The notes below the pieces were generated by a model. It did no database searches. It worked only from the letters and a program-made list of their open reading frames with translations, and had not been told where the DNA came from. This document shows positions 1 through 64,000 of a stretch of DNA of 64,000 bases, in pieces. Numbering within the stretch: the stretch's first letter is position 1; each line of letters begins with the position of its first letter. The translations under genes were made by a program, and so were the position numbers. Source of the stretch: Clostridia bacterium (GTDB taxonomy: Bacteria > Bacillota > Clostridia > RGIG7378); the NCBI GenBank assembly GCA_017559445.1, contig JAFYSJ010000019.1, positions 1 to 64,000 of the forward strand. The letters run 5' to 3'.

Positions 1-35
1 AATCTAAAATCGTCCAAGGACGAAAGGAGAAGAAC

Positions 36-3000
36 ATGAATAAACTAAGGAGCAAAAAAGCATTTACCATTGTAGAAATGGTTATTGTAATTGCTGTTAT
101 TGCAATTTTGGCAGCAGTTTTGATTCCTACTGTATCTGGTGTTATTCAGAAGGCTAATGTAAGTGCGGATCAGCAGTTTGCAGCATCTTTGAACATCCAG
201 TTGGCACTGTGGGAAGTAGACAATGGTGCTATTAAGAATGAGAATGACCTTAGAAATGCAATTAATAAGTACTATGGTGAGTATGACGAAGATGGTAATC
301 TCAAAACAGATTACTACGCATCCTTTGCACCTAAGAGTGCTAAGTACGGCTACCACTTTTGGTATGACGTAGAGAACAAGATTGTAGTACTTAACAAGTA
401 TGAGGATTTGGATGCAACAGCAGAGGTAAGCCTTGGATTTGTTCTCTTTGGTGTTGCTTATGCTGATGAAGAGCCAGCAGTAGAGCCAGCAGATCCTGCT
501 CCAGTGGTTATTACATTCTCTCCAGAGTCTCCTAGAAGCTTGGATATTGTTGGCAAGAATTACTTCTTGTTGGACCAGGTAGGTAGCGATGTTGTAGACC
601 AGGTTAATGTTATCGCAAACATTAACGGCAATGCTGAGTATGGCCAGGCAGTTGCTTTGCTTGAGGCAGCTCAGAAGGACAGCAATCTTGCAACAAACCT
701 TGTAAGCAGATTTAAGACAACAGCAATTGGTAACAATTTTGGTGTTTTCTTCTATTCTGATTGGGGCACAAAGGCAACTCAGGTATACGTTGCATATGGT
801 GTAACAGAACTTGGTAGCTCCAAGGTAGCTGAAGGAAAGTATGAAGTTGCTGAAATTTACCTTCCCGACACTATTACATTGATTGGTACAGGCAGTCTTA
901 TTGGATTTAAGACTATAAAAGATGACCCAAGCACATGGGAAGGATCTACTACAATTTATGTAAATGCAACAGTAGAAGAGATTACAGGAACTAACACAAT
1001 CGTGGCTAGAGACTCTTTTGATTGCGTTCTTGAGATTCCAACAGGTGAGCGCTTTGCTTTTGTAGGTGGTGTATTCACAAATCTCGCTACAAATGTGTCA
1101 TATGAGACAGAGTATTCTGTAGAGCTTGAAAAGTTCTCTGTAAGTGGAGAAGGAAATAATGCAGACTTCCATTTGCAGGAAGATAGAACACAGGTTCATA
1201 CTATTCACGTTTCTAACGAAACAACTTCCTTTAAGCTGACAGCATATAAGTTCATTGATGAGAATGGTAATGAGACTACTCGTCCTGTTTCTTGGAAGAT
1301 AAATGGAGAAGAAATTGGAAATACAGCAGAGTTGGTTCTTGAGGGAGACAACTTGAGTGATGGTACAGTTATTACTGTTACTGCACAGAACATTGTATAC
1401 ACAATTAAGGTTGAAATGGTAGCAATTTACACTTTCACACCAGAATTCTTGGGAGGAACTGCGGGTAAGCCAAGCACTGAAGATGGCGTTGTTGTAACTC
1501 CAGTAAGTGTAAAGTATGAATCTTCTTCTAGTTGGACAATTACATCAGAAATTACACCAACAAAGACTTGTGCAAATATTGTAGTAGATAATGGTGTTAC
1601 ACTTGATTTGTCTGGCGATGGTGCAAATAATCTCTTGAAGAATGGAACTACACTTACGATTAAGGAAAACGTAAATGGTCAGTTTACAGTTGATGTAACA
1701 GTAACAACAAAGGGTAAAGATGCAGACGGAAATAACATGAAGTGGATATTTAGAGTATCCTTTGATGAGGCAAGTTCAATCTTTACTTTAGCAGGCAATG
1801 CTAATACTCAGGAAAAGTATGGTAGTGAGTTCACTATTGGTACAAAAAACACAATTACATTAGGTACATTGTTTGCTTTGAAAGATGGAAAGACAGTTGA
1901 TTCCAATAAGATTGAAGTAAGATTCCTTAACAATGGCGAAGGAAACGATCAGTGGTCATTAGATACAACAAAGGACAATTGGGAAGATTGGGAACTTAAA
2001 ATCCCTGCTTCTGCAAATGGTGAAAATTACACTATTACAATTAGTAACGGTGGTAAGGAATGCCCACTTGAGGTAACTATTGTTCTTGATGCTTATAACG
2101 TAGCTAACGTTGCACAGTGGAAGTCTGCAGGTTCTAGCATTGTATTGTTAAAGGATATTGTTCTTGGAACAGAGTTTAATGATACATCTAAGACTGTAAC
2201 TTATATGAATGGTAATTATCATGTAATTGATGCAACAAGTTACACATTTAAGGCTCCGTTGACTTCAGAGAATAAACCTGCTCATACACTAGTTATGTTT
2301 ATAGGTATGAGCAGTGGTACGATTGAGCAAGTTGTAATTAATGGACCAGTTTATCCAGAGAGTATTCTTTCTTCAGACAGTGCAAGCAAGCCGTATTTTG
2401 CACCAGGTTTGCGTGTTTCGGGTAAGGTTACAATTAATAATTGTTATGTTTCCGGATTCTTTTCTCCTGTTCGTGTAGATAGTGGTACGATTACAATTAA
2501 GGATTCCGTTTTAGAGGGTGGCATCAATTCTAATGTTCATGTGTATAATGGTACACAGGTTATATTGGAAAATACACTAACTATTCAGAGAAGTGGTGGT
2601 TATACAGAAACATTTACAGGTAAGGGCAATAAAGTTATTGGAGCTGGTGTTTTCTGTGACACAGCTGCAGATGGAACAAGTATTGTATTAAAGGGTAAAA
2701 CAGAACAGTATAATTGGTTGAGTGAGAATGATAAATATAGTAGTAAGACAGTTTCAACTGTTATTGATTATCTTTTTAAAACCAATAAAGACTGTGATGG
2801 TAATGTAACCTTTGAGTATGATGAGTTTATTCATGTTATTAACAATGTTAATTATGTAAATATGGGCGTAGCTCAGGAAAAGAGAGGAAAAACAGTAACC
2901 GTAGATGCATCACAAATTACAAGTACATATGTGAATGCATATGATAAAGTAGTTGAACAAGATGGAACAGCTATTGCTGGCAGTTATTTGACATCTGGTG

Positions 3001-3113
3001 CTGCTATTTGGTCATGCAAAGGATCCACTGCATGCTCTCATGCATTGAATCCTGCAGATTTAACTAATGATGGTATTTATAATTACCTTGATTTTCTTAA
3101 AAGTAGATCGTAG
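36..3113 (+). CDS. Giant prepilin-like surface protein with beta-helix region
   Basis: The N-terminus is a class III prepilin signal. A short Lys/Arg-rich leader precedes FTIVE, with the +5 Glu, and is followed by a hydrophobic helix to about residue 35. The residue before the cleavage site is Ala rather than the usual Gly. Ordinary pilins have 130-200 residues; this one has 1025. The rest is Thr/Asn/Val-rich beta-structure. Residues 700-900 alternate short strands and turns like a right-handed beta-helix, as in surface adhesins. A Cys pair lies near the C-terminus (SCKGSTAC). An AAAGGAG SD lies just before the ATG. By family, a prepilin peptidase should cleave it and a type IV pilus or pseudopilus machine should handle it, but no such machinery is in the window. 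The class is clear; an adhesin role is inferred. Confidence 0.75.
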   Translation: MNKLRSKKAFTIVEMVIVIAVIAILAAVLIPTVSGVIQKANVSADQQFAASLNIQLALWEVDNGAIKNENDLRNAINKYYGEYDEDGNLKTDYYASFAPKSAKYGYHFWYDVENKIVVLNKYEDLDATAEVSLGFVLFGVAYADEEPAVEPADPAPVVITFSPESPRSLDIVGKNYFLLDQVGSDVVDQVNVIANINGNAEYGQAVALLEAAQKDSNLATNLVSRFKTTAIGNNFGVFFYSDWGTKATQVYVAYGVTELGSSKVAEGKYEVAEIYLPDTITLIGTGSLIGFKTIKDDPSTWEGSTTIYVNATVEEITGTNTIVARDSFDCVLEIPTGERFAFVGGVFTNLATNVSYETEYSVELEKFSVSGEGNNADFHLQEDRTQVHTIHVSNETTSFKLTAYKFIDENGNETTRPVSWKINGEEIGNTAELVLEGDNLSDGTVITVTAQNIVYTIKVEMVAIYTFTPEFLGGTAGKPSTEDGVVVTPVSVKYESSSSWTITSEITPTKTCANIVVDNGVTLDLSGDGANNLLKNGTTLTIKENVNGQFTVDVTVTTKGKDADGNNMKWIFRVSFDEASSIFTLAGNANTQEKYGSEFTIGTKNTITLGTLFALKDGKTVDSNKIEVRFLNNGEGNDQWSLDTTKDNWEDWELKIPASANGENYTITISNGGKECPLEVTIVLDAYNVANVAQWKSAGSSIVLLKDIVLGTEFNDTSKTVTYMNGNYHVIDATSYTFKAPLTSENKPAHTLVMFIGMSSGTIEQVVINGPVYPESILSSDSASKPYFAPGLRVSGKVTINNCYVSGFFSPVRVDSGTITIKDSVLEGGINSNVHVYNGTQVILENTLTIQRSGGYTETFTGKGNKVIGAGVFCDTAADGTSIVLKGKTEQYNWLSENDKYSSKTVSTVIDYLFKTNKDCDGNVTFEYDEFIHVINNVNYVNMGVAQEKRGKTVTVDASQITSTYVNAYDKVVEQDGTAIAGSYLTSGAAIWSCKGSTACSHALNPADLTNDGIYNYLDFLKSRS

Positions 3114-3130
3114 TTATTAAGAGTTTACAT

Positions 3131-3160
3131 ATACGCACCCATGCTTACATGGGTGCGTAT
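3131..3160 (+). terminator. Hairpin terminator after the prepilin-like gene
   Basis: Perfect 10-bp stem (ATACGCACCC pairing with GGGTGCGTAT) with a 10-base loop, starting 17 bases after the stop codon. It is followed by AAATGTTATTG, so the U-tract is poor. It separates the prepilin-like gene from the Lgt-like gene, perhaps only partly. Confidence 0.6.
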
Positions 3161-3177
3161 AAATGTTATTGTTTATT

Positions 3178-3966
3178 ATGAATGAAATGATTCGATATGT
3201 TGCTAATCATGGATTAGAAGATGTGTTGTATATTTGGATTAACAACATTGGGTTGATAGTAGCTATAATATATAGTCTGTGGCATGGTAAGAAAATGGGA
3301 GTTCCATTATGGAAGATGGCTATTATAGTAGCTGGAGTATATGGTGGGATAGGCCTTGTTGGAGATGGAATTTGGGTAGTCGTTCAACATGTTCGAGATG
3401 TAGGACTATTTGGCATTGAGACTGCAACAAATAGTATTGTTAGGCTGTTTGTGTTCTTTCCATTAATAGCAGTTGTTCTTGCTTTAATATTACGACTGAA
3501 GTGGAATTTAGTTTGTGATTCTATTGTAATGTACCCATTAATTAGAAGTTGTATAGGACAACTAGCATGTGTTTTCCCTGGGTGTTGTAGGGGACTTCAA
3601 TGGCAGGGTGGTATCTATAACATAAAAACTGGATTTTATCATTTTCCAACTGCTATTTTTGAAACTGTCTTGACAACTATTATTCTCATATATCTTGTAT
3701 ATAGAACAAAGAAAAAAAACTATATTTCAGATGGTTCTATATATCCTCTTATGATGATTTTATATGGTGGAATGCGATTCTACTGCGAATTTCTTAGAGA
3801 AAATGAAAAAATCATCTTAGGATGTTCAACTCTAGCAATTCACGCTTTGTTTATGTGCATTGTTGGTGTTGTTTGGTTTATGATTAACCTTAAAAGGAAG
3901 GAGATTGATAATGAAGAATCAATACAAACCTACGAAGTTGAAGACAACCAAGGCTCCGAAGCCTAA
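3178..3966 (+). CDS. Lgt-like (prolipoprotein diacylglyceryl transferase family) membrane protein
   Basis: A protein of about 262 residues with roughly seven hydrophobic segments. The C-terminal half has the Lgt-like pattern MRFYCEFLRE (compare RF.xEF.R in Lgt) and the GCCRG motif found in many divergent clostridial members. The canonical Lgt signature GRxGNFxN is not intact, so true lipoprotein lipidation is unproven. No good SD is visible. An ATG at 3163 is also in frame, but it lies 2 bases after the terminator stem, so I prefer 3178. The gene sits between a giant prepilin-like protein and an anchored Ig-like protein, which suggests a role in surface-protein biogenesis. That role is an inference from context. 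Confidence 0.65.
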   Translation: MNEMIRYVANHGLEDVLYIWINNIGLIVAIIYSLWHGKKMGVPLWKMAIIVAGVYGGIGLVGDGIWVVVQHVRDVGLFGIETATNSIVRLFVFFPLIAVVLALILRLKWNLVCDSIVMYPLIRSCIGQLACVFPGCCRGLQWQGGIYNIKTGFYHFPTAIFETVLTTIILIYLVYRTKKKNYISDGSIYPLMMILYGGMRFYCEFLRENEKIILGCSTLAIHALFMCIVGVVWFMINLKRKEIDNEESIQTYEVEDNQGSEA

Positions 3967-4762
3967 AAAGGAGAAGCAGACTAAGGTTGAAAAAATAACT
4001 AATATTGGAACTGCTAAGGCAATTAAGCTTAATAAGCCAAAGAAGGTAAAGGAACCAAAGCCAGTTAAGCAACCTAAGGTGGATAAATCTACAGCTTTTG
4101 TCCCAACAAAAATGGAGAAGGCTCAGAAGCTCGAGAAGGCCGGCAGGTTGCAACAGCCTAAGAATGTAAAGCTTCTTGCTGCAATTTTAGGATCTGTTGT
4201 AGTTGTTTTGGCAGCAGTATTGCTTTTAATCTTCTTAAGAAATGCAGAAGAAGTAGTAGAGCCTAAAGAGTTGTCAATTTTAAATATGCCTAATAAGACC
4301 ACTTATTATGTAGGTGAGAGCTCTGATTTTTTTAACCTGAAACTTGTTATGACAATGACAAATGGTGGAGAGATTACTGTAAATGGTAGTGAATGTGAAA
4401 TTACAGGTTTTGATAGTTCCGTACCAGTAGATGTTCAAATTATTACTGTAAAATACAAGAATTTGTCAACAACATTTAATGTTTCGATTAAAGAAATTCC
4501 TGCTAATCCAACAGGCAAGTATAATAATCTCACGTTTAAGACATTGCCCAAAACAGAATATAAAAAGGGTGAATGGCTTGATGCTAGAGGTGGAGTTCTT
4601 ATTGTTCATTATGACGATGGTACAACTAGAGAAATGGAGTTAAAGGATGACTATGTTTACGGATTTAGATCTGATAAGCTGGGGCCATTAGAATTAGAGG
4701 TAATATACATTGAAAATGGTGTTCTTTGCACCACCACCTACACAATTACAGTAACGGAGTAA
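3911..4762 (+). CDS. Membrane-anchored protein with Lys-rich cytoplasmic tail and two Ig-like (Big_3-type) domains
   Basis: The protein has 283 residues. Residues 1-85 are extremely Lys/Pro-rich and predicted cytoplasmic. A single transmembrane helix follows (about 88-110). Two beta-sandwich repeats come next, each starting with a pattern like 'LP.K..Y..GE..D', typical of bacterial Ig-like group 3 domains. The SD AGGAAGGAG is placed for the ATG at 3911. The start overlaps the end of the Lgt-like gene and the YwaF-like gene follows after 4 bases, so these three are probably one operon. The basic tail could bind nucleic acid or acidic lipid head groups. Function is unknown; the Ig-like domains suggest an extracytoplasmic binding or spacer role. 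Confidence 0.7.
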   Translation: MKNQYKPTKLKTTKAPKPKKEKQTKVEKITNIGTAKAIKLNKPKKVKEPKPVKQPKVDKSTAFVPTKMEKAQKLEKAGRLQQPKNVKLLAAILGSVVVVLAAVLLLIFLRNAEEVVEPKELSILNMPNKTTYYVGESSDFFNLKLVMTMTNGGEITVNGSECEITGFDSSVPVDVQIITVKYKNLSTTFNVSIKEIPANPTGKYNNLTFKTLPKTEYKKGEWLDARGGVLIVHYDDGTTREMELKDDYVYGFRSDKLGPLELEVIYIENGVLCTTTYTITVTE

Positions 4763-4766
4763 TACT

Positions 4767-5507
4767 ATGAGAACATTTGACCAGACACATATTACATTTC
4801 TTATAGTTACTATTGCATTCTATGGTATAACCATGTTTGCCATTAGCAAGATGCCAAGATGGGCACAGAATATCATGTTTGGTATTGGTGCCTTGATTTG
4901 CTTTGGTGGATTGTTCTTTAGATATGCAATGGATTTCAAGTTCACCTTGGACTTTGATTTCAAGACATTTGCTATCCAGATGATGCAGGTATGTAACTTT
5001 AATGCAATCTTGGTATTACTCATGCTTGTGCCTAAGTTTGAATTAGCTAGACAGTATTCTATCTTTTTCTCACTAGCTGCAGCATGTACATATATGCTTA
5101 GCTTGCCATCTAATTTTGCATCTCACAATTGGTACGATGTAACTATTCTTAACTCTTGGCTTAACCATACATTTGCTATTGGTCTTCCTTTATGGATGTT
5201 TGCAGCAGGTAGACTTAAGCCAGACAAGAAGTATATTTGGTCTGTTACATTATGTGTAATAGCATACTTTACAGTAGCATATGGTTGTATAGAGTGGCTT
5301 CATTCCACAGGAGCCTTGGCACAGAATGTATCTTTCTCTTTCATTCACGATCCAGGAAAGATACCCTTCTTAGTATGGTTCTATAAGCTTATTCCCATGC
5401 CATATTTCTATCTGTTCCCATTGATTCCAATTATGTTTGGATACTTCTGGGTATTGGCTTGGTTTTGCCGTAATAGAAAGGCACAACCATTTGCAAAAAA
5501 ACGATAA
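4767..5507 (+). CDS. YwaF/TMEM164-like integral membrane protein
   Basis: The protein has 246 residues and about seven transmembrane segments, with conserved-looking SWLNHTF and a Tyr/Pro-rich final helix. This fits the TIGR02206/YwaF family of integral membrane proteins of unknown biochemical function, which is distantly related to eukaryotic TMEM164. It starts 4 bases after the Ig-like gene and ends with a basic tail. It closes the short operon that starts at 3178. I recognise the family from its overall pattern rather than one decisive motif. Confidence 0.6.
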   Translation: MRTFDQTHITFLIVTIAFYGITMFAISKMPRWAQNIMFGIGALICFGGLFFRYAMDFKFTLDFDFKTFAIQMMQVCNFNAILVLLMLVPKFELARQYSIFFSLAAACTYMLSLPSNFASHNWYDVTILNSWLNHTFAIGLPLWMFAAGRLKPDKKYIWSVTLCVIAYFTVAYGCIEWLHSTGALAQNVSFSFIHDPGKIPFLVWFYKLIPMPYFYLFPLIPIMFGYFWVLAWFCRNRKAQPFAKKR

Positions 5508-5559
5508 ATTCAGCCTAAATAACCTATGGTTGATGTTGTAAAAAAATACTGGATACTAT

Positions 5560-5596
5560 ATAATGTACATTGATAAAATTTATCAATGTACATTAT
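5560..5596. repeat. Perfect 18-bp inverted repeat with a one-base centre
   Basis: ATAATGTACATTGATAAA and its exact reverse complement are separated by a single A. It sits between the YwaF-like gene and the secreted pseudo-SGNH gene, 37 bases upstream of the latter's start codon. As RNA it would form a long AU-rich hairpin without a following U-tract. As DNA it is a candidate operator. No known binding consensus is recognised. Confidence 0.7.
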
Positions 5597-5632
5597 TCGC
5601 TCGTAAGAGTATTAATAATTTGGAGGGTTATA

Positions 5633-7678
5633 ATGAAGAACTCATTTAACAGAAAGTTTAATGTAGTACTTGCAGTTATCTTGGCTTTTGCCATGGTGCT
5701 CGGTATGCTTCCAATTTCCACTCTTGCTTATAACAAGACAGAGGGAGACAAGCTTGTTGAGATGTTCTACGATGAAATCGTAGACGAGTACTACGATGAT
5801 CTCTATTCATTTGTTCATGATCAGGCAGTTAAGTATGGTTTGTTTGATCAGGCTATTGCAGAGATTGATTCTTTGATTGCGCAGTTTGAGGATGTTAAGG
5901 CTCAGATTCCTGCAGACGTTCCAGAGGAGATTCCCGAGGAGCTTCCTGAGGATTGGCCCGAGGAGATTCCAGAGAATTGGCTTGAGCAGATTCCACAGGA
6001 CTTGCTTGACAAGATTCCTGCAGATTTGCTTGAGGAGCTTATCAACAAGTATGGTAGCGGCACAACACAGCCAGCAAGCACATATTCTCTCAGTTCTACA
6101 AGCACAGACAACGAGTATACACAGTATGTAGCATACGTTAACCAGCTTAGATACGAGGTTGACCTTGCTATCGATACACTTAACGAGCTCAAGGATATCC
6201 TTGAGGGAGATGGCTTCGATACATATGAGGACATGATGGAGACTCTTGGCTACGTACAGGAGATGCTTCCTGAGCGTATTTCCGAGATCGAGCTTTTGTG
6301 GGTTCTCGTAGCAGCAGAGGCTGACACAGAGGAGATTGATGTAGAGAAGGTTCTTAAGGCATTTGAGATTCTTGAGAATATTGAGGATGAGCTTAAGAAT
6401 ACTGTTATTCCTGCCGCAGACAAGGCACTCAAGACAGTAGCAGCTACAGTATATGATCCTGCATGTAAGGTTCTTGAGATCTTCCTTGACAAGAATGTTG
6501 ATTCCGCTGAGCAACTTGTAGATGCTTTTGAGGAAGTTAGCAAGATGAGTAAGGAGGAGATTGAGGCTCGTCTTAAGGAGATTGCATATGATGCAACTCA
6601 CCACGAGTACGTAATCGATTCTGAGTCCTACTATGTAGCTATCGGTAATATCTATTCTCGTAACGGTTACGTTAAGATGTTGGCTACAGAGCTTGATGTG
6701 GATTACAAGGATCTTTCTAAGAACAACATGACAGCTAAGAAGATGGTTGAGGACTTCGCATCTTACAAGGCTGAGATTGCTAAGGCAGACCTTATTACAA
6801 TCAACTTCGCTGAGGTTGAAAGTCTTCTTGATATTATCGATAATGCTATTGCATACGGCGCAGACTATGACATCGATTGGACACAGTATTTTGGTGCAGA
6901 TGCAACTAAGGTAGAGAAGGAAGTTGACAATCTCGTTGCTAAGCTTTACCCCACATTTGCAGATCAGGGTGTTGATCAGAAGTATGTTGATACAGTAGTT
7001 GGTGCTATTGAGTACTATGTTTACACATGTGTTGCACATGCATTTGATCTTGATAACCTTGTAGCTGAGATTAAGGCAGTTAACCCAGATGCAGTTGTAG
7101 TTGTGGTTGGCCCATATAACCCTCTTAACAATACAACATTTGACTACAACGGCACCACAATTGAGGTTGGTACAATCTTTGATTATTTGTACGCAGTATT
7201 CGGTGCATTTGACTTCGTATATGCAGTAGTTACAGAGGATATTACATTTGTTAATGTTCCTGATGTACAGGTAGAGCTTGACTCCACAGTATTGACAAAT
7301 GATGTATTGGCAAATATTAGCTCCATTACATTGATGCCATCTGATGAGGGCCATGAGTATATTGCAGATAAGATTTACGATGCTCTTATTATCACCGTAG
7401 AGGATGAGGAGACAGAGGATCCAGTAGTTACACCTACTCCAACACCAGTTCCAACAGCAACACCAACAGTTGTTCCAACTGCAACTCCAACACCAGTTCC
7501 AACAGCTACACCTACAGCTGTTCCAACTGCAACTCCTACAGCAACACCAGAGCCTGGTGATCCAAGTGAGCCAGACGAGACAGGTGTTACAGATGTTGTT
7601 GTTATTGCAACATCAATGTTGATTGCATCCGCAGCAGTTGTTCTCTTCGTAGAGCGTAAGCGTATCTTCTTTAAGTAA
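5633..7678 (+). CDS. Secreted, membrane-anchored protein with a degenerate SGNH-hydrolase domain
   Basis: The protein has 681 residues: a signal peptide (1-30, ending near STLAYN), a Pro/Glu repeat (residues 90-135, PEEIPE-type), a helical region, an SGNH/GDSL-hydrolase-like region (about 330-590), a Thr/Pro linker (600-650) and a C-terminal transmembrane helix with the basic tail ERKRIFFK. The hydrolase part keeps the family layout (YVAI.. block I; ADLITIN block III; VVVVGPYNPL; SDEGH block V with D571 and H574). However, the block I GDS nucleophile is GNI at 338-340, and the block III G.ND is replaced by AEVE. It is therefore probably a pseudoenzyme. The start was chosen by the SD GGAGGG at 5622-5627. 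The loss of catalytic residues is visible; a binding role is inferred. Confidence 0.7.
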   Translation: MKNSFNRKFNVVLAVILAFAMVLGMLPISTLAYNKTEGDKLVEMFYDEIVDEYYDDLYSFVHDQAVKYGLFDQAIAEIDSLIAQFEDVKAQIPADVPEEIPEELPEDWPEEIPENWLEQIPQDLLDKIPADLLEELINKYGSGTTQPASTYSLSSTSTDNEYTQYVAYVNQLRYEVDLAIDTLNELKDILEGDGFDTYEDMMETLGYVQEMLPERISEIELLWVLVAAEADTEEIDVEKVLKAFEILENIEDELKNTVIPAADKALKTVAATVYDPACKVLEIFLDKNVDSAEQLVDAFEEVSKMSKEEIEARLKEIAYDATHHEYVIDSESYYVAIGNIYSRNGYVKMLATELDVDYKDLSKNNMTAKKMVEDFASYKAEIAKADLITINFAEVESLLDIIDNAIAYGADYDIDWTQYFGADATKVEKEVDNLVAKLYPTFADQGVDQKYVDTVVGAIEYYVYTCVAHAFDLDNLVAEIKAVNPDAVVVVVGPYNPLNNTTFDYNGTTIEVGTIFDYLYAVFGAFDFVYAVVTEDITFVNVPDVQVELDSTVLTNDVLANISSITLMPSDEGHEYIADKIYDALIITVEDEETEDPVVTPTPTPVPTATPTVVPTATPTPVPTATPTAVPTATPTATPEPGDPSEPDETGVTDVVVIATSMLIASAAVVLFVERKRIFFK

Positions 7679-7703
7679 GATAGAATACAACATATAAACT
7701 ATT

Positions 7704-7731
7704 AACCCACCCGATTAACGGGTGGGTTTTA
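7704..7731 (+). terminator. Rho-independent terminator
   Basis: A 10-bp stem AACCCACCCG / CGGGTGGGTT with loop ATTAA, followed by TTTTATTA. It lies 25 bases after the stop of the pseudo-SGNH gene. Confidence 0.9.
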
Positions 7732-7826
7732 TTATGCTATAAGGTGCTTTTCTTTGCCCTAAGTTTGCCTTTGTTATGGGAAGGGTGTATAATTTACTGT
7801 GATTTATTTTGTGCAAAGGATTGCTC

Positions 7827-9281
7827 ATGAACATTAGTGTATTAGGAGCCGGCACATGGGGATTAGCCCTTGCTAGAATGCTGGCATTAGATGGATATAA
7901 CGTAACTGTTTGGTCTGCCTTTAAGAGTGAGGTGGATGATTTGTCTATCAATCGTTGTCATAAGAATCTTCCAGGCATGGTTATTCCAGATAGTATCGTA
8001 TTTACAGAGGATATGGCTAAGGCTTGCCGCGACATGGGTGTTATTGTTTTTGCAGTACCATCTCCATTTGTTAGATCCACAGCAGCTAAGGCTATGGCAT
8101 ATATCCCAGATGGACAGATTATTGTAGATGTAGCCAAGGGTATTGAGCCTGACACATTGCTCACCATGACAGAGGTTATTAAGGACGAGCTTAACAAGGA
8201 TGGTAATCACCAGAATATTAAGCTTGTTGCTTTGTCTGGACCAACTCATGCAGAGGAGGTAGCTAGAGATATTCCTACAGCCATTGTTTCTGCTTGTTTG
8301 GATATGGATGTTGCCAAGGTTGTGCAGGAGGTTTTCTCTAACACATGTATGCGTACTTACACAAATACAGATGTGTTGGGAGTTGAACTTTGCGGTGCCC
8401 TTAAGAATATCGTAGCATTGGCATCTGGTGTTGTAGATGGTATGGGCTTTGGAGATAATACTAGAGCAGCCCTTATTACTAGAGGTATTGGAGAGATTCG
8501 TAGCCTCGGCATGTCAATGGGTGCTAATATTCAGACATTTTCTGGCTTGGCCGGTATTGGCGATATGATAGTTACTGCCACAAGTAATAATAGCCGTAAC
8601 TTTAGAGCAGGACAGCTCATTGGCAAGGGTGTTCCAGTGCCAGAGGCTGTTACCCAAATAGGAATGGTTGTAGAAGGCATTCATGCCCTTAATGCGGCAG
8701 TTAAGTTGGCTGCCAAGTATCACGTGGATATGCCGATTATTATGGCTGTAGATGCAGTAGTTAACCATGGCGCAGATCCTAGACAGGAATTGGCTAGACT
8801 TATGGTTAGACCTAAGAGATCTGAGATTGAGACAACAGAAGTTGAGACTAGATTTGAGAGTTCGCTATATACAAATAGGAGAAATAAGATGAAGAGAGTT
8901 ATTACATACGGTACATTCGATATGCTTCACTATGGCCATATTAACTTGCTCAAGAGAGCTAAGGCAATGGGCGATTACTTGATAGTTGCTTTGTCCACAG
9001 ATGAGTTTAACTGGAACGAGAAGCAGAAGAAGTGCTATTTCACATACGAGCAGCGCAAGGCTCTCTTGGAGTCCATTCGCTACGTTGACCTTGTTATTCC
9101 AGAGGAGAATTGGGATCAGAAGCGCACAGACATCCATGACTATAACATTGACACATTTGTTATTGGCGATGACTGGAAGGGCAAGTTCGACTTCCTTGAG
9201 GAAGAGGGCGCAGAGGTTGTATACCTTAGCAGAACACCAGAGATTAGCACAACACAGATTAAGAGTGATCTTAAAAAGTGA
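7827..9281 (+). CDS. gpsA-tagD: Fused glycerol-3-phosphate dehydrogenase (GpsA) and glycerol-3-phosphate cytidylyltransferase (TagD)
   Basis: A single 484-residue frame. Residues 1-330 are NAD(P)-dependent GpsA, which reduces dihydroxyacetone phosphate to sn-glycerol-3-phosphate: GAGTWG dinucleotide site, AKGIE, GALKN with the catalytic Lys, and a GDNTRA-type motif. Residues 355-484 match stand-alone TagD in length (about 130): GTFDMLHYGH with the HxGH nucleotidyltransferase motif, and RTPEISTT. TagD makes CDP-glycerol from glycerol-3-phosphate and CTP. The two halves catalyse consecutive steps toward teichoic-acid or other glycerophosphate polymers. AGGAG at 8877-8881 lies 7 bases before an in-frame ATG at 8889, so free TagD could also be made. 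The stop codon is the first TGA of a palindromic repeat. Confidence 0.92.
   Translation: MNISVLGAGTWGLALARMLALDGYNVTVWSAFKSEVDDLSINRCHKNLPGMVIPDSIVFTEDMAKACRDMGVIVFAVPSPFVRSTAAKAMAYIPDGQIIVDVAKGIEPDTLLTMTEVIKDELNKDGNHQNIKLVALSGPTHAEEVARDIPTAIVSACLDMDVAKVVQEVFSNTCMRTYTNTDVLGVELCGALKNIVALASGVVDGMGFGDNTRAALITRGIGEIRSLGMSMGANIQTFSGLAGIGDMIVTATSNNSRNFRAGQLIGKGVPVPEAVTQIGMVVEGIHALNAAVKLAAKYHVDMPIIMAVDAVVNHGADPRQELARLMVRPKRSEIETTEVETRFESSLYTNRRNKMKRVITYGTFDMLHYGHINLLKRAKAMGDYLIVALSTDEFNWNEKQKKCYFTYEQRKALLESIRYVDLVIPEENWDQKRTDIHDYNIDTFVIGDDWKGKFDFLEEEGAEVVYLSRTPEISTTQIKSDLKK
8877..8891 (+). promoter_or_regulatory. Internal Shine-Dalgarno and start codon at the GpsA/TagD junction
   Basis: AGGAG, a 7-base spacer and ATG are placed exactly at the beginning of the TagD homology, in frame with the fusion. 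It may be a relic of two genes joined by loss of the gpsA stop codon, or a working internal initiation site. Confidence 0.6.
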
Positions 9282-9385
9282 ACCACGAGCAAAGCTCGTT
9301 AGTGGCCGCTTCGCTAGTAGTCGCGCTATCGCACTAGTGAACCACGAGCAAAGCTCGTTAGTGAGCCGCCTTCGGCTAGTGAATG
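9279..9385 (+). repeat. Short-palindrome array at the 3' end of gpsA-tagD
   Basis: About five units, each a short palindrome (for example ACGAGC-AAA-GCTCGT and GCC-TTC-GGC) joined by TAGTGAACC-like linkers. The gene's own TGA is part of the first linker. The unit CCACGAGCAAAGCTCGTTAG occurs twice. It is the same family as the large array at 46777-47190 and has the same orientation relative to the upstream gene. Confidence 0.8.
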
Positions 9386-9441
9386 GAATACATACACTAA
9401 AATTATATTTGTGTATAAAACCTAAATGAAAACCAAACAAT

Positions 9442-9474
9442 ATCGGTGGAGTAATTTGCTCCATCGATTTTTTT
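9442..9474 (+). terminator. Rho-independent terminator upstream of the ger operon
   Basis: A 10-bp stem ATCGGTGGAG / CTCCATCGAT with one G-U pair and a 7-base loop, followed by a run of seven T. It ends 15 bases before the gerKA-like start codon. It therefore either ends gpsA-tagD transcription or acts as an attenuator for a promoter upstream of it. Confidence 0.85.
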
Positions 9475-9488
9475 GTGCGGAGAAAAAT

Positions 9489-10937
9489 ATGTCCATAACA
9501 AGTACCAACATATCAGAAGCCTTTGCGGATTGTGAGGATTTTGTATGCAGGAAGATTTTCGTGGGAGGTAATCCCAATTACCCTGTGCATCTGTGTTATC
9601 TTGAGGGACTTGTGAGTTCCGACCAGGTGGGAGAGGGCATAATCCGTGCATTAGATACATTTGAACTTACTAATTTTGACCAAGAGAAGAGACTTTTGGA
9701 CCTGCTTTTACATGGCGGAGCATATATTCCTGCTGCAACTCGCGTAACTACGCTCAAGGAGTTAATAGACCAAATCGCAGACGAAAGGTGCGCCATAGTC
9801 TTTGATTCAATACAAGAAGCAATTACATTCGATGTCAAAAGCGACGTCAGGAGGGCCATTGGCGAACCTAAAATAGAGAAAACTGTTAAGGGTTCCAAGG
9901 ATTCCTTTGTGGAAAGCATAAGGGTAAATACCATGCTATTAAGAAGGAAACTTCACACATCTGACCTTAAGATTATTCGCCACACGGTAGGAGCTCGCAG
10001 TAGGACAACTGTTGATGTGGTGTATATTTCAGGATTAACAAATAGGGAACTGGTGCGATCAGTAAGACACAGAATCGAGAACATAGACATAGATGGCATG
10101 CTCAATACGGCTAACTTGGAAGAATATATTGTGGATAACCCTAAAACTCCTTTTCCTCAGATGATTACTACCGAAAGGTCGGATAAATTTGCCCTAAATT
10201 TGCTGGAGGGTAGAGTTGGAATTTTAGTGGACGGAATACCATTAGGATTTTTAGTGCCAGGAGAAATAGGGCAATTTTTTAAAGTGCCAGAGGATAACAC
10301 AAATCACTTTTTAGTCGCATCTTGTCTAACCATAATCAGGTACATTGCCATGGCAATTTCTTTGTTTTTGCCTGCTTTATACGTTGCGATTTCCATGTAC
10401 CAGCAGCAGATGATCCCAACACAGCTCATGATAACCATAATCGACAGCAAGGCAAACGTGCCAATAACCACAGTTCTGGAGGTGCTAGGTATGATGATCG
10501 CCTTCGAACTTTTGCAGGAGTCGGGGCTAAGACTTCCAACCCCTGTTGGTGAAACAATTGGAATAATTGGTGCGCTGATTGTGGGAGAATCGGCTGTTTC
10601 CGCCAATGTTATGTCTCCAATTGTTGTAATTGTGGTGGCTTTGGCAGGAATAGCAGGGTACACCATGCCTAACCAGGATTTTGCATATGCCATAAGGATT
10701 GCTAGGTTTTTGCTTGTTGTTTGTGCCCTTATGGGAGGAATGTTTGGAATTGGAGTCGGAACATGCGTGCTTTTGTACCACCTTTGTTCCTTGGAAAGCT
10801 TTGGTGTTCCGTACATGACACCGTTTTGCAACGGCACGCGAGATCAGATTACTAGCGCCATATTCAGAAAACCACTTACTTCTAGCAAATGGAGGCAGGA
10901 TTTCTTAAGGCCACGGGATAGGAGAAACCAGAAATAA
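9489..10937 (+). CDS. GerA-family spore germinant receptor, A subunit
   Basis: The protein has 482 residues. The N-terminal half is a soluble domain with the family pattern SKDSFVESIRVNTMLLRRKL. The C-terminal half has about five transmembrane helices and motifs such as LLEGRVGILVDG and LQESGLRLPTPVGETIGI. A subunits work with the B (transporter-like) and C subunits in the spore inner membrane to sense germinants and trigger ion and dipicolinate release. An in-frame ATG at 9426 precedes the terminator and has no SD. The ATG at 9489 follows GGAG and was chosen. The stop codon overlaps the start of the C subunit. Germinant specificity cannot be read from the sequence. Confidence 0.93.
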   Translation: MSITSTNISEAFADCEDFVCRKIFVGGNPNYPVHLCYLEGLVSSDQVGEGIIRALDTFELTNFDQEKRLLDLLLHGGAYIPAATRVTTLKELIDQIADERCAIVFDSIQEAITFDVKSDVRRAIGEPKIEKTVKGSKDSFVESIRVNTMLLRRKLHTSDLKIIRHTVGARSRTTVDVVYISGLTNRELVRSVRHRIENIDIDGMLNTANLEEYIVDNPKTPFPQMITTERSDKFALNLLEGRVGILVDGIPLGFLVPGEIGQFFKVPEDNTNHFLVASCLTIIRYIAMAISLFLPALYVAISMYQQQMIPTQLMITIIDSKANVPITTVLEVLGMMIAFELLQESGLRLPTPVGETIGIIGALIVGESAVSANVMSPIVVIVVALAGIAGYTMPNQDFAYAIRIARFLLVVCALMGGMFGIGVGTCVLLYHLCSLESFGVPYMTPFCNGTRDQITSAIFRKPLTSSKWRQDFLRPRDRRNQK

Positions 10938-12034
10938 TGGAATACAAAGATAGTAAGATGTCGGTTTTTGTCTATAGGGTGCTTTGCATGGCCTGTATTG
11001 TGGTTGCAGTCCTTGTTTTTGGTGGAATATATAACGACTACCACGAAATTGAGAAAATAGATCTTTTGCAGGTTGTTGGCATAGACCATGAAGGGGACAT
11101 GGTGAAACTTGCTGCTTTAGGTAGCCAAAAGTCTGGAGAAAAGCCTATTTTGTATAGGGGCGAGGGTAGGGCAATGAATCAGGCCGCTGCAAACATGCAG
11201 ACTGAGGCAGGTGCCGAGTATCTCCACTTTGGTCACGTGAAGTACATTGTTATTTCTAAGGAGGCGGCTGAAAGTAAGATTTCGGATGTGCTGGATTACT
11301 GCATTCGTATGCCAGATATTGGTCTTAATGCAGCCTTATATTATGTAGAAGAAACGGCCCTGGAGAATATGAGTTCCTTGGATGAGGGCCAAAACCTGTC
11401 GAAAATATTGGAAGCCATGGCAATGAAAGGCCGAGAAACATCCATTATGTATAGTTATACCCTAATGGATGTGGTTGCGTGCATCAAAAGAAACGGTTTT
11501 GCTTTGGCAAGTTGTTTTAAGGTGGAAGAGGGGCAGGTTGTGCCAAATGGTACTGCAGTTTTGCCAGAAGAAGGTAAGCCTTTTCTCTTGAATATGGAGC
11601 AGACATATGTGCTTGCATTACTGGATGGGCGCCTCAAAAACTTTTCCTTAGTCCTAGAAGGTGAGGAAAACAAAGGCGTTGGAATAGACATTTCTGAAAC
11701 CAATGTGAAGTACGACATAGATGGCAAGGAGCTTGTAATAGAAGTGACGCTGCAATGTGGATTGGACGAGCTTTACACAGAGCAAGAGATGTTGGACCGT
11801 CAGGGAATAGTTGAAATAGAGCAGGCTATTCAGACTAAGATTAAGAAGCAAATAGATGGAGTAATTGACTTGTCGAAAAATGTAGAAATCGACATTTGCC
11901 AGTTAGGCCAGCAAGCGTATTTGTTGTCTGGGAATAAGGAATGTATGGATTTCCAAAATTTTGAAACAACAGTTAAAGTGGTTGCAACCATTAATAGGAC
12001 ATATGCCATAGGGGAGGGTGCAGACGATGAATGA
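10937..12034 (+). CDS. Ger(x)C family germination protein, apparently without a lipobox cysteine
   Basis: The protein has 365 residues: an N-terminal hydrophobic segment (13-35), then the family start 'DYHEIEKIDLLQVVGID' and a GerC-type C-terminal domain. Typical GerC proteins are lipoproteins with a GCWD.REI motif right after the signal. Here the equivalent stretch is FGGIYNDYHEIE with no Cys, so a non-cleaved transmembrane anchor is likely. The start ATG overlaps the gerA-type stop (TAATG). The order A-C-B is one of the common arrangements of ger operons. Confidence 0.85.
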   Translation: MEYKDSKMSVFVYRVLCMACIVVAVLVFGGIYNDYHEIEKIDLLQVVGIDHEGDMVKLAALGSQKSGEKPILYRGEGRAMNQAAANMQTEAGAEYLHFGHVKYIVISKEAAESKISDVLDYCIRMPDIGLNAALYYVEETALENMSSLDEGQNLSKILEAMAMKGRETSIMYSYTLMDVVACIKRNGFALASCFKVEEGQVVPNGTAVLPEEGKPFLLNMEQTYVLALLDGRLKNFSLVLEGEENKGVGIDISETNVKYDIDGKELVIEVTLQCGLDELYTEQEMLDRQGIVEIEQAIQTKIKKQIDGVIDLSKNVEIDICQLGQQAYLLSGNKECMDFQNFETTVKVVATINRTYAIGEGADDE

Positions 12035-13100
12035 CAGGATGACTAGCCGTCAGCAATTACTCCTAATGACAACATGTTTGTTTTCGCCAATGGTTAGATT
12101 GTTGCCAAGGCTTAACACAGCAAAGGCGGGTCAGGGAGCATGGATTTCTATTTTAATTGCTGCAGTTCCAACCCTTCTGATGGTGATTTTTGCCCATTTT
12201 TTTATCCAAGGCAAGGATGGAAAGGGAACTTTAGGCGATATGTTTACCAGGGCCTATGGTAAGGTGGCTGGTAATGTAATTAATATGCTTTTGACCATAT
12301 GGATTGCTGTGTATAGCGGAGTTGTGCTAAGAACTAGCTCTGAGAGGATGATCAGCACCATATATAAGCAGGCAGAGCCCATGTTTTTCTCACTTGTGTT
12401 AATCCTGCTTATCTTAATGGTTGCTACAGGCAAATCTAAAACACTGGGCCATATGGGGCAGGTTACATGGTGCATCTTAATCCCAGTATTAGTTCTTGTT
12501 ACAGTGTTTGCTTTGACCAATGTGAAGATGAAGAATTTATTACCTGTGACAATTTCCGACAGTGTAAGCTATGTAAAGGGAGCAGTGCCTGTAATTAGTG
12601 TAATGTCACCATGGCTGTATTTCCTGTATATTCCAGTGACTGGGAATAGACAAGCATCTTTGGGGAGCAAAATTGCCCGTTTTAGCATGGCATTAGGCAT
12701 TGCCCTAGCCGTAACTATAACGACAGTGGGAGTCCTTGGAGTAGAACTTACGGAGGTGCTACACGATCCTTTTTTCAGCATGATTCGCACGCTGAATGTT
12801 TTTGGAATACTTGAGAGGATGGAGTCTTTAGTTATTGCATTGTGGGTGTTGACGGACGTGATTTATTTAGGCGGTTTGCTATTAGTGTGTGTGGAGAATA
12901 CAAGGAAGATAGTAGGGGCCAGGTCGGTGAGATGGACGGCTGTGTTGTTAGGTGGCGTGGTTGTGGCATCCTCAGTGCTGGTGGCAGATTCTGCGTCACA
13001 GCTGTCATATGCGTCTGAGGTGTTTGTGCCTACGGTTACGCTGTGGATATCTTTTGCTCTGATTCCTATTTCTGCGATAGTTTCCAAGATGCGAATATAG
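12027..13100 (+). CDS. GerAB/GerB-family germinant receptor B subunit
   Basis: The protein has 357 residues and about ten transmembrane helices of the APC transporter superfamily, with family-typical N-terminal MTSRQQLLLM. B subunits bind the small-molecule germinant. GGGGAGGG lies upstream of ATG 12027, which overlaps the end of the C-subunit gene by 8 bases, indicating translational coupling. A GTG at 12018 is in frame but overlaps the SD. The stop codon TAG is the first triplet of a TAGTGTT heptamer array. Confidence 0.92.
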   Translation: MNDRMTSRQQLLLMTTCLFSPMVRLLPRLNTAKAGQGAWISILIAAVPTLLMVIFAHFFIQGKDGKGTLGDMFTRAYGKVAGNVINMLLTIWIAVYSGVVLRTSSERMISTIYKQAEPMFFSLVLILLILMVATGKSKTLGHMGQVTWCILIPVLVLVTVFALTNVKMKNLLPVTISDSVSYVKGAVPVISVMSPWLYFLYIPVTGNRQASLGSKIARFSMALGIALAVTITTVGVLGVELTEVLHDPFFSMIRTLNVFGILERMESLVIALWVLTDVIYLGGLLLVCVENTRKIVGARSVRWTAVLLGGVVVASSVLVADSASQLSYASEVFVPTVTLWISFALIPISAIVSKMRI

Positions 13101-13217
13101 TGTTTAGTGTTTGGTGTTTGGTGTTTAGTGTTTAGTGTTGAGTGTTTAGTGGTTGTCTCTGAGTTCCATTGGTCATTTGTGTAGGAATTCATTTTAAACG
13201 TTAAACACTAAAAACTA
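13098..13217 (+). repeat. TAGTGTT heptamer array with a complementary right arm
   Basis: Eight tandem heptamers, TAGTGTT or TGGTGTT with a late GAGTGTT variant, run from 13098 to 13153. A core with CCATTGGTCATTT follows, and then a right arm at 13193-13217 (TTAAACGTTAAACACT) that can pair with the left arm. It begins inside the gerB-type stop codon. Related elements are at 25069-25175, 25321-25356, 35094-35227 and 61031-61167. Confidence 0.8.
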
Positions 13218-13276
13218 CAAAGAGAGTTGTTTTAGAATAAGCTGGAGACTCAATCGCAAAAGTGGTACGCATTAGA

Positions 13277-13305
13277 TTTACAAATAAAAATTTGGTTGTT
13301 ATAAT
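13277..13305 (+). promoter_or_regulatory. Promoter of antitoxin-like RNA, copy 1
   Basis: TTTACA, a 17-base spacer and TATAAT, preceded by GGTACGCATTAGA. The same arrangement with nearly the same sequence occurs at 19840-19868 beside the second small-toxin gene, which supports its function. Confidence 0.75.
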
Positions 13306-13311
13306 ATAGAA

Positions 13312-13396
13312 AAAGAGAACTACCGGTAAACGGTTGACTCTCAATAAGACTAACTAAAGCAGCAGCTTATTTCGATTGGGGCGGCTGCTTTTTGTA
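13312..13396 (+). ncRNA. Candidate type I antitoxin RNA, copy 1
   Basis: The RNA starts just after the promoter at 13277-13305. It contains a stem-loop (GAGAACTACC...GGTTGACTCTC) and ends at a terminator-like hairpin AAAGCAGC / GCTGCTTT followed by TTTTTG. It runs convergent to the toxin-like gene and covers its last codons, as in Fst/RNAII and TxpA/RatA pairs. A second version is at 19872-19958. It is inferred from structure and duplication; no expression data. Confidence 0.6.
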
Positions 13397-13486
13397 TTCT
13401 AAGATGAATATGATTAACATTAAGATTACGCTAAATAGAGATGTAATCAATATACCGATTTGGATTAAATCTGAATATGTAACCAT
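13367..13486 (-). CDS. Holin-like type I toxin, small membrane peptide (copy 1)
   Basis: A 39-residue peptide starting MVTYSDLIQIG, with one transmembrane helix (about 8-29) and a polar tail EYKKQPPQSK. This is the layout of the putative holin-like toxin family (Hol_Tox, relatives of TxpA/BsrG). The SD AAAGGAGGTGGTGCT immediately precedes the ATG and is very strong. A 78-residue frame on the other strand has no such support. The peptide likely damages the membrane when the overlapping antisense RNA is absent. Its leader (13487-13680) contains a second copy of the antitoxin-type stem-loop at about 13522-13565. The duplicate at 19902-20039 shares MVTY(S/T)(D/E)L. Confidence 0.75.
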   Translation of the reverse strand: MVTYSDLIQIGILITSLFSVILMLIIFILEYKKQPPQSK

Positions 13487-13705
13487 AGCACCACCTCCTT
13501 TCAAGGAGGGACAAACTGTCCTCCGTATCAGGAGAGCCAACCGCCTACCATTTATAGTAGTTCTCATAGATCGTATGCTAGCATATTTTGCAATTGAAAA
13601 TTTCTTGTCGAATGCAGCAAAGCCTTGAAATACAAGGCTTAGAAGATTTTTTTGATAAATTTTCAACCCTCAAATTTGGCACGATTCTTGTCGTAATTTG
13701 GCCAA

Positions 13706-13748
13706 TAAAAAGCACTTAACCAATGGATTTTCCATCAATTAAGTGCTT
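13706..13748 (-). terminator. Bidirectional terminator, copy 1 of an exact 42-base duplicate
   Basis: The stem AAGCACTTAA / TTAAGTGCTT has an inner ATGGA/TCCAT stem. On the minus strand it is followed by TTTTTATT, so it can end the transcript of the apt-like/MBL genes. The same 42 bases recur at 25208-25250. Confidence 0.8.
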
Positions 13749-13756
13749 AAGATTTT

Positions 13757-13860
13757 TATTAATTCACGGCGTAGCACATTCCACGCCGAAGGCACCACAC
13801 GTGCTTGCGCATATCACGTTTGCACAGCAAACATTTCACCGCAGTGAAAATGCTTCTGAT
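13757..13860 (-). repeat. Short-palindrome array overlapping the 3' end of the MBL-fold gene
   Basis: Read on the minus strand there are several hairpins in a row: TTCAC-TGCG-GTGAA, GTTTGC-TGT-GCAAAC, and CGGCGT / ACGCCG around GGAATGTGCT. The first two lie inside the last codons of the MBL-fold gene and the third just after its stop. A piece with GCAAACGTGGAATGTGC occurs again near 20168-20196. Confidence 0.6.
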
Positions 13861-14587
13861 TTCCTCCGTTTTCACACATATAACAGTGTTGCTCAACGCC
13901 AGTACAATGTCCTGTGTAAATCTCAATTCCAGAGTCCAAAAGCTTGTTTGCTAGGGACTTTAACTCATCACCCAGCTCCCAGTGGGAGAGATGCATGCCA
14001 CCGACAAATACGTCAGGCTTAAACTCATCTAATATCTTAGTAATTCCTCTGTGGGAGCATCCGCTAATTAAAATTTTCTTGCCATTTTCTTCAAGTAGCA
14101 AATATTGCTCGTGGCAAAATTTGTCTTGAATGAATTTCTCGCCTACCTTTTCGTATAATCCAGTTGAACCTTCGCTGGATGCACATGGGGCAGGGTAGAT
14201 AGTAGCACCATCCCATAACTTAGTTGGCTCATTTACTACTTTAAGTCTTGGGTTTTGAGCTAACTCCTGATCCAATCCAATATACTTGTAGGTCTTGTTA
14301 TAGTAGTCACCGAATGCGGTTGGGCTAACATATATTGGAGCCTTAGAATTTGACCCCAGGAAGGTTTTGAGTCCACCACCGTGGTCGTAATGACCATGGG
14401 AAACAATAGCCACATTTGCAGAAGATACGTCCACGCCAAGGGATTTAGCATTTTCTAAGAAAAGGTCGTTTTGACCCATGTCAAAAAGGATTTTTCCTCC
14501 GGAATGCTCAATAAAGAGGCTCAAACCATGTTGAGCCTGCAGTGAATCAATATTACAAGTGTTTTCGATTAAAACGGTAATGCGCAT
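13814..14587 (-). CDS. MBL-fold metallohydrolase
   Basis: The protein has 257 residues with a metallo-beta-lactamase fold: SHGHYDHGGG (HxHxDH metal site) near residue 64, GCSHRG in the middle, and a distal GHCTG. It resembles the family annotated as 7,8-dihydropterin-6-methyl-4-(beta-D-ribofuranosyl)-aminobenzene-5'-phosphate synthase-like hydrolases; the substrate is unknown. The C-terminus carries several extra Cys/His. It starts 3 bases after the apt-like gene and is co-transcribed with it. The last ten or so codons lie inside a short-palindrome array, so the tail may be an acquired extension. Confidence 0.85.
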   Translation of the reverse strand: MRITVLIENTCNIDSLQAQHGLSLFIEHSGGKILFDMGQNDLFLENAKSLGVDVSSANVAIVSHGHYDHGGGLKTFLGSNSKAPIYVSPTAFGDYYNKTYKYIGLDQELAQNPRLKVVNEPTKLWDGATIYPAPCASSEGSTGLYEKVGEKFIQDKFCHEQYLLLEENGKKILISGCSHRGITKILDEFKPDVFVGGMHLSHWELGDELKSLANKLLDSGIEIYTGHCTGVEQHCYMCENGGNQKHFHCGEMFAVQT

Positions 14588-14590
14588 CGG

Positions 14591-15145
14591 TTATTCCTTA
14601 ATGGAACCATCTGCGTTAAAGAGAGGAAGCTTCTCCAAGTAAACAAGGTCTGCGCGGTCCTGAGCATCGCCCTCAGCCAAAATAGCAGCGTTGCCGCATA
14701 CGATACCACCAGCAGCAGTAACAAGCTTCTCAAGAGCCTTAAGGGACTCGCCAGTAGAGATAACGTCGTCAACCAAGAGGATACGCTTGCCAGCCATCAT
14801 AGCAGCATCTGCGCCATCCAAGTAAAGCTTCTGCTTGAAATCTGTAGTGATGGAAGTTACATCTACCTCAAAAATGTTGCTCATGTAAAGCTTAGGTGCC
14901 TTGCGTGCAACAAAGTACTTAGCATCCTTGTTAATACGTGCCATTTCGTGGGCAAGTGGAATACCCTTGGCCTCAGCTGTAATGAGGTAGTCGTACTCGG
15001 GGACTCTCTTAAGAAGTTCCTCAGCGCAAGCAGTTGTGAGCTCTGCATCTCCGAAAATAACAAAAGCAGCAATGTAGAGATCGTCTGTAACTCTGCAAAG
15101 GGGAAGGTGTCTGTCTAAACCAGCAATGTTCATCTTATGTGTCAT
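14591..15145 (-). CDS. Adenine/xanthine phosphoribosyltransferase-like PRTase
   Basis: The protein has 184 residues, a type I phosphoribosyltransferase with the PRPP loop ILLVDDVISTGES (about 121-133) and the Apt-type substrate motif AEAKGIPLA (about 57-65). PRTases of this type salvage purine bases to nucleotides using PRPP. The exact base is uncertain; adenine or xanthine are most likely. The SD AGGAGG precedes the ATG at 15145. Its promoter (15175-15203) overlaps the terminator of the upstream mnmM-like gene. The MBL-fold gene follows directly. Confidence 0.8.
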   Translation of the reverse strand: MTHKMNIAGLDRHLPLCRVTDDLYIAAFVIFGDAELTTACAEELLKRVPEYDYLITAEAKGIPLAHEMARINKDAKYFVARKAPKLYMSNIFEVDVTSITTDFKQKLYLDGADAAMMAGKRILLVDDVISTGESLKALEKLVTAAGGIVCGNAAILAEGDAQDRADLVYLEKLPLFNADGSIKE

Positions 15146-15174
15146 GGAAAAGTCCTCCTATACGTTATGAAAAC

Positions 15175-15203
15175 ATTATAAAACTGCACCGCTGAAAGGT
15201 CAA
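15175..15203 (-). promoter_or_regulatory. Promoter of the apt-like operon
   Basis: TTGACC, a 17-base spacer and TATAAT on the minus strand. The -35 box lies in the loop of the mnmM terminator hairpin and the hairpin's right arm fills part of the spacer. Confidence 0.7.
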
Positions 15204-15213
15204 ACGGTGCAGT
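15183..15213 (-). terminator. Terminator of the DUF554-mnmM transcript
   Basis: A 9-bp stem ACTGCACCG / CGGTGCAGT with a 13-base loop, followed on the minus strand by TTTTATAAT. It starts 5 bases after the mnmM stop codon. Confidence 0.8.
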
Positions 15214-15218
15214 GAATA

Positions 15219-15773
15219 TTAGTCTTTAATTATAAATACAGGGAAGGGTGGATCGTTTTTACGATTAGTGAAGTTGAGAACCATGACTGTGTACTTTGTG
15301 TCGTCGATGGTGGTCAAGTAATCTAGGATTGCGTCCCTTTCTTCGTAGCCATTATTTCTTCCGTAGTAAACGGTGAGGCTCATGATTCCGCCGGATTTGA
15401 GAAGAGTAAGTCCTTGTTCGATGGCTTCGATGCTTGTTTCCTTGTGGGTGAAAACGTTGTGATCTCCACCGGGAAGCCAACCAAAGTTAAAAACAATGCA
15501 ATCTACAGAACCAGGCTCTGCATACTTTGACATGTTGCTATGGCTGTCCAGGTGAAGCTCCGCCACATGGTCCCAGCCCTCTGTAACAAGGAGCTCCTTA
15601 GTCTGGGTAATTGCTGCCTCCTGAATGTCCATGGCAATAACCTTGCCAGAATCTCCAACAAGTTTGCAGAGCATGAGAGTATCTTTGCCCTTGCCAGCAG
15701 TGGCGTCGATTACCAACTGGCCTGGTTTAACGTGCTCGCCTATGAATTTGTGAGATAAGGTCAATGCGTTCAT
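15219..15773 (-). CDS. mnmM: MnmM-like (YtqB) tRNA methyltransferase
   Basis: The protein has 184 residues, a class I SAM methyltransferase with DATAGKGKDTLMLC as the SAM motif and FNFGWLPGGDH, both characteristic of the YtqB family (PF06962). B. subtilis YtqB/MnmM methylates nm5s2U34 to mnm5s2U34 in tRNA. The start was set at the ATG 15773, 1 base after the DUF554 stop codon, so translation is probably coupled. A TTG at 15794 would overlap DUF554. No strong SD is present, which fits coupling. Confidence 0.85.
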   Translation of the reverse strand: MNALTLSHKFIGEHVKPGQLVIDATAGKGKDTLMLCKLVGDSGKVIAMDIQEAAITQTKELLVTEGWDHVAELHLDSHSNMSKYAEPGSVDCIVFNFGWLPGGDHNVFTHKETSIEAIEQGLTLLKSGGIMSLTVYYGRNNGYEERDAILDYLTTIDDTKYTVMVLNFTNRKNDPPFPVFIIKD

Positions 15774-15774
15774 A

Positions 15775-16515
15775 TTACTGGAAAGCAGGAACAAGCTGAA
15801 TAATCAAGCAGAAAAGGATAGGCAAAAATACTGCTGGAGTCATATTTGTAAGCTTAAGCTTAGTAACACCAAGAACGTTAAGTCCAAGACCGATGATCAA
15901 CACATTGCCAACCAAAGACATGGAATAGATCATAAGATCAGATAAATATGGTGCAATAAGTGTGGAAAGGATAACCAAAAGTCCCTGATATCCCAACACA
16001 AAGAATCCAGAAAGTACAACACCTACGCCAAGGGAAGATGCCAAGGCAATAGCTGCAATAAAGTCAATTACAGATTTAATATAGAGAAGCTGGTGGTCGC
16101 CATAAAGGCCTGAGTTAATGCAACCCATAAGTGTCATTGCGCCTACGCAGAAAAGAAGGGATGCAGAGACAAAACCATTTGCAACACTGTGTCCATCCTC
16201 ATGCTTGGGGAGAAGCTTGCTAACTGCCTGACCAAGCTTGTCCAACTTAGCGTCAAGATCAAGAGCAGTACCAATAACAGTTCCAAGTACCATGGAGAGA
16301 ACAAGGAGAATAGCGCCCTGACCTCTGTCATTAACAAGACAAGAGGAGAGGTTGTTACCAGAACTAATAGATCCAGATATTCCAATGTAGAGAACACAAA
16401 GAGCAACGCACTTGATTGCTGCGTCAGAGATTTTTTTAGAAATGTGGTTGCGGAAGATAAGGCCCAAAGAGCCACCAACAAAAGCTGCTATTGCATTTAC
16501 GATAACGCCAACCAT
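15775..16515 (-). CDS. DUF554 family membrane protein
   Basis: The protein has 246 residues and about seven membrane helices. The N-terminus is MVGVIVNAIAAFVGGSLG with a glycine-rich first helix, typical of DUF554 (YdfK/YqgA-like). The molecular function is unknown; transport has been proposed for the family. GAGG precedes the ATG by 5 bases. No separate promoter is seen between it and the tRNA terminator, so some read-through from the tRNA-Leu promoter may feed it. Confidence 0.85.
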   Translation of the reverse strand: MVGVIVNAIAAFVGGSLGLIFRNHISKKISDAAIKCVALCVLYIGISGSISSGNNLSSCLVNDRGQGAILLVLSMVLGTVIGTALDLDAKLDKLGQAVSKLLPKHEDGHSVANGFVSASLLFCVGAMTLMGCINSGLYGDHQLLYIKSVIDFIAAIALASSLGVGVVLSGFFVLGYQGLLVILSTLIAPYLSDLMIYSMSLVGNVLIIGLGLNVLGVTKLKLTNMTPAVFLPILFCLIIQLVPAFQ

Positions 16516-16534
16516 AAAAACCTCGAAATTTCAT

Positions 16535-16569
16535 AAAAAAACAGCAGCCGAGCTTTGCTCGACTGCTGT
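16535..16569 (-). terminator. Terminator of the tRNA-Leu transcript
   Basis: On the minus strand the stem ACAGCAG-T-CGAGC / GCTCG-G-CTGCTGT with loop AAA is followed by seven T. It begins immediately after the tRNA CCA end. Confidence 0.9.
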
Positions 16570-16652
16570 TGGTGCGATCGGCGGGACTTGAACCCGCACG
16601 GTCTCCCATGCGCCCCTTAAACGCACGTGTCTGCCAATTCCACCACAATCGC
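16570..16652 (-). tRNA. tRNA-Leu, anticodon AAG
   Basis: An 83-base class II tRNA with encoded CCA. Acceptor GCGATTG / CGATCGC, D-arm with TGGTGGAATTGGCAGAC, T-arm GCGGG-TTCAAGT-CCCGC and a variable arm GGGAGACC. The anticodon stem TGCGT / GCGCA leaves the loop TTAAGGG, so the anticodon is AAG with U33 and G37. G37 fits a CUN-reading Leu tRNA and argues against UAA. An A34 would need deamination to inosine to read CUU, CUC and CUA. CTT is visibly common for Leu in the window. Confidence 0.88.
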
Positions 16653-16689
16653 ATGTGTGTCAGAGGACGTAATGTCCGAACGCTCGTTT

Positions 16690-16717
16690 ATTATAGCAAA
16701 GGAAAAGATAATGTCAA
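16690..16717 (-). promoter_or_regulatory. Promoter of tRNA-Leu
   Basis: TTGACA, a 16-base spacer and TATAAT on the minus strand, about 38 bases upstream of the tRNA 5' end. It is a near-consensus housekeeping promoter. Confidence 0.8.
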
Positions 16718-16852
16718 CACCAATTTTCAAATTTTTTTAATTATTTTTAGAAAGGCTTTTTGCAGTTGGAGTTCTCTTTATATATAACATTTGTTAATAG
16801 CGAATTTACATATTATATGTTAGAATATAAAAGCACTTTTGTGCCTATTATT

Positions 16853-16888
16853 TGAAAGGGGTGCTAATCTTAGCACACAAATTAAATG
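16853..16888 (+). promoter_or_regulatory. Ribosome binding site with a hairpin in the spacer
   Basis: GAAAGGGG is followed by the perfect palindrome GTGCTAATCTTAGCAC and then ACAAATTAA and the ATG at 16886. Linear spacing is 25 bases, too long for an SD. Folding the 7-bp hairpin brings it to about 9 bases. Confidence 0.45.
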
Positions 16889-17845
16889 GCTGGTATTTTT
16901 GGTCTTTTTGATTTTACAAAAGAGGGTAAGGGCGTTAAGGCTAACGAACCTAGAGGCCCATGGTATATTCGTATTTTCCAGAACTTTGGACGTAGCTACA
17001 GCAAGATCCTTCTTTCTAACTTGATTTATATGTTGGTTGCAGGTGTTGTACTTGCTTTTATGCTTTGCTTCATTTTGCCTAGCATGGTTTCCACAGCAGC
17101 AGATGTAGATATTAATGAAGTATTTACATATTACACTAGCATCGAGATGACTGACGCAGGTTGGTACGATGAAGTAACTAAGAATATGACAGCAGAGGAG
17201 ATTGCCAAGCTGGATAAGACTGTTACGGTTACTATGGCCTTTAGATATTTGGCAGTTTTGGTCGTTATGTTGCCTATTTTGACATTTGGTTGTGCATATT
17301 CGGGTTTGTGCTATAACACACGTAATGCAGCGCGAGATACGCATATCTTTGTATGGAGCGACTTCTGGGATGCATTTAAGCGCAATTGGAAACAGACTTT
17401 GGCCATGACATTCATTAACTTGTTTGCATGTATCGTTTTCTCAATCTGTTTCTGGTTCTACTTCTCATACGATGGACTTCCATCCATGTTGTCCAGCATG
17501 GGAGCAGTTGTACTTTCCATCGTATTTGTGATCTTCCTTATGATGAACATGTACATCTACCCACAGATTGTAACATTCGATTTTAAGCTTAAGACAATTA
17601 TCCGCAACTCCTTCTCATTGTCCATGTTGAGATTTTTCCCCAACTTGTTCACATTGGCAGCGATTTTCCTCTTGGCATATGGTATTTGCTGGATCAACGA
17701 CGTATTCGTTATTATGTTCATTGTGCTCATGGGACCTGGCTTCTGTAGCTACCTTATGAACTTCACAGCATGGAGCGCCATGGAAAAGTATGTTGTAGTA
17801 CAGGATGAAAAGTCTTTGAATCAGGGAGCTCTTTTCGAAGACTAA
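16886..17845 (+). CDS. DUF624 (YesL-like) family membrane protein
   Basis: The protein has 319 residues and about six membrane helices in pairs. The central segment 'YSGLCYN.RN' and 'VWSDFWDAFKRNWKQ' is the DUF624/YesL signature. YesL-like proteins are often near carbohydrate ABC transporters but their function is unknown. This copy is longer than usual because of an extra loop (residues 68-105) between the first two helices. It stands alone and ends at a clear terminator. Confidence 0.75.
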   Translation: MAGIFGLFDFTKEGKGVKANEPRGPWYIRIFQNFGRSYSKILLSNLIYMLVAGVVLAFMLCFILPSMVSTAADVDINEVFTYYTSIEMTDAGWYDEVTKNMTAEEIAKLDKTVTVTMAFRYLAVLVVMLPILTFGCAYSGLCYNTRNAARDTHIFVWSDFWDAFKRNWKQTLAMTFINLFACIVFSICFWFYFSYDGLPSMLSSMGAVVLSIVFVIFLMMNMYIYPQIVTFDFKLKTIIRNSFSLSMLRFFPNLFTLAAIFLLAYGICWINDVFVIMFIVLMGPGFCSYLMNFTAWSAMEKYVVVQDEKSLNQGALFED

Positions 17846-17866
17846 TTCAATCAAACAGATATTTTG

Positions 17867-17901
17867 TGACAGTCACATTTGTGTGGCTGTCATATTTTTT
17901 T
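17867..17901 (+). terminator. Terminator of the DUF624-like gene
   Basis: An 11-bp stem TGACAGTCACA / TGTGGCTGTCA with one G-U pair, followed by ATATTTTTTT. The right arm is shared with the -35 box of the spoIVA promoter. Confidence 0.85.
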
Positions 17902-17918
17902 GCCCAAGGCCATAGTAT
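17889..17918 (+). promoter_or_regulatory. Sigma-E type promoter of spoIVA
   Basis: GTCATATT, a 14-base spacer and CATAGTAT. The -35 matches the sporulation sigma-E consensus and the -10 matches CATACAAT at six of eight positions. spoIVA is a known sigma-E (mother-cell) gene in Bacillus, which supports the call. Confidence 0.7.
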
Positions 17919-17947
17919 TTCACAGGTAGAAATAGTGGAGTTAGACA

Positions 17948-19435
17948 ATGGCTAAATCGGCGACGGAAAACATATACAGCAAATTGGCAGAACGCACAGG
18001 TGGCGACATATATATCGGCGTAGTAGGGCCGGTGAGGACTGGAAAATCCACCTTTATTAAGCGCTTTATGGAGCTTGTAGTAATCCCCAACATAAGGGAC
18101 CCATGGGTGGTCCAGAGAACACAGGACGAATTGCCACAAAGTGCTGCAGGCAGGACAGTTATGACTGCGGAACCTAAGTTCATCCCAAATGAGGCAGTGG
18201 AGATCACTGTTGGCGACAACATGGACCTTAGGGTTAGGATGGTAGATTGTGTGGGATACATGGTTAGGGGAGCTTTGGGCACAATGGAGGAGGATCATCC
18301 TCGTATGGTTTCCACACCTTGGTCTGACGAAAAGATTCCTTTTGAACTAGCAGCAGAACTTGGCACTCACAAGGTTATTGAGGACCATTCCACAATTGGT
18401 TTGGTCATTACAACAGATGGAACAGTTACGGAATTCACTAGGGAAGCTTATCAGGAAGCAGAGGAAAGAGCTATTACCGAGATGCAATCCACAGGAAAAC
18501 CTTTCATCGTTATTCTTAACACCGAAAATCCAGGTAGTCTTGAGGCATCTAGATGCAAAAAGAATATGGAAGCAAGATACGGAGTCACAGTGGTGCCATG
18601 CAATTGTGCCGCCATGGAGGCAGGGGATGTGGATTCTATGATGGAACAACTTCTTTACCAGTTCCCAATCAGCGAAGTTAAGGTGAATTTCCCGCTTTGG
18701 ATTAATAGACTGGGCAAAGACCATGAGTTAAAGGGCAACATATATGAAAGCATTGTGGAAGGATTTGGCAAAGCAGAAAAATTCGCTGACGTTACTCAGG
18801 CTACAGAGTTTATTAGAAGCTATGAGGGCATTGAGAAGGTTACCATAGACAAAGTTGAGCCAGGAGATGGCACTGTTACAATAACAATTCAGCCCTATGC
18901 AAATGCCCTGTACGATTGTATTAGGGAGATCACAGGCTTTGAAATACGTGACGACAGCCAACTTTTCGACGTGTTACAGGAAATGTCCTTTGTGAAGCAG
19001 GAGTACGACAGACTAGAGGGCGCACTTTATCAAGCCAGAACGGAAGGTTATGGCATAGTGGAACCCTTGGCAAGTGAAATGAGGTTAGAAGAGCCTAGAC
19101 TCATTAAGCAAAATGGCAAGTTTGGTGTGAATATACGCGCAACTGCTCCTTCTATACATATGATTAGATGTGATGTAGAGGCAGAAATTGCTCCTTTGGT
19201 AGGCACAGAAAAGCAGTCTGAGGAATTGGTTACAACGCTTCTCGACAAGTACGAAAAAGATTCTGAAGCCCTGTGGCAGTCCAACATATTTGGAAAGTCT
19301 TTGTTTGAACTTGTTCAGGAAAGTTTTGCTGGTAAAATGGTGCATTTGCCACCTAATTCCAGGGAAAAACTTCAGGAAACATTGGAAACCATAATCAACG
19401 AAGGTAGCGCTGGATTAATTTGTATTATTCTCTAA
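17948..19435 (+). CDS. spoIVA: Stage IV sporulation protein A, coat-basement ATPase
   Basis: The protein has 495 residues (B. subtilis SpoIVA has 492). It has a Walker A loop GPVRTGKST near residue 27, DCVGYMVRGALG as the following nucleotide-sensing region, and the conserved C-terminal end with SAGLICIIL. SpoIVA uses ATP hydrolysis to polymerise on the forespore surface, anchored by SpoVM, and forms the platform for the coat. SpoVM is encoded elsewhere in this window (51181-51252). GGAG lies 7 bases before the ATG. The last 21 bases overlap the end of a convergent Cys-rich gene. Confidence 0.97.
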   Translation: MAKSATENIYSKLAERTGGDIYIGVVGPVRTGKSTFIKRFMELVVIPNIRDPWVVQRTQDELPQSAAGRTVMTAEPKFIPNEAVEITVGDNMDLRVRMVDCVGYMVRGALGTMEEDHPRMVSTPWSDEKIPFELAAELGTHKVIEDHSTIGLVITTDGTVTEFTREAYQEAEERAITEMQSTGKPFIVILNTENPGSLEASRCKKNMEARYGVTVVPCNCAAMEAGDVDSMMEQLLYQFPISEVKVNFPLWINRLGKDHELKGNIYESIVEGFGKAEKFADVTQATEFIRSYEGIEKVTIDKVEPGDGTVTITIQPYANALYDCIREITGFEIRDDSQLFDVLQEMSFVKQEYDRLEGALYQARTEGYGIVEPLASEMRLEEPRLIKQNGKFGVNIRATAPSIHMIRCDVEAEIAPLVGTEKQSEELVTTLLDKYEKDSEALWQSNIFGKSLFELVQESFAGKMVHLPPNSREKLQETLETIINEGSAGLICIIL

Positions 19436-19714
19436 ATAGCGAGAACGGTATTTGCCACATCCCTTGTGGTTGTAACCGTCCATGTTACGTAGGCCAAAAA
19501 GTCTGCATTCTCCGTGGGCGTTTTCACCAGTAGGAGAGAAGTAGGAACAGGAATCGCATCGGCAGTATTTGAGCTGTTTGTCACCATATGGGGAGCGCAC
19601 ATACCTGCGACAACCAAAATCGTATGAAACAGGGCCGTGATATTTGCAAAGTAAGTCAGTAGTTACAGGAATAGTCCTGCTATGTAAACAATTTATACAA
19701 GTGAATTCATTCAT
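19415..19714 (-). CDS. Small Cys-rich protein, probably zinc-binding
   Basis: The protein has 99 residues with eleven Cys, in pairs such as CINC, CRCDSC and CRLFG...KGC. This suggests one or two zinc sites, but no named family is recognised. It is convergent with spoIVA and overlaps its 3' end by 21 bases. The start ATG at 19714 has the SD AGGAGG, but that SD is fully buried in an 11-bp hairpin (19715-19749). Translation may therefore be controlled. Transcripts of spoIVA running to that hairpin would be antisense to this whole gene. Confidence 0.65.
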   Translation of the reverse strand: MNEFTCINCLHSRTIPVTTDLLCKYHGPVSYDFGCRRYVRSPYGDKQLKYCRCDSCSYFSPTGENAHGECRLFGLRNMDGYNHKGCGKYRSRYLENNTN

Positions 19715-19749
19715 AAAAGCCTCCTAGGGTTAATATACAGGAGGCTTTT
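19715..19749. terminator. Hairpin acting as plus-strand terminator and minus-strand SD trap
   Basis: AAAAGCCTCCT pairs perfectly with AGGAGGCTTTT across a 13-base loop. On the plus strand it is followed by T residues and would end the spoIVA transcript. On the minus strand the arm next to the start codon is the AGGAGG SD of the Cys-rich gene, so the folded mRNA hides its own ribosome binding site. Confidence 0.7.
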
Positions 19750-19839
19750 TGCACATGTTGGCGAAATATTTGTGGATTGAAAAATTGTAGGGAAATGTAC
19801 GTAATGCGCTAAAGCGCGTGAAATATGGTACGTACTAGA

Positions 19840-19868
19840 TTTACAAAGAATTATTTGATTGTTATAAT
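19840..19868 (+). promoter_or_regulatory. Promoter of antitoxin-like RNA, copy 2
   Basis: TTTACA, a 17-base spacer and TATAAT with the upstream block GGTACGTACTAGA. It matches the copy at 13277-13305. Confidence 0.75.
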
Positions 19869-19871
19869 AAT

Positions 19872-19958
19872 AAACGAGAGCAACCGATATTTGGTTAATT
19901 CTCATAAGGTTAATGTTTTAATGCCACTTCTCTTATGAGAGGCGGCTATTTTTTTTGT
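19872..19958 (+). ncRNA. Candidate type I antitoxin RNA, copy 2
   Basis: The 5' stem-loop GAG..CAACC...GGTTAATTCTC resembles copy 1. It ends in a hairpin (GCCACTTCTC / GAGAGGCGGC) followed by eight T. It runs convergent to the small toxin-like gene and covers about its last 55 bases. Confidence 0.6.
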
Positions 19959-20039
19959 CTTTTTTGTAGATTCTAAAATTAATGAAATAATCCCGATTAT
20001 AACTAAACAAAAAGCAAAAAGCTCTGTGTATGTGACCAT
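19902..20039 (-). CDS. Holin-like type I toxin, copy 2, without a visible ribosome binding site
   Basis: A 45-residue peptide starting MVTYTELFAFC, with one transmembrane helix (about 6-24) and a Lys-rich tail. The N-terminus matches the toxin-like peptide at 13367-13486, and the gene faces an antitoxin-like RNA in the same way. Copy 1 has a long leader with a strong SD. Here the upstream block with GAATCGAGCC follows almost directly and no SD is visible before the ATG. The C-terminal tail is encoded within the antisense terminator region. It is either an inactive relic or translated without an SD. Confidence 0.55.
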   Translation of the reverse strand: MVTYTELFAFCLVIIGIISLILESTKKTKKIAASHKRSGIKTLTL

Positions 20040-20159
20040 ACAAGTTATGAACATAGAATTTGGCTCGATTCTAGTCGGAATTTGTCCACTGTAAAAAGAA
20101 ACACAACGAATAATTTTCGCCAATATATTGTTATATTTGAATTATCACGCTCGAAGAGA

Positions 20160-20200
20160 ATTTAATGTGCCCGCACATTCCACGTTTGCTTTGCAAAATA
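20160..20200. repeat. Two adjacent mini-palindromes
   Basis: AATGTGC-CC-GCACATT and TTTGC-TTT-GCAAA lie side by side. The reverse complement contains GCAAACGTGGAATGTGC, whose parts recur in the array behind the MBL-fold gene. Nothing else is seen in 20040-20230 except the SD of the next gene. Confidence 0.5.
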
Positions 20201-20242
20201 ACCACTTTTCCTCTATAATCAAAAAATCCGGAGGTAACAAAA

Positions 20243-21739
20243 ATGCTCAAAAAGAAATTGTTCAAGATTCCAGTCTTTGTATATATTTTGGTCGCTGTTC
20301 TTTTAATTGCAGGTACTGTAGTTGGCATCATTTTGGCTAACCAGTCCAATTTTATTAAGAGAAATAATACAATCACTCTTTTGTATGATAGAGCTCGAAA
20401 CGAGACTATTATGATGTATAACAATGAGGTTAGATGGGACGACGAAAGCTATGTTGCTGCATGGCTTAAGATTTACGATGTTTCTCTTACAGGCGATGGT
20501 ATTATTGCATATAACGAGAAAAATGGCGGCCTTTACTACTTCAATATTAAGGGCGTTGAGGCAATTTCTGATGATGTTGCTAACTTTGTTATGTGTGACG
20601 ATGGTCAGACATTTGCTTGGTGCTCCAACGAGGGCAAGATTCAGCTTTTCAACGGAGTATCTGTAAGAGATGTTTCAGCTAATGGTAGCCCTGTTAATTT
20701 TGCGATTTCTCCTAACGGTAAGTTGCTCCTTTACATGGAGACAGTAAATAATAAGGATTATCTTAAGGTTTACGACACAAAGGCTCGTAAGTCCTTTACT
20801 GTTGCTGCCAATATGTTCCCACTTTCCATTAATAATGATGGTTCCATTATTTATTGCATGGACGCAGACCAGAGACTTTGGTGTATCAATAGAGATGGTG
20901 AGAATAAGAACAGCTATGTTACATTGGGCGAGAAAGTTATTCAGCTTAACATGAATCATACAGAAATCATGTTCTACGATGCAGATGGTAAGGCATATGT
21001 TGCAGACAGAGGTGGAGAGGCATATCAGGTTGGTAATGACAAAACACAGCTTTTGTTGCCAGATTCCGCTCCAGTTTCTTATCACGTAACAACAAACTTG
21101 GGCTACTATGTATTTGTAAATGGTGTTAAGACATTCAAGAATTGCTTGCTTATCGATGGTGAAACAACAATTAAGTACATGAAGTCATATGATAAGATTA
21201 CAACTATTGCAACAGGTGTTACTGGCGCTTCTCTTAGTGATGATGGCGACGTTCTTTACTACATTTTGGACAACAACCTTTACAGAGCATCTGGTAGCTT
21301 TAAGTCTTCAATGCTTATTGATCAGGCAGTACAGACAGTAGCCGTTACTCCAGATGGAAAAAAGGCTTTTTATATCACAGCAGCAAACGTTCTTAAGTGC
21401 CACACAAACGGCGCAATCCTTTCTCTCGTTGAAAATTGCGGAAACGTAATGGTAACTCCAGAAAATGGCGCTTTGTTTATGTGCGATTACGATACTAAGC
21501 ATTGTAAAGGTACACTTTATTTCTCACAGGATGGCGTATCTTTCTACAAGCTTTCAGATAAGGCATATGACTGCTGGGTAACACAGAGTGGTGCATATTA
21601 TACAGAGGGTCGTCCAACTGACGAAGAGGGTAAGGTAACAGACTTTGACGTAACAATTTATGGCTCCAATGGTGATAAGAACTTCCAGGTTATTTACCAG
21701 GATGTTTGGGATATTTATAACTACAACTATTCTTACTAA
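20243..21739 (+). CDS. Membrane-anchored beta-propeller (TolB/WD40-like) protein
   Basis: The protein has 498 residues. A short basic N-terminus and a transmembrane helix (8-31) are followed by an all-beta extracytoplasmic part. It has six or more repeats of the type 'V.ISPNGKLLLYM..', 'VAVTPDGKKAFYIT' and 'ASLSDDGDVLYYI', the usual TolB/WD40 propeller blades. No catalytic motif is visible. The SD GGAGG precedes the ATG. The stop codon overlaps the start of the YgjP-like peptidase gene (TAATG). A sensor or scaffold role is inferred. Confidence 0.7.
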   Translation: MLKKKLFKIPVFVYILVAVLLIAGTVVGIILANQSNFIKRNNTITLLYDRARNETIMMYNNEVRWDDESYVAAWLKIYDVSLTGDGIIAYNEKNGGLYYFNIKGVEAISDDVANFVMCDDGQTFAWCSNEGKIQLFNGVSVRDVSANGSPVNFAISPNGKLLLYMETVNNKDYLKVYDTKARKSFTVAANMFPLSINNDGSIIYCMDADQRLWCINRDGENKNSYVTLGEKVIQLNMNHTEIMFYDADGKAYVADRGGEAYQVGNDKTQLLLPDSAPVSYHVTTNLGYYVFVNGVKTFKNCLLIDGETTIKYMKSYDKITTIATGVTGASLSDDGDVLYYILDNNLYRASGSFKSSMLIDQAVQTVAVTPDGKKAFYITAANVLKCHTNGAILSLVENCGNVMVTPENGALFMCDYDTKHCKGTLYFSQDGVSFYKLSDKAYDCWVTQSGAYYTEGRPTDEEGKVTDFDVTIYGSNGDKNFQVIYQDVWDIYNYNYSY

Positions 21740-22251
21740 TGGAATATCAGGTTATTAGATCATCTAGGAGAACCATTAGCATGGAGATCGGACCAGGAGG
21801 TAAGATTTTGGTCCGTGCTCCTAAGAAAATGAGCGATAAAGCCATAGATGACTTTGTAAATAAGCATTCTAAGTGGGCAGAAAAGCATATTCAGGCTGTT
21901 TTGAAACGCGAGAAAAAGCATCCGCCACTTAGTCCCAAGGACAAAAAGATGCAGTATGCATTGGCTCTTGAGGTGCTTACAAATAGGGTAAATTACTATG
22001 CTCCTTTGATGGGTGTAACACCTACTTCCATTAAGATAACAGGCGCAGAAAAACGTTTTGGTAGCTGTAGTGGCAAGAATGGCATATGTTTTTCATATAG
22101 GCTCATGGAATATTCTCCTAAAGCCATAGACTACGTGGTAGTTCACGAACTTGCACATATTAAGCACAAGAACCACGGCCTTTTGTTTTACAAGGAAATA
22201 GAGAAGATTATCCCAGACTACAAGGCGTGGGCAAAGGAACTTAAGAAATAA
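21739..22251 (+). CDS. YgjP-like M48-type metallopeptidase (DUF45)
   Basis: The protein has 170 residues with the zinc-peptidase motif HELAHIKHKNH (HExxH plus a third His) and the upstream family block RFGSCSGKNGICFSYRL. YgjP/SprT-like proteins are predicted zinc metalloproteins; some members have been reported to have nucleotide pyrophosphatase activity, so proteolysis is not certain. Translation is coupled with the upstream propeller gene. The Sir2 gene follows after 2 bases. Confidence 0.85.
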   Translation: MEYQVIRSSRRTISMEIGPGGKILVRAPKKMSDKAIDDFVNKHSKWAEKHIQAVLKREKKHPPLSPKDKKMQYALALEVLTNRVNYYAPLMGVTPTSIKITGAEKRFGSCSGKNGICFSYRLMEYSPKAIDYVVVHELAHIKHKNHGLLFYKEIEKIIPDYKAWAKELKK

Positions 22252-22253
22252 AA

Positions 22254-22985
22254 ATGGATAATGTAAAGATTCAAAAACTTCAAAGCATAATTGACAATTC
22301 CAAGCGAATTGTCTTTTTTGGTGGTGCAGGAGTTTCTACAGAAAGCGGGATTCCTGATTTTAGAAGCGTAGATGGCCTTTACAACTTAAAGTACAAGTAC
22401 CCACCTGAGCAGATTTTGAGCAGGCAGTTCTTTTGGGCAAACCCAGAGGAGTTTTATAGATTCTATAGGGATAAGCTCATTATTCCAGGAATCAAACCAA
22501 ATATTGCACATATTAAGCTGGCAGAACTTGAAAAGGCAGGCAAATTAAGTGCAATTGTTACTCAAAACATCGACGATCTCCACTATTTGGCAGGCAGTGA
22601 AACTGTTTACGAACTTCACGGAACTACGAGAAAATACACATGTACAAAGTGTAAGAGAAAGTATGGTGTGGAGTGCTTAGAGGAGTCTAAAAATGTGCCA
22701 GTGTGTCACTGCGGAGGCATTATTAAGCCAGATGTTGTGCTGTATGGTGAGGGATTGGACCAGGATGTTATTGAGGGTGCAATCGACGCCATTTATAACG
22801 CTGACACTTTGATAATCGCAGGAACTTCTTTGACAGTTTATCCTGCGGCAGGTCTTGTGGACTACTTTAGGGGAGATAACCTTGTTCTGATCAACAGGGA
22901 TTCAACTCCCATGGATAAGAAGGCAGATCTTGTTATCCACGATAAAATCGGCCAAGTTTTAGAGCAAATAACCGTAGAGGTATAG
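22254..22985 (+). CDS. cobB: Sir2-family NAD-dependent protein deacylase
   Basis: The protein has 243 residues. It has GGAGVSTESGIPDFRS as the NAD-binding motif (about 23-38), TQNIDDLH, the catalytic His in YELHGT, a zinc site with CTKC and CHCG pairs, and GTSLTVYPAAGL. It removes acetyl or acyl groups from lysines, using NAD and releasing nicotinamide and O-acyl-ADP-ribose. It lies in a tight cluster of four plus-strand genes (20243-24139). Confidence 0.95.
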   Translation: MDNVKIQKLQSIIDNSKRIVFFGGAGVSTESGIPDFRSVDGLYNLKYKYPPEQILSRQFFWANPEEFYRFYRDKLIIPGIKPNIAHIKLAELEKAGKLSAIVTQNIDDLHYLAGSETVYELHGTTRKYTCTKCKRKYGVECLEESKNVPVCHCGGIIKPDVVLYGEGLDQDVIEGAIDAIYNADTLIIAGTSLTVYPAAGLVDYFRGDNLVLINRDSTPMDKKADLVIHDKIGQVLEQITVEV

Positions 22986-22990
22986 ATAAA

Positions 22991-24139
22991 ATGTCATTAG
23001 TTGCCATTGAAAGCTGCAGAAGTTACTCTTTTGAAGAGACTCAGCTTGTGATGAAAAAAGTAATAGAGGATATTGGTGGACTTGACTTTGTTGAGCCAGG
23101 CATGACAGTTGGCGTAAAGCTTAACTTAGTTGCAGCAGCAAAGCCAGATAAGGCCACCACAACACACCCACAGCTTGTGGCACACCTTGTGACCATGCTT
23201 AAAGAAAAGGGTGCTAGAGTTATTTTGGGCGACAGTCCAGGCGGTTTGTACAACGATGCAACCATGACACACATTTATAATCAGTGTGGAATTACTGCGC
23301 TTGAAGAATTAGGTGCAGAACTTAACAGAGACTACAGCGTTGAGGATGTGACTTTCCCTGAGGCAACGGTTCTTAAAAGTTTCCAGTACACAGCATGGCT
23401 TAGTAAATGCGATGTAGTAATCAACTTCTGCAAGCTTAAGTCCCATGGAATGATGGGTATGTCATGTGCGGCAAAGAATATGTTTGGTACTATTCCAGGC
23501 ATTACAAAGCCGCAGTACCATTACAGATTCCCAGATATTAACCAGTTCTCAGATATGCTTCTTGATTTGGATGCATACTCTAAGCCTATTATATCTATTG
23601 TAGATGCAGTTGTTGGCATGGAAGGAAATGGCCCAACAGCAGGTAAACCTAAGGCCATAGGGGCGATTTTGGCCTCTAAGGATATGCACGCCATGGATCT
23701 TGTGTGCGCAAATATAATTGGCTTGGATAGAGAAGGGGTTCCAACTCTTCAGGCAGCATATAGGAGGGGTTTGATCCCAGATTCTGTAGAAAGTATTGAG
23801 ACAACGAACCCTGTAGAAAACTTTGTTGTGCCTGATTTTGATACCCTCAAAACACATAGTAGCCTACTTTTCTCAGACACATTTGGTGGTGGATCCTTTG
23901 GCAAGGCCTTTGAGAAAATTGCAGGAAAGTTATTGAGAGCTCAGCCTAAGGTAAACAAGGTAGAGTGCGTTGGCTGTAAAAAGTGCAAGGAGATTTGTCC
24001 TGCCTCCGCTATTACAATGGTGGACAAGTTACCAGTAATTGATAGAGAAAAGTGTATTAAGTGTTTCTGTTGCCAGGAATTTTGCCCCAAGGGTGCCATG
24101 AAGGTTTCAAAATCTTGGCTTATGAAACTTATTAAATAA
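22991..24139 (+). CDS. DUF362 domain protein with two 4Fe-4S clusters
   Basis: The protein has 382 residues. The N-terminal 300 residues are DUF362 (GVKLNLV, LGDSPGG, KLKSHGMMGMS). The C-terminus holds two ferredoxin motifs, CVGCKKCKEICP and CIKCFCCQEFCP. Such proteins are widespread in anaerobes and probably take part in electron transfer, with unknown partners. It starts 5 bases after the sirtuin gene; PAP2 follows 9 bases later. Confidence 0.85.
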   Translation: MSLVAIESCRSYSFEETQLVMKKVIEDIGGLDFVEPGMTVGVKLNLVAAAKPDKATTTHPQLVAHLVTMLKEKGARVILGDSPGGLYNDATMTHIYNQCGITALEELGAELNRDYSVEDVTFPEATVLKSFQYTAWLSKCDVVINFCKLKSHGMMGMSCAAKNMFGTIPGITKPQYHYRFPDINQFSDMLLDLDAYSKPIISIVDAVVGMEGNGPTAGKPKAIGAILASKDMHAMDLVCANIIGLDREGVPTLQAAYRRGLIPDSVESIETTNPVENFVVPDFDTLKTHSSLLFSDTFGGGSFGKAFEKIAGKLLRAQPKVNKVECVGCKKCKEICPASAITMVDKLPVIDREKCIKCFCCQEFCPKGAMKVSKSWLMKLIK

Positions 24140-24148
24140 GGAGTACAT

Positions 24149-25078
24149 ATGGATTTATTGAAAATTATCGAAGGTATTAGAACTCCAGTAGGAGATGCCT
24201 TCTTCACATTTTTGGCAAATGCCATTAATGAGTATGTTCTGATAGTAATTGCACTTGTAATTTTGTGGTGCGTTAACAAGACCAAGGGTTACTATGTCAT
24301 GATGCTCACATTCTTGGGCATGCTCTGTAACCAGTTCATGAAGATTGCATTCCGTATTCCTAGACCATGGGTGTTGGATCCTGAGTTTAATCCAGTTGCA
24401 GCAGCAAAGCCAAGTGCCACAGGATATTCTTTCCCAAGTGGTCACACTCAGAGCATGTCATCCCTTTTGGGTGGCGTGACCATGGCCTTTAAGAAAAAGT
24501 GGCTTAGGGTATTCTGCATTGGATTCATTATTTTGACAGCATATTCCAGAATGTACCTTGGCGTACATACATTACTTGACGTTTCTGTAGCAATTGGAAT
24601 TTCTGCCCTTATGGTAGTTGCTCTCTGGCCAGCATTTAAGAGTGGCGAAGTTAACGAAAAGGGTATGTACTGGATTCTTGGTATTTCTGTTGCAGGCGCC
24701 ATTGCATTTGCAACATTTGTAACTGTATATCCATTCCCAGCTGATGTAGATGTAGAGAACCTTGCTGAGGCAACTAAAAACGCTTGGATGTTCTTGGGCA
24801 TGAGCTTTGCAGTGTTGCTCACATATTTTGTGGATACAAAGTACACAAAGTTCCCAATCCACGGCGTATGGTGGGCACAGCTTCTCAAGTGCGCAATTGG
24901 AACAGGTTTGGTTCTTGGCGTAAAGGGATTGCTTAAGGCTCCACTTAACTTGTTGTTTAACGGCCATCCTGCAGCAGATGCGGTGAGATACTTCTTTGTA
25001 ATCCTTATGGCTGGCGTAATTTGGCCATTGTCCTTTAAGTTCTGGGCTAAGGTAGGAAAGAAGAAAGTTAGTGTTTAG
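24149..25078 (+). CDS. PAP2-family membrane phosphatase
   Basis: The protein has 309 residues and several membrane helices, with the three PAP2 motifs: K..FRIPRP (about 65-74), PSGHTQ (about 98) and SRMYLGVHTLLD (about 133-144). The family dephosphorylates lipid phosphates such as undecaprenyl diphosphate or phosphatidate; which one is open. It extends about 130 residues beyond motif 3 with further helices. The last residues (VSV) and the stop codon are encoded by the first heptamers of a TAGTGTT repeat array, so the native stop was probably replaced. Confidence 0.88.
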   Translation: MDLLKIIEGIRTPVGDAFFTFLANAINEYVLIVIALVILWCVNKTKGYYVMMLTFLGMLCNQFMKIAFRIPRPWVLDPEFNPVAAAKPSATGYSFPSGHTQSMSSLLGGVTMAFKKKWLRVFCIGFIILTAYSRMYLGVHTLLDVSVAIGISALMVVALWPAFKSGEVNEKGMYWILGISVAGAIAFATFVTVYPFPADVDVENLAEATKNAWMFLGMSFAVLLTYFVDTKYTKFPIHGVWWAQLLKCAIGTGLVLGVKGLLKAPLNLLFNGHPAADAVRYFFVILMAGVIWPLSFKFWAKVGKKKVSV

Positions 25079-25175
25079 TGTTTGGTGTTTAGTGTTGAGT
25101 GAATGTCTCAGAGATGCTATGCATCTAGTGTTTGGTGTTTAGTGAATGAAATTTGTTCCACCAAATACTAAACAC
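25069..25175 (+). repeat. TAGTGTT heptamer element at the 3' end of the PAP2 gene
   Basis: Heptamers TAGTGTT, TGGTGTT and GAGTG at 25069-25100 supply the PAP2 stop. A palindromic core (GAGATGCTATGCATCT) follows, then another heptamer pair at 25126-25143, and then the complementary arm CCACCAAATACTAAACAC at 25158-25175. Confidence 0.75.
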
Positions 25176-25207
25176 GATTTAGCGAATATTGTCAAAATTT
25201 GTCCAAC

Positions 25208-25250
25208 AAAAAAGCACTTAACCAATGGATTTTCCATCAATTAAGTGCTT
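25208..25250. terminator. Bidirectional terminator between PAP2 and mgtE, copy 2 of a 42-base duplicate
   Basis: The same hairpin as at 13706-13748, with identical stem and loop. It is followed by TTTGTTTTAT on the plus strand and TTTTTTG on the minus strand. It can stop both convergent transcripts. Confidence 0.85.
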
Positions 25251-25320
25251 TGTTTTATATTATTTAGCGTAGCGTCTACTAGCGCAAAATCACTAAAATC
25301 GACCTCAGGAACATTTTTCC

Positions 25321-25376
25321 TGCGTTAAACACCCAACACTAACCACTAAACACTACATTTTGACAGTGTCAAAATG
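25321..25376 (-). repeat. Heptamer repeat and 21-bp palindrome at the 3' end of mgtE
   Basis: On the minus strand, right after the mgtE stop, are TAGTGTTTAGTGG and TTAGTGTTGGGTG, the same repeat as behind PAP2 but in mgtE orientation. The stop codon lies inside the palindrome CATTTTGACA-G-TGTCAAAATG (25356-25376). Confidence 0.75.
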
Positions 25377-26745
25377 TCAAAAGTGCGTTTGCAAGTCCAA
25401 AGTAAATCATCAAAGCCAATCCATCAACAATAGTTGTAATCATAGGACCAGCCATGAGAGCAGGGTCGAGCTTGAACTTCTTAGCAAGCATTGGGAGAGT
25501 ACATCCAATAAGCTTTGCAACAATAACAGCAAAGAACATAGCCAAGCAAACAACAACGTAAATCATGTACTGCTGAGGCTCTGCGTAGGAACCAGAGATT
25601 CTGCCAATGATCCACATTCTAGCAAAGTTTGCAAGAGCCAATGCAGAACCACACATAAGGGCAACGCGAAGCTCTTTCCACAGAACCTTAAGGTAATCCT
25701 TAATAGTGATTTCACCAAGTGCAAGACCACGAATAATAAGAGTGCTTACCTGGTTACCAGAGTTTCCACCTGTATCCATGAGCATGGGAATGGCTGCTGT
25801 AAGACCAGAGATCAAAGCCAATTTGTTTTCGAAGCCTTCAATAATAAGGCCAGTAAAAGTGGCAGAGACCATGAGGATCATGAGCCATACGATACGATTC
25901 TTAGCCAGAGTAACAACTGGGGTCTTAAGATATGCATCCTCGTTGGGAACCAACAAAGCCATCTTTTCGAAGTCCTCTGTGTTTTCTTCTTCGATGATGT
26001 CAACGATATCGTCGATAGTTACGATACCAACAAGTCTGTTTTCGCTATCTACAACAGGGATAGACAAAAGGTCGTACTTACGAGCAATGTCGGCTACGTA
26101 CTCCTGGTCGTCGCTTGTTTTAACGCAAACAATGGCATCACCGTCTTCCATGATGTCAGAAATAAGCTGGTCAGGGGAGGCAAACACGATGGATCTAAGA
26201 CCTACTGTACCAACAAGTCTTCTGCGGCTGTCCAAGCAGTAACAAGTATAAACAGTTTCCTTATCTACACCAGTTTTGCGGATATGAGCCAATGCCTCCT
26301 CGGCAGTGAAGCTTGCCTTAATCTCTACAAGCTCACATGTCATGATGCTACCGGCGGAGTTCTCTTCGTACTTCAAGAATTTGTTAATTGTTTGACGAGT
26401 CTCAGCGTCAGTTACGGCCAAAACTCTGTGTACGATGTTGGCAGGAACCTCTTCCAAGAAGTCAACAGTATCGTCGATGTACAGGTCATCCACCAGAGCA
26501 GTAAGCTCCTTGTCTGTAATGGACTGCACGATGTGCTGCTGCTGTTCTGGTTCAAGGTATGAGAAAACCTCTGCGGCCAAATCCTTGGGCAGAATACGGA
26601 AAACTAGCAATGTCTGGTCCTTGTTAAGTTTGGCAATGAAGTCTGCAATATCTACCTCGTTGAACTCGGACAATTCGGAGCGCAAAGAGTTGAAGCTATT
26701 GCTATTTAGAAGTTCAAGAAGTTTTTCAAAAATTTCTGGAGTCAT
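25369..26745 (-). CDS. mgtE: MgtE-type magnesium transporter
   Basis: The protein has 458 residues. It has the MgtE N-domain (helical, acidic), two CBS domains (about 130-255, with DSRRRLVGTVGL and DSENRLVGIVTIDD), a linking helix and five transmembrane helices. The pore region contains MDTGGNSGNQ and the C-terminal segment MITTIVDGLALMIYF. MgtE is a Mg2+-gated channel; its cytoplasmic domains close it at high Mg2+. The start 26745 was chosen by the SD GGAAAGGA; upstream ATGs lack an SD. A 28-codon leader ORF with its own strong SD and a hairpin lie between it and the probable promoter. Confidence 0.95.
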   Translation of the reverse strand: MTPEIFEKLLELLNSNSFNSLRSELSEFNEVDIADFIAKLNKDQTLLVFRILPKDLAAEVFSYLEPEQQQHIVQSITDKELTALVDDLYIDDTVDFLEEVPANIVHRVLAVTDAETRQTINKFLKYEENSAGSIMTCELVEIKASFTAEEALAHIRKTGVDKETVYTCYCLDSRRRLVGTVGLRSIVFASPDQLISDIMEDGDAIVCVKTSDDQEYVADIARKYDLLSIPVVDSENRLVGIVTIDDIVDIIEEENTEDFEKMALLVPNEDAYLKTPVVTLAKNRIVWLMILMVSATFTGLIIEGFENKLALISGLTAAIPMLMDTGGNSGNQVSTLIIRGLALGEITIKDYLKVLWKELRVALMCGSALALANFARMWIIGRISGSYAEPQQYMIYVVVCLAMFFAVIVAKLIGCTLPMLAKKFKLDPALMAGPMITTIVDGLALMIYFGLANALLTF

Positions 26746-26770
26746 AAAAATCCTTTCCATCAAATGCATG

Positions 26771-26818
26771 AAAAGGGACAAAACATCTTAGAAAATAGGA
26801 AAGAGATGTCCCTTTAAT
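26771..26818 (-). promoter_or_regulatory. Attenuator-like hairpin upstream of mgtE
   Basis: AAAGGGAC / GTCCCTTT with an inner ATCT/AGAT stem, followed by only four T. The 5' arm is formed by the last codons of the leader ORF, and the ORF's stop codon lies in the loop side. It does not resemble the M-box riboswitch. Confidence 0.5.
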
Positions 26819-26874
26819 TTGTATGTATTGATTATGTAGTAGTCAGATAATCGACTATAATCGCCAACGTCCAA
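26788..26874 (-). CDS. Candidate 28-residue leader peptide of mgtE
   Basis: TTG start, preceded by AGGAGG with a 7-base spacer. The frame encodes a peptide beginning MDVGDYSRLSDYY and ending GHLFPIF. The upstream base composition shows no other gene for this strong SD. The final codons overlap the 5' arm of a hairpin just before mgtE, the layout of translation-dependent attenuation. Leader peptides control Mg2+ transporter genes in enteric bacteria (MgtL). Similarity here is only in principle, and no sequence homology is claimed. Confidence 0.55.
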   Translation of the reverse strand: MDVGDYSRLSDYYIINTYKLKGHLFPIF

Positions 26875-26957
26875 AGTGACACCTCCTAAATGTATTTTGT
26901 TTAATGTAACATATATGCCTTAGTAAGAAAAGTATATTTGCGTTATAGAATAAAATT

Positions 26958-27695
26958 CTATAAATTTTGTTTCAAAAGCGCCTCGCCAGAGCTAATGTGT
27001 AGCACTTGTCCAGCAGTATTTTCAACGATTAGATGGGCATTTTCGTCGATCCCCAAAACCTTGGCAGAGAAGTGGTCATCTCCGTCTGCGATTTTGTAAA
27101 TCTCAACTGTTTTGCCAGTTAAAATGGATCTTTCGTTATATGTTTCGAGCCAATTTGAATCTGAATTTTGGATTATTTCCAATACTTTATGAAAAATATC
27201 TTCGGCCAAAACTTTTCGCTGATCCCAAGAAAGGCTTTCACTGTAAATAGAACCTGCTTTATGGGCAATTTCCTCTGGCCAAGTAGAAGTGTTCAGGTTA
27301 ACTCCAATTCCAACCACTACAGAATGCTCTGTGCCTACGAAAACACCTTCGCATAGGATGCCGGACACCTTAAGGCCATCCAAGTAAACGTCATTTACCC
27401 ATTTAATGCCAGTTGTAAGTCCGAATTTACTATCCAAAACATTGGAAACAGCAACAGCAACCTGGGCGGTCAGCAAATTGATGTCGTATTTCACATCTTC
27501 TTGACGGAGCAAAAAGGACATATAAAGCCCTGTGCATGTGGGGGAATAAAAGCTCCTGCCCATGCGCCCGCGCCCCTTGGTCTGGCTGTCGGCAACATAC
27601 ATTGTGCCAGAAGGGCAACCAGAAATAGCGGCCTCCTTGAGAAGGTCGTTGGTAGATGTAACCGTATCAAAATGGTGTAAATCTAGTTTAATCAT
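26958..27695 (-). CDS. birA: Biotin--protein ligase without DNA-binding domain
   Basis: The protein has 245 residues: the catalytic BirA core with GRGRMGRSFYSP as the biotinyl-AMP loop (about 43-54), KWVNDVYLDGLKVSGIL, and a C-terminal SH3-like domain. It activates biotin with ATP and attaches it to a Lys of carboxylase carrier proteins. The N-terminal winged helix of repressor-type BirA is absent, so it should not regulate transcription. The start is uncertain: a GTG at 27710 is also in frame and no clear SD is seen. Confidence 0.92.
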   Translation of the reverse strand: MIKLDLHHFDTVTSTNDLLKEAAISGCPSGTMYVADSQTKGRGRMGRSFYSPTCTGLYMSFLLRQEDVKYDINLLTAQVAVAVSNVLDSKFGLTTGIKWVNDVYLDGLKVSGILCEGVFVGTEHSVVVGIGVNLNTSTWPEEIAHKAGSIYSESLSWDQRKVLAEDIFHKVLEIIQNSDSNWLETYNERSILTGKTVEIYKIADGDDHFSAKVLGIDENAHLIVENTAGQVLHISSGEALLKQNL

Positions 27696-27784
27696 AAGGG
27701 TATTATACACAAAACTAAGGCATATGCGAAAGGGTAAAAGTTGTGGTAAACTTGATTACATAATATGTGAAGAGGGGTGAAAAC

Positions 27785-28582
27785 ATGGCAAATATTCTAA
27801 TAACTGGTGCTGCTGGTGGCTTGGGTTTAGCTGCATGCAAGGAGTTTTTGAACCAAGGACACAAGGTTTTTGCTTTGGATATTAAAGAGCCAGAGTTTTC
27901 ACATCAAAATTTGCAATATTTTCCAGTGGATGTAAGGTTCCCTGAGGATGTGGAGAGAGTTAAGTCAGAGGTTTCTAAGGTTACTTCTCACGTTGATGTA
28001 CTCCTTAACATGGCTGGTATTTATATTATGGACGCATACTCTGAACTCTCCGAGGAGGACATGAATAGCATGTTGTCCGTTAACCTGCTTGGAGCGTGGC
28101 GAATTAACAAGGCATTTTTACCATTGTTGGACCAAAGTAGCCGCATTATTGTTGTCACATCTGAGTTGGACGGCCAGAGCGCATTGCCTTTCAATGGTTT
28201 GTATACCATGACTAAGACAGCTCTTGGATCTTACACAGATTCGCTGAGAGCAGAGTTGGCACTTTTGGGTATTAAGGTAATCAAGGTTAAGCCTGGAGCC
28301 TTTGCAACATCCATGGTATCTGCTTCTTTTAAATCCATGGAGCGCGTTCGTCAAAAGACAGTTTTGTTTAAGAAATTCGCCCATAGATTTCAGTCAACCA
28401 TGGAGAAAATGGGAGGAAAGCCAGGCAAACCAGAGGTTTTGGCACGCAAACTTCTTAAAATATCCATGGCAAAAAGGCCTAAAGCCTGTTATTCTATTAG
28501 AGTTGGTGTGTTGCTTAAGATATACGACATTTTGCCAAAGTCTGTGGCAGTTTGGTTTTTGAAAATAATCTTGCAACGCTAA
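27785..28582 (+). CDS. Short-chain dehydrogenase/reductase (SDR)
   Basis: The protein has 265 residues. It has TGAAGGLG (TGxxxGxG, residues 7-14) for the dinucleotide, NMAGIY, a Ser around 130 and the catalytic YTMTK (Tyr-xxx-Lys). The C-terminal 60 residues are basic and hydrophobic, as in membrane-associated SDRs. The substrate is unknown. AGAGGGG lies before the ATG. It is divergent from birA, with a 90-base shared region. Confidence 0.85.
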   Translation: MANILITGAAGGLGLAACKEFLNQGHKVFALDIKEPEFSHQNLQYFPVDVRFPEDVERVKSEVSKVTSHVDVLLNMAGIYIMDAYSELSEEDMNSMLSVNLLGAWRINKAFLPLLDQSSRIIVVTSELDGQSALPFNGLYTMTKTALGSYTDSLRAELALLGIKVIKVKPGAFATSMVSASFKSMERVRQKTVLFKKFAHRFQSTMEKMGGKPGKPEVLARKLLKISMAKRPKACYSIRVGVLLKIYDILPKSVAVWFLKIILQR

Positions 28583-28612
28583 TTTTAATTAAGTAAGAAA
28601 GGAGGTTTGAGA

Positions 28613-29413
28613 TTGGGTTTATTCAAAAAGAAGAGACCTAAGGCTGCAGTTTTTGTTGATTACGAGCATTGGTATATTTCCATGCGCACAAAGTATGACC
28701 AGCAACCTAACATCAAGAGTTGGGTAGACGACTTGCACAAGAGAGTAGACATAGAGGAAATAGTATTCTTTGGCGATTTTACTAAGTACAACATGGAGTC
28801 AGAGATACAGAGAATAAGGTTGTTTACAAGTAAGATTGTTGAGACTAAGAACGCATCTGGCCATTACAAAAAAGATTTTACAGATTTCATAATGCTGGAT
28901 TACATTTACCAGAAGGCATTTACATCATCTTCATTTGACACAGTTATTCTTTTCACTGGAGATGGACACTTTACTTCCGTTTGTGCCTTCATGAGAAATT
29001 GCTGCAAAAAGCAGGTTGGCATTTACGCTGTTAGAGATTGTTTTAGCAAACAGCTTAGGGATGTAGCAGATTGGTATATGGAAATTCCCTCGGAGGAAGA
29101 TTTAATCAGGCCATATTACCACATGATTTTGGAAGCCATTATGTCATTTGAGACTAGCGAGGGCAAAAAGCTTTATCCCACATACATGAGAGTAGTCAAC
29201 CAGGTTATTGAGCAATACGGTGTGACAGAAGAAACTGTGCGCGACGCCATGGACAAGCTTATGGCACAGGGATACATTCGCAAAGAAGAGAAGTCTGTTG
29301 GCTTCCGCAAGCACATTACAGCATTGATCACAGATTGGAAGGCACTTGTTGAGGCGGATATTTGGGATGCCGCTAGCCGCGCCACATTTAAGCAAAAGAA
29401 TACTAAAAAGTAG
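28613..29413 (+). CDS. NYN-domain (PIN-like) putative ribonuclease with a C-terminal winged helix
   Basis: The protein has 266 residues. It has the NYN core with AVFVDYEHWY, FFGDFTKYN, KDFTDFIMLDYIY and FTGDGHFTSV. The acidic residues at these places form the metal site of PIN-like nucleases (LabA/DUF88 group). Residues 190-235 look like a winged-helix or similar nucleic-acid-binding domain. The start is a TTG at 28613, 7 bases after GGAGG. The nearer TTG at 28607 is too close to the SD. The target RNA is unknown. Confidence 0.75.
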   Translation: MGLFKKKRPKAAVFVDYEHWYISMRTKYDQQPNIKSWVDDLHKRVDIEEIVFFGDFTKYNMESEIQRIRLFTSKIVETKNASGHYKKDFTDFIMLDYIYQKAFTSSSFDTVILFTGDGHFTSVCAFMRNCCKKQVGIYAVRDCFSKQLRDVADWYMEIPSEEDLIRPYYHMILEAIMSFETSEGKKLYPTYMRVVNQVIEQYGVTEETVRDAMDKLMAQGYIRKEEKSVGFRKHITALITDWKALVEADIWDAASRATFKQKNTKK

Positions 29414-29420
29414 CTTTAGG

Positions 29421-29447
29421 AGACTCGTGGAAACGCGAGTCTTTTTT
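29421..29447 (+). terminator. Terminator of the NYN gene
   Basis: AGACTCG / CGAGTCT stem with an 8-base loop, followed by six T. The -35 box of the next promoter starts 3 bases later. Confidence 0.9.
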
Positions 29448-29449
29448 AA

Positions 29450-29483
29450 TTGACAATTGAGTGTACTATCTGCTATAGTACAC
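29450..29483 (+). promoter_or_regulatory. Promoter and palindromic operator of the GntR-ABC operon
   Basis: TTGACA, an 18-base spacer and TATAGT. The palindrome GTGTACTAT-CTGCT-ATAGTACAC (29461-29483) covers the -10 box. This is the usual place for autoregulation by a YtrA-type GntR repressor, encoded 29 bases downstream. Confidence 0.8.
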
Positions 29484-29511
29484 CTATAGAATAACACAGG
29501 AGGTGGATGAT

Positions 29512-29910
29512 TTGTTTAATTTAGATAAGTTGTCTAGACAACCTATTTATGAGCAGATGATCGATCAAGTGGAGAAGATGATTCTCCAGGACGTCCTTAA
29601 GCCCGGCGACCCATTGCCGTCTGTTAGACAGTTGTCCATGGAGTTGTCGGTTAACCCTAACACTTTGCAAAAGGCCTACGCTGAGCTGGATCGAAGAGGT
29701 ATCTGTTTTAGCTCACCAGGTAATGGCAGATTTGTTAGCGAGGATGCAGTGAAGGCCATAAAGCACAGTCGCAAGCAGGATTTGCATGAGTTAGAAGTAT
29801 TGCTTGGCCAGTTGGCATTGGCAGGCATTGATAAGGAAACTTTAATGGATGTGGTTGCTAGAGCATATAACAACCAAAAGGTAGGAAAGGAAGGTGCATC
29901 AAATGATTAA
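29512..29910 (+). CDS. GntR-family (YtrA subfamily) transcriptional regulator
   Basis: The protein has 132 residues: a winged-helix GntR domain (about 10-75, with PIYEQMIDQV, GDPLPSVRQLS and VNPNTLQKAYAELDRRG) and a short C-terminal helical dimerisation part typical of YtrA. Regulators of this type repress a co-transcribed ABC transporter. The start is the TTG at 29512, 8 bases after AGGAGG. A GTG at 29503 overlaps the SD and is rejected. The operator is most likely the palindrome at 29461-29483. Confidence 0.92.
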   Translation: MFNLDKLSRQPIYEQMIDQVEKMILQDVLKPGDPLPSVRQLSMELSVNPNTLQKAYAELDRRGICFSSPGNGRFVSEDAVKAIKHSRKQDLHELEVLLGQLALAGIDKETLMDVVARAYNNQKVGKEGASND

Positions 29911-30802
29911 ATGTACAGATGTGATCAAGACATTTGATGGTTTCAACGCTCTTTACCACCTTAACTGCACTATTCCAGATGGTTCAGTATACGGCATGGT
30001 AGGTTCTAACGGAGCAGGTAAATCAACACTTCTTAGACTTTTGACAGGTATTTATAAGGCGGATACAGGCTCCATTGAGTACGATGGACAGCCTATTTAT
30101 GAGAACACAGTTCTTAAGGACAACATTGTATTTATTCCAGATGAATTATTCTTTTTGCCACAGTCAAACATGGAGCGTATGGCTAAGCTTTATGAGTCAA
30201 ATTACTCTCGTTTTGACATGAAGAAGTTCATGGATTATGCAAAGGCATTTGGTCTTAATATTAAGGCAAATATTAATACTTTCTCCAAGGGTATGAAGCG
30301 ACAAGCTGCAACTATTTTGGCACTTGCTTGCAATACTAAGTATGTTTTCTTGGACGAGACTTTTGATGGCTTAGATCCAGTTATCCGCAACTTGGTCAAA
30401 AAGCTTATTTATGCAGAGGTTGAGGAGAGAGGCGCTACAGTTATTATCACAAGCCACTCCTTGAGAGAACTTGAGGATACATGTGACCAGCTTGCTCTTT
30501 TGCACAAGGGTGGAATTGTGTTCGAAAGCGATATTCAGAACCTTAAGACATCTCTCTTTAAGGTACAGGTTGCATTTAAGGAGCAGTACGATAAGTCCAA
30601 GTTCGAAAATGTTAACATGCTCAATTACTCCCAGAGAGGTAGCGTTGCAAATATTATCGTAAAGGGCGATAGAGAGGAGACAACGGCGCTCTTTGAGGCC
30701 ATGAGTCCTGTGCTTTATGAGATTTTGCCACTTTCTTTGGAGGAAGTTTTCGTTTACGAAATGGAAGCTTTGGGCTATTCCTTCGATGAAGTTTTAGCAT
30801 AA
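29903..30802 (+). CDS. ABC transporter ATP-binding protein
   Basis: The protein has 299 residues. It has Walker A GSNGAGKST, signature FSKGMKRQA, Walker B YVFLDETFDGLD and an H-loop in TSHS. It overlaps the end of the GntR gene by 8 bases and GGAAGG lies before ATG 29903. It pairs with the ABC-2 type permease downstream. YtrA-controlled systems of this layout often respond to cell-wall antibiotics or export peptides; the substrate here is unknown. Confidence 0.93.
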   Translation: MIKCTDVIKTFDGFNALYHLNCTIPDGSVYGMVGSNGAGKSTLLRLLTGIYKADTGSIEYDGQPIYENTVLKDNIVFIPDELFFLPQSNMERMAKLYESNYSRFDMKKFMDYAKAFGLNIKANINTFSKGMKRQAATILALACNTKYVFLDETFDGLDPVIRNLVKKLIYAEVEERGATVIITSHSLRELEDTCDQLALLHKGGIVFESDIQNLKTSLFKVQVAFKEQYDKSKFENVNMLNYSQRGSVANIIVKGDREETTALFEAMSPVLYEILPLSLEEVFVYEMEALGYSFDEVLA

Positions 30803-30812
30803 GGGGGCTACT

Positions 30813-32909
30813 ATGAAAAACAAGTATTTTAGCTTCAAATTGTTTATGGAAACCATGAGGCAGTTTAGATTGCCAGCATGGATTATGACAGGTATCCTTT
30901 GCGTTATTACAGCAACTACAGACTTTATTGTTACAATAAATGGTGCATATGCTGATAATTCATTGCCAGCTATTACAGAGTTTGTGCCTGGACTTTGGGT
31001 ATATATGTATGTTGCTCCTGTGGTTTTGACATTTTTGGCCTTTGATTTTCTAAATAGCAGAAGTCATAGCGACTTTTACCACAGTTTGCCTAACACAAGA
31101 CAGTCTATTTTCTTGTCCAGAATGGCTGCGGTAATGGCAATGACAGTTGGTGGAATCCTTTGTTCATGTGTTGTGTCCTTGTTTGGTAGACTTGTTTGGT
31201 CGCTTCCAATTAACATGGGATCCTATGGTTACATTATCCTCTTTAGCATAGCAGCGTCTACTGTTATGGCAGGTGGTGTGTCTTTGGCAAAGGCAATTAC
31301 TGGTACAAAATTGTCAAATATAGTTGCTGTTTTACTGATTTTGTATTTCCCTAGACTTGTACTTTTTATACTTGCCAGCTTTATTGAAAGTGTGGCACCA
31401 GTTTTGGTCACATCTTCCATGGGATTTTGGTTCAGCTTTAGATATAACCTTGCCTTTGCTCCAATTGGTTTTATTGAAATGGGAGACAAGATTATGTCCT
31501 ATGGGCCTAGCATTATTTATTCTTTGGCTCTGGGTTTGGCATATGCAGCATTTGGACTTTGGGCATTTGTTTGCAGACGTAGTGAGACTGCAGATAAGGC
31601 CGCTCCAAACAAAAAGCTTCATAGAGCATACGCATTAGCCTTGGCAACACCTTTGTCACTTGTGATTACTAATACAATCGTTGATTGGAACAACTGGTAT
31701 TTTGGCGTTTTTTCAATGATCATTTCATTGGCAGTTCTTAATTTCATTATCTACATGGTATATGAAATGGTGACTATCAAGAACTTTAAGAGAGCCTTTA
31801 GTGCTTTGCCAGCACTGCTTATTTTGGGAGTAGTTTGCATTGGACTTTCCATTGGTGCAAAGAGTATTGCTCGAGCAGCCATGAACAATGTGCCAGAAAG
31901 GGAAGATATCAAAGGCGTGTATATCTCCACAGATACTACTTTCTTAGGAAATTTGTATTCCATAACTCCTACATATAATGAGATTTTGCAGGATAAGGCT
32001 TTTATTACTAACGACGAGTTCCTGGACTTAACACATAAGATATTAAAGAGAGATATTAAGTCTATTAAGGATGGTGCATATACAGGATATCCTCAGATTG
32101 TGGTCAAATTTGTTTTGAAAAATGGCAAAACAGTAACAAGACAAATTGATGTTACTGCTGAAATTGATCAGTATAAGACTGCACTTTTGGAAGATGTGGA
32201 GTACAAAAAAGCTTCTGCTGCATATCCAACTAATAAACAGATTAAGGGTGCTTCTTTAAATGGTATGGATTCAGACATGTTAATGGATAAGTTGATACCC
32301 ACATTCCTCGGTGAACTTGGAGACAGGACAGATGAGGAAAGAATCGATTATTTCAATAGCTTTTATAATTCTGAGCCACTTGGATATTTGGGAGTATATG
32401 GCTATCTTGATTTAGAGGCATTTGATAATCACTACCATTTGAACATGTATGTTCCCGAGACTACACAGAAGATGATCGACATAATGTACGAAAGTGATAT
32501 TAATGTTGTTAAGGAACTTTTGCAGGGATTTGTGGACGGTAATCTGCCTGATAACTACAGTATGAATGTTGGTTGGTACGAAATTAGTAACAACAAAATC
32601 AAAGCCTTAGAGAACATGTACTACAATAACTACATAGAATACTATGACGATTCTTATCTTTATGAGGAGTCTAAGACTTATGCTCCTGAGAAAATAGAAG
32701 AGATTGGATATGTTTCTAACCTTCTTTTGAACGACTTAACCAAGGCTGAGTTGGCAGATGGAACTGTAATTGTAAGCATTTCCATTTGGGGATCTAACCA
32801 TATAACAGGAAAATATGAGTCAAGAGAGATATTTATTCAGTGCACAGAGGAACTTGCAAAGCTTTGCGAAGATTTGCAAAAACTTTGGAGCGATAGATAT
32901 GGATACTAA
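30813..32909 (+). CDS. ABC-2 type transporter permease with a large extracytoplasmic C-terminal region
   Basis: The protein has 698 residues. Residues 15-350 contain about eight membrane helices, with FDFLNSRSHSDFYHSLP near the start, the typical opening of clostridial ABC-2 permeases under GntR/YtrA control. Residues 360-698 are soluble, rich in acidic and Tyr residues, and predicted outside the membrane (DUF6449-like pattern). It is the partner of the ATPase upstream (gap 10 bases). The large outer domain may bind the substrate. Confidence 0.82.
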   Translation: MKNKYFSFKLFMETMRQFRLPAWIMTGILCVITATTDFIVTINGAYADNSLPAITEFVPGLWVYMYVAPVVLTFLAFDFLNSRSHSDFYHSLPNTRQSIFLSRMAAVMAMTVGGILCSCVVSLFGRLVWSLPINMGSYGYIILFSIAASTVMAGGVSLAKAITGTKLSNIVAVLLILYFPRLVLFILASFIESVAPVLVTSSMGFWFSFRYNLAFAPIGFIEMGDKIMSYGPSIIYSLALGLAYAAFGLWAFVCRRSETADKAAPNKKLHRAYALALATPLSLVITNTIVDWNNWYFGVFSMIISLAVLNFIIYMVYEMVTIKNFKRAFSALPALLILGVVCIGLSIGAKSIARAAMNNVPEREDIKGVYISTDTTFLGNLYSITPTYNEILQDKAFITNDEFLDLTHKILKRDIKSIKDGAYTGYPQIVVKFVLKNGKTVTRQIDVTAEIDQYKTALLEDVEYKKASAAYPTNKQIKGASLNGMDSDMLMDKLIPTFLGELGDRTDEERIDYFNSFYNSEPLGYLGVYGYLDLEAFDNHYHLNMYVPETTQKMIDIMYESDINVVKELLQGFVDGNLPDNYSMNVGWYEISNNKIKALENMYYNNYIEYYDDSYLYEESKTYAPEKIEEIGYVSNLLLNDLTKAELADGTVIVSISIWGSNHITGKYESREIFIQCTEELAKLCEDLQKLWSDRYGY

Positions 32910-32953
32910 GTCAACTTTCTGTACAATCTAAGTAAATAATGGTAACATTACAG

Positions 32954-32977
32954 GCGGAATCCAAGGGTTCCGCTTTT
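32954..32977 (+). terminator. Terminator between the ABC operon and pepD
   Basis: GCGGAATCC / GGGTTCCGC (one G-U pair) with a minimal loop, followed by TTTTG. It ends 16 bases before the pepD start, with the SD GGAGG directly after. Confidence 0.7.
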
Positions 32978-32992
32978 GTATTTGGAGGAAAT

Positions 32993-34456
32993 ATGAACTA
33001 CGTTATTAAGGGCTACGAGCCACAGAAGTTATTCCAGTATTTTGAGGACATTACAGCTATTCCTAGAGGATCTTCTAACGAGGAAGCTGTTGCACAATAT
33101 GTTATTGATTTCGCTAAGGCAAGAGGTTTAGAGGTTCACACAGACAGCTATCACAACGTTATCATCAAGAAGGCTGCTACAGCTGGTATGGAGGATTCTG
33201 CTCCAGTTATGCTCCAGGGTCACTTGGATATGGTAAATGAGACAGCTCCAGGATATGATCACGATTGGGACACAACTGGTCCAATTATCCAGATTTCTGA
33301 CGATGGTATCATTTCCGCAGATGGTACAACTCTGGGCGCAGACAATGGCGCTGCGGTGGCAATCATGCTTGCAGTTTTGGACGATGAGACAGCTAGGCAC
33401 CCTGCTTTGGAGTGCGTATTCACAGTTCAGGAGGAGACAGGCCTTACAGGTGCTAAGACAGTAGATTGCTCACTTTTGAATGCTCGTCGTATGATTAACC
33501 TTGACTCTGAAGAAGAGGGAGTGCTCACAGTGTCCTGTGCAGGTGGCGTTAGAGCAGATATTGTTGCTAAAGAGCCAGTAGATGGCGGTGAGGTATCTGG
33601 AGTATTGGTAGAGGTTAGCGTAACAGGCCTTAAGGGTGGCCATTCTGGTGCAGATATTCACCTTGAGAGAGGCAATGCTAACAAAATCATGGGTAGAACT
33701 CTTAATGCAATTGCTAAGGTTTTGCCAGGTCTTAACGTTGTTTCTATTAATGGTGGTTCTAAGGATAACGCAATTACTAGAGAGTGTTTTGCTAAGGTTT
33801 TGGTTCCTTGCAACAATTGTGCTAACAAGTTGCTTAACACAGTAGCTGATGTTCAGGGAGAGGTATCTAAGGAGTTGGCAGACACAGATGCTGGCGTTCT
33901 AGTTGCAGCAAATATTGTTGGCGAACATACAGCAAATGTTATTGCTAAGAATGTGGCTACAGCATTTATTAAGTTCATGTATATGGTTCCCAATGGTCCT
34001 TCCATGCGTAACCCAATGCTCAACGATTTTGTTATTACATCTTCTAACTTGGGTGTAGTTAATGCAGATGCTACAAGTGTTAAGTGCACATGTTCCTTAC
34101 GCAGTTCTGTACTTTCTCAGCTTGAGAATTCTAAGACGATTTTGTCGGATTTTGCAGGTCTTTTGGGAATGAGTGTAAACTACAGAGAACAGTATCCAGG
34201 ATGGGCATATAACGCAAATTCTGAGCTCAGAGAAATCATTTGCGCCACATACAAGGATATGTTTGGTAAGGAAATGAAGGCAGAGGCAATTCACGCAGGA
34301 CTTGAGTGCGGACTCTTCTGTGAAAAGCTTCCAGGTCTTGATCCAGTAGCTATGGGACCTTGGCTTACAAATGTTCACACACCAGATGAAACATTGGATG
34401 CAAACTCCTTTGCTAGAACATACAAGCTTATTTTGGAGGTTCTTGCTAGACTATGA
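32993..34456 (+). CDS. pepD: Aminoacyl-histidine dipeptidase (PepD-like, M20 family)
   Basis: The protein has 487 residues. It is an M20 metallopeptidase with QGHLDMV (metal His/Asp), ADNGAAVA, VQEETGLTGAK (catalytic and metal Glu), LDSEEEGVL and KGGHSGADIH. The family hydrolyses Xaa-His and other dipeptides with two Zn ions. The ATG 32993 follows GGAGG. The upstream in-frame extension crosses the terminator hairpin and is rejected. Its last codons overlap the start of the histidine-phosphatase gene. Confidence 0.94.
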   Translation: MNYVIKGYEPQKLFQYFEDITAIPRGSSNEEAVAQYVIDFAKARGLEVHTDSYHNVIIKKAATAGMEDSAPVMLQGHLDMVNETAPGYDHDWDTTGPIIQISDDGIISADGTTLGADNGAAVAIMLAVLDDETARHPALECVFTVQEETGLTGAKTVDCSLLNARRMINLDSEEEGVLTVSCAGGVRADIVAKEPVDGGEVSGVLVEVSVTGLKGGHSGADIHLERGNANKIMGRTLNAIAKVLPGLNVVSINGGSKDNAITRECFAKVLVPCNNCANKLLNTVADVQGEVSKELADTDAGVLVAANIVGEHTANVIAKNVATAFIKFMYMVPNGPSMRNPMLNDFVITSSNLGVVNADATSVKCTCSLRSSVLSQLENSKTILSDFAGLLGMSVNYREQYPGWAYNANSELREIICATYKDMFGKEMKAEAIHAGLECGLFCEKLPGLDPVAMGPWLTNVHTPDETLDANSFARTYKLILEVLARL

Positions 34457-35070
34457 TTCACTTGTACATCATGCGCCACACAGAAACTGAGTGGAACGTT
34501 GCCAAGAGAATGCAGGGTAGAGGTGATTCTCCAATTACCGAAAGAGGTTACCAGTTGGCTCAGGAGCTTCATGATAAGATGGCAGACCTTGAATTTGACA
34601 AGGTGTATGCAAGTCCTATGTTTAGAGCTCAAGAGACAGCACGTATTGCCTTTGGTGATAGATACGATATAACTGTTGATGACAGATTGGCTGAGATGGA
34701 CTTTGGCGATTTAGACGGTGCACATATGCCAACAGTTAAAGAAACAATGCCAGAATTGGCAGATGCTCTTTGGGTACACCCCGAAAATTATGTTCCTCTT
34801 GGAAATGGTGAAACATATGAGCAACTTATGGCTAGAACAAAGGATTTCCTTGATTATATTGCTAATCAGTATAGCGAATTTGAGGGGGAGGACGAGCCAG
34901 ATGTAAATGTGGCAGTTGTATCCCACTCAGTATTGTTACATAGCTTCTGGACAGTTATTGAAGAGCTTCCAGTTAAGCTCTTTAGAGGAAGAAGTCCTGT
35001 AAAGCAGTGTTCTATTACTCATGCAGTATACTTCGGTGGTAGATGGCATTTAGTTTGTTATGGTAAGTAA
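34453..35070 (+). CDS. Histidine phosphatase (phosphoglycerate-mutase-like) family protein
   Basis: The protein has 205 residues with the RHTETEWN catalytic His motif at residue 8, RMQGRGDSPITERG, a Glu in MDFGDLDG, and SHSVLLHSF with the second His. Members dephosphorylate diverse small molecules; the substrate is unknown. The start overlaps the pepD stop by 4 bases (ATGA), so the two are co-translated. A terminator follows directly. Confidence 0.9.
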   Translation: MIHLYIMRHTETEWNVAKRMQGRGDSPITERGYQLAQELHDKMADLEFDKVYASPMFRAQETARIAFGDRYDITVDDRLAEMDFGDLDGAHMPTVKETMPELADALWVHPENYVPLGNGETYEQLMARTKDFLDYIANQYSEFEGEDEPDVNVAVVSHSVLLHSFWTVIEELPVKLFRGRSPVKQCSITHAVYFGGRWHLVCYGK

Positions 35071-35094
35071 AAAAGGAGCGAAAGCTCCTTTTTT
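35071..35094 (+). terminator. Terminator of pepD-histidine phosphatase
   Basis: AAAAGGAGC-GAAA-GCTCCTTTT with a GNRA-like loop and six T in a row. Confidence 0.92.
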
Positions 35095-35227
35095 AGTGTT
35101 TGGTGTTTATCCATTACTTTGGAACGACCCAAAGTAATCAAAAGTCGCCCGCTACTTCCGAAGCGCGGGAGGCACGGTTCGCAAACTTCGTTTGCAGTGT
35201 TTAGTGACTGTCACTTTGTTCCAATGG
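35094..35227. repeat. Mixed repeat region: heptamers and long hairpins
   Basis: It starts with TAGTGTTTGGTGTTTA, followed by a perfect 10-bp hairpin ATTACTTTGG / CCAAAGTAAT, a GC-rich hairpin near 35146-35172, GCAAAC-TTC-GTTTGC, and another TAGTGTTTAGTG-like piece at 35196-35207. It ends with the CCAATGGTCATTT core at 35220-35232. No coding sequence is seen. Confidence 0.65.
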
Positions 35228-35307
35228 TCATTTCACTAGAACGCAACGCGTTCGTTTCGCTAGCAACGCAGTTGCGGCCACTAGCACCAACGGTGCGGTT
35301 ACTGGTT
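35228..35307 (-). repeat. Short-palindrome array at the 3' end of the GH18-like gene
   Basis: Read on the minus strand, right after the stop codon: CAGTAACC, then GCACC-GTT-GGTGC-TAGTGG, GCAAC-TGC-GTTGC-TAGCG and AACGCGTT with TAGTG. The first two stems are identical to units of the array at 46777-47190. The orientation follows the upstream gene. Confidence 0.75.
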
Positions 35308-36943
35308 AAAAAAAGCTTTCAATAAACTCTCTAAAGATTTCAGCGGATTCACCACGGGAGATAGTAGGATTGTTGGATGTTACCCACTCGTCATCAGCAA
35401 CGTATGTATCGTTGGACATGTATGTTGCAAGTGCTGTGAGCAACTTGGCCATATCTTCACGAGTTACATTTGATTCTGGATTTGTAGCCATGTTGCTATC
35501 TGCAGAGATAAGACCCTTCTCAATGGCCCAATCAATAATTGGTGCATAGTATGCATCCTTATCTACTTGAGGTGCAGGTGTAACTACTACAACATCCTCT
35601 GTAACATCAGTAGTAACATCATCTGTAACATCTGTTGTTGACTCAGGTGTGGTTGTAGGGATATCTACAGGCAAATACTTGATGTTAAGATCCAAGTTGT
35701 AAGCCTCAGTAGTAAGTCTGCAAACTGCAGCTAATGCCTCTCTATTAGTCAATGCTCTTTCTACATAAAAGAAACCATCGCCGTCCATATCGAACAAACC
35801 TCTTGCAGTACAATACTGGATAGCATCGCAGTACTTAGAATTCATAATATCTCCAAAGCTAACATTTACGTAGTAAGCAGAGAAGAAACCTTCGTTATAC
35901 ATTACGTGATAATAGAGGTTATCGTCGGATCTGTTAAAGTTAGAAAGTGTAACAGGGAAGATGTCATCGCCAATTGTACATACAACGATAATTCTATCTC
36001 TGTCGTATTCTCCCAAATCATACATTGGGAATGCAGCCATATCGCCCTTTACGATGATGTTAATACCATTTTCAAATACGTATATCATGATGGATGTCAT
36101 TTGACTTACAGCAGAGTTGGAGGAATATCCAACTACACCAAGTCCACCAAGTCCGTTTGCGTAGGCAACAGAACTAATATCTGCAGCAAGTTCGGCATTA
36201 ACTTCTGTAGCTGACAAGATAAAGTTCATTGAAGCAGCAGACAAGCCGTATTCCAAATATGTATTAATGGAGGCAGACATGAGATCACCAGTAGCCTGCT
36301 GGTCATAGCCAAAGCCCATAATATTGAAGTAATCAATATTATCCTTAAGAGCACCTACAGAAGTAAGATCTAAGCTGTTACCCTCGTGGGAAAGTGTAAG
36401 GGATACAGTGTATTCTTTATCTGAAGCAGACTTTTTGGATTCGAAAATGTTGTTAAGAGCCTTACAAAGGCTAGCAAAGTTAACAGATGTGGGGCCTGCA
36501 ACATAAAGATCGATGCCGTCCAATTCAGCATTATCTACTAATTTAAAAATTTCTTGAGAAAACTTGTTAATTCTAGATACGTAGGCAGAGGATTCAACAT
36601 ATGATTCCCATCCAACTACGCCAAGTACGCAAATGTTAACCTTAAGATTAGGGTGATCTTTCTTAAAATCCTTGGCCTTTGCCATGGCTTGCTGAACATT
36701 TAATCCAGGAATGGCAGAGGAAATGGATCCATCGGAAGAGACCTTGAGAATCATAAGGTTAACATCAGTAATACCCTTGAAAGTGGCAGAACTATCCTCA
36801 AAGTTATCAATGTATGCAATATAACGATTGCCACTGTCTGCCATAGTATTCTTGTTAAAAAGATTTGCGCCAAGAATACATAGACCAATAACTAGGATGG
36901 CCGATGCGATAAATATTAATGCTTTGCGGTAAGTTCTGTTCAT
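35306..36943 (-). CDS. Membrane-anchored GH18-like pseudoenzyme with SLH-like repeats
   Basis: The protein has 545 residues: an N-terminal transmembrane anchor (8-28), a GH18-type barrel (about 38-330), a Thr/Val/Asp linker (about 445-470) and two stretches resembling S-layer homology repeats (about 385-435 and 478-540, with AIQYCTARGLFD and IDWAIEKGLIS). In active GH18 enzymes the motif is DxxDxDxE. Here it reads DGIDLYVA (142-149), with Tyr and Ala in place of the third Asp and the catalytic Glu, so no chitinase or muramidase activity is expected. It probably binds wall glycans. It follows glgA by 9 bases, probably in one transcript. Confidence 0.65.
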   Translation of the reverse strand: MNRTYRKALIFIASAILVIGLCILGANLFNKNTMADSGNRYIAYIDNFEDSSATFKGITDVNLMILKVSSDGSISSAIPGLNVQQAMAKAKDFKKDHPNLKVNICVLGVVGWESYVESSAYVSRINKFSQEIFKLVDNAELDGIDLYVAGPTSVNFASLCKALNNIFESKKSASDKEYTVSLTLSHEGNSLDLTSVGALKDNIDYFNIMGFGYDQQATGDLMSASINTYLEYGLSAASMNFILSATEVNAELAADISSVAYANGLGGLGVVGYSSNSAVSQMTSIMIYVFENGINIIVKGDMAAFPMYDLGEYDRDRIIVVCTIGDDIFPVTLSNFNRSDDNLYYHVMYNEGFFSAYYVNVSFGDIMNSKYCDAIQYCTARGLFDMDGDGFFYVERALTNREALAAVCRLTTEAYNLDLNIKYLPVDIPTTTPESTTDVTDDVTTDVTEDVVVVTPAPQVDKDAYYAPIIDWAIEKGLISADSNMATNPESNVTREDMAKLLTALATYMSNDTYVADDEWVTSNNPTISRGESAEIFREFIESFF

Positions 36944-36952
36944 CTAAACACC

Positions 36953-38515
36953 TTATCTAATAGAATTATACAAATCGATGTACTTCTGTGCAGATACAGT
37001 CCAGCTGTAGTCCATCTCCATAGCTCTCTGCTGAAGCTTAGGCCATGTGCCGTACTGATCATAGTAGAAGCTAACTGCTCTCCAGAGTGTGTTGAGCATG
37101 TCATGTGCGTTAAAGTTACGGAAGGAGAATCCGTTACCTGTGTCAGAAATAGGATCATAGGACTTAACTGTGTCATTAAGGCCACCTGTCTCACGAACCA
37201 ATGGAATAGTACCATAGCGAAGAGCAAAGAGCTGAGATAATCCGCAGGGCTCGAAGAGAGAAGGCATCATAAGAATGTCGGAACCAGCATAAATCTGACG
37301 AGAAAGAGCATCATTGTACATGAGGTTAGCAGAGAATCTGCCTGGCCAACGCTCCTGTGCCTTGCGCATAAGGTCCTCGTACTGCTGATCACCTGTGCCA
37401 AGAACTACGAAGCAAAGGTTTGTGCTCATGATATCTTCCATAACGTTCTCGATAAGGTCAAGACCCTTCTGAGAAGTAAGTCTAGAGATAATGGAAACCA
37501 CTGGTCTAGGTCTATTGGCTGGATCTGTGTAAGCCTCGTTGAAACGCTTGAGAGCTGCCTTATATCTAGCTGCAGAACCCTTACCGGAACCCTTGCCACA
37601 ACCCTTAGCAATTGTGAGAGCATCCTGATACATCTCTTCGGAAACACCGATATCCAAACCAAGCTGCTTAGCAAGCTCACACTTGTTAAGGAACTTGTAC
37701 ATCATGGACTGAGAATCGTAGTTGAACCAAATCTTAGTATCGTTCTCAGGGTTATATGCGTCATTATCGATACCATTTACGATACCAACAAGGTCCCAAG
37801 CTCTGCGACGAATAAGTCCATCAAGATTCTCACCGAAGAACTCTGTCTTAATCTCCTCGGCATATGTGGGGGATACAGTTGTGATCTTGTCTGCAAAGTT
37901 AAGACCACCCTTAAGGAAGTTGATGCAGTTGTTGAACTCTACACCACCATCACGGAACCACTCCCAGCCAAGACCGAGAAGGTTATGGATGTTCTCCTTG
38001 GGGAAAATACCCTGGAACTTAAGATTATGAATAGTAAGAACAGAAGATGCACCATTGCACCAAATGTTGTTGCTTGCTGTTGTACGCATGAACATAGCTG
38101 TCATAGCTGTCTGCCAGTCATTCAAGTGAATAATCTCTGGAGCGAACTGAACAACGGGAAGGAAGTCCAAGATAGCCTTGGAGAAGAATGCAAATCTCTC
38201 ACCGTCATCAAAGTAACCATAGAGACCTGGACGCTTGAAATACTGCTCGTTATCGAGGAAGTAGTATGTAACGCCATCCTGGTAAATAGAGAAGATACCG
38301 CAGTACTGATGTCTCCAGCCTACATCACTATATGTAAAACCTACAAATTCCATAGCTTCCTGATACTTAGCAGGAATGTCTGAATAACGAGGAAGTACAA
38401 CTCTAACGTCGTGTCCAGCCAAAGCGAGAGCCTTAGGCAAAGAGCCAGCTACGTCAGCAAGGCCGCCAGTTTTGATAAAAGGATATACTTCTGATGCCGC
38501 AAAGAGAATCTTCAT
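36953..38515 (-). CDS. glgA: Glycogen synthase (ADP-glucose)
   Basis: The protein has 520 residues, GT5 family. It has KTGGLADVAGSLPKAL near the N-terminus (ADP-glucose binding), HLNDWQTAM, and the C-terminal MPSLFEPCGLSQL and ETGGLNDTV. It elongates alpha-1,4-glucan from ADP-glucose for glycogen storage. An insertion rich in Gly/Lys (about 295-305, CGKGSGKGS) is unusual. AGGAGG lies before the ATG. No other glg gene is in the window; its downstream neighbour is the GH18-like wall protein. Confidence 0.95.
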   Translation of the reverse strand: MKILFAASEVYPFIKTGGLADVAGSLPKALALAGHDVRVVLPRYSDIPAKYQEAMEFVGFTYSDVGWRHQYCGIFSIYQDGVTYYFLDNEQYFKRPGLYGYFDDGERFAFFSKAILDFLPVVQFAPEIIHLNDWQTAMTAMFMRTTASNNIWCNGASSVLTIHNLKFQGIFPKENIHNLLGLGWEWFRDGGVEFNNCINFLKGGLNFADKITTVSPTYAEEIKTEFFGENLDGLIRRRAWDLVGIVNGIDNDAYNPENDTKIWFNYDSQSMMYKFLNKCELAKQLGLDIGVSEEMYQDALTIAKGCGKGSGKGSAARYKAALKRFNEAYTDPANRPRPVVSIISRLTSQKGLDLIENVMEDIMSTNLCFVVLGTGDQQYEDLMRKAQERWPGRFSANLMYNDALSRQIYAGSDILMMPSLFEPCGLSQLFALRYGTIPLVRETGGLNDTVKSYDPISDTGNGFSFRNFNAHDMLNTLWRAVSFYYDQYGTWPKLQQRAMEMDYSWTVSAQKYIDLYNSIR

Positions 38516-38561
38516 AAAATCTGCCTCCTAAATGTGTGTGTGACTAAAGCACAAAAGGACC

Positions 38562-38590
38562 TTGGTCATATGATAAGTCCATGCTATAAT
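38562..38590 (+). promoter_or_regulatory. Promoter upstream of the TSCPD gene
   Basis: TTGGTC, a 17-base spacer and TATAAT. It lies in the divergent region between glgA and the TSCPD gene. Confidence 0.6.
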
Positions 38591-38676
38591 ACGTGTAACA
38601 TTATACATTACATTGGCCTACTTATAAAGGGTATTTATAGAGTATTTTTAATAAGTATGGCGAAATAGGAGTTTTT

Positions 38677-38928
38677 ATGGCAGTACACGAGTATAAGACT
38701 AAGGGAACATGTGCATCTAGAATTGTTGTTGACGTTGATAACGGCATCGTAAACGAGGTTCGTTTTATCGGTGGTTGCATGGGCAACACTCAGGGTGTAG
38801 CTAAGCTTGCACAGGGTATGGCAGTTGAGCAGGTAATTGATAGACTTTCTGGCATTCAGTGCGGTGCTAAGGGTACATCTTGTCCAGATCAGTTGGCACA
38901 GGCTCTTAAGTCCATTGCACAGGCTTAA
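38677..38928 (+). CDS. TSCPD-domain protein (TIGR03905 family)
   Basis: The protein has 83 residues: a TSCPD domain with GTCASRI, FIGGCMGNTQGVAKL and the C-terminal GTSCPDQLAQAL. The conserved Cys residues suggest metal binding. The domain is also found at the C-terminus of class II ribonucleotide reductases, but its stand-alone role is unknown. TAGGAG lies before the ATG. Confidence 0.9.
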   Translation: MAVHEYKTKGTCASRIVVDVDNGIVNEVRFIGGCMGNTQGVAKLAQGMAVEQVIDRLSGIQCGAKGTSCPDQLAQALKSIAQA

Positions 38929-39041
38929 ACCCATTGATTTTCAAGGGTTTGTTGAATAAACCCTATGTTGAAATGGGATAATAGTTGTTGTAAAATATTT
39001 AGATTAACAGAGATATTTTTTATTTTGAAAGGAGTACTATT

Positions 39042-39389
39042 ATGTTGTTTGACATTTTTGAAGCTAGAAGATTAGAGCGTGAGAGACAGGCTAGAAGAGA
39101 GGCTATTGGTAACGTAGCAGCTGGTGTTGCAATTGGCGCTGTTGTTGGTGCTGCTCTTGGTATTTTGTTTGCTCCTCAGTCTGGTGCTGAGACAAGAGCT
39201 GACATTGCAGAGGCTAGCAAGGAGGTTCTTGAGTCTGCTAAGGAGACAGTTAAGAACGCTGCAGAGGTAGCTAAGGATAAGCTTAGAGATGTTTGTCAGT
39301 ACACATGTGACATTGGCAACCTTGACGATATCTTCGAGGGTATTGATGAGGACGATCTTATTACAGATTCCTGTGAGGAAGAGGCTTAA
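39042..39389 (+). CDS. YtxH-like small membrane protein
   Basis: The protein has 115 residues. The glycine-zipper helix (residues 24-45, GVAIGAVVGAALGILFAP) followed by QSGAETR is the YtxH signature. After it comes a Lys/Glu amphipathic helix and a very acidic Cys-containing tail. YtxH-family proteins are linked to general stress, without a known biochemical role. The next two genes also encode single-helix proteins, apparently one operon. Confidence 0.8.
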   Translation: MLFDIFEARRLERERQARREAIGNVAAGVAIGAVVGAALGILFAPQSGAETRADIAEASKEVLESAKETVKNAAEVAKDKLRDVCQYTCDIGNLDDIFEGIDEDDLITDSCEEEA

Positions 39390-39421
39390 TTCGTTAGTTT
39401 TCTAACTAGGAGTTATTTATT

Positions 39422-39883
39422 ATGAATAATCTTGTATTATCTTCCAACGTTATTACTATTGACGTTGATTTACTCATGAAATACGTTTGCACAACAGTGT
39501 ATATCCTTGTTGGTATTGCTCTTATTGTGCTTCTGATTAAGGCTATTAAGGTTGTTGGTAACGTTAACAAGCTCCTTAAGGACAATCAGGAGAATATCAC
39601 AGGTACTATCAATAACTTGCCAGCAATTACTGACAATGTTAAGGATATTACAGACACAGTTAAGGAGGTTGGCGATTCCGTTAAGGGTGTTGCTAATTCT
39701 GCTTGCTCTGCTGTAACTAGTGTTGCAGACACAGTTGGTAATTTCTCTGTAACAGTTAACAAGGCAGCTAACAAGACAAGCCTTGTTTCTTCCGTTATTT
39801 CTTTCTTGACTATGGCTAAGCCTTACATTGTTAGAGCAGTTAAGCGTTCTCGCCGTCAGTCTCGCAAGGCAGCAGAGGAATAA
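39422..39883 (+). CDS. DUF948-like membrane protein
   Basis: The protein has 153 residues. One transmembrane helix (about 20-42) is followed by an amphipathic region with repeated 'I.N...ITDNVKDITDTVKEVGDSVKGV' heptad-like spacing, as in DUF948/YtxG-type proteins, and a basic C-terminal tail. YtxG and YtxH are neighbours in Bacillus, which supports the pairing here. Function unknown. Confidence 0.65.
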   Translation: MNNLVLSSNVITIDVDLLMKYVCTTVYILVGIALIVLLIKAIKVVGNVNKLLKDNQENITGTINNLPAITDNVKDITDTVKEVGDSVKGVANSACSAVTSVADTVGNFSVTVNKAANKTSLVSSVISFLTMAKPYIVRAVKRSRRQSRKAAEE

Positions 39884-39908
39884 GATTCATTAGGAGGCAT
39901 TTTTTATC

Positions 39909-41567
39909 ATGAATGAGAATACATCTCTAAGTGTAGTATCAGTTACCGTTAGAGGTTCAGAGAATATCGGTCTTAAGGATATTTGTTATATCGATGGCAA
40001 GTGTCCTGAGCAGTTCGGCAATACAAACTCTGTTATTTATGCAGATAAGTATGGCCCAGGTTTTATCTTTGCATTTTTTGAAATGAGTGTTGCTGGTAGC
40101 TACGCTCCTGAGCTTCGCAGTCTTATTGGTATGAGAATGCGCATGCTTCACCGTAGCACAGACTTCGCACATAGCACAGGTGAGGGTATTCTTAACGATA
40201 TTAACGCCACTATTAACCGTGAGATAGATAAGTACTGCGAGTATGAGAAGTTGCAGCCAGGTTCTATCTCCATTTTCTCCAAGTGCATTATGGTAATTAC
40301 TGGTGCTAAGGTATTTATAGATCGCACAGGAGATGCGGGTACATATTATTTCTGCACATCAGAGCGTCGTATCTTGGCTAAGAATCGTGAGAGCTTTGAT
40401 CTTCATAGAGGAGATTGCTTCATGATTTGCTCTTCTGCTGTTAAGAAGTCCATGACTCCTGCTGATTTGCAGAAGTGCTTGGATTCTAACAAGTCTGCAG
40501 AGAACAACGTAAGTATCGTTCTTGGCGAGGCTTCTGCTAGAGACAAGATTCACGATCTTACAGCTATTACAATTAAGATTCTCAATGCTAACGTACCTAA
40601 CAACTCCAACACTGGTTTCTATCAGGCAGTTGGTGCACACTCTGCTTCTCAGAAGGGTGCTGTATCTAGAGTTATCGAAGACACTATGCCTCAGGAGCTT
40701 GTAGTTGAGCCAACAATGACAGTAGAGCCTGTTGTTGAGGATTTGGTTGATGAAGTAGTTGAGCCAGAGGTAGCAGAGGAGGCAGTTGCTGTTGAGGTTC
40801 CTGCTACTGAAGAGGTTCAGGAAGAGGTTGCAGATGAGACTATTTCTCTTGATCAGATTAATGAGAATGTAGCTAAGCCTAATTCATTTGGAGATCGCAA
40901 CACATTCGTATTTGACTTTAAGGAAGTTGATAAGGAGACAGCACCTGTTCCTACAGTTTCATTGGAGGATTCAACACCTAAGATGACAGCTGTTGTTCCA
41001 GAGGTAGAGGAGCCTGATTCATACTACGACGATAGCATGCAGACTCAGCTTACTGATTTGGAGGATGTTAACGAGGATGTTGTATCTGAGGATGCCTTGT
41101 TTGAAGATGAGGATGAGGCTAAGGAGCAGCGTTCCGAGAAGATTATCACTATTATCCTTGGTGTTTTGGCAGGTATTGCAGTTCTTGCTTGCGTTTTGAT
41201 TATCGGATCTAGAATGGGATTCATTGGTGGAGATAAGGCAACACCTGCTCCAACTCCTACAACTCCTGTATACACAGATGTTCCTACAGCAGAGCCAACA
41301 TCAACACCTACACCTACACCAGAGCCAACTGCTACTCCAGAGCCTACTCCAGAGCCAACAGCTACTCCTACACCAACTCCAACACCTACTCCATCTCCAG
41401 AGGAGCTTGGATATCGTTGGTACACAGTTAAGGAAGGCGATACATTCTGGGGCATTGCATACAGAGAGCTTGGTAATGGCGACAGATGGCCAGAGGTTGC
41501 AGAGCTTAACGGCATGCAGAACCAGGCATTGACACCTGGTACACAGCTTAAGGTACCATTGAATTAA
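39909..41567 (+). CDS. Transmembrane protein with a PP2C-like pseudophosphatase domain and an extracellular LysM domain
   Basis: The protein has 552 residues. Residues 1-225 follow the order of PP2C/PPM phosphatase blocks: FIFAFFEMSVAG where DGMGG is expected, RTGDAGTYYF for GDSRAY, GDCFMICSS for GD.LLLCSDG, and DLTAITIKI for DN.TVI. The metal-binding Asp residues are missing in all of them. Then come an acidic Val/Glu stretch, a transmembrane helix (about 412-432), a Thr/Pro linker (440-495) and one LysM domain (WYTVKEGDTFWGIA to LKVP) that should bind peptidoglycan. The PP2C relation is inferred from motif order; the LysM and membrane parts are clear. Confidence 0.7.
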   Translation: MNENTSLSVVSVTVRGSENIGLKDICYIDGKCPEQFGNTNSVIYADKYGPGFIFAFFEMSVAGSYAPELRSLIGMRMRMLHRSTDFAHSTGEGILNDINATINREIDKYCEYEKLQPGSISIFSKCIMVITGAKVFIDRTGDAGTYYFCTSERRILAKNRESFDLHRGDCFMICSSAVKKSMTPADLQKCLDSNKSAENNVSIVLGEASARDKIHDLTAITIKILNANVPNNSNTGFYQAVGAHSASQKGAVSRVIEDTMPQELVVEPTMTVEPVVEDLVDEVVEPEVAEEAVAVEVPATEEVQEEVADETISLDQINENVAKPNSFGDRNTFVFDFKEVDKETAPVPTVSLEDSTPKMTAVVPEVEEPDSYYDDSMQTQLTDLEDVNEDVVSEDALFEDEDEAKEQRSEKIITIILGVLAGIAVLACVLIIGSRMGFIGGDKATPAPTPTTPVYTDVPTAEPTSTPTPTPEPTATPEPTPEPTATPTPTPTPTPSPEELGYRWYTVKEGDTFWGIAYRELGNGDRWPEVAELNGMQNQALTPGTQLKVPLN

Positions 41568-41579
41568 CGAGGATTAAAT

Positions 41580-42389
41580 TTGAACACAAATATAGGCACT
41601 CTTTTTGATTTGTGTGGAGTGATTAAGCCTGTTTTAACAGACAACACAATCCCATCTGAGGATGGTAAAATTTATGAAATCATTAGAATAATAGAGGGTA
41701 AACCTCTATTTTTCTATGACCATATTAAGCGTATGGAAGCGTCATCTAAGTCCACAGGACTTTGGGTTGACATTGATTTAGAGTCTCTTGGCAATAGAAT
41801 TGTTTCTCTTTGTGAGGCTAACAACTATTCTATTTGTAATGTTAAAGTAGTTGGTCCCATGGACGACAAGGGTGGACTTATGGTTTATGTAAGCGCATTT
41901 AGCTACCCTAAGGAAGAGGTATATCAGCAGGGAATTGATACAGCATTCCTTGAGATTGAGAGACCTAATCCCAATGCAAAGCTTATGAGAGATGACTATA
42001 AGGCAACAGTTGCTAAGGCTATTGAGGATAACAACTGCTATGAGGTGTTGCTTGTTTCTGCAGATGGCACAGTTACAGAGGGTAGCAGATCTAATACATT
42101 CTTTGTTAAGGGTGACAAGGTTTACACAACTCCAGGCGAGCTTGTACTTAAGGGTATCACTAGACAGTACATCATGGAGGCATGTGTTAGGGCAGGCGCA
42201 TCCTTGGAGGAACGCTGCGTAACAGCTGAGGAGTGCTTAGGTATGGATGGATTGTTCATTTCTGGCACATCTATTGGCGTTTTGCCTGTTAGAACTGTTG
42301 GTTCTAAGACATTTAGTTCACCTGAACTTCCTATGATTTTGAACATTCGTAAACATTATGAAGCAATCGTAAAGGAAAATCTTTTGTAA
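41580..42389 (+). CDS. Class IV aminotransferase (BCAT/DAAT/PabC-like)
   Basis: The protein has 269 residues with a fold type IV PLP enzyme pattern: an N-terminal EIIRIIEG..LFFYDHIKRM, then EGSRSNTFFVKGDKVYTTP and LKGITRQYIMEA. These match branched-chain, D-amino-acid or aminodeoxychorismate lyase enzymes, and the exact substrate is not decided. The start is a TTG at 41580 with GAGG upstream. The stop overlaps the next gene (TAATG). Confidence 0.85.
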   Translation: MNTNIGTLFDLCGVIKPVLTDNTIPSEDGKIYEIIRIIEGKPLFFYDHIKRMEASSKSTGLWVDIDLESLGNRIVSLCEANNYSICNVKVVGPMDDKGGLMVYVSAFSYPKEEVYQQGIDTAFLEIERPNPNAKLMRDDYKATVAKAIEDNNCYEVLLVSADGTVTEGSRSNTFFVKGDKVYTTPGELVLKGITRQYIMEACVRAGASLEERCVTAEECLGMDGLFISGTSIGVLPVRTVGSKTFSSPELPMILNIRKHYEAIVKENLL

Positions 42390-43783
42390 TGTCAGGACAG
42401 TTTTTGCCAACTGAATTTATAGAAAAGTATAACCGTCTCATGGGTCATGAGGCGGAATCTTTCTTTACGTCACTAAAAGAGGATAGAACATATGGTGTTC
42501 GTAAAAATGACCTCAAAATTGACGAAAAAGAGTTTTTAACTCGTTGGGAGCAGGAGTTTGGAGTAACCCCAGAGCCTATTCCTTGGGTTCCAGGTGGATA
42601 TTACTATGATGGTAATACAGTTTCTCCAGGACGTAGTCCCATGTATATGGAGGGCCTTTATTACATTCAGGATCCATCTGCCATGTTGCCAGGAGCTGTT
42701 GCAGCACCTAAGCCAGGCATGAGAGTTCTTGACCTTTGCAGTGCACCAGGTGGAAAAGCAATTCAAATGGCAGCATATATGCAGGGACAGGGAACACTTT
42801 ATTGTAACGATATTAGTGCCACACGTATTAAGGCTTTAATCCGTAATTTGGAGCAGTTTGGTGTTCGAAATGCCATTGTTTTGAACGAGGATCCAACTAA
42901 GCTTGTGGATAGATTTAGAGATTATTTCGATGTAATCGTGGCAGATGTACCATGTTCTGGAGAGGGAATGTTCCGTAAGGATAAGAATTCCATTGCTGAG
43001 TGGGATGGACACGGCGCAGATAGACTTGCACCTATTCAGTACAGCATTTTGTGTAGTGCAGCTCAGATGATTCGCGGTGGTGGAACTATTATTTATTCCA
43101 CATGTACATATGCCCCAGAGGAAGATGAGCTCATTATCGAGAAATTCCTTAGAGAATATCCAGATTTTTATTTAGAAAAGATACCTTGCGGCCACGGACA
43201 GGCACCTGGACGTACAGACTGGACAGAGTTTGGTACAGATATGTCAGGCTCTGTTAGAATGTGGCCCCATTTACTTAAGGGCGAGGGTCACTATACAGCT
43301 AAGCTTGTTCGCAAGGGTGATGATTATAGAGAGCCCGTAAAGGCAAACATCAAGGTGGATAAGGATGTTTTGCAGGCATTTACTAAGTTTGCCAAGGAAA
43401 CATTGTCCATATCCTTTGACAATCACTGCTTGTATACAGTTGGAAATGGCCTTTATGCCATGACAGAAAAGCCTGCTAACTTGGATAGACTTAAGGTTTG
43501 CAAGTTTGGTTGGTACCTTGGATGTCTTGATCACGGTAAGTTTGTGCCATCTCAGTCACTGGCATGCGCACTTAAGGTAGAGGAGTTAGCTCCCAATAGA
43601 GTTATTTCTCTTACCTCTGACTCACCAGATGCTCACAGCTATTTGAAGTGTGAGACACCGTCTTTTGATACAGATGTTAAGGGATATTTGGCAGTAGCCA
43701 TAGATGGAATACCTGTTGGATGGGTTAAATCTTCAGGTTCTGTTATTAAAAACATGTACCCCAGTGGATGGCGCATGTGTTAA
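42389..43783 (+). CDS. RsmF-like rRNA cytosine-C5 methyltransferase
   Basis: The protein has 464 residues, NOL1/NOP2/sun family. It has LCSAPGGKAIQMA (SAM site), the motif DVPCSGEGMFRK with the resolving Cys, and YSTCTYAPEEDE with the catalytic Cys. A C-terminal part of about 150 residues is a PUA-like domain as in RsmF/YebU. E. coli RsmF makes m5C1407 in 16S rRNA; the exact site here is inferred. It is translationally coupled to the aminotransferase. Confidence 0.9.
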   Translation: MSGQFLPTEFIEKYNRLMGHEAESFFTSLKEDRTYGVRKNDLKIDEKEFLTRWEQEFGVTPEPIPWVPGGYYYDGNTVSPGRSPMYMEGLYYIQDPSAMLPGAVAAPKPGMRVLDLCSAPGGKAIQMAAYMQGQGTLYCNDISATRIKALIRNLEQFGVRNAIVLNEDPTKLVDRFRDYFDVIVADVPCSGEGMFRKDKNSIAEWDGHGADRLAPIQYSILCSAAQMIRGGGTIIYSTCTYAPEEDELIIEKFLREYPDFYLEKIPCGHGQAPGRTDWTEFGTDMSGSVRMWPHLLKGEGHYTAKLVRKGDDYREPVKANIKVDKDVLQAFTKFAKETLSISFDNHCLYTVGNGLYAMTEKPANLDRLKVCKFGWYLGCLDHGKFVPSQSLACALKVEELAPNRVISLTSDSPDAHSYLKCETPSFDTDVKGYLAVAIDGIPVGWVKSSGSVIKNMYPSGWRMC

Positions 43784-43795
43784 ATTGGAGTTTTG

Positions 43796-44593
43796 ATGGA
43801 AAATAATAAGAAAAATTTTGGAGTTAGATTTAAGGAAGCAATTGGCTTCATGACAGAGACAGGCACAGTAGGCAAAATGTCACTGGTTATCTTTGTTTTG
43901 CTTATTACATCTAATATTTATTACTATTTTTCAGTAGGCAAAATGTTCCTTACATTGCTTAACACAAGTATTGAGAAGATTTATGCTGCTATCGCTAACG
44001 GTACTGGTTTAAATGGAATTATTTCCAATGCGGATTCTGTTAATTTAACAATTTCAGGTTACATGAGTTTGTTCTTTAGCATCTTCCTTACAGGAATTTA
44101 TGTTGTTCTTTTCCTGTATTGTACACGTAAGCCAGACGGTTCATTGCCTAAGGGAAGTGCTTCATATTACTTATATGTTGCATTTAGTATCTTAGTAACC
44201 TCTATTCTTTATATGATGCTTAACATGTTAATTAGTGTCTTTGCATTGCCATTTATTGTTGCCTTCTGGCCAATTATTATTTTCTCTTTTTGTAATAGGG
44301 CAGAGTTTGGAGGAACAGCAGGTGTTGCACTTATTCGTTCTTTTAGCATGATGGGAAGAAGTATTTTGAAAGCTATTTTGTATGGAATCTTAATTTCATT
44401 CATTATTTTCGCCCCAGCTGTTATTTTAACAAGTATTTCTGTTTTGCTTTTGCCTCATTTGACAGTAAAGATTGGTATTATTTTATGCCTTTTGTCAGAA
44501 GCCATTTACCTTATAACAATGGCAAGAATGTACGTTGTTATGTATACAGAGAATGTTGCTATGCCTAAGCCTATGGAGGAAGAACAGCAGTGA
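43796..44593 (+). CDS. Hypothetical multi-pass membrane protein
   Basis: The protein has 265 residues and about six membrane helices with short loops: an N-terminal FGVRFKEAIGFM amphipathic part, an RKPDGSLPKG loop and a C-terminal acidic tail. It resembles DUF624-like proteins in layout only. No family is recognised. TTGGAG precedes the ATG by 5 bases; its end overlaps the tsaD start (GTGA). Confidence 0.6.
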   Translation: MENNKKNFGVRFKEAIGFMTETGTVGKMSLVIFVLLITSNIYYYFSVGKMFLTLLNTSIEKIYAAIANGTGLNGIISNADSVNLTISGYMSLFFSIFLTGIYVVLFLYCTRKPDGSLPKGSASYYLYVAFSILVTSILYMMLNMLISVFALPFIVAFWPIIIFSFCNRAEFGGTAGVALIRSFSMMGRSILKAILYGILISFIIFAPAVILTSISVLLLPHLTVKIGIILCLLSEAIYLITMARMYVVMYTENVAMPKPMEEEQQ

Positions 44594-45618
44594 TTGATGG
44601 TAAGGTAATTATTTTAGGAATTGAATCTTCTTGCGATGAAACTGCAGCAGCTATTACAGCAAATGGCAGAGAACTTTTGTCCAACGTTGTTTCTACACAG
44701 ATTGCAGACCACGCTCCATTTGGGGGTGTAGTTCCAGAAATTGCAGCTCGTAAGCATGTTGAAATGGCTATTCCTGTGGTGGATCAGGCATTGGCAGAGG
44801 CAGGTGTAACACCAGATCAGATTGATGGTATTGCAGTTACATACGGACCTGGTTTGGCAGGTGCGCTTTTGTCTGGTATTGCTACAGCTAAGGGTTTGGC
44901 ATATGGATGGAATAAGCCTTTGATTCCAGTTCATCACATCTCTGGACATATTTCAGCTAACTACTTAGACCATATTGACTTGGAGCCTCCATTTATTTGC
45001 CTTGTTGCATCTGGTGGACATAGTAACATTGTTGCGGTAGATGGTTATGGAAAGTATCGACTTCTTGCTCACACTAGAGACGATGCAGCAGGCGAGGCAT
45101 TTGACAAGGTTGCTAAGGTTATGGGACTTCCTTATCCAGGTGGTATTAGGATTGACCAGTTGGCCCAGTCAGGTAATGCAGATGCATTTGCTTTCCCCAC
45201 AACTAGATTTGAAAAGGGTTGTCTTGATTTTTCATTTAGTGGAATTAAGACAGCAGTAATGAACACAGTAAATAACATTAAGGATAGAGGGGAAGAGATT
45301 CCTTTGGAGGATGTGGCTGCATCTTTCCAAGCAGCAGTTACTAAGGTTTTGGTTAAGCATACCTTTGAGGCAGCAGTTCGCGAAGGTTACAAAACAGTTT
45401 GTGTTGCAGGTGGAGTTGGTGCCAACTCAGAGCTTAGACGTAGAATGGTTACTGCAGGTGCTAAGCATGGTATGAGAGTTTGCCTTCCATCTAAGCCACT
45501 TTGCGGCGATAACGGAGCTATGATTAGTTGCGCTGGTTACTACGAATACATGGCAGGTCACATTGGAGACATGACTTTGGACGCAGTAACAAGAGATAAT
45601 TCCATTTATCAAAATTAA
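44590..45618 (+). CDS. tsaD: tRNA N6-threonylcarbamoyladenosine transferase TsaD
   Basis: The protein has 342 residues. It has GIESSCDETA at the N-terminus, the metal-binding HHISGH (expected HxxxH) and SGGHS, and FSFSGIKTA and CGDNGAMI near the end. With TsaB, TsaE and TsaC it makes t6A37 in ANN-decoding tRNAs; TsaD transfers the threonylcarbamoyl group. The start is a GTG at 44590 overlapping the previous stop. Confidence 0.97.
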   Translation: MIDGKVIILGIESSCDETAAAITANGRELLSNVVSTQIADHAPFGGVVPEIAARKHVEMAIPVVDQALAEAGVTPDQIDGIAVTYGPGLAGALLSGIATAKGLAYGWNKPLIPVHHISGHISANYLDHIDLEPPFICLVASGGHSNIVAVDGYGKYRLLAHTRDDAAGEAFDKVAKVMGLPYPGGIRIDQLAQSGNADAFAFPTTRFEKGCLDFSFSGIKTAVMNTVNNIKDRGEEIPLEDVAASFQAAVTKVLVKHTFEAAVREGYKTVCVAGGVGANSELRRRMVTAGAKHGMRVCLPSKPLCGDNGAMISCAGYYEYMAGHIGDMTLDAVTRDNSIYQN

Positions 45619-45627
45619 GAGGATATT

Positions 45628-46788
45628 ATGATCGCAAATCACATTAAAACTAAGATGCAGGCAGGTTCCTGGATCAGAGATATGTTCGAAAAAGGCACAG
45701 AACTTAAGAAAATATATGGAGATGGTAAGGTTTTTGACCTGACACTTGGTAATCCTGATGTGCCTTCTCCTAAGGAAGTAAATGAGTCAATTGCAAAGCG
45801 TGCTTCCATGGGCGATAACATCCACGGATATATGTCAAATGCAGGATATCCAGAGATTAGAGCACTTATTGCAGACAGAGAGTCCAAGAGAAATGGCGTA
45901 AATCTTACAGCAAATAACGTAACAATGTGCGTTGGAGCAGCAGGCGGCCTTAATTGTGTGTTCAAGGCATTACTTAATCCAGGAGAAGAGGTTCTTGTAC
46001 AGGCTCCATATTTTGTACAGTATGGTGGATATGTAGATAACCATGGCGGAAAGCTTATTGTAGTACCTGCTAAGGTGCCAGATTTTGATTTGGATCCTAA
46101 TCTTATTGGCACATATATTACTGAAAAGACAAAGGCAATTATTATTAATTCTCCAAACAACCCAACAGGTGTTGTGTATAGTAGAGAAACTTTGGAAAAG
46201 CTTGAAAAGGTTTTAACAGAGAAAGAAAAGGAGTTTGGCACAGACATTTATGTTGTGTCCGACGAGCCTTACAGAGAAATCGTATACGATGGAGTAGAGG
46301 TTCCTCCTGTAATGGATATTTTCCATAACGCTATTATCGTATATTCATACAGCAAGAGCTTGTCTTTGGCAGGAGAGCGTATTGGATATGTGGCTATTAG
46401 TCCTAATTGTGCAGATGTAGAGGCTCTTTGTGCAGCAGTTCCATTTGCCACAAGAGAGCTTGGTTACACAAATGCACCAGCTCTTTTCCAGTATGTGCTT
46501 AAGGATTGTGTGGATTGTCAGACAGATGTGGATGCATACAAGGTTCGAAGGGATATTCTTATGAAAGGACTTAGAGAGCTTGGATATGAGTTCCCAGAAC
46601 CACAGGGTGCATTTTACATTTTCATGAAGACTCCAACAGAGGATGAGAATGAGTTCATCAACAACTACTGCTTGCCAAGAAATGTTTTGGCAGTACCAGG
46701 CAGAGGCTTTGGTTGTCCCGGTTACATGCGTGTTGCATACTGTGTGGCTGAGGAAACGATTAAAGGAGCAATTAAGGCGCTGCGCTAG
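45628..46788 (+). CDS. Class I/II PLP-dependent aminotransferase
   Basis: The protein has 386 residues, an aspartate-aminotransferase-type fold: TLGNPDVPSP near the N-terminus, NSPNNPTGVVYS, VSDEPYREIVY, and SYSKSLSLAGERIGY with the PLP-binding Lys. The substrate could be aspartate, alanine or an aromatic amino acid. The last codons (ALR) and the stop TAG are encoded by the first unit (GCGCTGCGCTAG) of a 20-unit palindrome array. The native end of the gene may therefore have been modified. Confidence 0.92.
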   Translation: MIANHIKTKMQAGSWIRDMFEKGTELKKIYGDGKVFDLTLGNPDVPSPKEVNESIAKRASMGDNIHGYMSNAGYPEIRALIADRESKRNGVNLTANNVTMCVGAAGGLNCVFKALLNPGEEVLVQAPYFVQYGGYVDNHGGKLIVVPAKVPDFDLDPNLIGTYITEKTKAIIINSPNNPTGVVYSRETLEKLEKVLTEKEKEFGTDIYVVSDEPYREIVYDGVEVPPVMDIFHNAIIVYSYSKSLSLAGERIGYVAISPNCADVEALCAAVPFATRELGYTNAPALFQYVLKDCVDCQTDVDAYKVRRDILMKGLRELGYEFPEPQGAFYIFMKTPTEDENEFINNYCLPRNVLAVPGRGFGCPGYMRVAYCVAEETIKGAIKALR

Positions 46789-47190
46789 TTACCGCTCATT
46801 GCATTCACTAGTAGTCCGCACCGTTGGTGCTAGTAGGCCACGAGCATAGCTCGTTAGTGAACCGCACCGTTGGTGCTAGTGAGCCGCTGCGCTAGTTACC
46901 GCTCATTGCATTCGCTAGTAGTCCGCACCGTTGGTGCTAGTAGGCCGCAACTGCGTTGCTAGTGAACCGGACCTTTGGTCCTAGTGAACCGCTGCGCTAG
47001 TATACGCAACTGCGTTGCTAGTGAACCACGAGCAAGGCTCGTTAGTAATCGCAACTGCGTTGCTAGTGAACCACGAGCAAGGCTCGTTAGTGAACCGCCT
47101 TCGGCTAGTGAACCGCTGCGCTAGTATACGCAACTGTGTTGCTAGTGAGCCACGAGCATAGCTCGTTAGTGAACCGCTGTGCTAGTATAA
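46777..47190 (+). repeat. Array of 20 short palindromes with TAGTGAACC-type linkers
   Basis: Twenty units of 11-24 bases. Each has a small palindrome ending in TAG, followed by a linker (TGAACC most often, also TGAGCC, TAGTCC, TAGGCC, TATAC). Stem types: GCACC-GTT-GGTGC (3), CGAGC-NNN-GCTCG (4), GCAAC-TGN-GTTGC (4), GC-TGC-GC (5), GGACC-TTT-GGTCC, GCC-TTC-GGC, and two less symmetric units. There is no T-tract and no coding potential. It starts within the aminotransferase 3' end. Relatives are at 9279-9385 and 35228-35307. Confidence 0.9.
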
Positions 47191-47227
47191 GGAATAAGAA
47201 ATATATTATAAATAAAAAAGTTTTACG

Positions 47228-47260
47228 GGTGTCAAGAAAAAAGCTTGACACCTTTTATTT
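47228..47260 (+). terminator. Terminator upstream of ylxM-ffh
   Basis: GGTGTCAAG / CTTGACACC with loop AAAAAAG, followed by TTTTATTTTT. The right arm contains the -35 box of the next promoter. Confidence 0.88.
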
Positions 47261-47272
47261 TTGTGCTAATAT
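47245..47272 (+). promoter_or_regulatory. Promoter of the ylxM-ffh-rpsP-trmD operon
   Basis: TTGACA, a 16-base spacer and TAATAT. TTGACA is part of the terminator's right arm, so one element serves both purposes. Confidence 0.7.
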
Positions 47273-47297
47273 AGTCAAGGCGCAATTGGAGGTAACC

Positions 47298-47654
47298 ATG
47301 ACAGATTTCACTAGAATTCCATTTTTGTTGGACTTTTACGGAGGACTTCTCAGTGAGAGAAGCTATTCTGCCATGGATATGCACTTCAATGAAGATAGAT
47401 CATTAGCTGAGATTGGAGAGCAGTTAGGCATTTCCAGACAGGCAGTTAGTGATTTGATTTCTAGGACTAAGGATAAGTTAGAGTCTTATGAGTCAGCACT
47501 TGGTTTGGCAGAGAGATTTTTGAGCCAGAGAGACCAGCTGACAGAGATTCGTTCTCAGGTAACAGGTATTGACCTTGATACTTTGGCACAGGAGGACAAG
47601 GAGACTCTTGCTAAGATTGACGACGCATTAACGCGAATGATTGGAGATTTGTAA
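47298..47654 (+). CDS. ylxM: YlxM (UPF0122) signal-recognition-particle-associated HTH protein
   Basis: The protein has 118 residues: a helix-turn-helix pattern (SLAEIGEQLGISRQAVSDLISR, like sigma-70 region 4) and a C-terminal helix. YlxM is always next to ffh in Firmicutes and modulates SRP. The SD TTGGAGG precedes ATG 47298. A longer in-frame extension to 47136 runs through the repeat array and terminator and is rejected. The stop overlaps the ffh start (TAATG). Confidence 0.93.
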   Translation: MTDFTRIPFLLDFYGGLLSERSYSAMDMHFNEDRSLAEIGEQLGISRQAVSDLISRTKDKLESYESALGLAERFLSQRDQLTEIRSQVTGIDLDTLAQEDKETLAKIDDALTRMIGDL

Positions 47655-48988
47655 TGGCAGTATTTTCAGGTTTTTCTGACAAGATTCAAGCTATAGTAGG
47701 CAAGCTTCGTGGTCAGGGTCGCGTTACAGAGGCTGATGTTAAGCAGGTTGCTACCGAGCTTAAGAGAGCACTCATTTATGCAGACGTTAACTTGGCAGTT
47801 GCTAAGGACTTTGTTGCTAAGGTTTCTGAGAAGGCTTTGGGAGAGGATGTTCTTAAATCTTTGACACCTGGTCAGCAGGTTATCAAGATTGTTTACGAGG
47901 AACTTACAGAGCTTCTTGGTTCCAAGCAGACTAGACCTCATCTTTCACCTAACCCACCAACAGTATTCCTTATGGCAGGTTTGCAGGGTGCAGGTAAGAC
48001 AACAGCCACAGCTAAGCTTGCTAATTACATGCGCAAGCAGGGCCACAACCCATTGATGGTTGCATGTGACGTTTATCGTCCAGCAGCTATTCAGCAGTTG
48101 CAGGTTCTCGGTAAGCAGTTGGATGCTAAGGTCTTCACAATCGAAGGTGAGAAGAATCCAGTTAAGATTGCTACTGAAGCTATTAAGTATGCCACATCCT
48201 ATTTGCACGACATTGTAATCATCGATACTGCAGGACGTTTGCAGATTGATGAGGACATGATGCAGGAGATGGAGGACATTAAGGCAGCTGTTAAGCCAGA
48301 CCAGATTTTCTTGGTTATTGACTCCATGATTGGTCAGGCAGCTGTTAAGGTTGCTAAGACTTTTGATGAGAGAGTATCCATCGATGGTGTTATCCTTTCT
48401 AAGTTGGACGGTGACACAAGAGGCGGTGCAGCCCTTTCTGTTAAGGCAGTTACAGGTAAGCCAATTTACTTCGCATCAGTTGGTGAGAAGTTAAGTGATT
48501 TGGAGCCTTTCTATCCAGATCGTATGGCAGATCGTATCTTGGGAATGGGCGATGTTAAGTCCCTTATCGACAAGGCTCAGGAGGCTTTCGATGAGGAACA
48601 GTCCAAGGAACTTGCACAGCGTATGCTTTCTAACAAGTTCACATTGGATGATTTCTTACAACAGATGCAGCAGCTCAAGAAGATGGGTTCCATGGAGGAG
48701 TTGGTTTCCATGATTCCTGGCATGAATGCTAAGGCTTTGCAGGGAGCAACACTTGATGAGTCCAAGATGGTTCACATGGAGGCTATTATCCAGTCCATGA
48801 CAGCCAAGGAGCGCAGGAATCCTGACCTGCTAAATGCTTCCAGACGTAAGCGTATTGCTGCTGGTTCTGGAACAACTGTTCAGGAAGTTAACAGGCTCGT
48901 CAACGACTTCGAGAATATGAAGAAGATGATGAAGCAGATGACTAACATGACCAAGGGCAAGGGCAAAAAGTTCCGAGGCATGTTTTAA
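47654..48988 (+). CDS. ffh: Signal recognition particle protein Ffh (SRP54)
   Basis: The protein has 444 residues: the N domain, the GTPase G domain with GLQGAGKTT (P-loop, about 106), DTAGR and [11 protein letters not shown], and a Met-rich M domain ([24 protein letters not shown]) that binds 4.5S RNA and signal sequences. It targets nascent membrane proteins to the membrane with FtsY. Confidence 0.98.
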
Positions 48989-49041
48989 TCGATATTAGTG
49001 CCAAAGGCATTAGATATATAAATTTATTTGGAGGTTTACCC

Positions 49042-49281
49042 ATGGTAAAGATCAGACTTAAGAGAATGGGCGCAAAGAAGGCTCCCTTTTACAGAATCGT
49101 AGTTGCTGATGCAAGAGCTCCTAGAGATGGTAGAGTTATCGAGCAGATCGGAACATATGATCCAATGACAAATCCTCACACTGTAACAGTTGATGTGGAG
49201 AAGGCAAATCAGTGGCTCAAGAACGGCGCACAGCCCACAGAGACAGTTAAGAAGCTCCTCAAGGACAACGGTGTAGGCTAA
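49042..49281 (+). CDS. rpsP: 30S ribosomal protein S16
   Basis: The protein has 79 residues and starts [22 protein letters not shown], the S16 signature. It is a small-subunit assembly protein binding 16S rRNA. GGAGG lies before the ATG. The stop overlaps the khpA start. Confidence 0.98.
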
Positions 49282-49508
49282 TGAAGGAACTGCTTTCAAC
49301 TATTGTTACTCCCCTTGTATCCAAGCCTCAGGATATTACAATCACTGAGACGGTAGAAGGAGATACAGTTACTTTAACATTGCACGTAGCCGAAGAGGAT
49401 ATGGGCAGAGTTATTGGTAAGCAGGGCAGAATCGCAAAGGCTATCAGGACTCTTATGAAGTCCGTTGCTGTCAGAAATGACACAAAGGTAGTAGTAGAGA
49501 TTGTATAA
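49281..49508 (+). CDS. khpA: KH-domain RNA-binding protein KhpA (YlqC)
   Basis: The protein has 75 residues, a single KH domain with GRVIGKQGRIAKAIRTL (the GxxG RNA-binding loop). It works with KhpB as an RNA chaperone that affects cell elongation and division in Firmicutes. It sits in its usual position between rpsP and rimM. Confidence 0.95.
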   Translation: MKELLSTIVTPLVSKPQDITITETVEGDTVTLTLHVAEEDMGRVIGKQGRIAKAIRTLMKSVAVRNDTKVVVEIV

Positions 49509-49510
49509 TA

Positions 49511-50008
49511 ATGAGAGTAGAAATCGGTAACATCGTTAACACACACGGAATCCGCGGCGAGGTCAAGGTAGTTCCTCAGACCTTTGATACTGCAAGATTT
49601 TCCAAGCTCAAGAAGGTTTATATTGAGAGAGGCGAACAGAGTCGCCAGATGGTCATTGAGGCTGTCAGAAGACATGGTAACCTCGTATTCATTAAGTTCA
49701 AGGGCGTTGAGAATCCAGAGGATGCAGCACTTCTTAAGGGCTGGGATATTATGATTGACAAGGATCAGGTTTTGCCTCTTCCTAAGGACACATATTATAT
49801 CTTTGACCTTATTGGTTGCGTTTGCTTGGATACAGAAGGAAACATGCTTGGCAAGTTAGTGGACGTGTTGGAAACAGGCGCAGCAGACGTTTATGTCATC
49901 AAGAACGACAAGGGTGTAGAGAAATTAGTTCCTGCAGTGCATGAGTTCGTCAAGGACGTTAACATCAGCACTAAGACTATTATTATCAACCCACCAGTGG
50001 AGGCATAA
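49511..50008 (+). CDS. rimM: Ribosome maturation factor RimM
   Basis: The protein has 165 residues: the RimM N-domain starting with IGNIVNTHGIRGEVKV and a C-terminal PRC-barrel (YYIFDLIGC..., LVPAVHEFV). It helps 30S head assembly through S19. The gap to khpA is 2 bases and the stop overlaps the trmD start (TAATG). Confidence 0.97.
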   Translation: MRVEIGNIVNTHGIRGEVKVVPQTFDTARFSKLKKVYIERGEQSRQMVIEAVRRHGNLVFIKFKGVENPEDAALLKGWDIMIDKDQVLPLPKDTYYIFDLIGCVCLDTEGNMLGKLVDVLETGAADVYVIKNDKGVEKLVPAVHEFVKDVNISTKTIIINPPVEA

Positions 50009-50802
50009 TGAAGTTTACAGTTCTAACTATCTTTCCGGAGATGATTAAGGAGTATTGCTCCCATAGCATCATCGGCAGAGGAGTAGAAAAGGGATTGATC
50101 TCTGTAGATGCCGTAAATATCAGGGATTTTACAGAGGACAAGCATCTTAAGGTAGACGATACACCATATGGCGGTGGGGACGGCATGGTTATGTCATGTC
50201 AGCCCATATTTGACGCCATAGAGAGTGTTAAAGCTTCGAGTCAGCATAGACCTAAGGTTTTATACATGAGTCCACAGGGCACAGTATTAAGCCAGCCTAA
50301 GCTGAGACAGTTGGCTGAAGAGCAGGAGTTGATTTTGCTTTGCGGTCATTATGAGGGCATTGACGAGCGAGTTATTGAATCCTTGGTTGACGAGGAGATT
50401 TCACTTGGAGATTATGTCTTAACAGGCGGCGAGTTAGCAGCAATGGTTGTTATAGATGGTGTTTCAAGGCTTTTGCCTGGAGTACTCCACAATGACAATT
50501 CAAGCGTAGAGGAAAGTCATGAGACTGGACTCTTAGAGTATCCACTCTATACAAAGCCTGAAAATTTCCGAGGAATGGTTGTTCCAGAAGTTTTGTTATC
50601 TGGCCATCATGCAAAGATTGAAGCATGGCGACAGGAACAGATGGTGGAACGTACCAAGCTCAAGAGACCTGACATGTACGAAAAGGCAGTGGAGGATAAC
50701 AATCCAATCATTGCTCAAGTAAATGACAGGATTAAAAAAGAATTGGCTCGAGAGAGACGTAGGGCCAAGAAGTTATCACAGTCAAATACAACTTCTACTT
50801 GA
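50008..50802 (+). CDS. trmD: tRNA (guanine37-N1)-methyltransferase TrmD
   Basis: The protein has 264 residues of SPOUT class with the trefoil-knot residues: LCGHYEGIDERV, SLGDYVLTGGELA and RLLPGVL. It makes m1G37, next to the anticodon of tRNAs reading CNN, including the Leu tRNA in this window with G37. The C-terminus is extended and basic (RERRRAKKL). Most operons of this type continue with rplS; here rpmB with its own promoter follows. Confidence 0.98.
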   Translation: MKFTVLTIFPEMIKEYCSHSIIGRGVEKGLISVDAVNIRDFTEDKHLKVDDTPYGGGDGMVMSCQPIFDAIESVKASSQHRPKVLYMSPQGTVLSQPKLRQLAEEQELILLCGHYEGIDERVIESLVDEEISLGDYVLTGGELAAMVVIDGVSRLLPGVLHNDNSSVEESHETGLLEYPLYTKPENFRGMVVPEVLLSGHHAKIEAWRQEQMVERTKLKRPDMYEKAVEDNNPIIAQVNDRIKKELARERRRAKKLSQSNTTST

Positions 50803-50826
50803 AGTTTTCAGTTGTTTGACTATAAT
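50799..50826 (+). promoter_or_regulatory. Promoter of rpmB
   Basis: TTGAAG, a 16-base spacer and TATAAT. The -35 overlaps the trmD stop codon and the right arm of a small hairpin (AACTTC / GAAGTT). Confidence 0.6.
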
Positions 50827-50874
50827 AGTAATGTTTAATTAGTTTTTTTATCACCATTAAGGAGGTGCTACGAT

Positions 50875-51063
50875 ATGGCAAAGTGTTCAGTTTGCGGTAA
50901 GGCAACAGTTTTCGGTCACAACAGATCTCACGCTCTTAACGCTACAATCCGCACATGGAAGCCCAACATTAAGAAGGTTAAGGTTGTTGATGAGAACGGA
51001 ACTAACAAGAGAGTTTACGTTTGCACATCATGCCTTCGCGAGGGCAAGGTTACTAGAGCTTAA
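50875..51063 (+). CDS. rpmB: 50S ribosomal protein L28
   Basis: The protein has 62 residues. It has CSVCGKATVFGHNRSHA and a zinc-ribbon form with Cys pairs at the start (CSVC) and the end (CTSC). The C+ form usually indicates zinc binding, in contrast to C-minus paralogues used under zinc limitation. AAGGAGG precedes the ATG. Confidence 0.98.
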   Translation: MAKCSVCGKATVFGHNRSHALNATIRTWKPNIKKVKVVDENGTNKRVYVCTSCLREGKVTRA

Positions 51064-51097
51064 TTTCTGCTCGGTATAGTTAATTTTTTGACAAGTG

Positions 51098-51122
51098 CCG
51101 GCTACGTCCGTGGCCGGTTTTG
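51098..51122 (+). terminator. Terminator of rpmB
   Basis: CCGGCTACG / CGTGGCCGG with one G-U pair and a two-base central loop, followed by TTTTG. Confidence 0.8.
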
Positions 51123-51126
51123 TTAT

Positions 51127-51229
51127 GCCTAAGCCCCCCGACAGGGTAGATATCCTGTAGGAGGGCACATATTTCTTTGTCTATTTGATCTTCATGACCT
51201 TGCAGACAACGTTTGAGATGGGCTTAGGC
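51127..51229 (-). other. Fold-back of the spoVM transcript onto its 3' region
   Basis: On the minus strand GCCTAAGCCC (51229-51220, codons for LPKP of spoVM) is exactly complementary to GGGCTTAGGC at 51136-51127 in the 3' untranslated part. Between them is a strong hairpin GCCCTCC / GGGGGGC with an inner ACAGG/CCTGT stem (51131-51167). Confidence 0.6.
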
Positions 51230-51252
51230 AATTTGATAATTACAACTTTCAT
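51181..51252 (-). CDS. spoVM: Stage V sporulation protein M (SpoVM)
   Basis: A 23-residue peptide, MKVVIIKLPK followed by PISNVVCKVMKIK. It matches the SpoVM pattern (MK..xIKLPK, then an amphipathic helix; B. subtilis SpoVM has 26 residues). SpoVM recognises the convex forespore membrane and anchors SpoIVA, encoded at 17948-19435. The location next to rpmB on the opposite strand agrees with the Bacillus arrangement. No strong SD is seen; the region upstream (GAAAGAAATAGG) is purine-rich. No clear sigma-E promoter was found. Confidence 0.85.
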   Translation of the reverse strand: MKVVIIKLPKPISNVVCKVMKIK

Positions 51253-51324
51253 TGGTAGGAACCTATTTCTTTCTGCTGGTTTATATTATTCTGCATATTT
51301 TCTAGTGTGAAAGATAAATTTTTC

Positions 51325-51353
51325 TTGCCAAGATTATTGACTCGTGGTAGAAT
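51325..51353 (+). promoter_or_regulatory. Promoter of rpsT
   Basis: TTGCCA, a 17-base spacer and TAGAAT, about 70 bases upstream of the rpsT start codon. Confidence 0.6.
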
Positions 51354-51421
51354 GCTTCGAGTTGACGGTTGTACAATTACTTTCGTTTTCATATAGGATT
51401 TTTTACCAGGAGGTGAAGAGC

Positions 51422-51691
51422 ATGGCAAACAACAAGCAGTCCAAGAAGAGAATTCTTATTAACGATAAGAAGAACGCACAGAACACTATTCTTAGATCTG
51501 AGCTTAGAACAGAGATCAAGAAGACAAAGGCAGCTATCGCAAACGGTGCAGAGAACGCTGCAGCACTTCAGTCTAATTGTGCTAAGACATTGGATCAGGC
51601 AGCTGCTAAGGGTCTTATCAGCAAGAAGACAGCTTCCAGAAAGAAGTCTAGAATCGCTAGAGCAGCTAACAAGGCAGCAAAGGCTGAGTAA
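51422..51691 (+). CDS. rpsT: 30S ribosomal protein S20
   Basis: The protein has 89 residues, highly basic and helical: NNKQSKKRILINDKKN and ASRKKSRIARAANKA. It is a primary 16S-binding protein. The SD AGGAGG precedes ATG 51422; the longer in-frame start at 51344 overlaps the promoter -10 region and is rejected. Confidence 0.97.
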   Translation: MANNKQSKKRILINDKKNAQNTILRSELRTEIKKTKAAIANGAENAAALQSNCAKTLDQAAAKGLISKKTASRKKSRIARAANKAAKAE

Positions 51692-51709
51692 TTTTATTTA
51701 GTTTATATT

Positions 51710-51743
51710 AAGGCGGTGGTTCAATAGAATCTCCGCCTTTTTA
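51710..51743 (+). terminator. Terminator of rpsT
   Basis: AAGGCGG / CCGCCTT stem with a 16-base loop and TTTTTATTTT. Confidence 0.85.
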
Positions 51744-51813
51744 TTTTGTCTGTTTGCTTGCAGTAGTGTGGGTATAACAGTAAAATAAGACAAAATATGT
51801 AAAGAGGTGTTTT

Positions 51814-53658
51814 ATGAGCACTGTATATTTAAGTGATGAGATATTAAATAGCGTAAACAAGCCTGCCAGATATACTGGTGGTGAGATTGGCGCTGTGTAT
51901 AAGAAGCCTGGCACATATGATGTGCGTTTTGCATTCTGCTTCCCAGACAACTACGACGTAGGTATGTCTTGTCTTGGCCTTAGAATTTTGTACCATCTTA
52001 TGAATGAGCAGAGAGATTACTGCTACTGTGAGAGATGTTTTGCTCCATGGCCAGATATGGAAGAGAAGATGAGAGCTAACAACATTCCTCTTTTCTCTAT
52101 TGAGACTAGAACTCCTATTAATGAGTTTGATTTAGTTGGATTTACATTGCAGTTTGAGATGAGCTTTACAAATATTCTCAACATGCTGGATATGTCCAAT
52201 ATCCCCATGTTCACTAAGGACCGTAAGTACGGAGATCCATTCGTCTGCGCAGGTGGTCCATGTGCCATGAACCCTGAACCATTGGCTGATTTCGTCGACT
52301 TTTTCTTGATTGGCGAAGGCGAAGAGATGAACCTTGAGATGCTGGATGTTTATAGAGAGTGGAAGCATTCTGGTAGCACAGACCGTCAGGAGTTCCTTAG
52401 AATGGTTTCTAAGATTCCAGGCGTTTATGTACCTAGCCTTTATGACGTTACATATAACGATGACGGCACAGTTAATGCAATTACTCCTGTGGATGACACA
52501 GTACCAGCTAAGGTGCGCAAGCGTATTATTAATGACTTGGACAATGTATATTTCCCCAAGGATATCATCGTGCCACTTACAGAGGTTATTCATGACCGTA
52601 TTATGCTTGAACTTTTCCGCGGATGTATTCGTGGATGCAGATTCTGTCAGGCAGGATTTATTTATAGACCATTTAGAGAAAAGCATGCAGACACACTTGT
52701 GGACAATGCTTTGACTTTGGAGTGCAACTCTGGATATGAGGAGATTTCTCTTACATCTCTCAGCACATCTGATTACAGAGAGCTTGAGCCTCTTACACGT
52801 CAGTTAGTTGATCTTTTGGCTCCTAAAAAGGTTAGTTTGTCAGTTCCTTCCTTGAGAGTAGACGAATTCCCAGACGATTTACTTGATAGAATCGAGTCTG
52901 TACGTAAGTCTGGTCTTACAATTGCCCCAGAGGCAGGTACTCAGAGAATGCGTGACGTTATTAATAAGGGCGTTACAATGGAGGACTTTGACAAGACAAT
53001 TAACATCGCAATCGACAAGGGTAGAGACAGAGTTAAGCTTTACTTTATGATTGGTTTGCCCACAGAGACCATGGAGGACGTGGAAGGTATTGCACAGATG
53101 GCTGAGCACGTTGTTGATCTCTTTAAGGCTAAGAATAGGGCTAAGAGATTGACAGTTTCCCTTGGTATTTCTTCCTTTGTGCCTAAGCCATTTACACCAT
53201 TCCAGTGGGAGGCACAGGATTCTGCAGTATCCCTTAAAGAAAAGCAGGATTACCTTAAGAAGAGATTGCCTAGGGGCAAGATTACACTTAGCTGGAATGA
53301 TACACCTACATCTGTTTTGGAGGCAGTATTTGCTAGAGGCGATAGACGTACAGGCGATATCCTTTATAGAGCATGGCAGAAGGGATGCAAGTTTGACTCC
53401 TGGCATGAGTGGCTCAATCTCGAAGCATGGTTCCAGGCTATTGAAGAAAGTGGCTTAGATCCAAAATTCTACACTGAGAGAGCACGTAGCACAGATGAAG
53501 TTTTGCCCTGGAGCGTTATTGATGTTGGCGTAACAGAAGCATTCCTTGCTAGGGAGAGAGATCGCGCATACAAGGGTCTTATTACTAAGAACTGTAAGCA
53601 GGCATGTAATATGTGCGGCGCCAAGTGTTTTGATGGAGGTATCTGCAATGAGCACTGA
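51814..53658 (+). CDS. TIGR03960-family radical SAM protein
   Basis: The protein has 614 residues: an N-terminal B12-binding-like Rossmann part, then the radical SAM core with CIRGCRFCQ (CxxxCxxC iron-sulfur motif near residue 270) and a C-terminal region ending in a Cys cluster (CKQACNMCGAKC). In many Firmicutes it lies directly before a DUF2344 protein and RNase G, exactly as here. It may modify an RNA or ribosomal component; the substrate is unknown. Confidence 0.93.
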   Translation: MSTVYLSDEILNSVNKPARYTGGEIGAVYKKPGTYDVRFAFCFPDNYDVGMSCLGLRILYHLMNEQRDYCYCERCFAPWPDMEEKMRANNIPLFSIETRTPINEFDLVGFTLQFEMSFTNILNMLDMSNIPMFTKDRKYGDPFVCAGGPCAMNPEPLADFVDFFLIGEGEEMNLEMLDVYREWKHSGSTDRQEFLRMVSKIPGVYVPSLYDVTYNDDGTVNAITPVDDTVPAKVRKRIINDLDNVYFPKDIIVPLTEVIHDRIMLELFRGCIRGCRFCQAGFIYRPFREKHADTLVDNALTLECNSGYEEISLTSLSTSDYRELEPLTRQLVDLLAPKKVSLSVPSLRVDEFPDDLLDRIESVRKSGLTIAPEAGTQRMRDVINKGVTMEDFDKTINIAIDKGRDRVKLYFMIGLPTETMEDVEGIAQMAEHVVDLFKAKNRAKRLTVSLGISSFVPKPFTPFQWEAQDSAVSLKEKQDYLKKRLPRGKITLSWNDTPTSVLEAVFARGDRRTGDILYRAWQKGCKFDSWHEWLNLEAWFQAIEESGLDPKFYTERARSTDEVLPWSVIDVGVTEAFLARERDRAYKGLITKNCKQACNMCGAKCFDGGICNEH

Positions 53659-54448
53659 TAAAAAGCAGGTGATCAACACTATTCAGGATAATGGTGGTCT
53701 TGGTTGCGTTATTAGATATAGATTTGTAAAGGGAGAGACTGTTAGATACATTTCTCACTTGGATATGCTCCATACATTTGAGAGAGCTGTTCGTCGTGCA
53801 CATATCCCGATTTCTTACAGCAGAGGATACAACCCTCATCCTAGCTTGATCTTTGGTATGGCTCTTTCTCTTGGCGTAAGCTCCGAGTGCGAGGCAATGG
53901 ACATGGGCCTTGCAGAAAAGTGCGAGATTGATGTTACTTTGGACAAAGCAAATAAGGCTTTGCCCATGGATTTGCAGCTTTTGGATGGTCAGTTTACACC
54001 TCCTAAGAACAGCATCATGGCTGCTGTATATGCAGGCACATATGCACTTTTGGTGGAGACAGAGGGCGGCACAGCTAAGATTGCTGAGGCTATTAATAAG
54101 ATGATGGCTTCCGAAGAAGTTATTGCTATTAAGAAGTCTAAGGATTCTTCTAAGGAAGTTAACATTAAGCATATGATTAAGGGTTTGGAGGCATGGGATT
54201 ACACAGGCCATGACTGCGACACTCGCATTTTCAAAAAGCCTGAGCATCCAGCAGTTGCAGCAATTGCTGATGCATGGGCAATGACACTTGATAGGGAGGC
54301 AGGAAAACTTACAGTTATTAAGTTGGATTGCACAATGGGATGTAAGGATAACTTGCGTCCAGACATGTTTATGAATGCTTTGTCTACTGTTTGTGGTCAG
54401 GATGTAAGATGCATCAAGATTCACAAGAGTGAAATGCATTACAACTAG
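53648..54448 (+). CDS. TIGR03936-family (DUF2344) radical-SAM-linked protein
   Basis: The protein has 266 residues. It has the RYRFVKGETVRYISHLDMLHTFERAVRRAHIPISYSRGYNPHP-type start of DUF2344 (key parts: YISHLD, RGYNPHP) and a C-terminal 'CTMGCKDNLRPD'. It is always next to or fused with the TIGR03960 radical SAM protein and presumably assists it. GGAGG precedes ATG 53648, which overlaps the upstream gene by 11 bases. Confidence 0.9.
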   Translation: MSTDKKQVINTIQDNGGLGCVIRYRFVKGETVRYISHLDMLHTFERAVRRAHIPISYSRGYNPHPSLIFGMALSLGVSSECEAMDMGLAEKCEIDVTLDKANKALPMDLQLLDGQFTPPKNSIMAAVYAGTYALLVETEGGTAKIAEAINKMMASEEVIAIKKSKDSSKEVNIKHMIKGLEAWDYTGHDCDTRIFKKPEHPAVAAIADAWAMTLDREAGKLTVIKLDCTMGCKDNLRPDMFMNALSTVCGQDVRCIKIHKSEMHYN

Positions 54449-54449
54449 T

Positions 54450-55556
54450 ATGAATACAGGCACACTTTATATTAATTTACAGTCAGAGGACAGTATTTGC
54501 CTTCAGGTTGTGGACAAGCATTTGACTGGCATCCTTAAGGGAGAGAATAGTTCTGACCTTTATATAGGTCGAATTGTGTCTATAAATGGAAGCCTCAATG
54601 CTGCTTTCCTTGATATTGGTGAAGAAAAGAATGGCTTTTTGCCACTTTCCAAGGGACATGGTCTTAAATGTGGCCAGTGTCTTTTGGTTTCTAAGACTAA
54701 GGAGCCTAGAGGAGATAAGGGCGCTCAAGTAACAGATAAGGTTACTTTAGGTGGTAATTTGCTTTGCCTTCTTCCTATGGAAAAGGGATGTATGGTGTCT
54801 AGCAAGATCACAGATCCTGAGCAAATAGCTCAACTTAAGGAGCATGGCAATCAGATTATCTCTGAACTTGGTGGTGATTTTGGCATCATCATGAGGACAA
54901 TGTCAGTTGAAAGCTCATACGAAGTGCTTTTGACAGAGGCTAAGAAACTTTTGGACACATGGCAGGAAGCTAAGGCTAAGATAGACAAGTCTGCTGTGCC
55001 AGGCTCAGTTGATAATCAGACAAGCTTCTGCGACAAAATCCTTAAGACAATGGTTACTCCTGAGATTCAGGAGATTATTGTGGACGATCACGACGCATAT
55101 TGCTATTTGTCCGACTGCATTAATAAATATTTTCAGGGCAAGATTTCTGTAAAGAAATATGACCAAGAATATAAAATGCTTGAATATTACAACCTTAATG
55201 CCTTAATGCGACATAGCTTAGGACACAAGGTTTTGCTCCCAAGTGGAGGTAGCATTGTAATTGATAAAACTGAGGCCATGACTGTTATTGACGTTAACTC
55301 AGGTAAGGGAAGCTTGTCTCCACAGATGGTTATCAAGACTAATTTGGAAGCTTGCAAGGAGATTGCAGCTCAGCTTAGACTTAGGAATCTGGGTGGCATA
55401 ATAGTTGTGGATTTTATCAACATGGATAGGTCTTTGGAGGATCAAGTATTAACTGCCTTAAAGGAAGAAACAGCTGTGGATAGAGCAGTAACTGGTATTT
55501 TTGGTTTTTCAAAACTTGGACTTGTGGAGATTGCTCGCAGCAGAGTTTTGCGTTAA
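54450..55556 (+). CDS. Ribonuclease E/G family protein (RNase G-like)
   Basis: The protein has 368 residues. An S1-like domain at the N-terminus (LYIGRIVSINGSLNAAFLDIGEEKNGFLPL) is followed by the 5'-sensor and DNase I-like catalytic domain with VIDVNSG and VVDFINM, whose Asp residues bind Mg2+. It is shorter than E. coli RNase G (489 residues) and stops near RSRVLR, so it lacks the Zn-link and small domain used for tetramer formation in E. coli. The start ATG 54450 follows the previous stop by 1 base. Confidence 0.88.
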   Translation: MNTGTLYINLQSEDSICLQVVDKHLTGILKGENSSDLYIGRIVSINGSLNAAFLDIGEEKNGFLPLSKGHGLKCGQCLLVSKTKEPRGDKGAQVTDKVTLGGNLLCLLPMEKGCMVSSKITDPEQIAQLKEHGNQIISELGGDFGIIMRTMSVESSYEVLLTEAKKLLDTWQEAKAKIDKSAVPGSVDNQTSFCDKILKTMVTPEIQEIIVDDHDAYCYLSDCINKYFQGKISVKKYDQEYKMLEYYNLNALMRHSLGHKVLLPSGGSIVIDKTEAMTVIDVNSGKGSLSPQMVIKTNLEACKEIAAQLRLRNLGGIIVVDFINMDRSLEDQVLTALKEETAVDRAVTGIFGFSKLGLVEIARSRVLR

Positions 55557-55569
55557 GTAAGGAGGATAT

Positions 55570-56475
55570 ATGAACAAAAAACATATGGGACTTATGGTTC
55601 TCATCTGCGGTCTTGTTGCATTTGCAATTGCATCTTTTGCAGTATGGCTTTACGCAAACTATGAGTTTGGACAGCAGGATTATTACTACGAAGGTAGTGA
55701 AGCCTTTATAGCCGGTGATGCAAATTTAGATGCTTCTAACCTTAAATCCATCGAGATCGATTGGCTTAATGGAGATGTTGAAATTGTTGCTTACGATGGT
55801 ACAGAAATTCAGATTTTTGAATCAAATTCTCCATCCAAAAATGAGGATAAGCTTCACTATCACTTGAATAAGAGCGGATATTTGCAGGTTAAGTATTTCT
55901 CTTCTAGACAGAATGCAGGTATCTACCACAAGGTTGAGAACAAAAAGCTTACTATTAAGGTTCCACAGTCCATTAATTTGAAGGATTTGCAGATTACAGT
56001 TACTACAGGTAATGCTTCTTTTGAGAATATTTCCATTGAGGATAAGCTTTATATTACAGTTATTACTGGTAATGTAGACCTTAATAATTGCAAAGTAAAT
56101 AGACTTTTCTGTGATGTAACTACAGGTAATATTTCTGACAACAACAGCTCAGTTCAGCAGCTTGAGGTGGGTGTTGTAACAGGCGATATGTCTTTGGCTG
56201 GCAACTACGTTAATGTAGATGGCGGAGTTACTACAGGTAATATTACATTGGCTTCTGTGGATGCAACTAAGGTTAAGCTTACTGTTACTACAGGTAATAT
56301 GTTTGTTGACCTTAATGAGGACGACAACTTTACTGTTAGATACTTAGTGGAAACTGGTAAGATTGATTTTGGAACATTTGCAGTTCAGACATTGGGCGCA
56401 TCTCACGTTCAGTATGGAGATGGAACAATGGAGATGATTTTGACTGTAAGGACAGGAAATATCCAATTTAAGTAG
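55570..56475 (+). CDS. Membrane-anchored DUF4097 (beta-strand repeat) protein
   Basis: The protein has 301 residues. One transmembrane helix (7-30) is followed by an extracytoplasmic beta-solenoid made of about seven repeats with the signature 'TTGN' or 'TGN' (VTTGNASFENI, VITGNVDLNNC, VTTGNISDNN, VTTGNITLAS). This is the DUF4097/LiaG-like fold, often in envelope-stress systems. The exact role is unknown. GGAGG precedes the ATG. Confidence 0.8.
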   Translation: MNKKHMGLMVLICGLVAFAIASFAVWLYANYEFGQQDYYYEGSEAFIAGDANLDASNLKSIEIDWLNGDVEIVAYDGTEIQIFESNSPSKNEDKLHYHLNKSGYLQVKYFSSRQNAGIYHKVENKKLTIKVPQSINLKDLQITVTTGNASFENISIEDKLYITVITGNVDLNNCKVNRLFCDVTTGNISDNNSSVQQLEVGVVTGDMSLAGNYVNVDGGVTTGNITLASVDATKVKLTVTTGNMFVDLNEDDNFTVRYLVETGKIDFGTFAVQTLGASHVQYGDGTMEMILTVRTGNIQFK

Positions 56476-56484
56476 GAGATAGAG

Positions 56485-57204
56485 ATGGCATATACTGAGA
56501 TTATTAAGATCAAGGATTACCAGCTTGGTGCAGATGGAACTCTTAGGGATTCCATGATGATGAAGTTTATGCAGCATGCAGCTAGATGCGACATGACAGG
56601 TCATGGATGTCCATACGAGTATCTTGTTAGCAAAAACATGTGCTTTGTTTTAGTTCGTGTTGCATTGGAGAATTATGATAGAGCTGTTTATGATGACGAA
56701 ATCAGACTTGAAACATGGCCAGAGGGTCTAAATGGCATTATGTTTGTTCGTAGATTTAATGCTTGGAGAGGTGATCAGCTGATTATGTCTGCTGTTACTC
56801 TTTGGGTTCTCATGGACCTTACTGCTCGTAAGCTCCTTAGACCTAATGCTTGTGGTGTTGAATTCCCAGCTCCAGAGGGAATGACGAATGCTCTGTCTAT
56901 CCCTAAGAGAGTTTCTACCCCAGAATTTAACAACTTAGTTGGTACATATGATGTTAGATATTCCGACATTGATACTAATGGACATTTGAACAATACAATT
57001 TATTTAGATATTATTTCTAATTGCTTGCCAGATCCGTTTAATCAGCATATTAAGTTCTTTAAGATTGATTATTCTGGTGAAGCCAAGATTGGTGAAAAGT
57101 TGGAAATTTATTTTGTGGAGGATGAGGATAAGGTTTGCTATATGCGTAGCATTCGCTCCTCAGACGGACAGCTGTGCTTTACAGCAAAATTAGAGCTTGA
57201 ATAA
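56485..57204 (+). CDS. Acyl-ACP thioesterase
   Basis: The protein has 239 residues with two hotdog domains of the acyl-ACP thioesterase family (PF01643). The first has MKFMQHAARCDMTGHG; the second has VRYSDIDTNGHLNNTIYLD with the Asp/Asn/His/Glu-type catalytic region. It releases fatty acids from acyl carrier protein. It is 9 bases after the DUF4097 gene. A shared terminator follows. Confidence 0.88.
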   Translation: MAYTEIIKIKDYQLGADGTLRDSMMMKFMQHAARCDMTGHGCPYEYLVSKNMCFVLVRVALENYDRAVYDDEIRLETWPEGLNGIMFVRRFNAWRGDQLIMSAVTLWVLMDLTARKLLRPNACGVEFPAPEGMTNALSIPKRVSTPEFNNLVGTYDVRYSDIDTNGHLNNTIYLDIISNCLPDPFNQHIKFFKIDYSGEAKIGEKLEIYFVEDEDKVCYMRSIRSSDGQLCFTAKLELE

Positions 57205-57209
57205 TTTAA

Positions 57210-57234
57210 ATCCCCGAGTTAGTCGGGGATTTTG
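57210..57234. terminator. Bidirectional terminator between the thioesterase gene and spo0A
   Basis: ATCCCCGA / TCGGGGAT stem with a 5-base loop and TTTT on the plus side. On the minus side, AAATTATTC follows, so it is weaker for spo0A. Confidence 0.8.
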
Positions 57235-57235
57235 T

Positions 57236-58012
57236 TTATTCAGCAATATTGTATTGAAGTCTAAGTTTATCTGCTGCAATTGCAATAAACTCGGCGTTTG
57301 TAGGTTTGCCACGGTCAGTGCTTAATGTATAACCAAAGAGTTTGTCATCTGATTTAACAAATCCCTTGTTCCAAGTACTTTCAATTGCATGGCGGATAGC
57401 TCTCTCTACACGACTAGGGGTTGTACTATACTGGTTAGCAATGGCAGGGTAGAGCTGTTTAGTAATGGAGTTGATTATGTCGTAATCCTTAATGGACAAC
57501 AGAATTGCTTCACGAATAAATTGGTAACCTTTGATATGTGCAGGGATGCCAATTTCACGCATGAGCTTAGTTACTGCAATTTCTAATTCTTTGGATGTAA
57601 CAGGATGTTCAGCAGAAACTTTAGATCCTGCTGGAATTTCTGCTATGAGTGACTGTCTAATTCTAGATAATACAATACCTGTATCAACAGGCTTTAACAT
57701 GTAATAGAAAGCACCCATGGACATAATCTTAGTTGTGATGATGTCGCTATTAATTGAGGAGAGAATAATTACTCTCAAATCGTTTCGGCCAAATGTGTTT
57801 AGTGTTTCCATTACACCCATTCCATCTACAATTGGCAATGCCACATCCATAAGTAAAACATCAGGCAAAAGTTCTTTGATTGATCGAAGAACTTGGTCAC
57901 CATCTGTACAAATTTTCACAACTTCTAAATCCTGCTGTGCGTTAATGGCGCAAGCTAAATCCTGTGCAAATTGTGGATTTGTGTCTGCAATTAATACTTT
58001 GCTTTTTCTCAT
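57236..58012 (-). CDS. spo0A: Sporulation master regulator Spo0A
   Basis: The protein has 258 residues: a receiver domain with the phosphoacceptor D56 in LLMDVALP, acidic D10 and the conserved Lys in LKPVD, a linker, and the Spo0A effector domain with the DNA-recognition helix SRVERAIRHAIE. When phosphorylated by the sporulation kinases or phosphorelay it binds 0A boxes and starts sporulation. GGAGG lies 6 bases before ATG 58012, which excludes the upstream in-frame extension. In 58013-58183 I see a possible TATAAT box but no other gene. Confidence 0.97.
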   Translation of the reverse strand: MRKSKVLIADTNPQFAQDLACAINAQQDLEVVKICTDGDQVLRSIKELLPDVLLMDVALPIVDGMGVMETLNTFGRNDLRVIILSSINSDIITTKIMSMGAFYYMLKPVDTGIVLSRIRQSLIAEIPAGSKVSAEHPVTSKELEIAVTKLMREIGIPAHIKGYQFIREAILLSIKDYDIINSITKQLYPAIANQYSTTPSRVERAIRHAIESTWNKGFVKSDDKLFGYTLSTDRGKPTNAEFIAIAADKLRLQYNIAE

Positions 58013-58183
58013 ATGAAACCTCCAATAAAATTTCTTGCCAGCCATTGATATAATTATACTAAAGATGAGTAGGCAGTTACCTGTTCGAGCCCTAACCACC
58101 TTTTATGGCAGGTTTAAATACATTGCGTTTGAAATCGTCAAGATGTATCATTATGCCTATGACATGGAAGAGGAGTTTATTAC

Positions 58184-58726
58184 ATGAAGCGAGTTATTGT
58201 TTTTTTTGCTGACGGATTTGAGGAAATTGAGGCGATTTCTGTCGTAGATGTACTTCGAAGAGCAAATGTGCACGTAGATATGTGTTCTATTACTGGAAAC
58301 CAAGTAGTTGTAGGTTCACATAAAATTCCATTGATTAGTGATATGTCGATTAATGACGCAAATGTGTCGGATTATGACGCATGTGTATTGCCAGGAGGTA
58401 TGCCAGGGGCAGAGACTCTTAGCAACAGCCAGCAGGTAAAGGAATTCTTTGTTAAAATGAATGAGCAGGGTAAACTGTGCTGTGCAATCTGTGCTGCACC
58501 TATGGCACTTTACAAGTTTGGACTGCTTACAGGTAAGGTATGTGTATCTTATCCAGGTTTTCTGGATTATGATGATGTTGTCCATGGAACAGGAAAGACT
58601 GCTGTTGATTGCAATATAATAACGGCAACTGGTCCAGCTGCCGCTACTGATTTTGCTTTTGAAATTTTGAAAGCATTAGGTTATGTTGATGAAGCTAATA
58701 AGATTAGCAAGGGAATGCTGTTCTAA
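58184..58726 (+). CDS. DJ-1/PfpI family protein
   Basis: The protein has 180 residues with a Rossmann-like DJ-1 fold: FFADGFEEIEAI at the N-terminus with the Glu that pairs with the reactive Cys, CVLPGGMPGA, and CCAICAAPMAL (nucleophile elbow with the reactive Cys). Relatives act as chaperones, deglycases or in thiamine-related redox; the role here is open. Its stop codon is immediately next to that of the convergent yneA-like gene, with no terminator between. Confidence 0.88.
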   Translation: MKRVIVFFADGFEEIEAISVVDVLRRANVHVDMCSITGNQVVVGSHKIPLISDMSINDANVSDYDACVLPGGMPGAETLSNSQQVKEFFVKMNEQGKLCCAICAAPMALYKFGLLTGKVCVSYPGFLDYDDVVHGTGKTAVDCNIITATGPAAATDFAFEILKALGYVDEANKISKGMLF

Positions 58727-59077
58727 TTAGTTATTGGCGTTACAAAGGAATATAGAATCAATAGAAGTACCAGTATCTACTGCAGATGCTGGTATTTTAA
58801 TTGTAGAATTAGCAACGATTGTATCGGAGTTAAACTGATTAGCAGACTTGAGCTCATATACTAATTCCCATACGTTGTCGCCAGGATTGCAAAGGGACTC
58901 AGCTAACTCATAAACAGAGATCTGATCAGTAATAACATATGAAACATACTCTTCAGAAGAACCCATGTCTCCAGTAATTGCATCAAAATTAACAAGAACA
59001 ACAGAGAGAATAAGCACAGCAAGAGCAGTGAATAAAACGATAGAGAAACTATTGAAATTAGAATTATTATCTCTCAT
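58727..59077 (-). CDS. YneA-like SOS cell-division inhibitor candidate
   Basis: The protein has 116 residues. A short N-terminus and a transmembrane helix (about 14-34) are followed by a LysM-like domain (YVITDQISVYELAESL...IKIPAS). It is divergent from lexA and shares LexA boxes with it, the same arrangement as yneA-lexA in Bacillus, where YneA blocks division after DNA damage. The sequence is diverged and the assignment rests on architecture and context. The SD GGAGGG sets the start at 59077. Confidence 0.75.
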   Translation of the reverse strand: MRDNNSNFNSFSIVLFTALAVLILSVVLVNFDAITGDMGSSEEYVSYVITDQISVYELAESLCNPGDNVWELVYELKSANQFNSDTIVANSTIKIPASAVDTGTSIDSIFLCNANN

Positions 59078-59092
59078 AAACCCTCCAAAATA

Positions 59093-59165
59093 GAACACTT
59101 GTTCGGTATGCCCACAGTATAAACGAACAGATGTTCGATGTCAATACATTTTAAAACAAATGTTT
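59093..59165. promoter_or_regulatory. LexA operator cluster between yneA-like gene and lexA
   Basis: GAAC-ACTT-GTTC (59093-59104) and CGAAC-AGAT-GTTCG (59124-59137) match the Gram-positive LexA box. A third palindrome, AAAC-AAAT-GTTT (59154-59165), is a weaker version beside the lexA promoter. The cluster likely represses both divergent genes. Confidence 0.88.
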
Positions 59166-59217
59166 GCTTTTGTTTGTTTGTGTGCTATACTTTCAATATA
59201 AATTTTTGGAGGTCGTT

Positions 59218-59868
59218 ATGGCTACTTGTAAGAGACAGAACAACGAGGAGAAGATTCTTTCATTTATTAAGGAGCAGATATTAGCTAATGGCTATCCACC
59301 ATCTGTTAGAGAGATTTGCAGTGCTGTAGGACTTAAGTCCACATCATCTGTTCATTCATATCTTAAGGAGCTTGAGAAGCAGGGACGTATTAAGTTAGGT
59401 TCTGATAAGAAGCGCGCCATGAGCGTTGTTACTAATGAGGCAGAGCCTGTTGCTAGCCCTAATTATTATGCTAATGAATCATCTACAACTAGTCTTCCAT
59501 TAGTAGGACGTATTTCTGCAGGTACTCCTATTTTGGCTGAGGAGAGTATTGATCAGTACTTTACTGTATCTAGCACTATGCTTCATGGCGAAGAATGCTT
59601 CTTGCTCAGAGTGACAGGAGATAGTATGATTGAGGCTGGTATCTTGGATGGTGATATGTTAATCGTTCGCAGACAGGATAATGCTAACAATGGAGATGTG
59701 GTTGTTGCACTTATCGATGGAGAGGAAGCTACTGTTAAGACATTCTATAAGGAGGATGGTCATTTTAGACTTCAACCTAGGAATAGCTCTATGGATCCCA
59801 TTATCGTAGGTAGAGATAATCTTACAATTCTCGGAAAGGTTACAGGTCTTATTAGGACCGATATTTAA
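59218..59868 (+). CDS. lexA: LexA repressor
   Basis: The protein has 216 residues: an N-terminal winged helix (residues 8-65, with YPPSVREICSAVGLKSTSSV), the self-cleavage site AG in RISAGTP, the catalytic Ser in GDSM and Lys in ATVKTF. RecA-stimulated autocleavage releases SOS genes. GGAGG precedes ATG 59218. The next gene starts 2 bases after the stop, so the desulfurase may be in the lexA transcript. Confidence 0.97.
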   Translation: MATCKRQNNEEKILSFIKEQILANGYPPSVREICSAVGLKSTSSVHSYLKELEKQGRIKLGSDKKRAMSVVTNEAEPVASPNYYANESSTTSLPLVGRISAGTPILAEESIDQYFTVSSTMLHGEECFLLRVTGDSMIEAGILDGDMLIVRRQDNANNGDVVVALIDGEEATVKTFYKEDGHFRLQPRNSSMDPIIVGRDNLTILGKVTGLIRTDI

Positions 59869-59869
59869 A

Positions 59870-61024
59870 ATGCCCATATATTTGGATAATGCTGCTACCA
59901 CTAAGATTTCACAGGTGGCATTAGATGAGTACAATAGAATTTCCCTTGAGGAATATGCTAACCCCTCATCAATACATACAATTGGTTTAGATGCTAAGGC
60001 TTTGTTGGAGGAATGTCGTACAGACATTGCCTCCATTTTGGGTGTAAGAGCAACTAATATTTACTTTACTCCAGGTGGAACATATAGCGATAATATTGCT
60101 ATTTTTACAGCATGTAACAAAGTTAAGGATCCTCATTCCGCTAGAATTATCACAACTACAGTTGAGCACCATGCTTGTTTGTATTGTTTTAAAGAACTTG
60201 AGAAGCGTGGATTTGAGGTTGTATACCTTCCAGTAACTGTCGATGGTATTGACCTTGCCAAGTTGGAGGAACTTCTTACACCTAATACTATTCTTGTAAA
60301 TATGATGCATGTTAACAACGAGACAGGACATGTTTTCCCTATTTTTGAGGCTGCTGATTTGGTTCACGATAAGTGTCCAGACGCTCTTTTTCACGTAGAT
60401 GGTGTACAGGGATTCTGTAAGGAAGATTTTACTTTGATAGGTTCCCATATTGATTCTTATGCAGCAAGTTCTCATAAGTTCCATGGCCCTAAGGGATGTG
60501 GATTCCTGTATATGTCAAATAGATACAAGATTACACCTTTCACATTTGGTGGAGGTCAGGAGCGTAATCTTCTTAGCGGTACAGAGGATCTGGCAGGTAT
60601 TGGCGCTATGACAGCAGCAGCTAAGGATGCCAAGGAATCTTTACAGGCGAATAGAGAATATGTTGCTAAGCTTAGGGATATGCTTTGGGAGGGATTGTCT
60701 ACAATAGAAGGTGTGCATCGCATTTCTTCAGTAGATGGTAGCCCGTACATTTTGAGCGTCGCATTTAAGACTATTCCTGCAGAAATTATGTTAAATGCAC
60801 TTAACGCAAGAGGTATTTGTGTTTCTGCTGGTGCTGCATGTGCTGGTAATTCTAAGGGTAGCCATGTTATTGCAGCAATGGGATTGCCAAGAGAGGTTGC
60901 TGCTGGAACTATTCGTTTCAGTTTTAGTACAACTAATACAGAAGATGACATTATGTGTACACTTAAGGCAGTCAATGATATAATCTCAACGGTTTTCACA
61001 AGGTTTAATTTTAAGAGAAGATAA
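59870..61024 (+). CDS. Cysteine desulfurase (IscS/NifS family)
   Basis: The protein has 384 residues. It has YLDNAATTK at the N-terminus, EHHACL, the PLP Lys in SSHKFHGPKG, GGGQE...SGTE, and the catalytic Cys loop SAGAACAGNSKGSHV. It removes sulfur from cysteine as an enzyme-bound persulfide. With ThiI just downstream, it probably supplies sulfur for 4-thiouridine or other thiolation. A second family member begins at 63889. Confidence 0.93.
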   Translation: MPIYLDNAATTKISQVALDEYNRISLEEYANPSSIHTIGLDAKALLEECRTDIASILGVRATNIYFTPGGTYSDNIAIFTACNKVKDPHSARIITTTVEHHACLYCFKELEKRGFEVVYLPVTVDGIDLAKLEELLTPNTILVNMMHVNNETGHVFPIFEAADLVHDKCPDALFHVDGVQGFCKEDFTLIGSHIDSYAASSHKFHGPKGCGFLYMSNRYKITPFTFGGGQERNLLSGTEDLAGIGAMTAAAKDAKESLQANREYVAKLRDMLWEGLSTIEGVHRISSVDGSPYILSVAFKTIPAEIMLNALNARGICVSAGAACAGNSKGSHVIAAMGLPREVAAGTIRFSFSTTNTEDDIMCTLKAVNDIISTVFTRFNFKRR

Positions 61025-61030
61025 TATATT

Positions 61031-61167
61031 TAGTGTTTAGTGTTTGGTGTTTGGTGTTTAGTGATTAGTGTTTGGTGATTTGTGGTTAACCTAGGCCTCT
61101 ATGGTCCAATTGTCATATTTATTGGTACATTATTCCTTTATTAAACACAAATACACTCAACACTAAC
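61031..61167 (+). repeat. TAGTGTT heptamer element upstream of thiI
   Basis: About eight heptamers (TAGTGTT, TGGTGTT, TAGTGAT) run from 61031 to 61087. A core with GGTCCAATTGTCATATT follows, then the complementary arm TTAAACAC...CAACACTAAC at 61140-61166. It begins 6 bases after the desulfurase stop and ends just before the thiI SD. As RNA it could form one long stem. Confidence 0.78.
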
Positions 61168-61181
61168 AAATGGAGAAAAGT

Positions 61182-62363
61182 ATGAAAAAGGTTTTAGTAA
61201 TTAGATATGGAGAGATTGCTCTTAAGGGACTTAATAGACCTCAGTTCGAATCTCGCTTGATTAAGAATATTCGTCGTAAGGTATTCAAGCTTGGTCCATG
61301 CAAGGTTTCTTGCAGCCAGTCTAGAATTTACCTTGAATCTGAGATTGAGAGATATCCTTATGATGAGGCAGCTAAGCTTATTTCTGAGGTGTTTGGTATT
61401 GTTTCCGTTAGTGTTACACAGTGTGTACCATCTGAGTACGAGGCTATTTCTAATGCAGCAGTGGAACTTGCTCGTAACGCATACGACAAGAAGGGATTGA
61501 CAACATTCAAGGTTGAGACTAAGCGCGGAAATAAGCATTTCCCAATGCAGTCACCTGAGGTTTCTATGAATATCGGTGGCGATATTCTTGATGCAATTCC
61601 TGGTATTACAGTAGATGTACAGAACCCTCAGTTCACAGTTTATATTGAGATCAGAGAGAGATCCTACGTTTACTTGGATAAGATCCCTGGTCAGTGTGGT
61701 ATGCCTCTTGGTACAAATGGTAAGGCTTTATTGCTTATTTCCGGTGGTATTGATAGCCCAGTTGCAGGTTGGATGATGGCTAGACGTGGTGTTGAGCTCG
61801 AGGCTCTTCACTTTGCTACACCTCCATACACAGGCGAAGCAGCCCTTGAGAAGGTTAAGAATTTGTGTCGTCACCTTTGCGAGTACATCGACAGAATTCA
61901 GCTTCACGTTGTTTCTATTACAGATCCAATGGTTGAATTTGCTCAGGTATGTCCCGAAGAAGAGACTATTTTGCACATGCGTCGTCTTATGATGATGGTT
62001 TCTGAGCGCATTTGTAAGGATAGAGGACTTCAGTCCATCGTTACAGGTGAGAATATTGGTCAGGTAGCATCCCAGACAATGGAAGCTATTGCAGTTACAG
62101 ACAATGCAACAGAGATGCCTGTATTTAGACCTCTTATCGGCATGGATAAGAACGATATTATTGCAATTGCACGTAAGATTGGCACATTTGAGACATCTAT
62201 TCAGGCTCACGAGGATTGCTGCACAGTATTTGTAGCAAAGCATCCTGCAACAAGACCTCATCTTGATAGAATTGTTGCATCTGAGCAGAAGGTTGATATG
62301 GAGAAGATGGTTCAGTATGCATTGGATCATCACGATATTTACGATATTAGGGTTGAGGCATGA
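61182..62363 (+). CDS. thiI: tRNA sulfurtransferase ThiI
   Basis: The protein has 393 residues: an N-terminal ferredoxin-like and THUMP domain, and a PP-loop pyrophosphatase domain with SGGIDSPVAGW. There is no C-terminal rhodanese extension, as is usual in Firmicutes. It adenylates U8 of tRNA and, with a desulfurase, makes s4U. The SD GGAG before ATG 61182 decides the start. The stop overlaps rarA. Confidence 0.96.
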   Translation: MKKVLVIRYGEIALKGLNRPQFESRLIKNIRRKVFKLGPCKVSCSQSRIYLESEIERYPYDEAAKLISEVFGIVSVSVTQCVPSEYEAISNAAVELARNAYDKKGLTTFKVETKRGNKHFPMQSPEVSMNIGGDILDAIPGITVDVQNPQFTVYIEIRERSYVYLDKIPGQCGMPLGTNGKALLLISGGIDSPVAGWMMARRGVELEALHFATPPYTGEAALEKVKNLCRHLCEYIDRIQLHVVSITDPMVEFAQVCPEEETILHMRRLMMMVSERICKDRGLQSIVTGENIGQVASQTMEAIAVTDNATEMPVFRPLIGMDKNDIIAIARKIGTFETSIQAHEDCCTVFVAKHPATRPHLDRIVASEQKVDMEKMVQYALDHHDIYDIRVEA

Positions 62364-63643
62364 GTACAGTAGAGCCATTAGCATATAGGTTAAGGCCCCA
62401 GACATTAGATCAGTTTTATGGGCAGGAGCATATCCTTGGTAAGGGTAAGCTTTTGCGTCGTATGATCGAAGCTGACAGGATTACATCCATTATCCTTTAT
62501 GGACCTCCTGGAACAGGTAAGACCACATTGGCTCGTATTATTGCTAATTGTACTAATGCTACATTTGAGAGACTTAATGCTGTAACTTCTGGTGTAGCAG
62601 ATATCAAGAGAATTTGCAGTCAAACATCTAATGATTTTCTTAATCCTTCTGGCAAGACTGTTCTCTTTATCGATGAGATTCACAGATTTAATAAGGCTCA
62701 GCAGGATGCACTTTTACCTTCTGTTGAGAACGGTAGCATTGTTTTAATTGGTGCTACTACAGAGAATCCTTATTTTGAAGTTAACAAGGCTTTGATTTCC
62801 AGATCATCAGTGTTTATGCTTAAGGCTTTGGATGACTCTGCAATTGCTAAGATTTTGCAGAGAGCCATTACTGACAAGGAGTATGGTCTTGGCAATTACA
62901 ACATTAAGGTTGATGATGAGGCTCTTAATCACTGGGTAACTATTTCTGGTGGCGATGCACGTAGAGCTCTTAATGCTTTGGAACTTGCAGTTTTGACTAC
63001 TAAGCCATACGAAAGTGGCCTTATTCACATTGATTTTGCCACAGCGGTTGAGTCTTGTCAGAGCGGTGCCGTTAGATTTGATAAGGATGGTGAGGAGCAC
63101 TACGATAACATTAGTGCATTCATTAAGTCCATGAGAGGTAGTAATCCTGACGCTGCAGTTTTCTACTTGGCTAGAGCATTGTATGCAGGAGAGGATCCAG
63201 TATTTTTGGCACGACGCATTATGATTTGTGCTTCCGAGGATGTAGGTTTGGCTAATAATCAGGCATTGCAGATTGCAGTTGCAGCATCTGAGGCAGTACA
63301 TCGCATAGGTATGCCGGAGGCTAGGATAATTTTGGCTCAAGCAGCCATTGCAGTAGCAGTAAGTCCTAAGTCAAATAGTGCTTATATGGCTATAAATAGC
63401 GCCTTGGCAGATATCGAAAAGGGTAAGAGTGGAACAATTCCAATGCACCTTCGTAATGCACCAGTTAAGGGCATGGAGGATCAGGGATATGGCAAGGGAT
63501 ATAAGTATGCTCACGACTATCCTGGTCATTTTGTTAAAATGGACTTTTTGCCAGAGGAACTTAAGGGTACTAAGTATTATGAACCATCAGATAATGGCTC
63601 TGAAAAAAGAGTTAAAGAATGGTTAGATTCCTGGAGGGATTGA
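62360..63643 (+). CDS. rarA: Replication-associated recombination protein RarA (MgsA)
   Basis: The protein has 427 residues, an AAA+ ATPase of the clamp-loader type: GPPGTGKTTLA (Walker A, near 54), FIDEIHRFNKAQQDALLPSVE (Walker B and RarA signature), GATTENP, and a C-terminal MgsA domain. It acts at stalled or damaged replication forks. The start overlaps the thiI stop by 4 bases. The DNA-repair theme is shared with lexA upstream. Confidence 0.96.
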   Translation: MSTVEPLAYRLRPQTLDQFYGQEHILGKGKLLRRMIEADRITSIILYGPPGTGKTTLARIIANCTNATFERLNAVTSGVADIKRICSQTSNDFLNPSGKTVLFIDEIHRFNKAQQDALLPSVENGSIVLIGATTENPYFEVNKALISRSSVFMLKALDDSAIAKILQRAITDKEYGLGNYNIKVDDEALNHWVTISGGDARRALNALELAVLTTKPYESGLIHIDFATAVESCQSGAVRFDKDGEEHYDNISAFIKSMRGSNPDAAVFYLARALYAGEDPVFLARRIMICASEDVGLANNQALQIAVAASEAVHRIGMPEARIILAQAAIAVAVSPKSNSAYMAINSALADIEKGKSGTIPMHLRNAPVKGMEDQGYGKGYKYAHDYPGHFVKMDFLPEELKGTKYYEPSDNGSEKRVKEWLDSWRD

Positions 63644-63644
63644 T

Positions 63645-63896
63645 ATGTTCAAAAAGATTATGGCAATAATAGCTTTAATAGTTATTGTAGCGCTTATGCT
63701 TGACGTGTTTGTTTTGCATTACGCTCTTGAAATTGTATTGCCCATTTATATAATATTAACGGTGGCAGGTTTGATTTTTTTGGTATATTCCAAATCAGGC
63801 GAAGCTACTAGACGTGCTAACGAGGCTCGTCGTAAGGCGGAGGGTAATGACTCCGATGCCAACACTTTAGACACTATTGAGGATACTAATGAGTAA
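63645..63896 (+). CDS. Hypothetical small membrane protein
   Basis: The protein has 83 residues and two hydrophobic helices (4-28 and 29-50, [18 protein letters not shown]), then a charged, Ala/Arg-rich tail ([14 protein letters not shown]) and an acidic end. No family is recognised. GGAGG precedes the ATG. It sits between rarA and a second desulfurase, overlapping the latter by 8 bases. Confidence 0.65.
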
Positions 63897-64000
63897 TAGA
63901 CGTATATATATGGATAATGCAGCTACAACTCCAGTTAGACCTGAAGTTGTTGAGGCAATGCTTCCATTCTTTACAGAGAATTTTGGTAATTCTTCTTCTG
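63889..64000 (+). CDS. Second cysteine desulfurase, 5' part only
   Basis: ATG at 63889 opens a frame that begins [21 protein letters not shown] and continues [12 protein letters not shown] to the window edge. This is the N-terminus of a NifS/IscS class V aminotransferase. The gene overlaps the small membrane-protein gene by 8 bases. Only 37 codons are visible, so the catalytic Lys and Cys cannot be checked. Confidence 0.88.

Follow-up and report, generated by a model that had tools for sequence, protein, structure and literature searches.

The aminotransferase gene studied here ends inside a run of small palindromes, which raises the question of what kind of element this run is and how it came to supply the stop codon of a gene. 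The DNA analysed is a stretch of 64,000 nucleotides from a Clostridia bacterium (contig JAFYSJ010000019.1), hereafter the window, and the features of interest, in window coordinates, are the following.

45628..46788, plus strand: aminotransferase gene, whose last codons CTG-CGC-TAG fall together with hairpin 1 (GCTGCGC) and TAGT 1 of the array
46786..46788, plus strand: TAG stop codon of the aminotransferase gene, from the first TAGT of the array
46779..47186, plus strand: the array, 20 hairpins with a TAGT after each
46786, 46809, 46831, 46855, 46877, 46893, 46916, 46938, 46960, 46982, plus strand: TAGT 1 to 10 of the array
46998, 47019, 47043, 47064, 47088, 47106, 47122, 47143, 47167, 47183, plus strand: TAGT 11 to 20 of the array
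47228..47272, plus strand: terminator-like hairpin GGTGTCAAG/CTTGACACC with a T-run (47228-47263) and an overlapping promoter
47298-47654, plus strand: YlxM-like gene, downstream of the array
47654-48988, plus strand: gene for the signal recognition particle protein Ffh, downstream
9276..9380, plus strand: short array of the same family, in which AAGTGA gives the TGA stop of gene 7809-9281
35235..35304, minus strand: another short member of the family, following gene 35306-36943 of the same strand

YlxM-like (47298-47654) and Ffh (47654-48988) are what we take the two downstream genes to be, partly from what characterises these established families; for Ffh, relatives were matched as well.

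An earlier note on this DNA had described the region 46777-47190 as a noncoding array of twenty units without a T-tract. Our analysis bears this out: we found 20 TAGT motifs with a small hairpin before each, no long open reading frame and no T-tract. The TAG said to be carried by every unit is present as TAGT in 20 of 20 and extends to TAGTGA in 10 of them, and the first TAGT, at 46786, is indeed the end of gene 45628-46788. The palindromes are real as well, but their stems are not uniformly 5 bp as had been thought; they range from 2 to 6 bp, and one unit type, GCTCATTGCATTCRC (GCTCATTGCATTCGC), is an imperfect hairpin with an internal TC/TC mismatch. This mismatch is kept in GCTCGTTTCACTCGC and GCTCACTTCGTTCGC, two relatives of GCTCATTGCATTCGC whose inner pairs appear to co-change when pairing is read from the sequence. 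The hairpins are joined by linkers of 4-5 bases (GAACC, GAGCC, AGGCC and a few others). As RNA, the array folds better than its shuffles (z -2.6), and the DNA fold of the opposite strand is weak (z -1.5). No Rfam model matched the window. We rejected a CRISPR array, since recurring hairpins and not unique spacers lie between the TAGT motifs, and a heptad stop-codon repeat, since the units measure 15-24 bp and do not follow a 7-bp period.

A role as transcription terminators, or as replacements of terminators, would suit the intergenic position of such arrays, often right behind a stop codon. However, the array does not belong to the intrinsic terminator class, because none of its hairpins is followed by a T-tract; each is followed by TAGT and never by a T-run. 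A terminator-like hairpin with a T-run (47228-47263) follows the array, which thus sits between the aminotransferase stop and a terminator/promoter element. That hairpin is overlapped at 47228..47272 by the promoter of the ylxM-ffh genes (TTGACA-16-TAATAT), and the stretch 47228-47272 is near-identical in a sister species (G001), which therefore has the terminator-like hairpin too. Elsewhere in the genome, the arrays at L150 and L155 fill co-directional gaps and leave at most 24 nt to the next start, and several arrays come after an existing terminator. We regard termination as a highly improbable function of the arrays.

The source genome comprises 1.68 Mb in 40 contigs and is 96% complete. 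With at most 1 mismatch, the core 12-mer CTAGTGAACCGC matched it 329 times, as compared with 2 matches for the reversed control. We examined 727 kb, or 43% of the genome, made up of the window and 40 stretches around repeat sites. Genes in it were predicted with a simple codon-usage script and not with a published gene finder; since this sample was picked for the repeat, absolute densities within it are biased upward. In the 727 kb, TAGT came after 254 palindromes with a perfect stem of 5 bp or more and a 3-nt loop, and the next commonest 4-mer occurred 90 times, largely from the same arrays. The association of palindrome and TAGT is thus far beyond chance. Arrays with at least 3 core matches number 66 and are located between genes; there are 4 solitary units, and control tags, in which another tetramer stands behind the same stems, are almost absent.

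Among the TAGT-bounded segments, 588 of 666 fit 12 hairpin patterns, and about 11 interchangeable stem types occur across arrays, forming compensatory families in which complementarity is kept while the stem types differ. Units are 15-24 bp long and run head to tail on a single strand within each array, with up to about 20 hairpins. TAGT and its spacing are near invariant, holding at 538 of the 609 inner junctions scored, where most exceptions are scoring artefacts. The two edges of the arrays differ: at the left edge, the first TAGT has its T in 50 of 66 arrays, compared with 457 of 462 TAGT motifs inside arrays (p=8e-12), and at the right edge the last TAGT is intact in 63 of 65. AGTGA thus looks like the start of the element and TAGT like its end, and we describe the repeat as a lineage-specific, non-coding, REP-like family with the layout AGTGA-(linker-hairpin-TAGT)n.

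The stem types had also been noticed behind two other genes, always in gene orientation. This is true within the window (9276-9380 on the plus strand, 35235-35304 on the minus strand) but fails as a genome-wide rule, as 26 arrays between co-directional genes are sense and 18 antisense (p=0.29); for the arrays as a whole there is no orientation preference. A preference for 3' ends is present when positions are tabulated against gene ends. This link is real but one-sided, residing in the 5' edge. The median distance from an array's 5' edge to a same-strand stop is 12 nt, that from its 3' edge to an opposite-strand stop is 120 nt (p=5e-6), and in convergent gaps the 5' edge is nearer to the stop than the 3' edge in 10 of 11 cases. 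Among the 39 same-strand arrays, the distance from the stop to the start of the array is 15 nt or less in 22. The stop lies at the first TAG, 3 bases later (nAG-TGA) or 3 bases before in 14 of the 32 same-strand 5' junctions listed, hence in 14 of the 39 sense arrays, and stops inside an array are in frame with the first TAGTGA in 11 of 13 cases (p=2e-4). In-frame fusion of the 5' edge to stops is far above expectation.

This in-frame docking could reflect a functional requirement. The arrays might be mRNA 3'-end elements, their hairpins acting as a barrier to 3'-to-5' exonucleases or slowing down ribosomes at the stop, like E. coli REPs. Downregulated translation and stalled ribosomes have been reported in E. 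coli for REPs no more than 15 nt from a stop (PMC12306157), so that a mild translational effect is conceivable for the 22 arrays that start this close; the RNA fold of the window array and the complementarity kept across stem types also agree with such a role. On the other hand, 18 arrays have an opposite-strand gene on both sides and 5 lie between divergent genes, 23 in all, and at least 4 arrays (L129 3922, L144, L147 10567 and L157) begin directly after the T-run of an intrinsic terminator, past the expected mRNA end. The sister species is without arrays. Single stem mismatches are not rich in G-U (3 G-U versus 6 A-C, both small numbers), most of the apparent A-G mismatches being a scoring artefact of GAGCC-GCTGCGC. 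G-U tolerance thus gives no RNA-specific signature, and selection at the RNA level is not supported. The 3'-end stabilising and read-through safeguard roles suggested in the earlier note found no positive support here, and we consider an mRNA-end or translational role, possible but unsupported as it is, unlikely. The combination of perfect stems and variable loops is in keeping with a process acting on DNA that either corrects palindromes or needs them.

The order of units within arrays provided further information. Neighbours share a stem in 27 pairs, as compared with 84 expected when each array is shuffled (z -8.1), and in 4 pairs versus 38 expected when the 7-nt type is excluded. This avoidance is independent of loop identity, and recurrence of the same stem at distance four is enriched (z +5). 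When two-unit models were folded as RNA, identical neighbours merged into one longer hairpin spanning both, whereas the second of two different hairpins retained its own fold. The avoidance can be read in three ways: long palindromes may be lost from DNA, deletions may occur between identical neighbours, or selection may favour hairpins that fold independently. The last would suit the idea that the arrays are platforms for a DNA- or RNA-binding protein with a nucleoid, replication or regulatory role, TAGT plus hairpin being the bound motif; each hairpin could then fold alone, and the near-invariant TAGT and limited linker set are in keeping with a binding site. Stem sequences vary freely, however, spacing ranges over 15-24 nt, and restriction to one species speaks against an old essential factor, which leaves a binding platform a distinctly unlikely explanation.

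Multi-unit blocks are repeated within arrays 25 times, in excess of the 3.8 in shuffles, and growth by blocks is therefore likely. Simple unit slippage would not predict the strong avoidance of identical neighbours, a point against the repeat-family reading favoured below. Copying between loci is weakly seen, as few exact multi-unit blocks are common to different loci (6 shared trigrams versus 1.1 by shuffle, with a maximum of 5).

We then consider where the family occurs. Among 391 Clostridia genomes, the unit matched 200 times in the source genome and 0 or 1 time in each of the 390 others, including the sole congener searched. Phage and plasmid collections contained nothing similar to the unit, and viral contigs gave no match to two units; 25 contigs carried one 16-mer each, which in a collection this large we attribute to chance. 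A phage or plasmid origin was rejected on these grounds.

In the sister species, the aminotransferase protein is 87-91% identical and aligned flanking DNA about 83% identical. The neighbour genes are the same and the flanks align across the array site, but the array is absent, leaving an empty site, and none of the 13 array loci that could be bridged in this species contains an array. The aminotransferase ends in ALRECK-stop in the sister and in ALR-stop in the source genome, and a heptad repeat (GAGGTRA) starts at the sister's aminotransferase stop and supplies its stop codon. The replacement by an unrelated repeat in the sister makes this gene end a natural case for comparing the origin, spread and harmlessness of such repeats. 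Heptads of the form RRRGTRA match 84 times in the sister and are near absent in 58 other relatives and in the source genome. Their runs lie on the upstream gene's strand in 15 of 21 cases, and 12 of these 15 are within about 20 nt of its stop, many overlapping it. At L188 8568, in the gap orthologous to array L122 9857-10266, the sister has a lone unit-like TAGTGAACCGATGCGC, which from its sequence may be an ancestral seed or may be chance.

The source species has heptads of its own, TAGTGTT, at the same kind of place and with a true 7-bp period. In the window they are found as follows.

13098-13151, 25068-25101, 61029-61088 and 35094-35110, plus strand: TAGTGTT/TGGTGTT heptad arrays behind genes
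about 25326-25358, minus strand: TAGTGTT/TGGTGTT heptad array behind a gene

The repeats at gene ends thus differ between the two sister species, hairpin-TAGT and TAGTGTT in one and RRRGTRA heptads in the other, at the same kind of site and once at the identical stop codon. This opens the possibility, rather unlikely in our view, that a sequence-independent process in the genus docks and expands tandem repeats at stop codons. If so, it would repeatedly rewrite gene ends and supply stop codons during evolution.

Several minor observations concern these heptads. The array at 13098-13151 gives the TAG stop at 13098. Most heptad arrays of the window have inverted heptads behind them, no more than about 120 bp away, and so take on a MITE-like outline, the conserved core of which is close to GTTCCAATGGTCATTT. 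RRRGTRA arrays of the sister that overlap stops in gene orientation include loci L184, L246 and L278-L289; at L282, L283 and L288 the last part of the repeat, directly ahead of the next start codon, is a purine-rich run, which may act as the ribosome-binding site of the next gene. At L122 7442, in minus-strand orientation, an array starts with TAGTGAG-AAGTGAG-CC, two heptads running into the first linker, a hint that arrays may have originated inside heptad repeats.

Small repeats of several known kinds resemble the arrays in part. Pneumococcal BOX is a modular element of longer parts, and it is set apart by description in that we know of neither a hairpin alphabet nor stop docking for it. The arrays share with BOX and RUP the character of small interspersed repeats in a Gram-positive genome (PMC3049150). 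The GC-rich palindromic clusters of yeast mitochondrial DNA are small and mobile, with an AG target site (PMC4478555); this target is a possible analogue of the AGT that bounds our arrays where the left-edge T is missing, although the likeness is one of description, in another type of genome. The TAACTGA heptad direct repeats of Beggiatoaceae carry stop codons and overlap the stops at ORF ends (PMC4679880, MacGregor 2015). The RRRGTRA heptads of the sister behave alike, whereas the arrays are hairpin cassettes with units of 15-24 bp, and the TAACTGA repeats are 7-bp, lack hairpins and are oriented mainly toward start codons.

The closest likeness is to REPs and BIMEs, which are also short, palindromic, intergenic and of high copy number. 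REPs of the GTAG superfamily lie mostly downstream of genes, and their ends often give the TAG stop of a flanking ORF (PMC3733652, Di Nocera et al. 2013). Supply of a stop codon by a palindromic repeat therefore has a precedent, and repeats that hand genes their stop codons are already known in REPs. The arrays differ from them in holding up to about 20 units each, 15-24 bp long and with many types of stem measuring 2-6 bp; in lacking the GTAG or CGTC tag and carrying an invariant TAGT directly after the hairpin; and in being strictly head to tail, whereas BIME units alternate in orientation. A Y1 tyrosine transposase is also absent from the genome, an enzyme not strictly required of every REP-bearing genome. 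In view of these differences in the defining tag, orientation and enzyme, we do not file the arrays as REPs. A head-to-tail hairpin-alphabet array with in-frame stop docking and neighbours that avoid sharing stems appears to be undescribed in the literature searched.

Dispersed in one genome, restricted to one species, docked at stop codons and built in blocks, the arrays probably represent a lineage-specific, REP-like repeat family that came and grew at the DNA level, most copies being without function for the adjacent gene, though we hold this with limited confidence. Of the three roles proposed in the earlier note, the best fit is that of a mobile or expanding repeat: the copies are dispersed and species-specific, the family is absent at the sister's orthologous site, and 5' edges dock at stops. 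Arrays would arrive and grow by hairpin-assisted slippage, recombination or transposition, and an insertion reaching a gene end would survive when the AGTGA or TAGTGA at its front immediately takes the place of the stop. Arrays would be tolerated at gene ends because their leading edge carries stop codons. Those in 3' UTRs would be transcribed and may have a mild influence on mRNA decay or on the release of ribosomes.

As to a driver, a search for the REP-type Y1 transposase (PF01797) in the 96%-complete genome gave no match while its controls were positive, and no reverse transcriptase was found in the genome. Both were rejected as drivers, which weighs against our reading of a mobile repeat; if a mobilising enzyme exists, it is not the REP transposase. 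The controls of a search for an IS91-type Y2 transposase were silent.

Two other kinds of repeat were observed. A third dispersed element, roughly ATCCATTACTTTGGAACGACCCAAAGTAATC...CGCTACTTCCGAAGCGCGGGAGGCACGG, lies at 35110-35235 of the window, with similar sequences in L137, L139, L149, L153 and L154; its core words have 8-10 copies in the 727 kb of the source genome and 1-2 variant copies in the sister, including one in L188, in the gap orthologous to that of array L122 7458. In-frame tandem repeats with periods of 12/24/48 bp and 30 bp occur within coding sequence at 5919-6034, 7436-7543 and 41283-41393, some of them threonine-proline rich by their codons (ACTCCAACA...).
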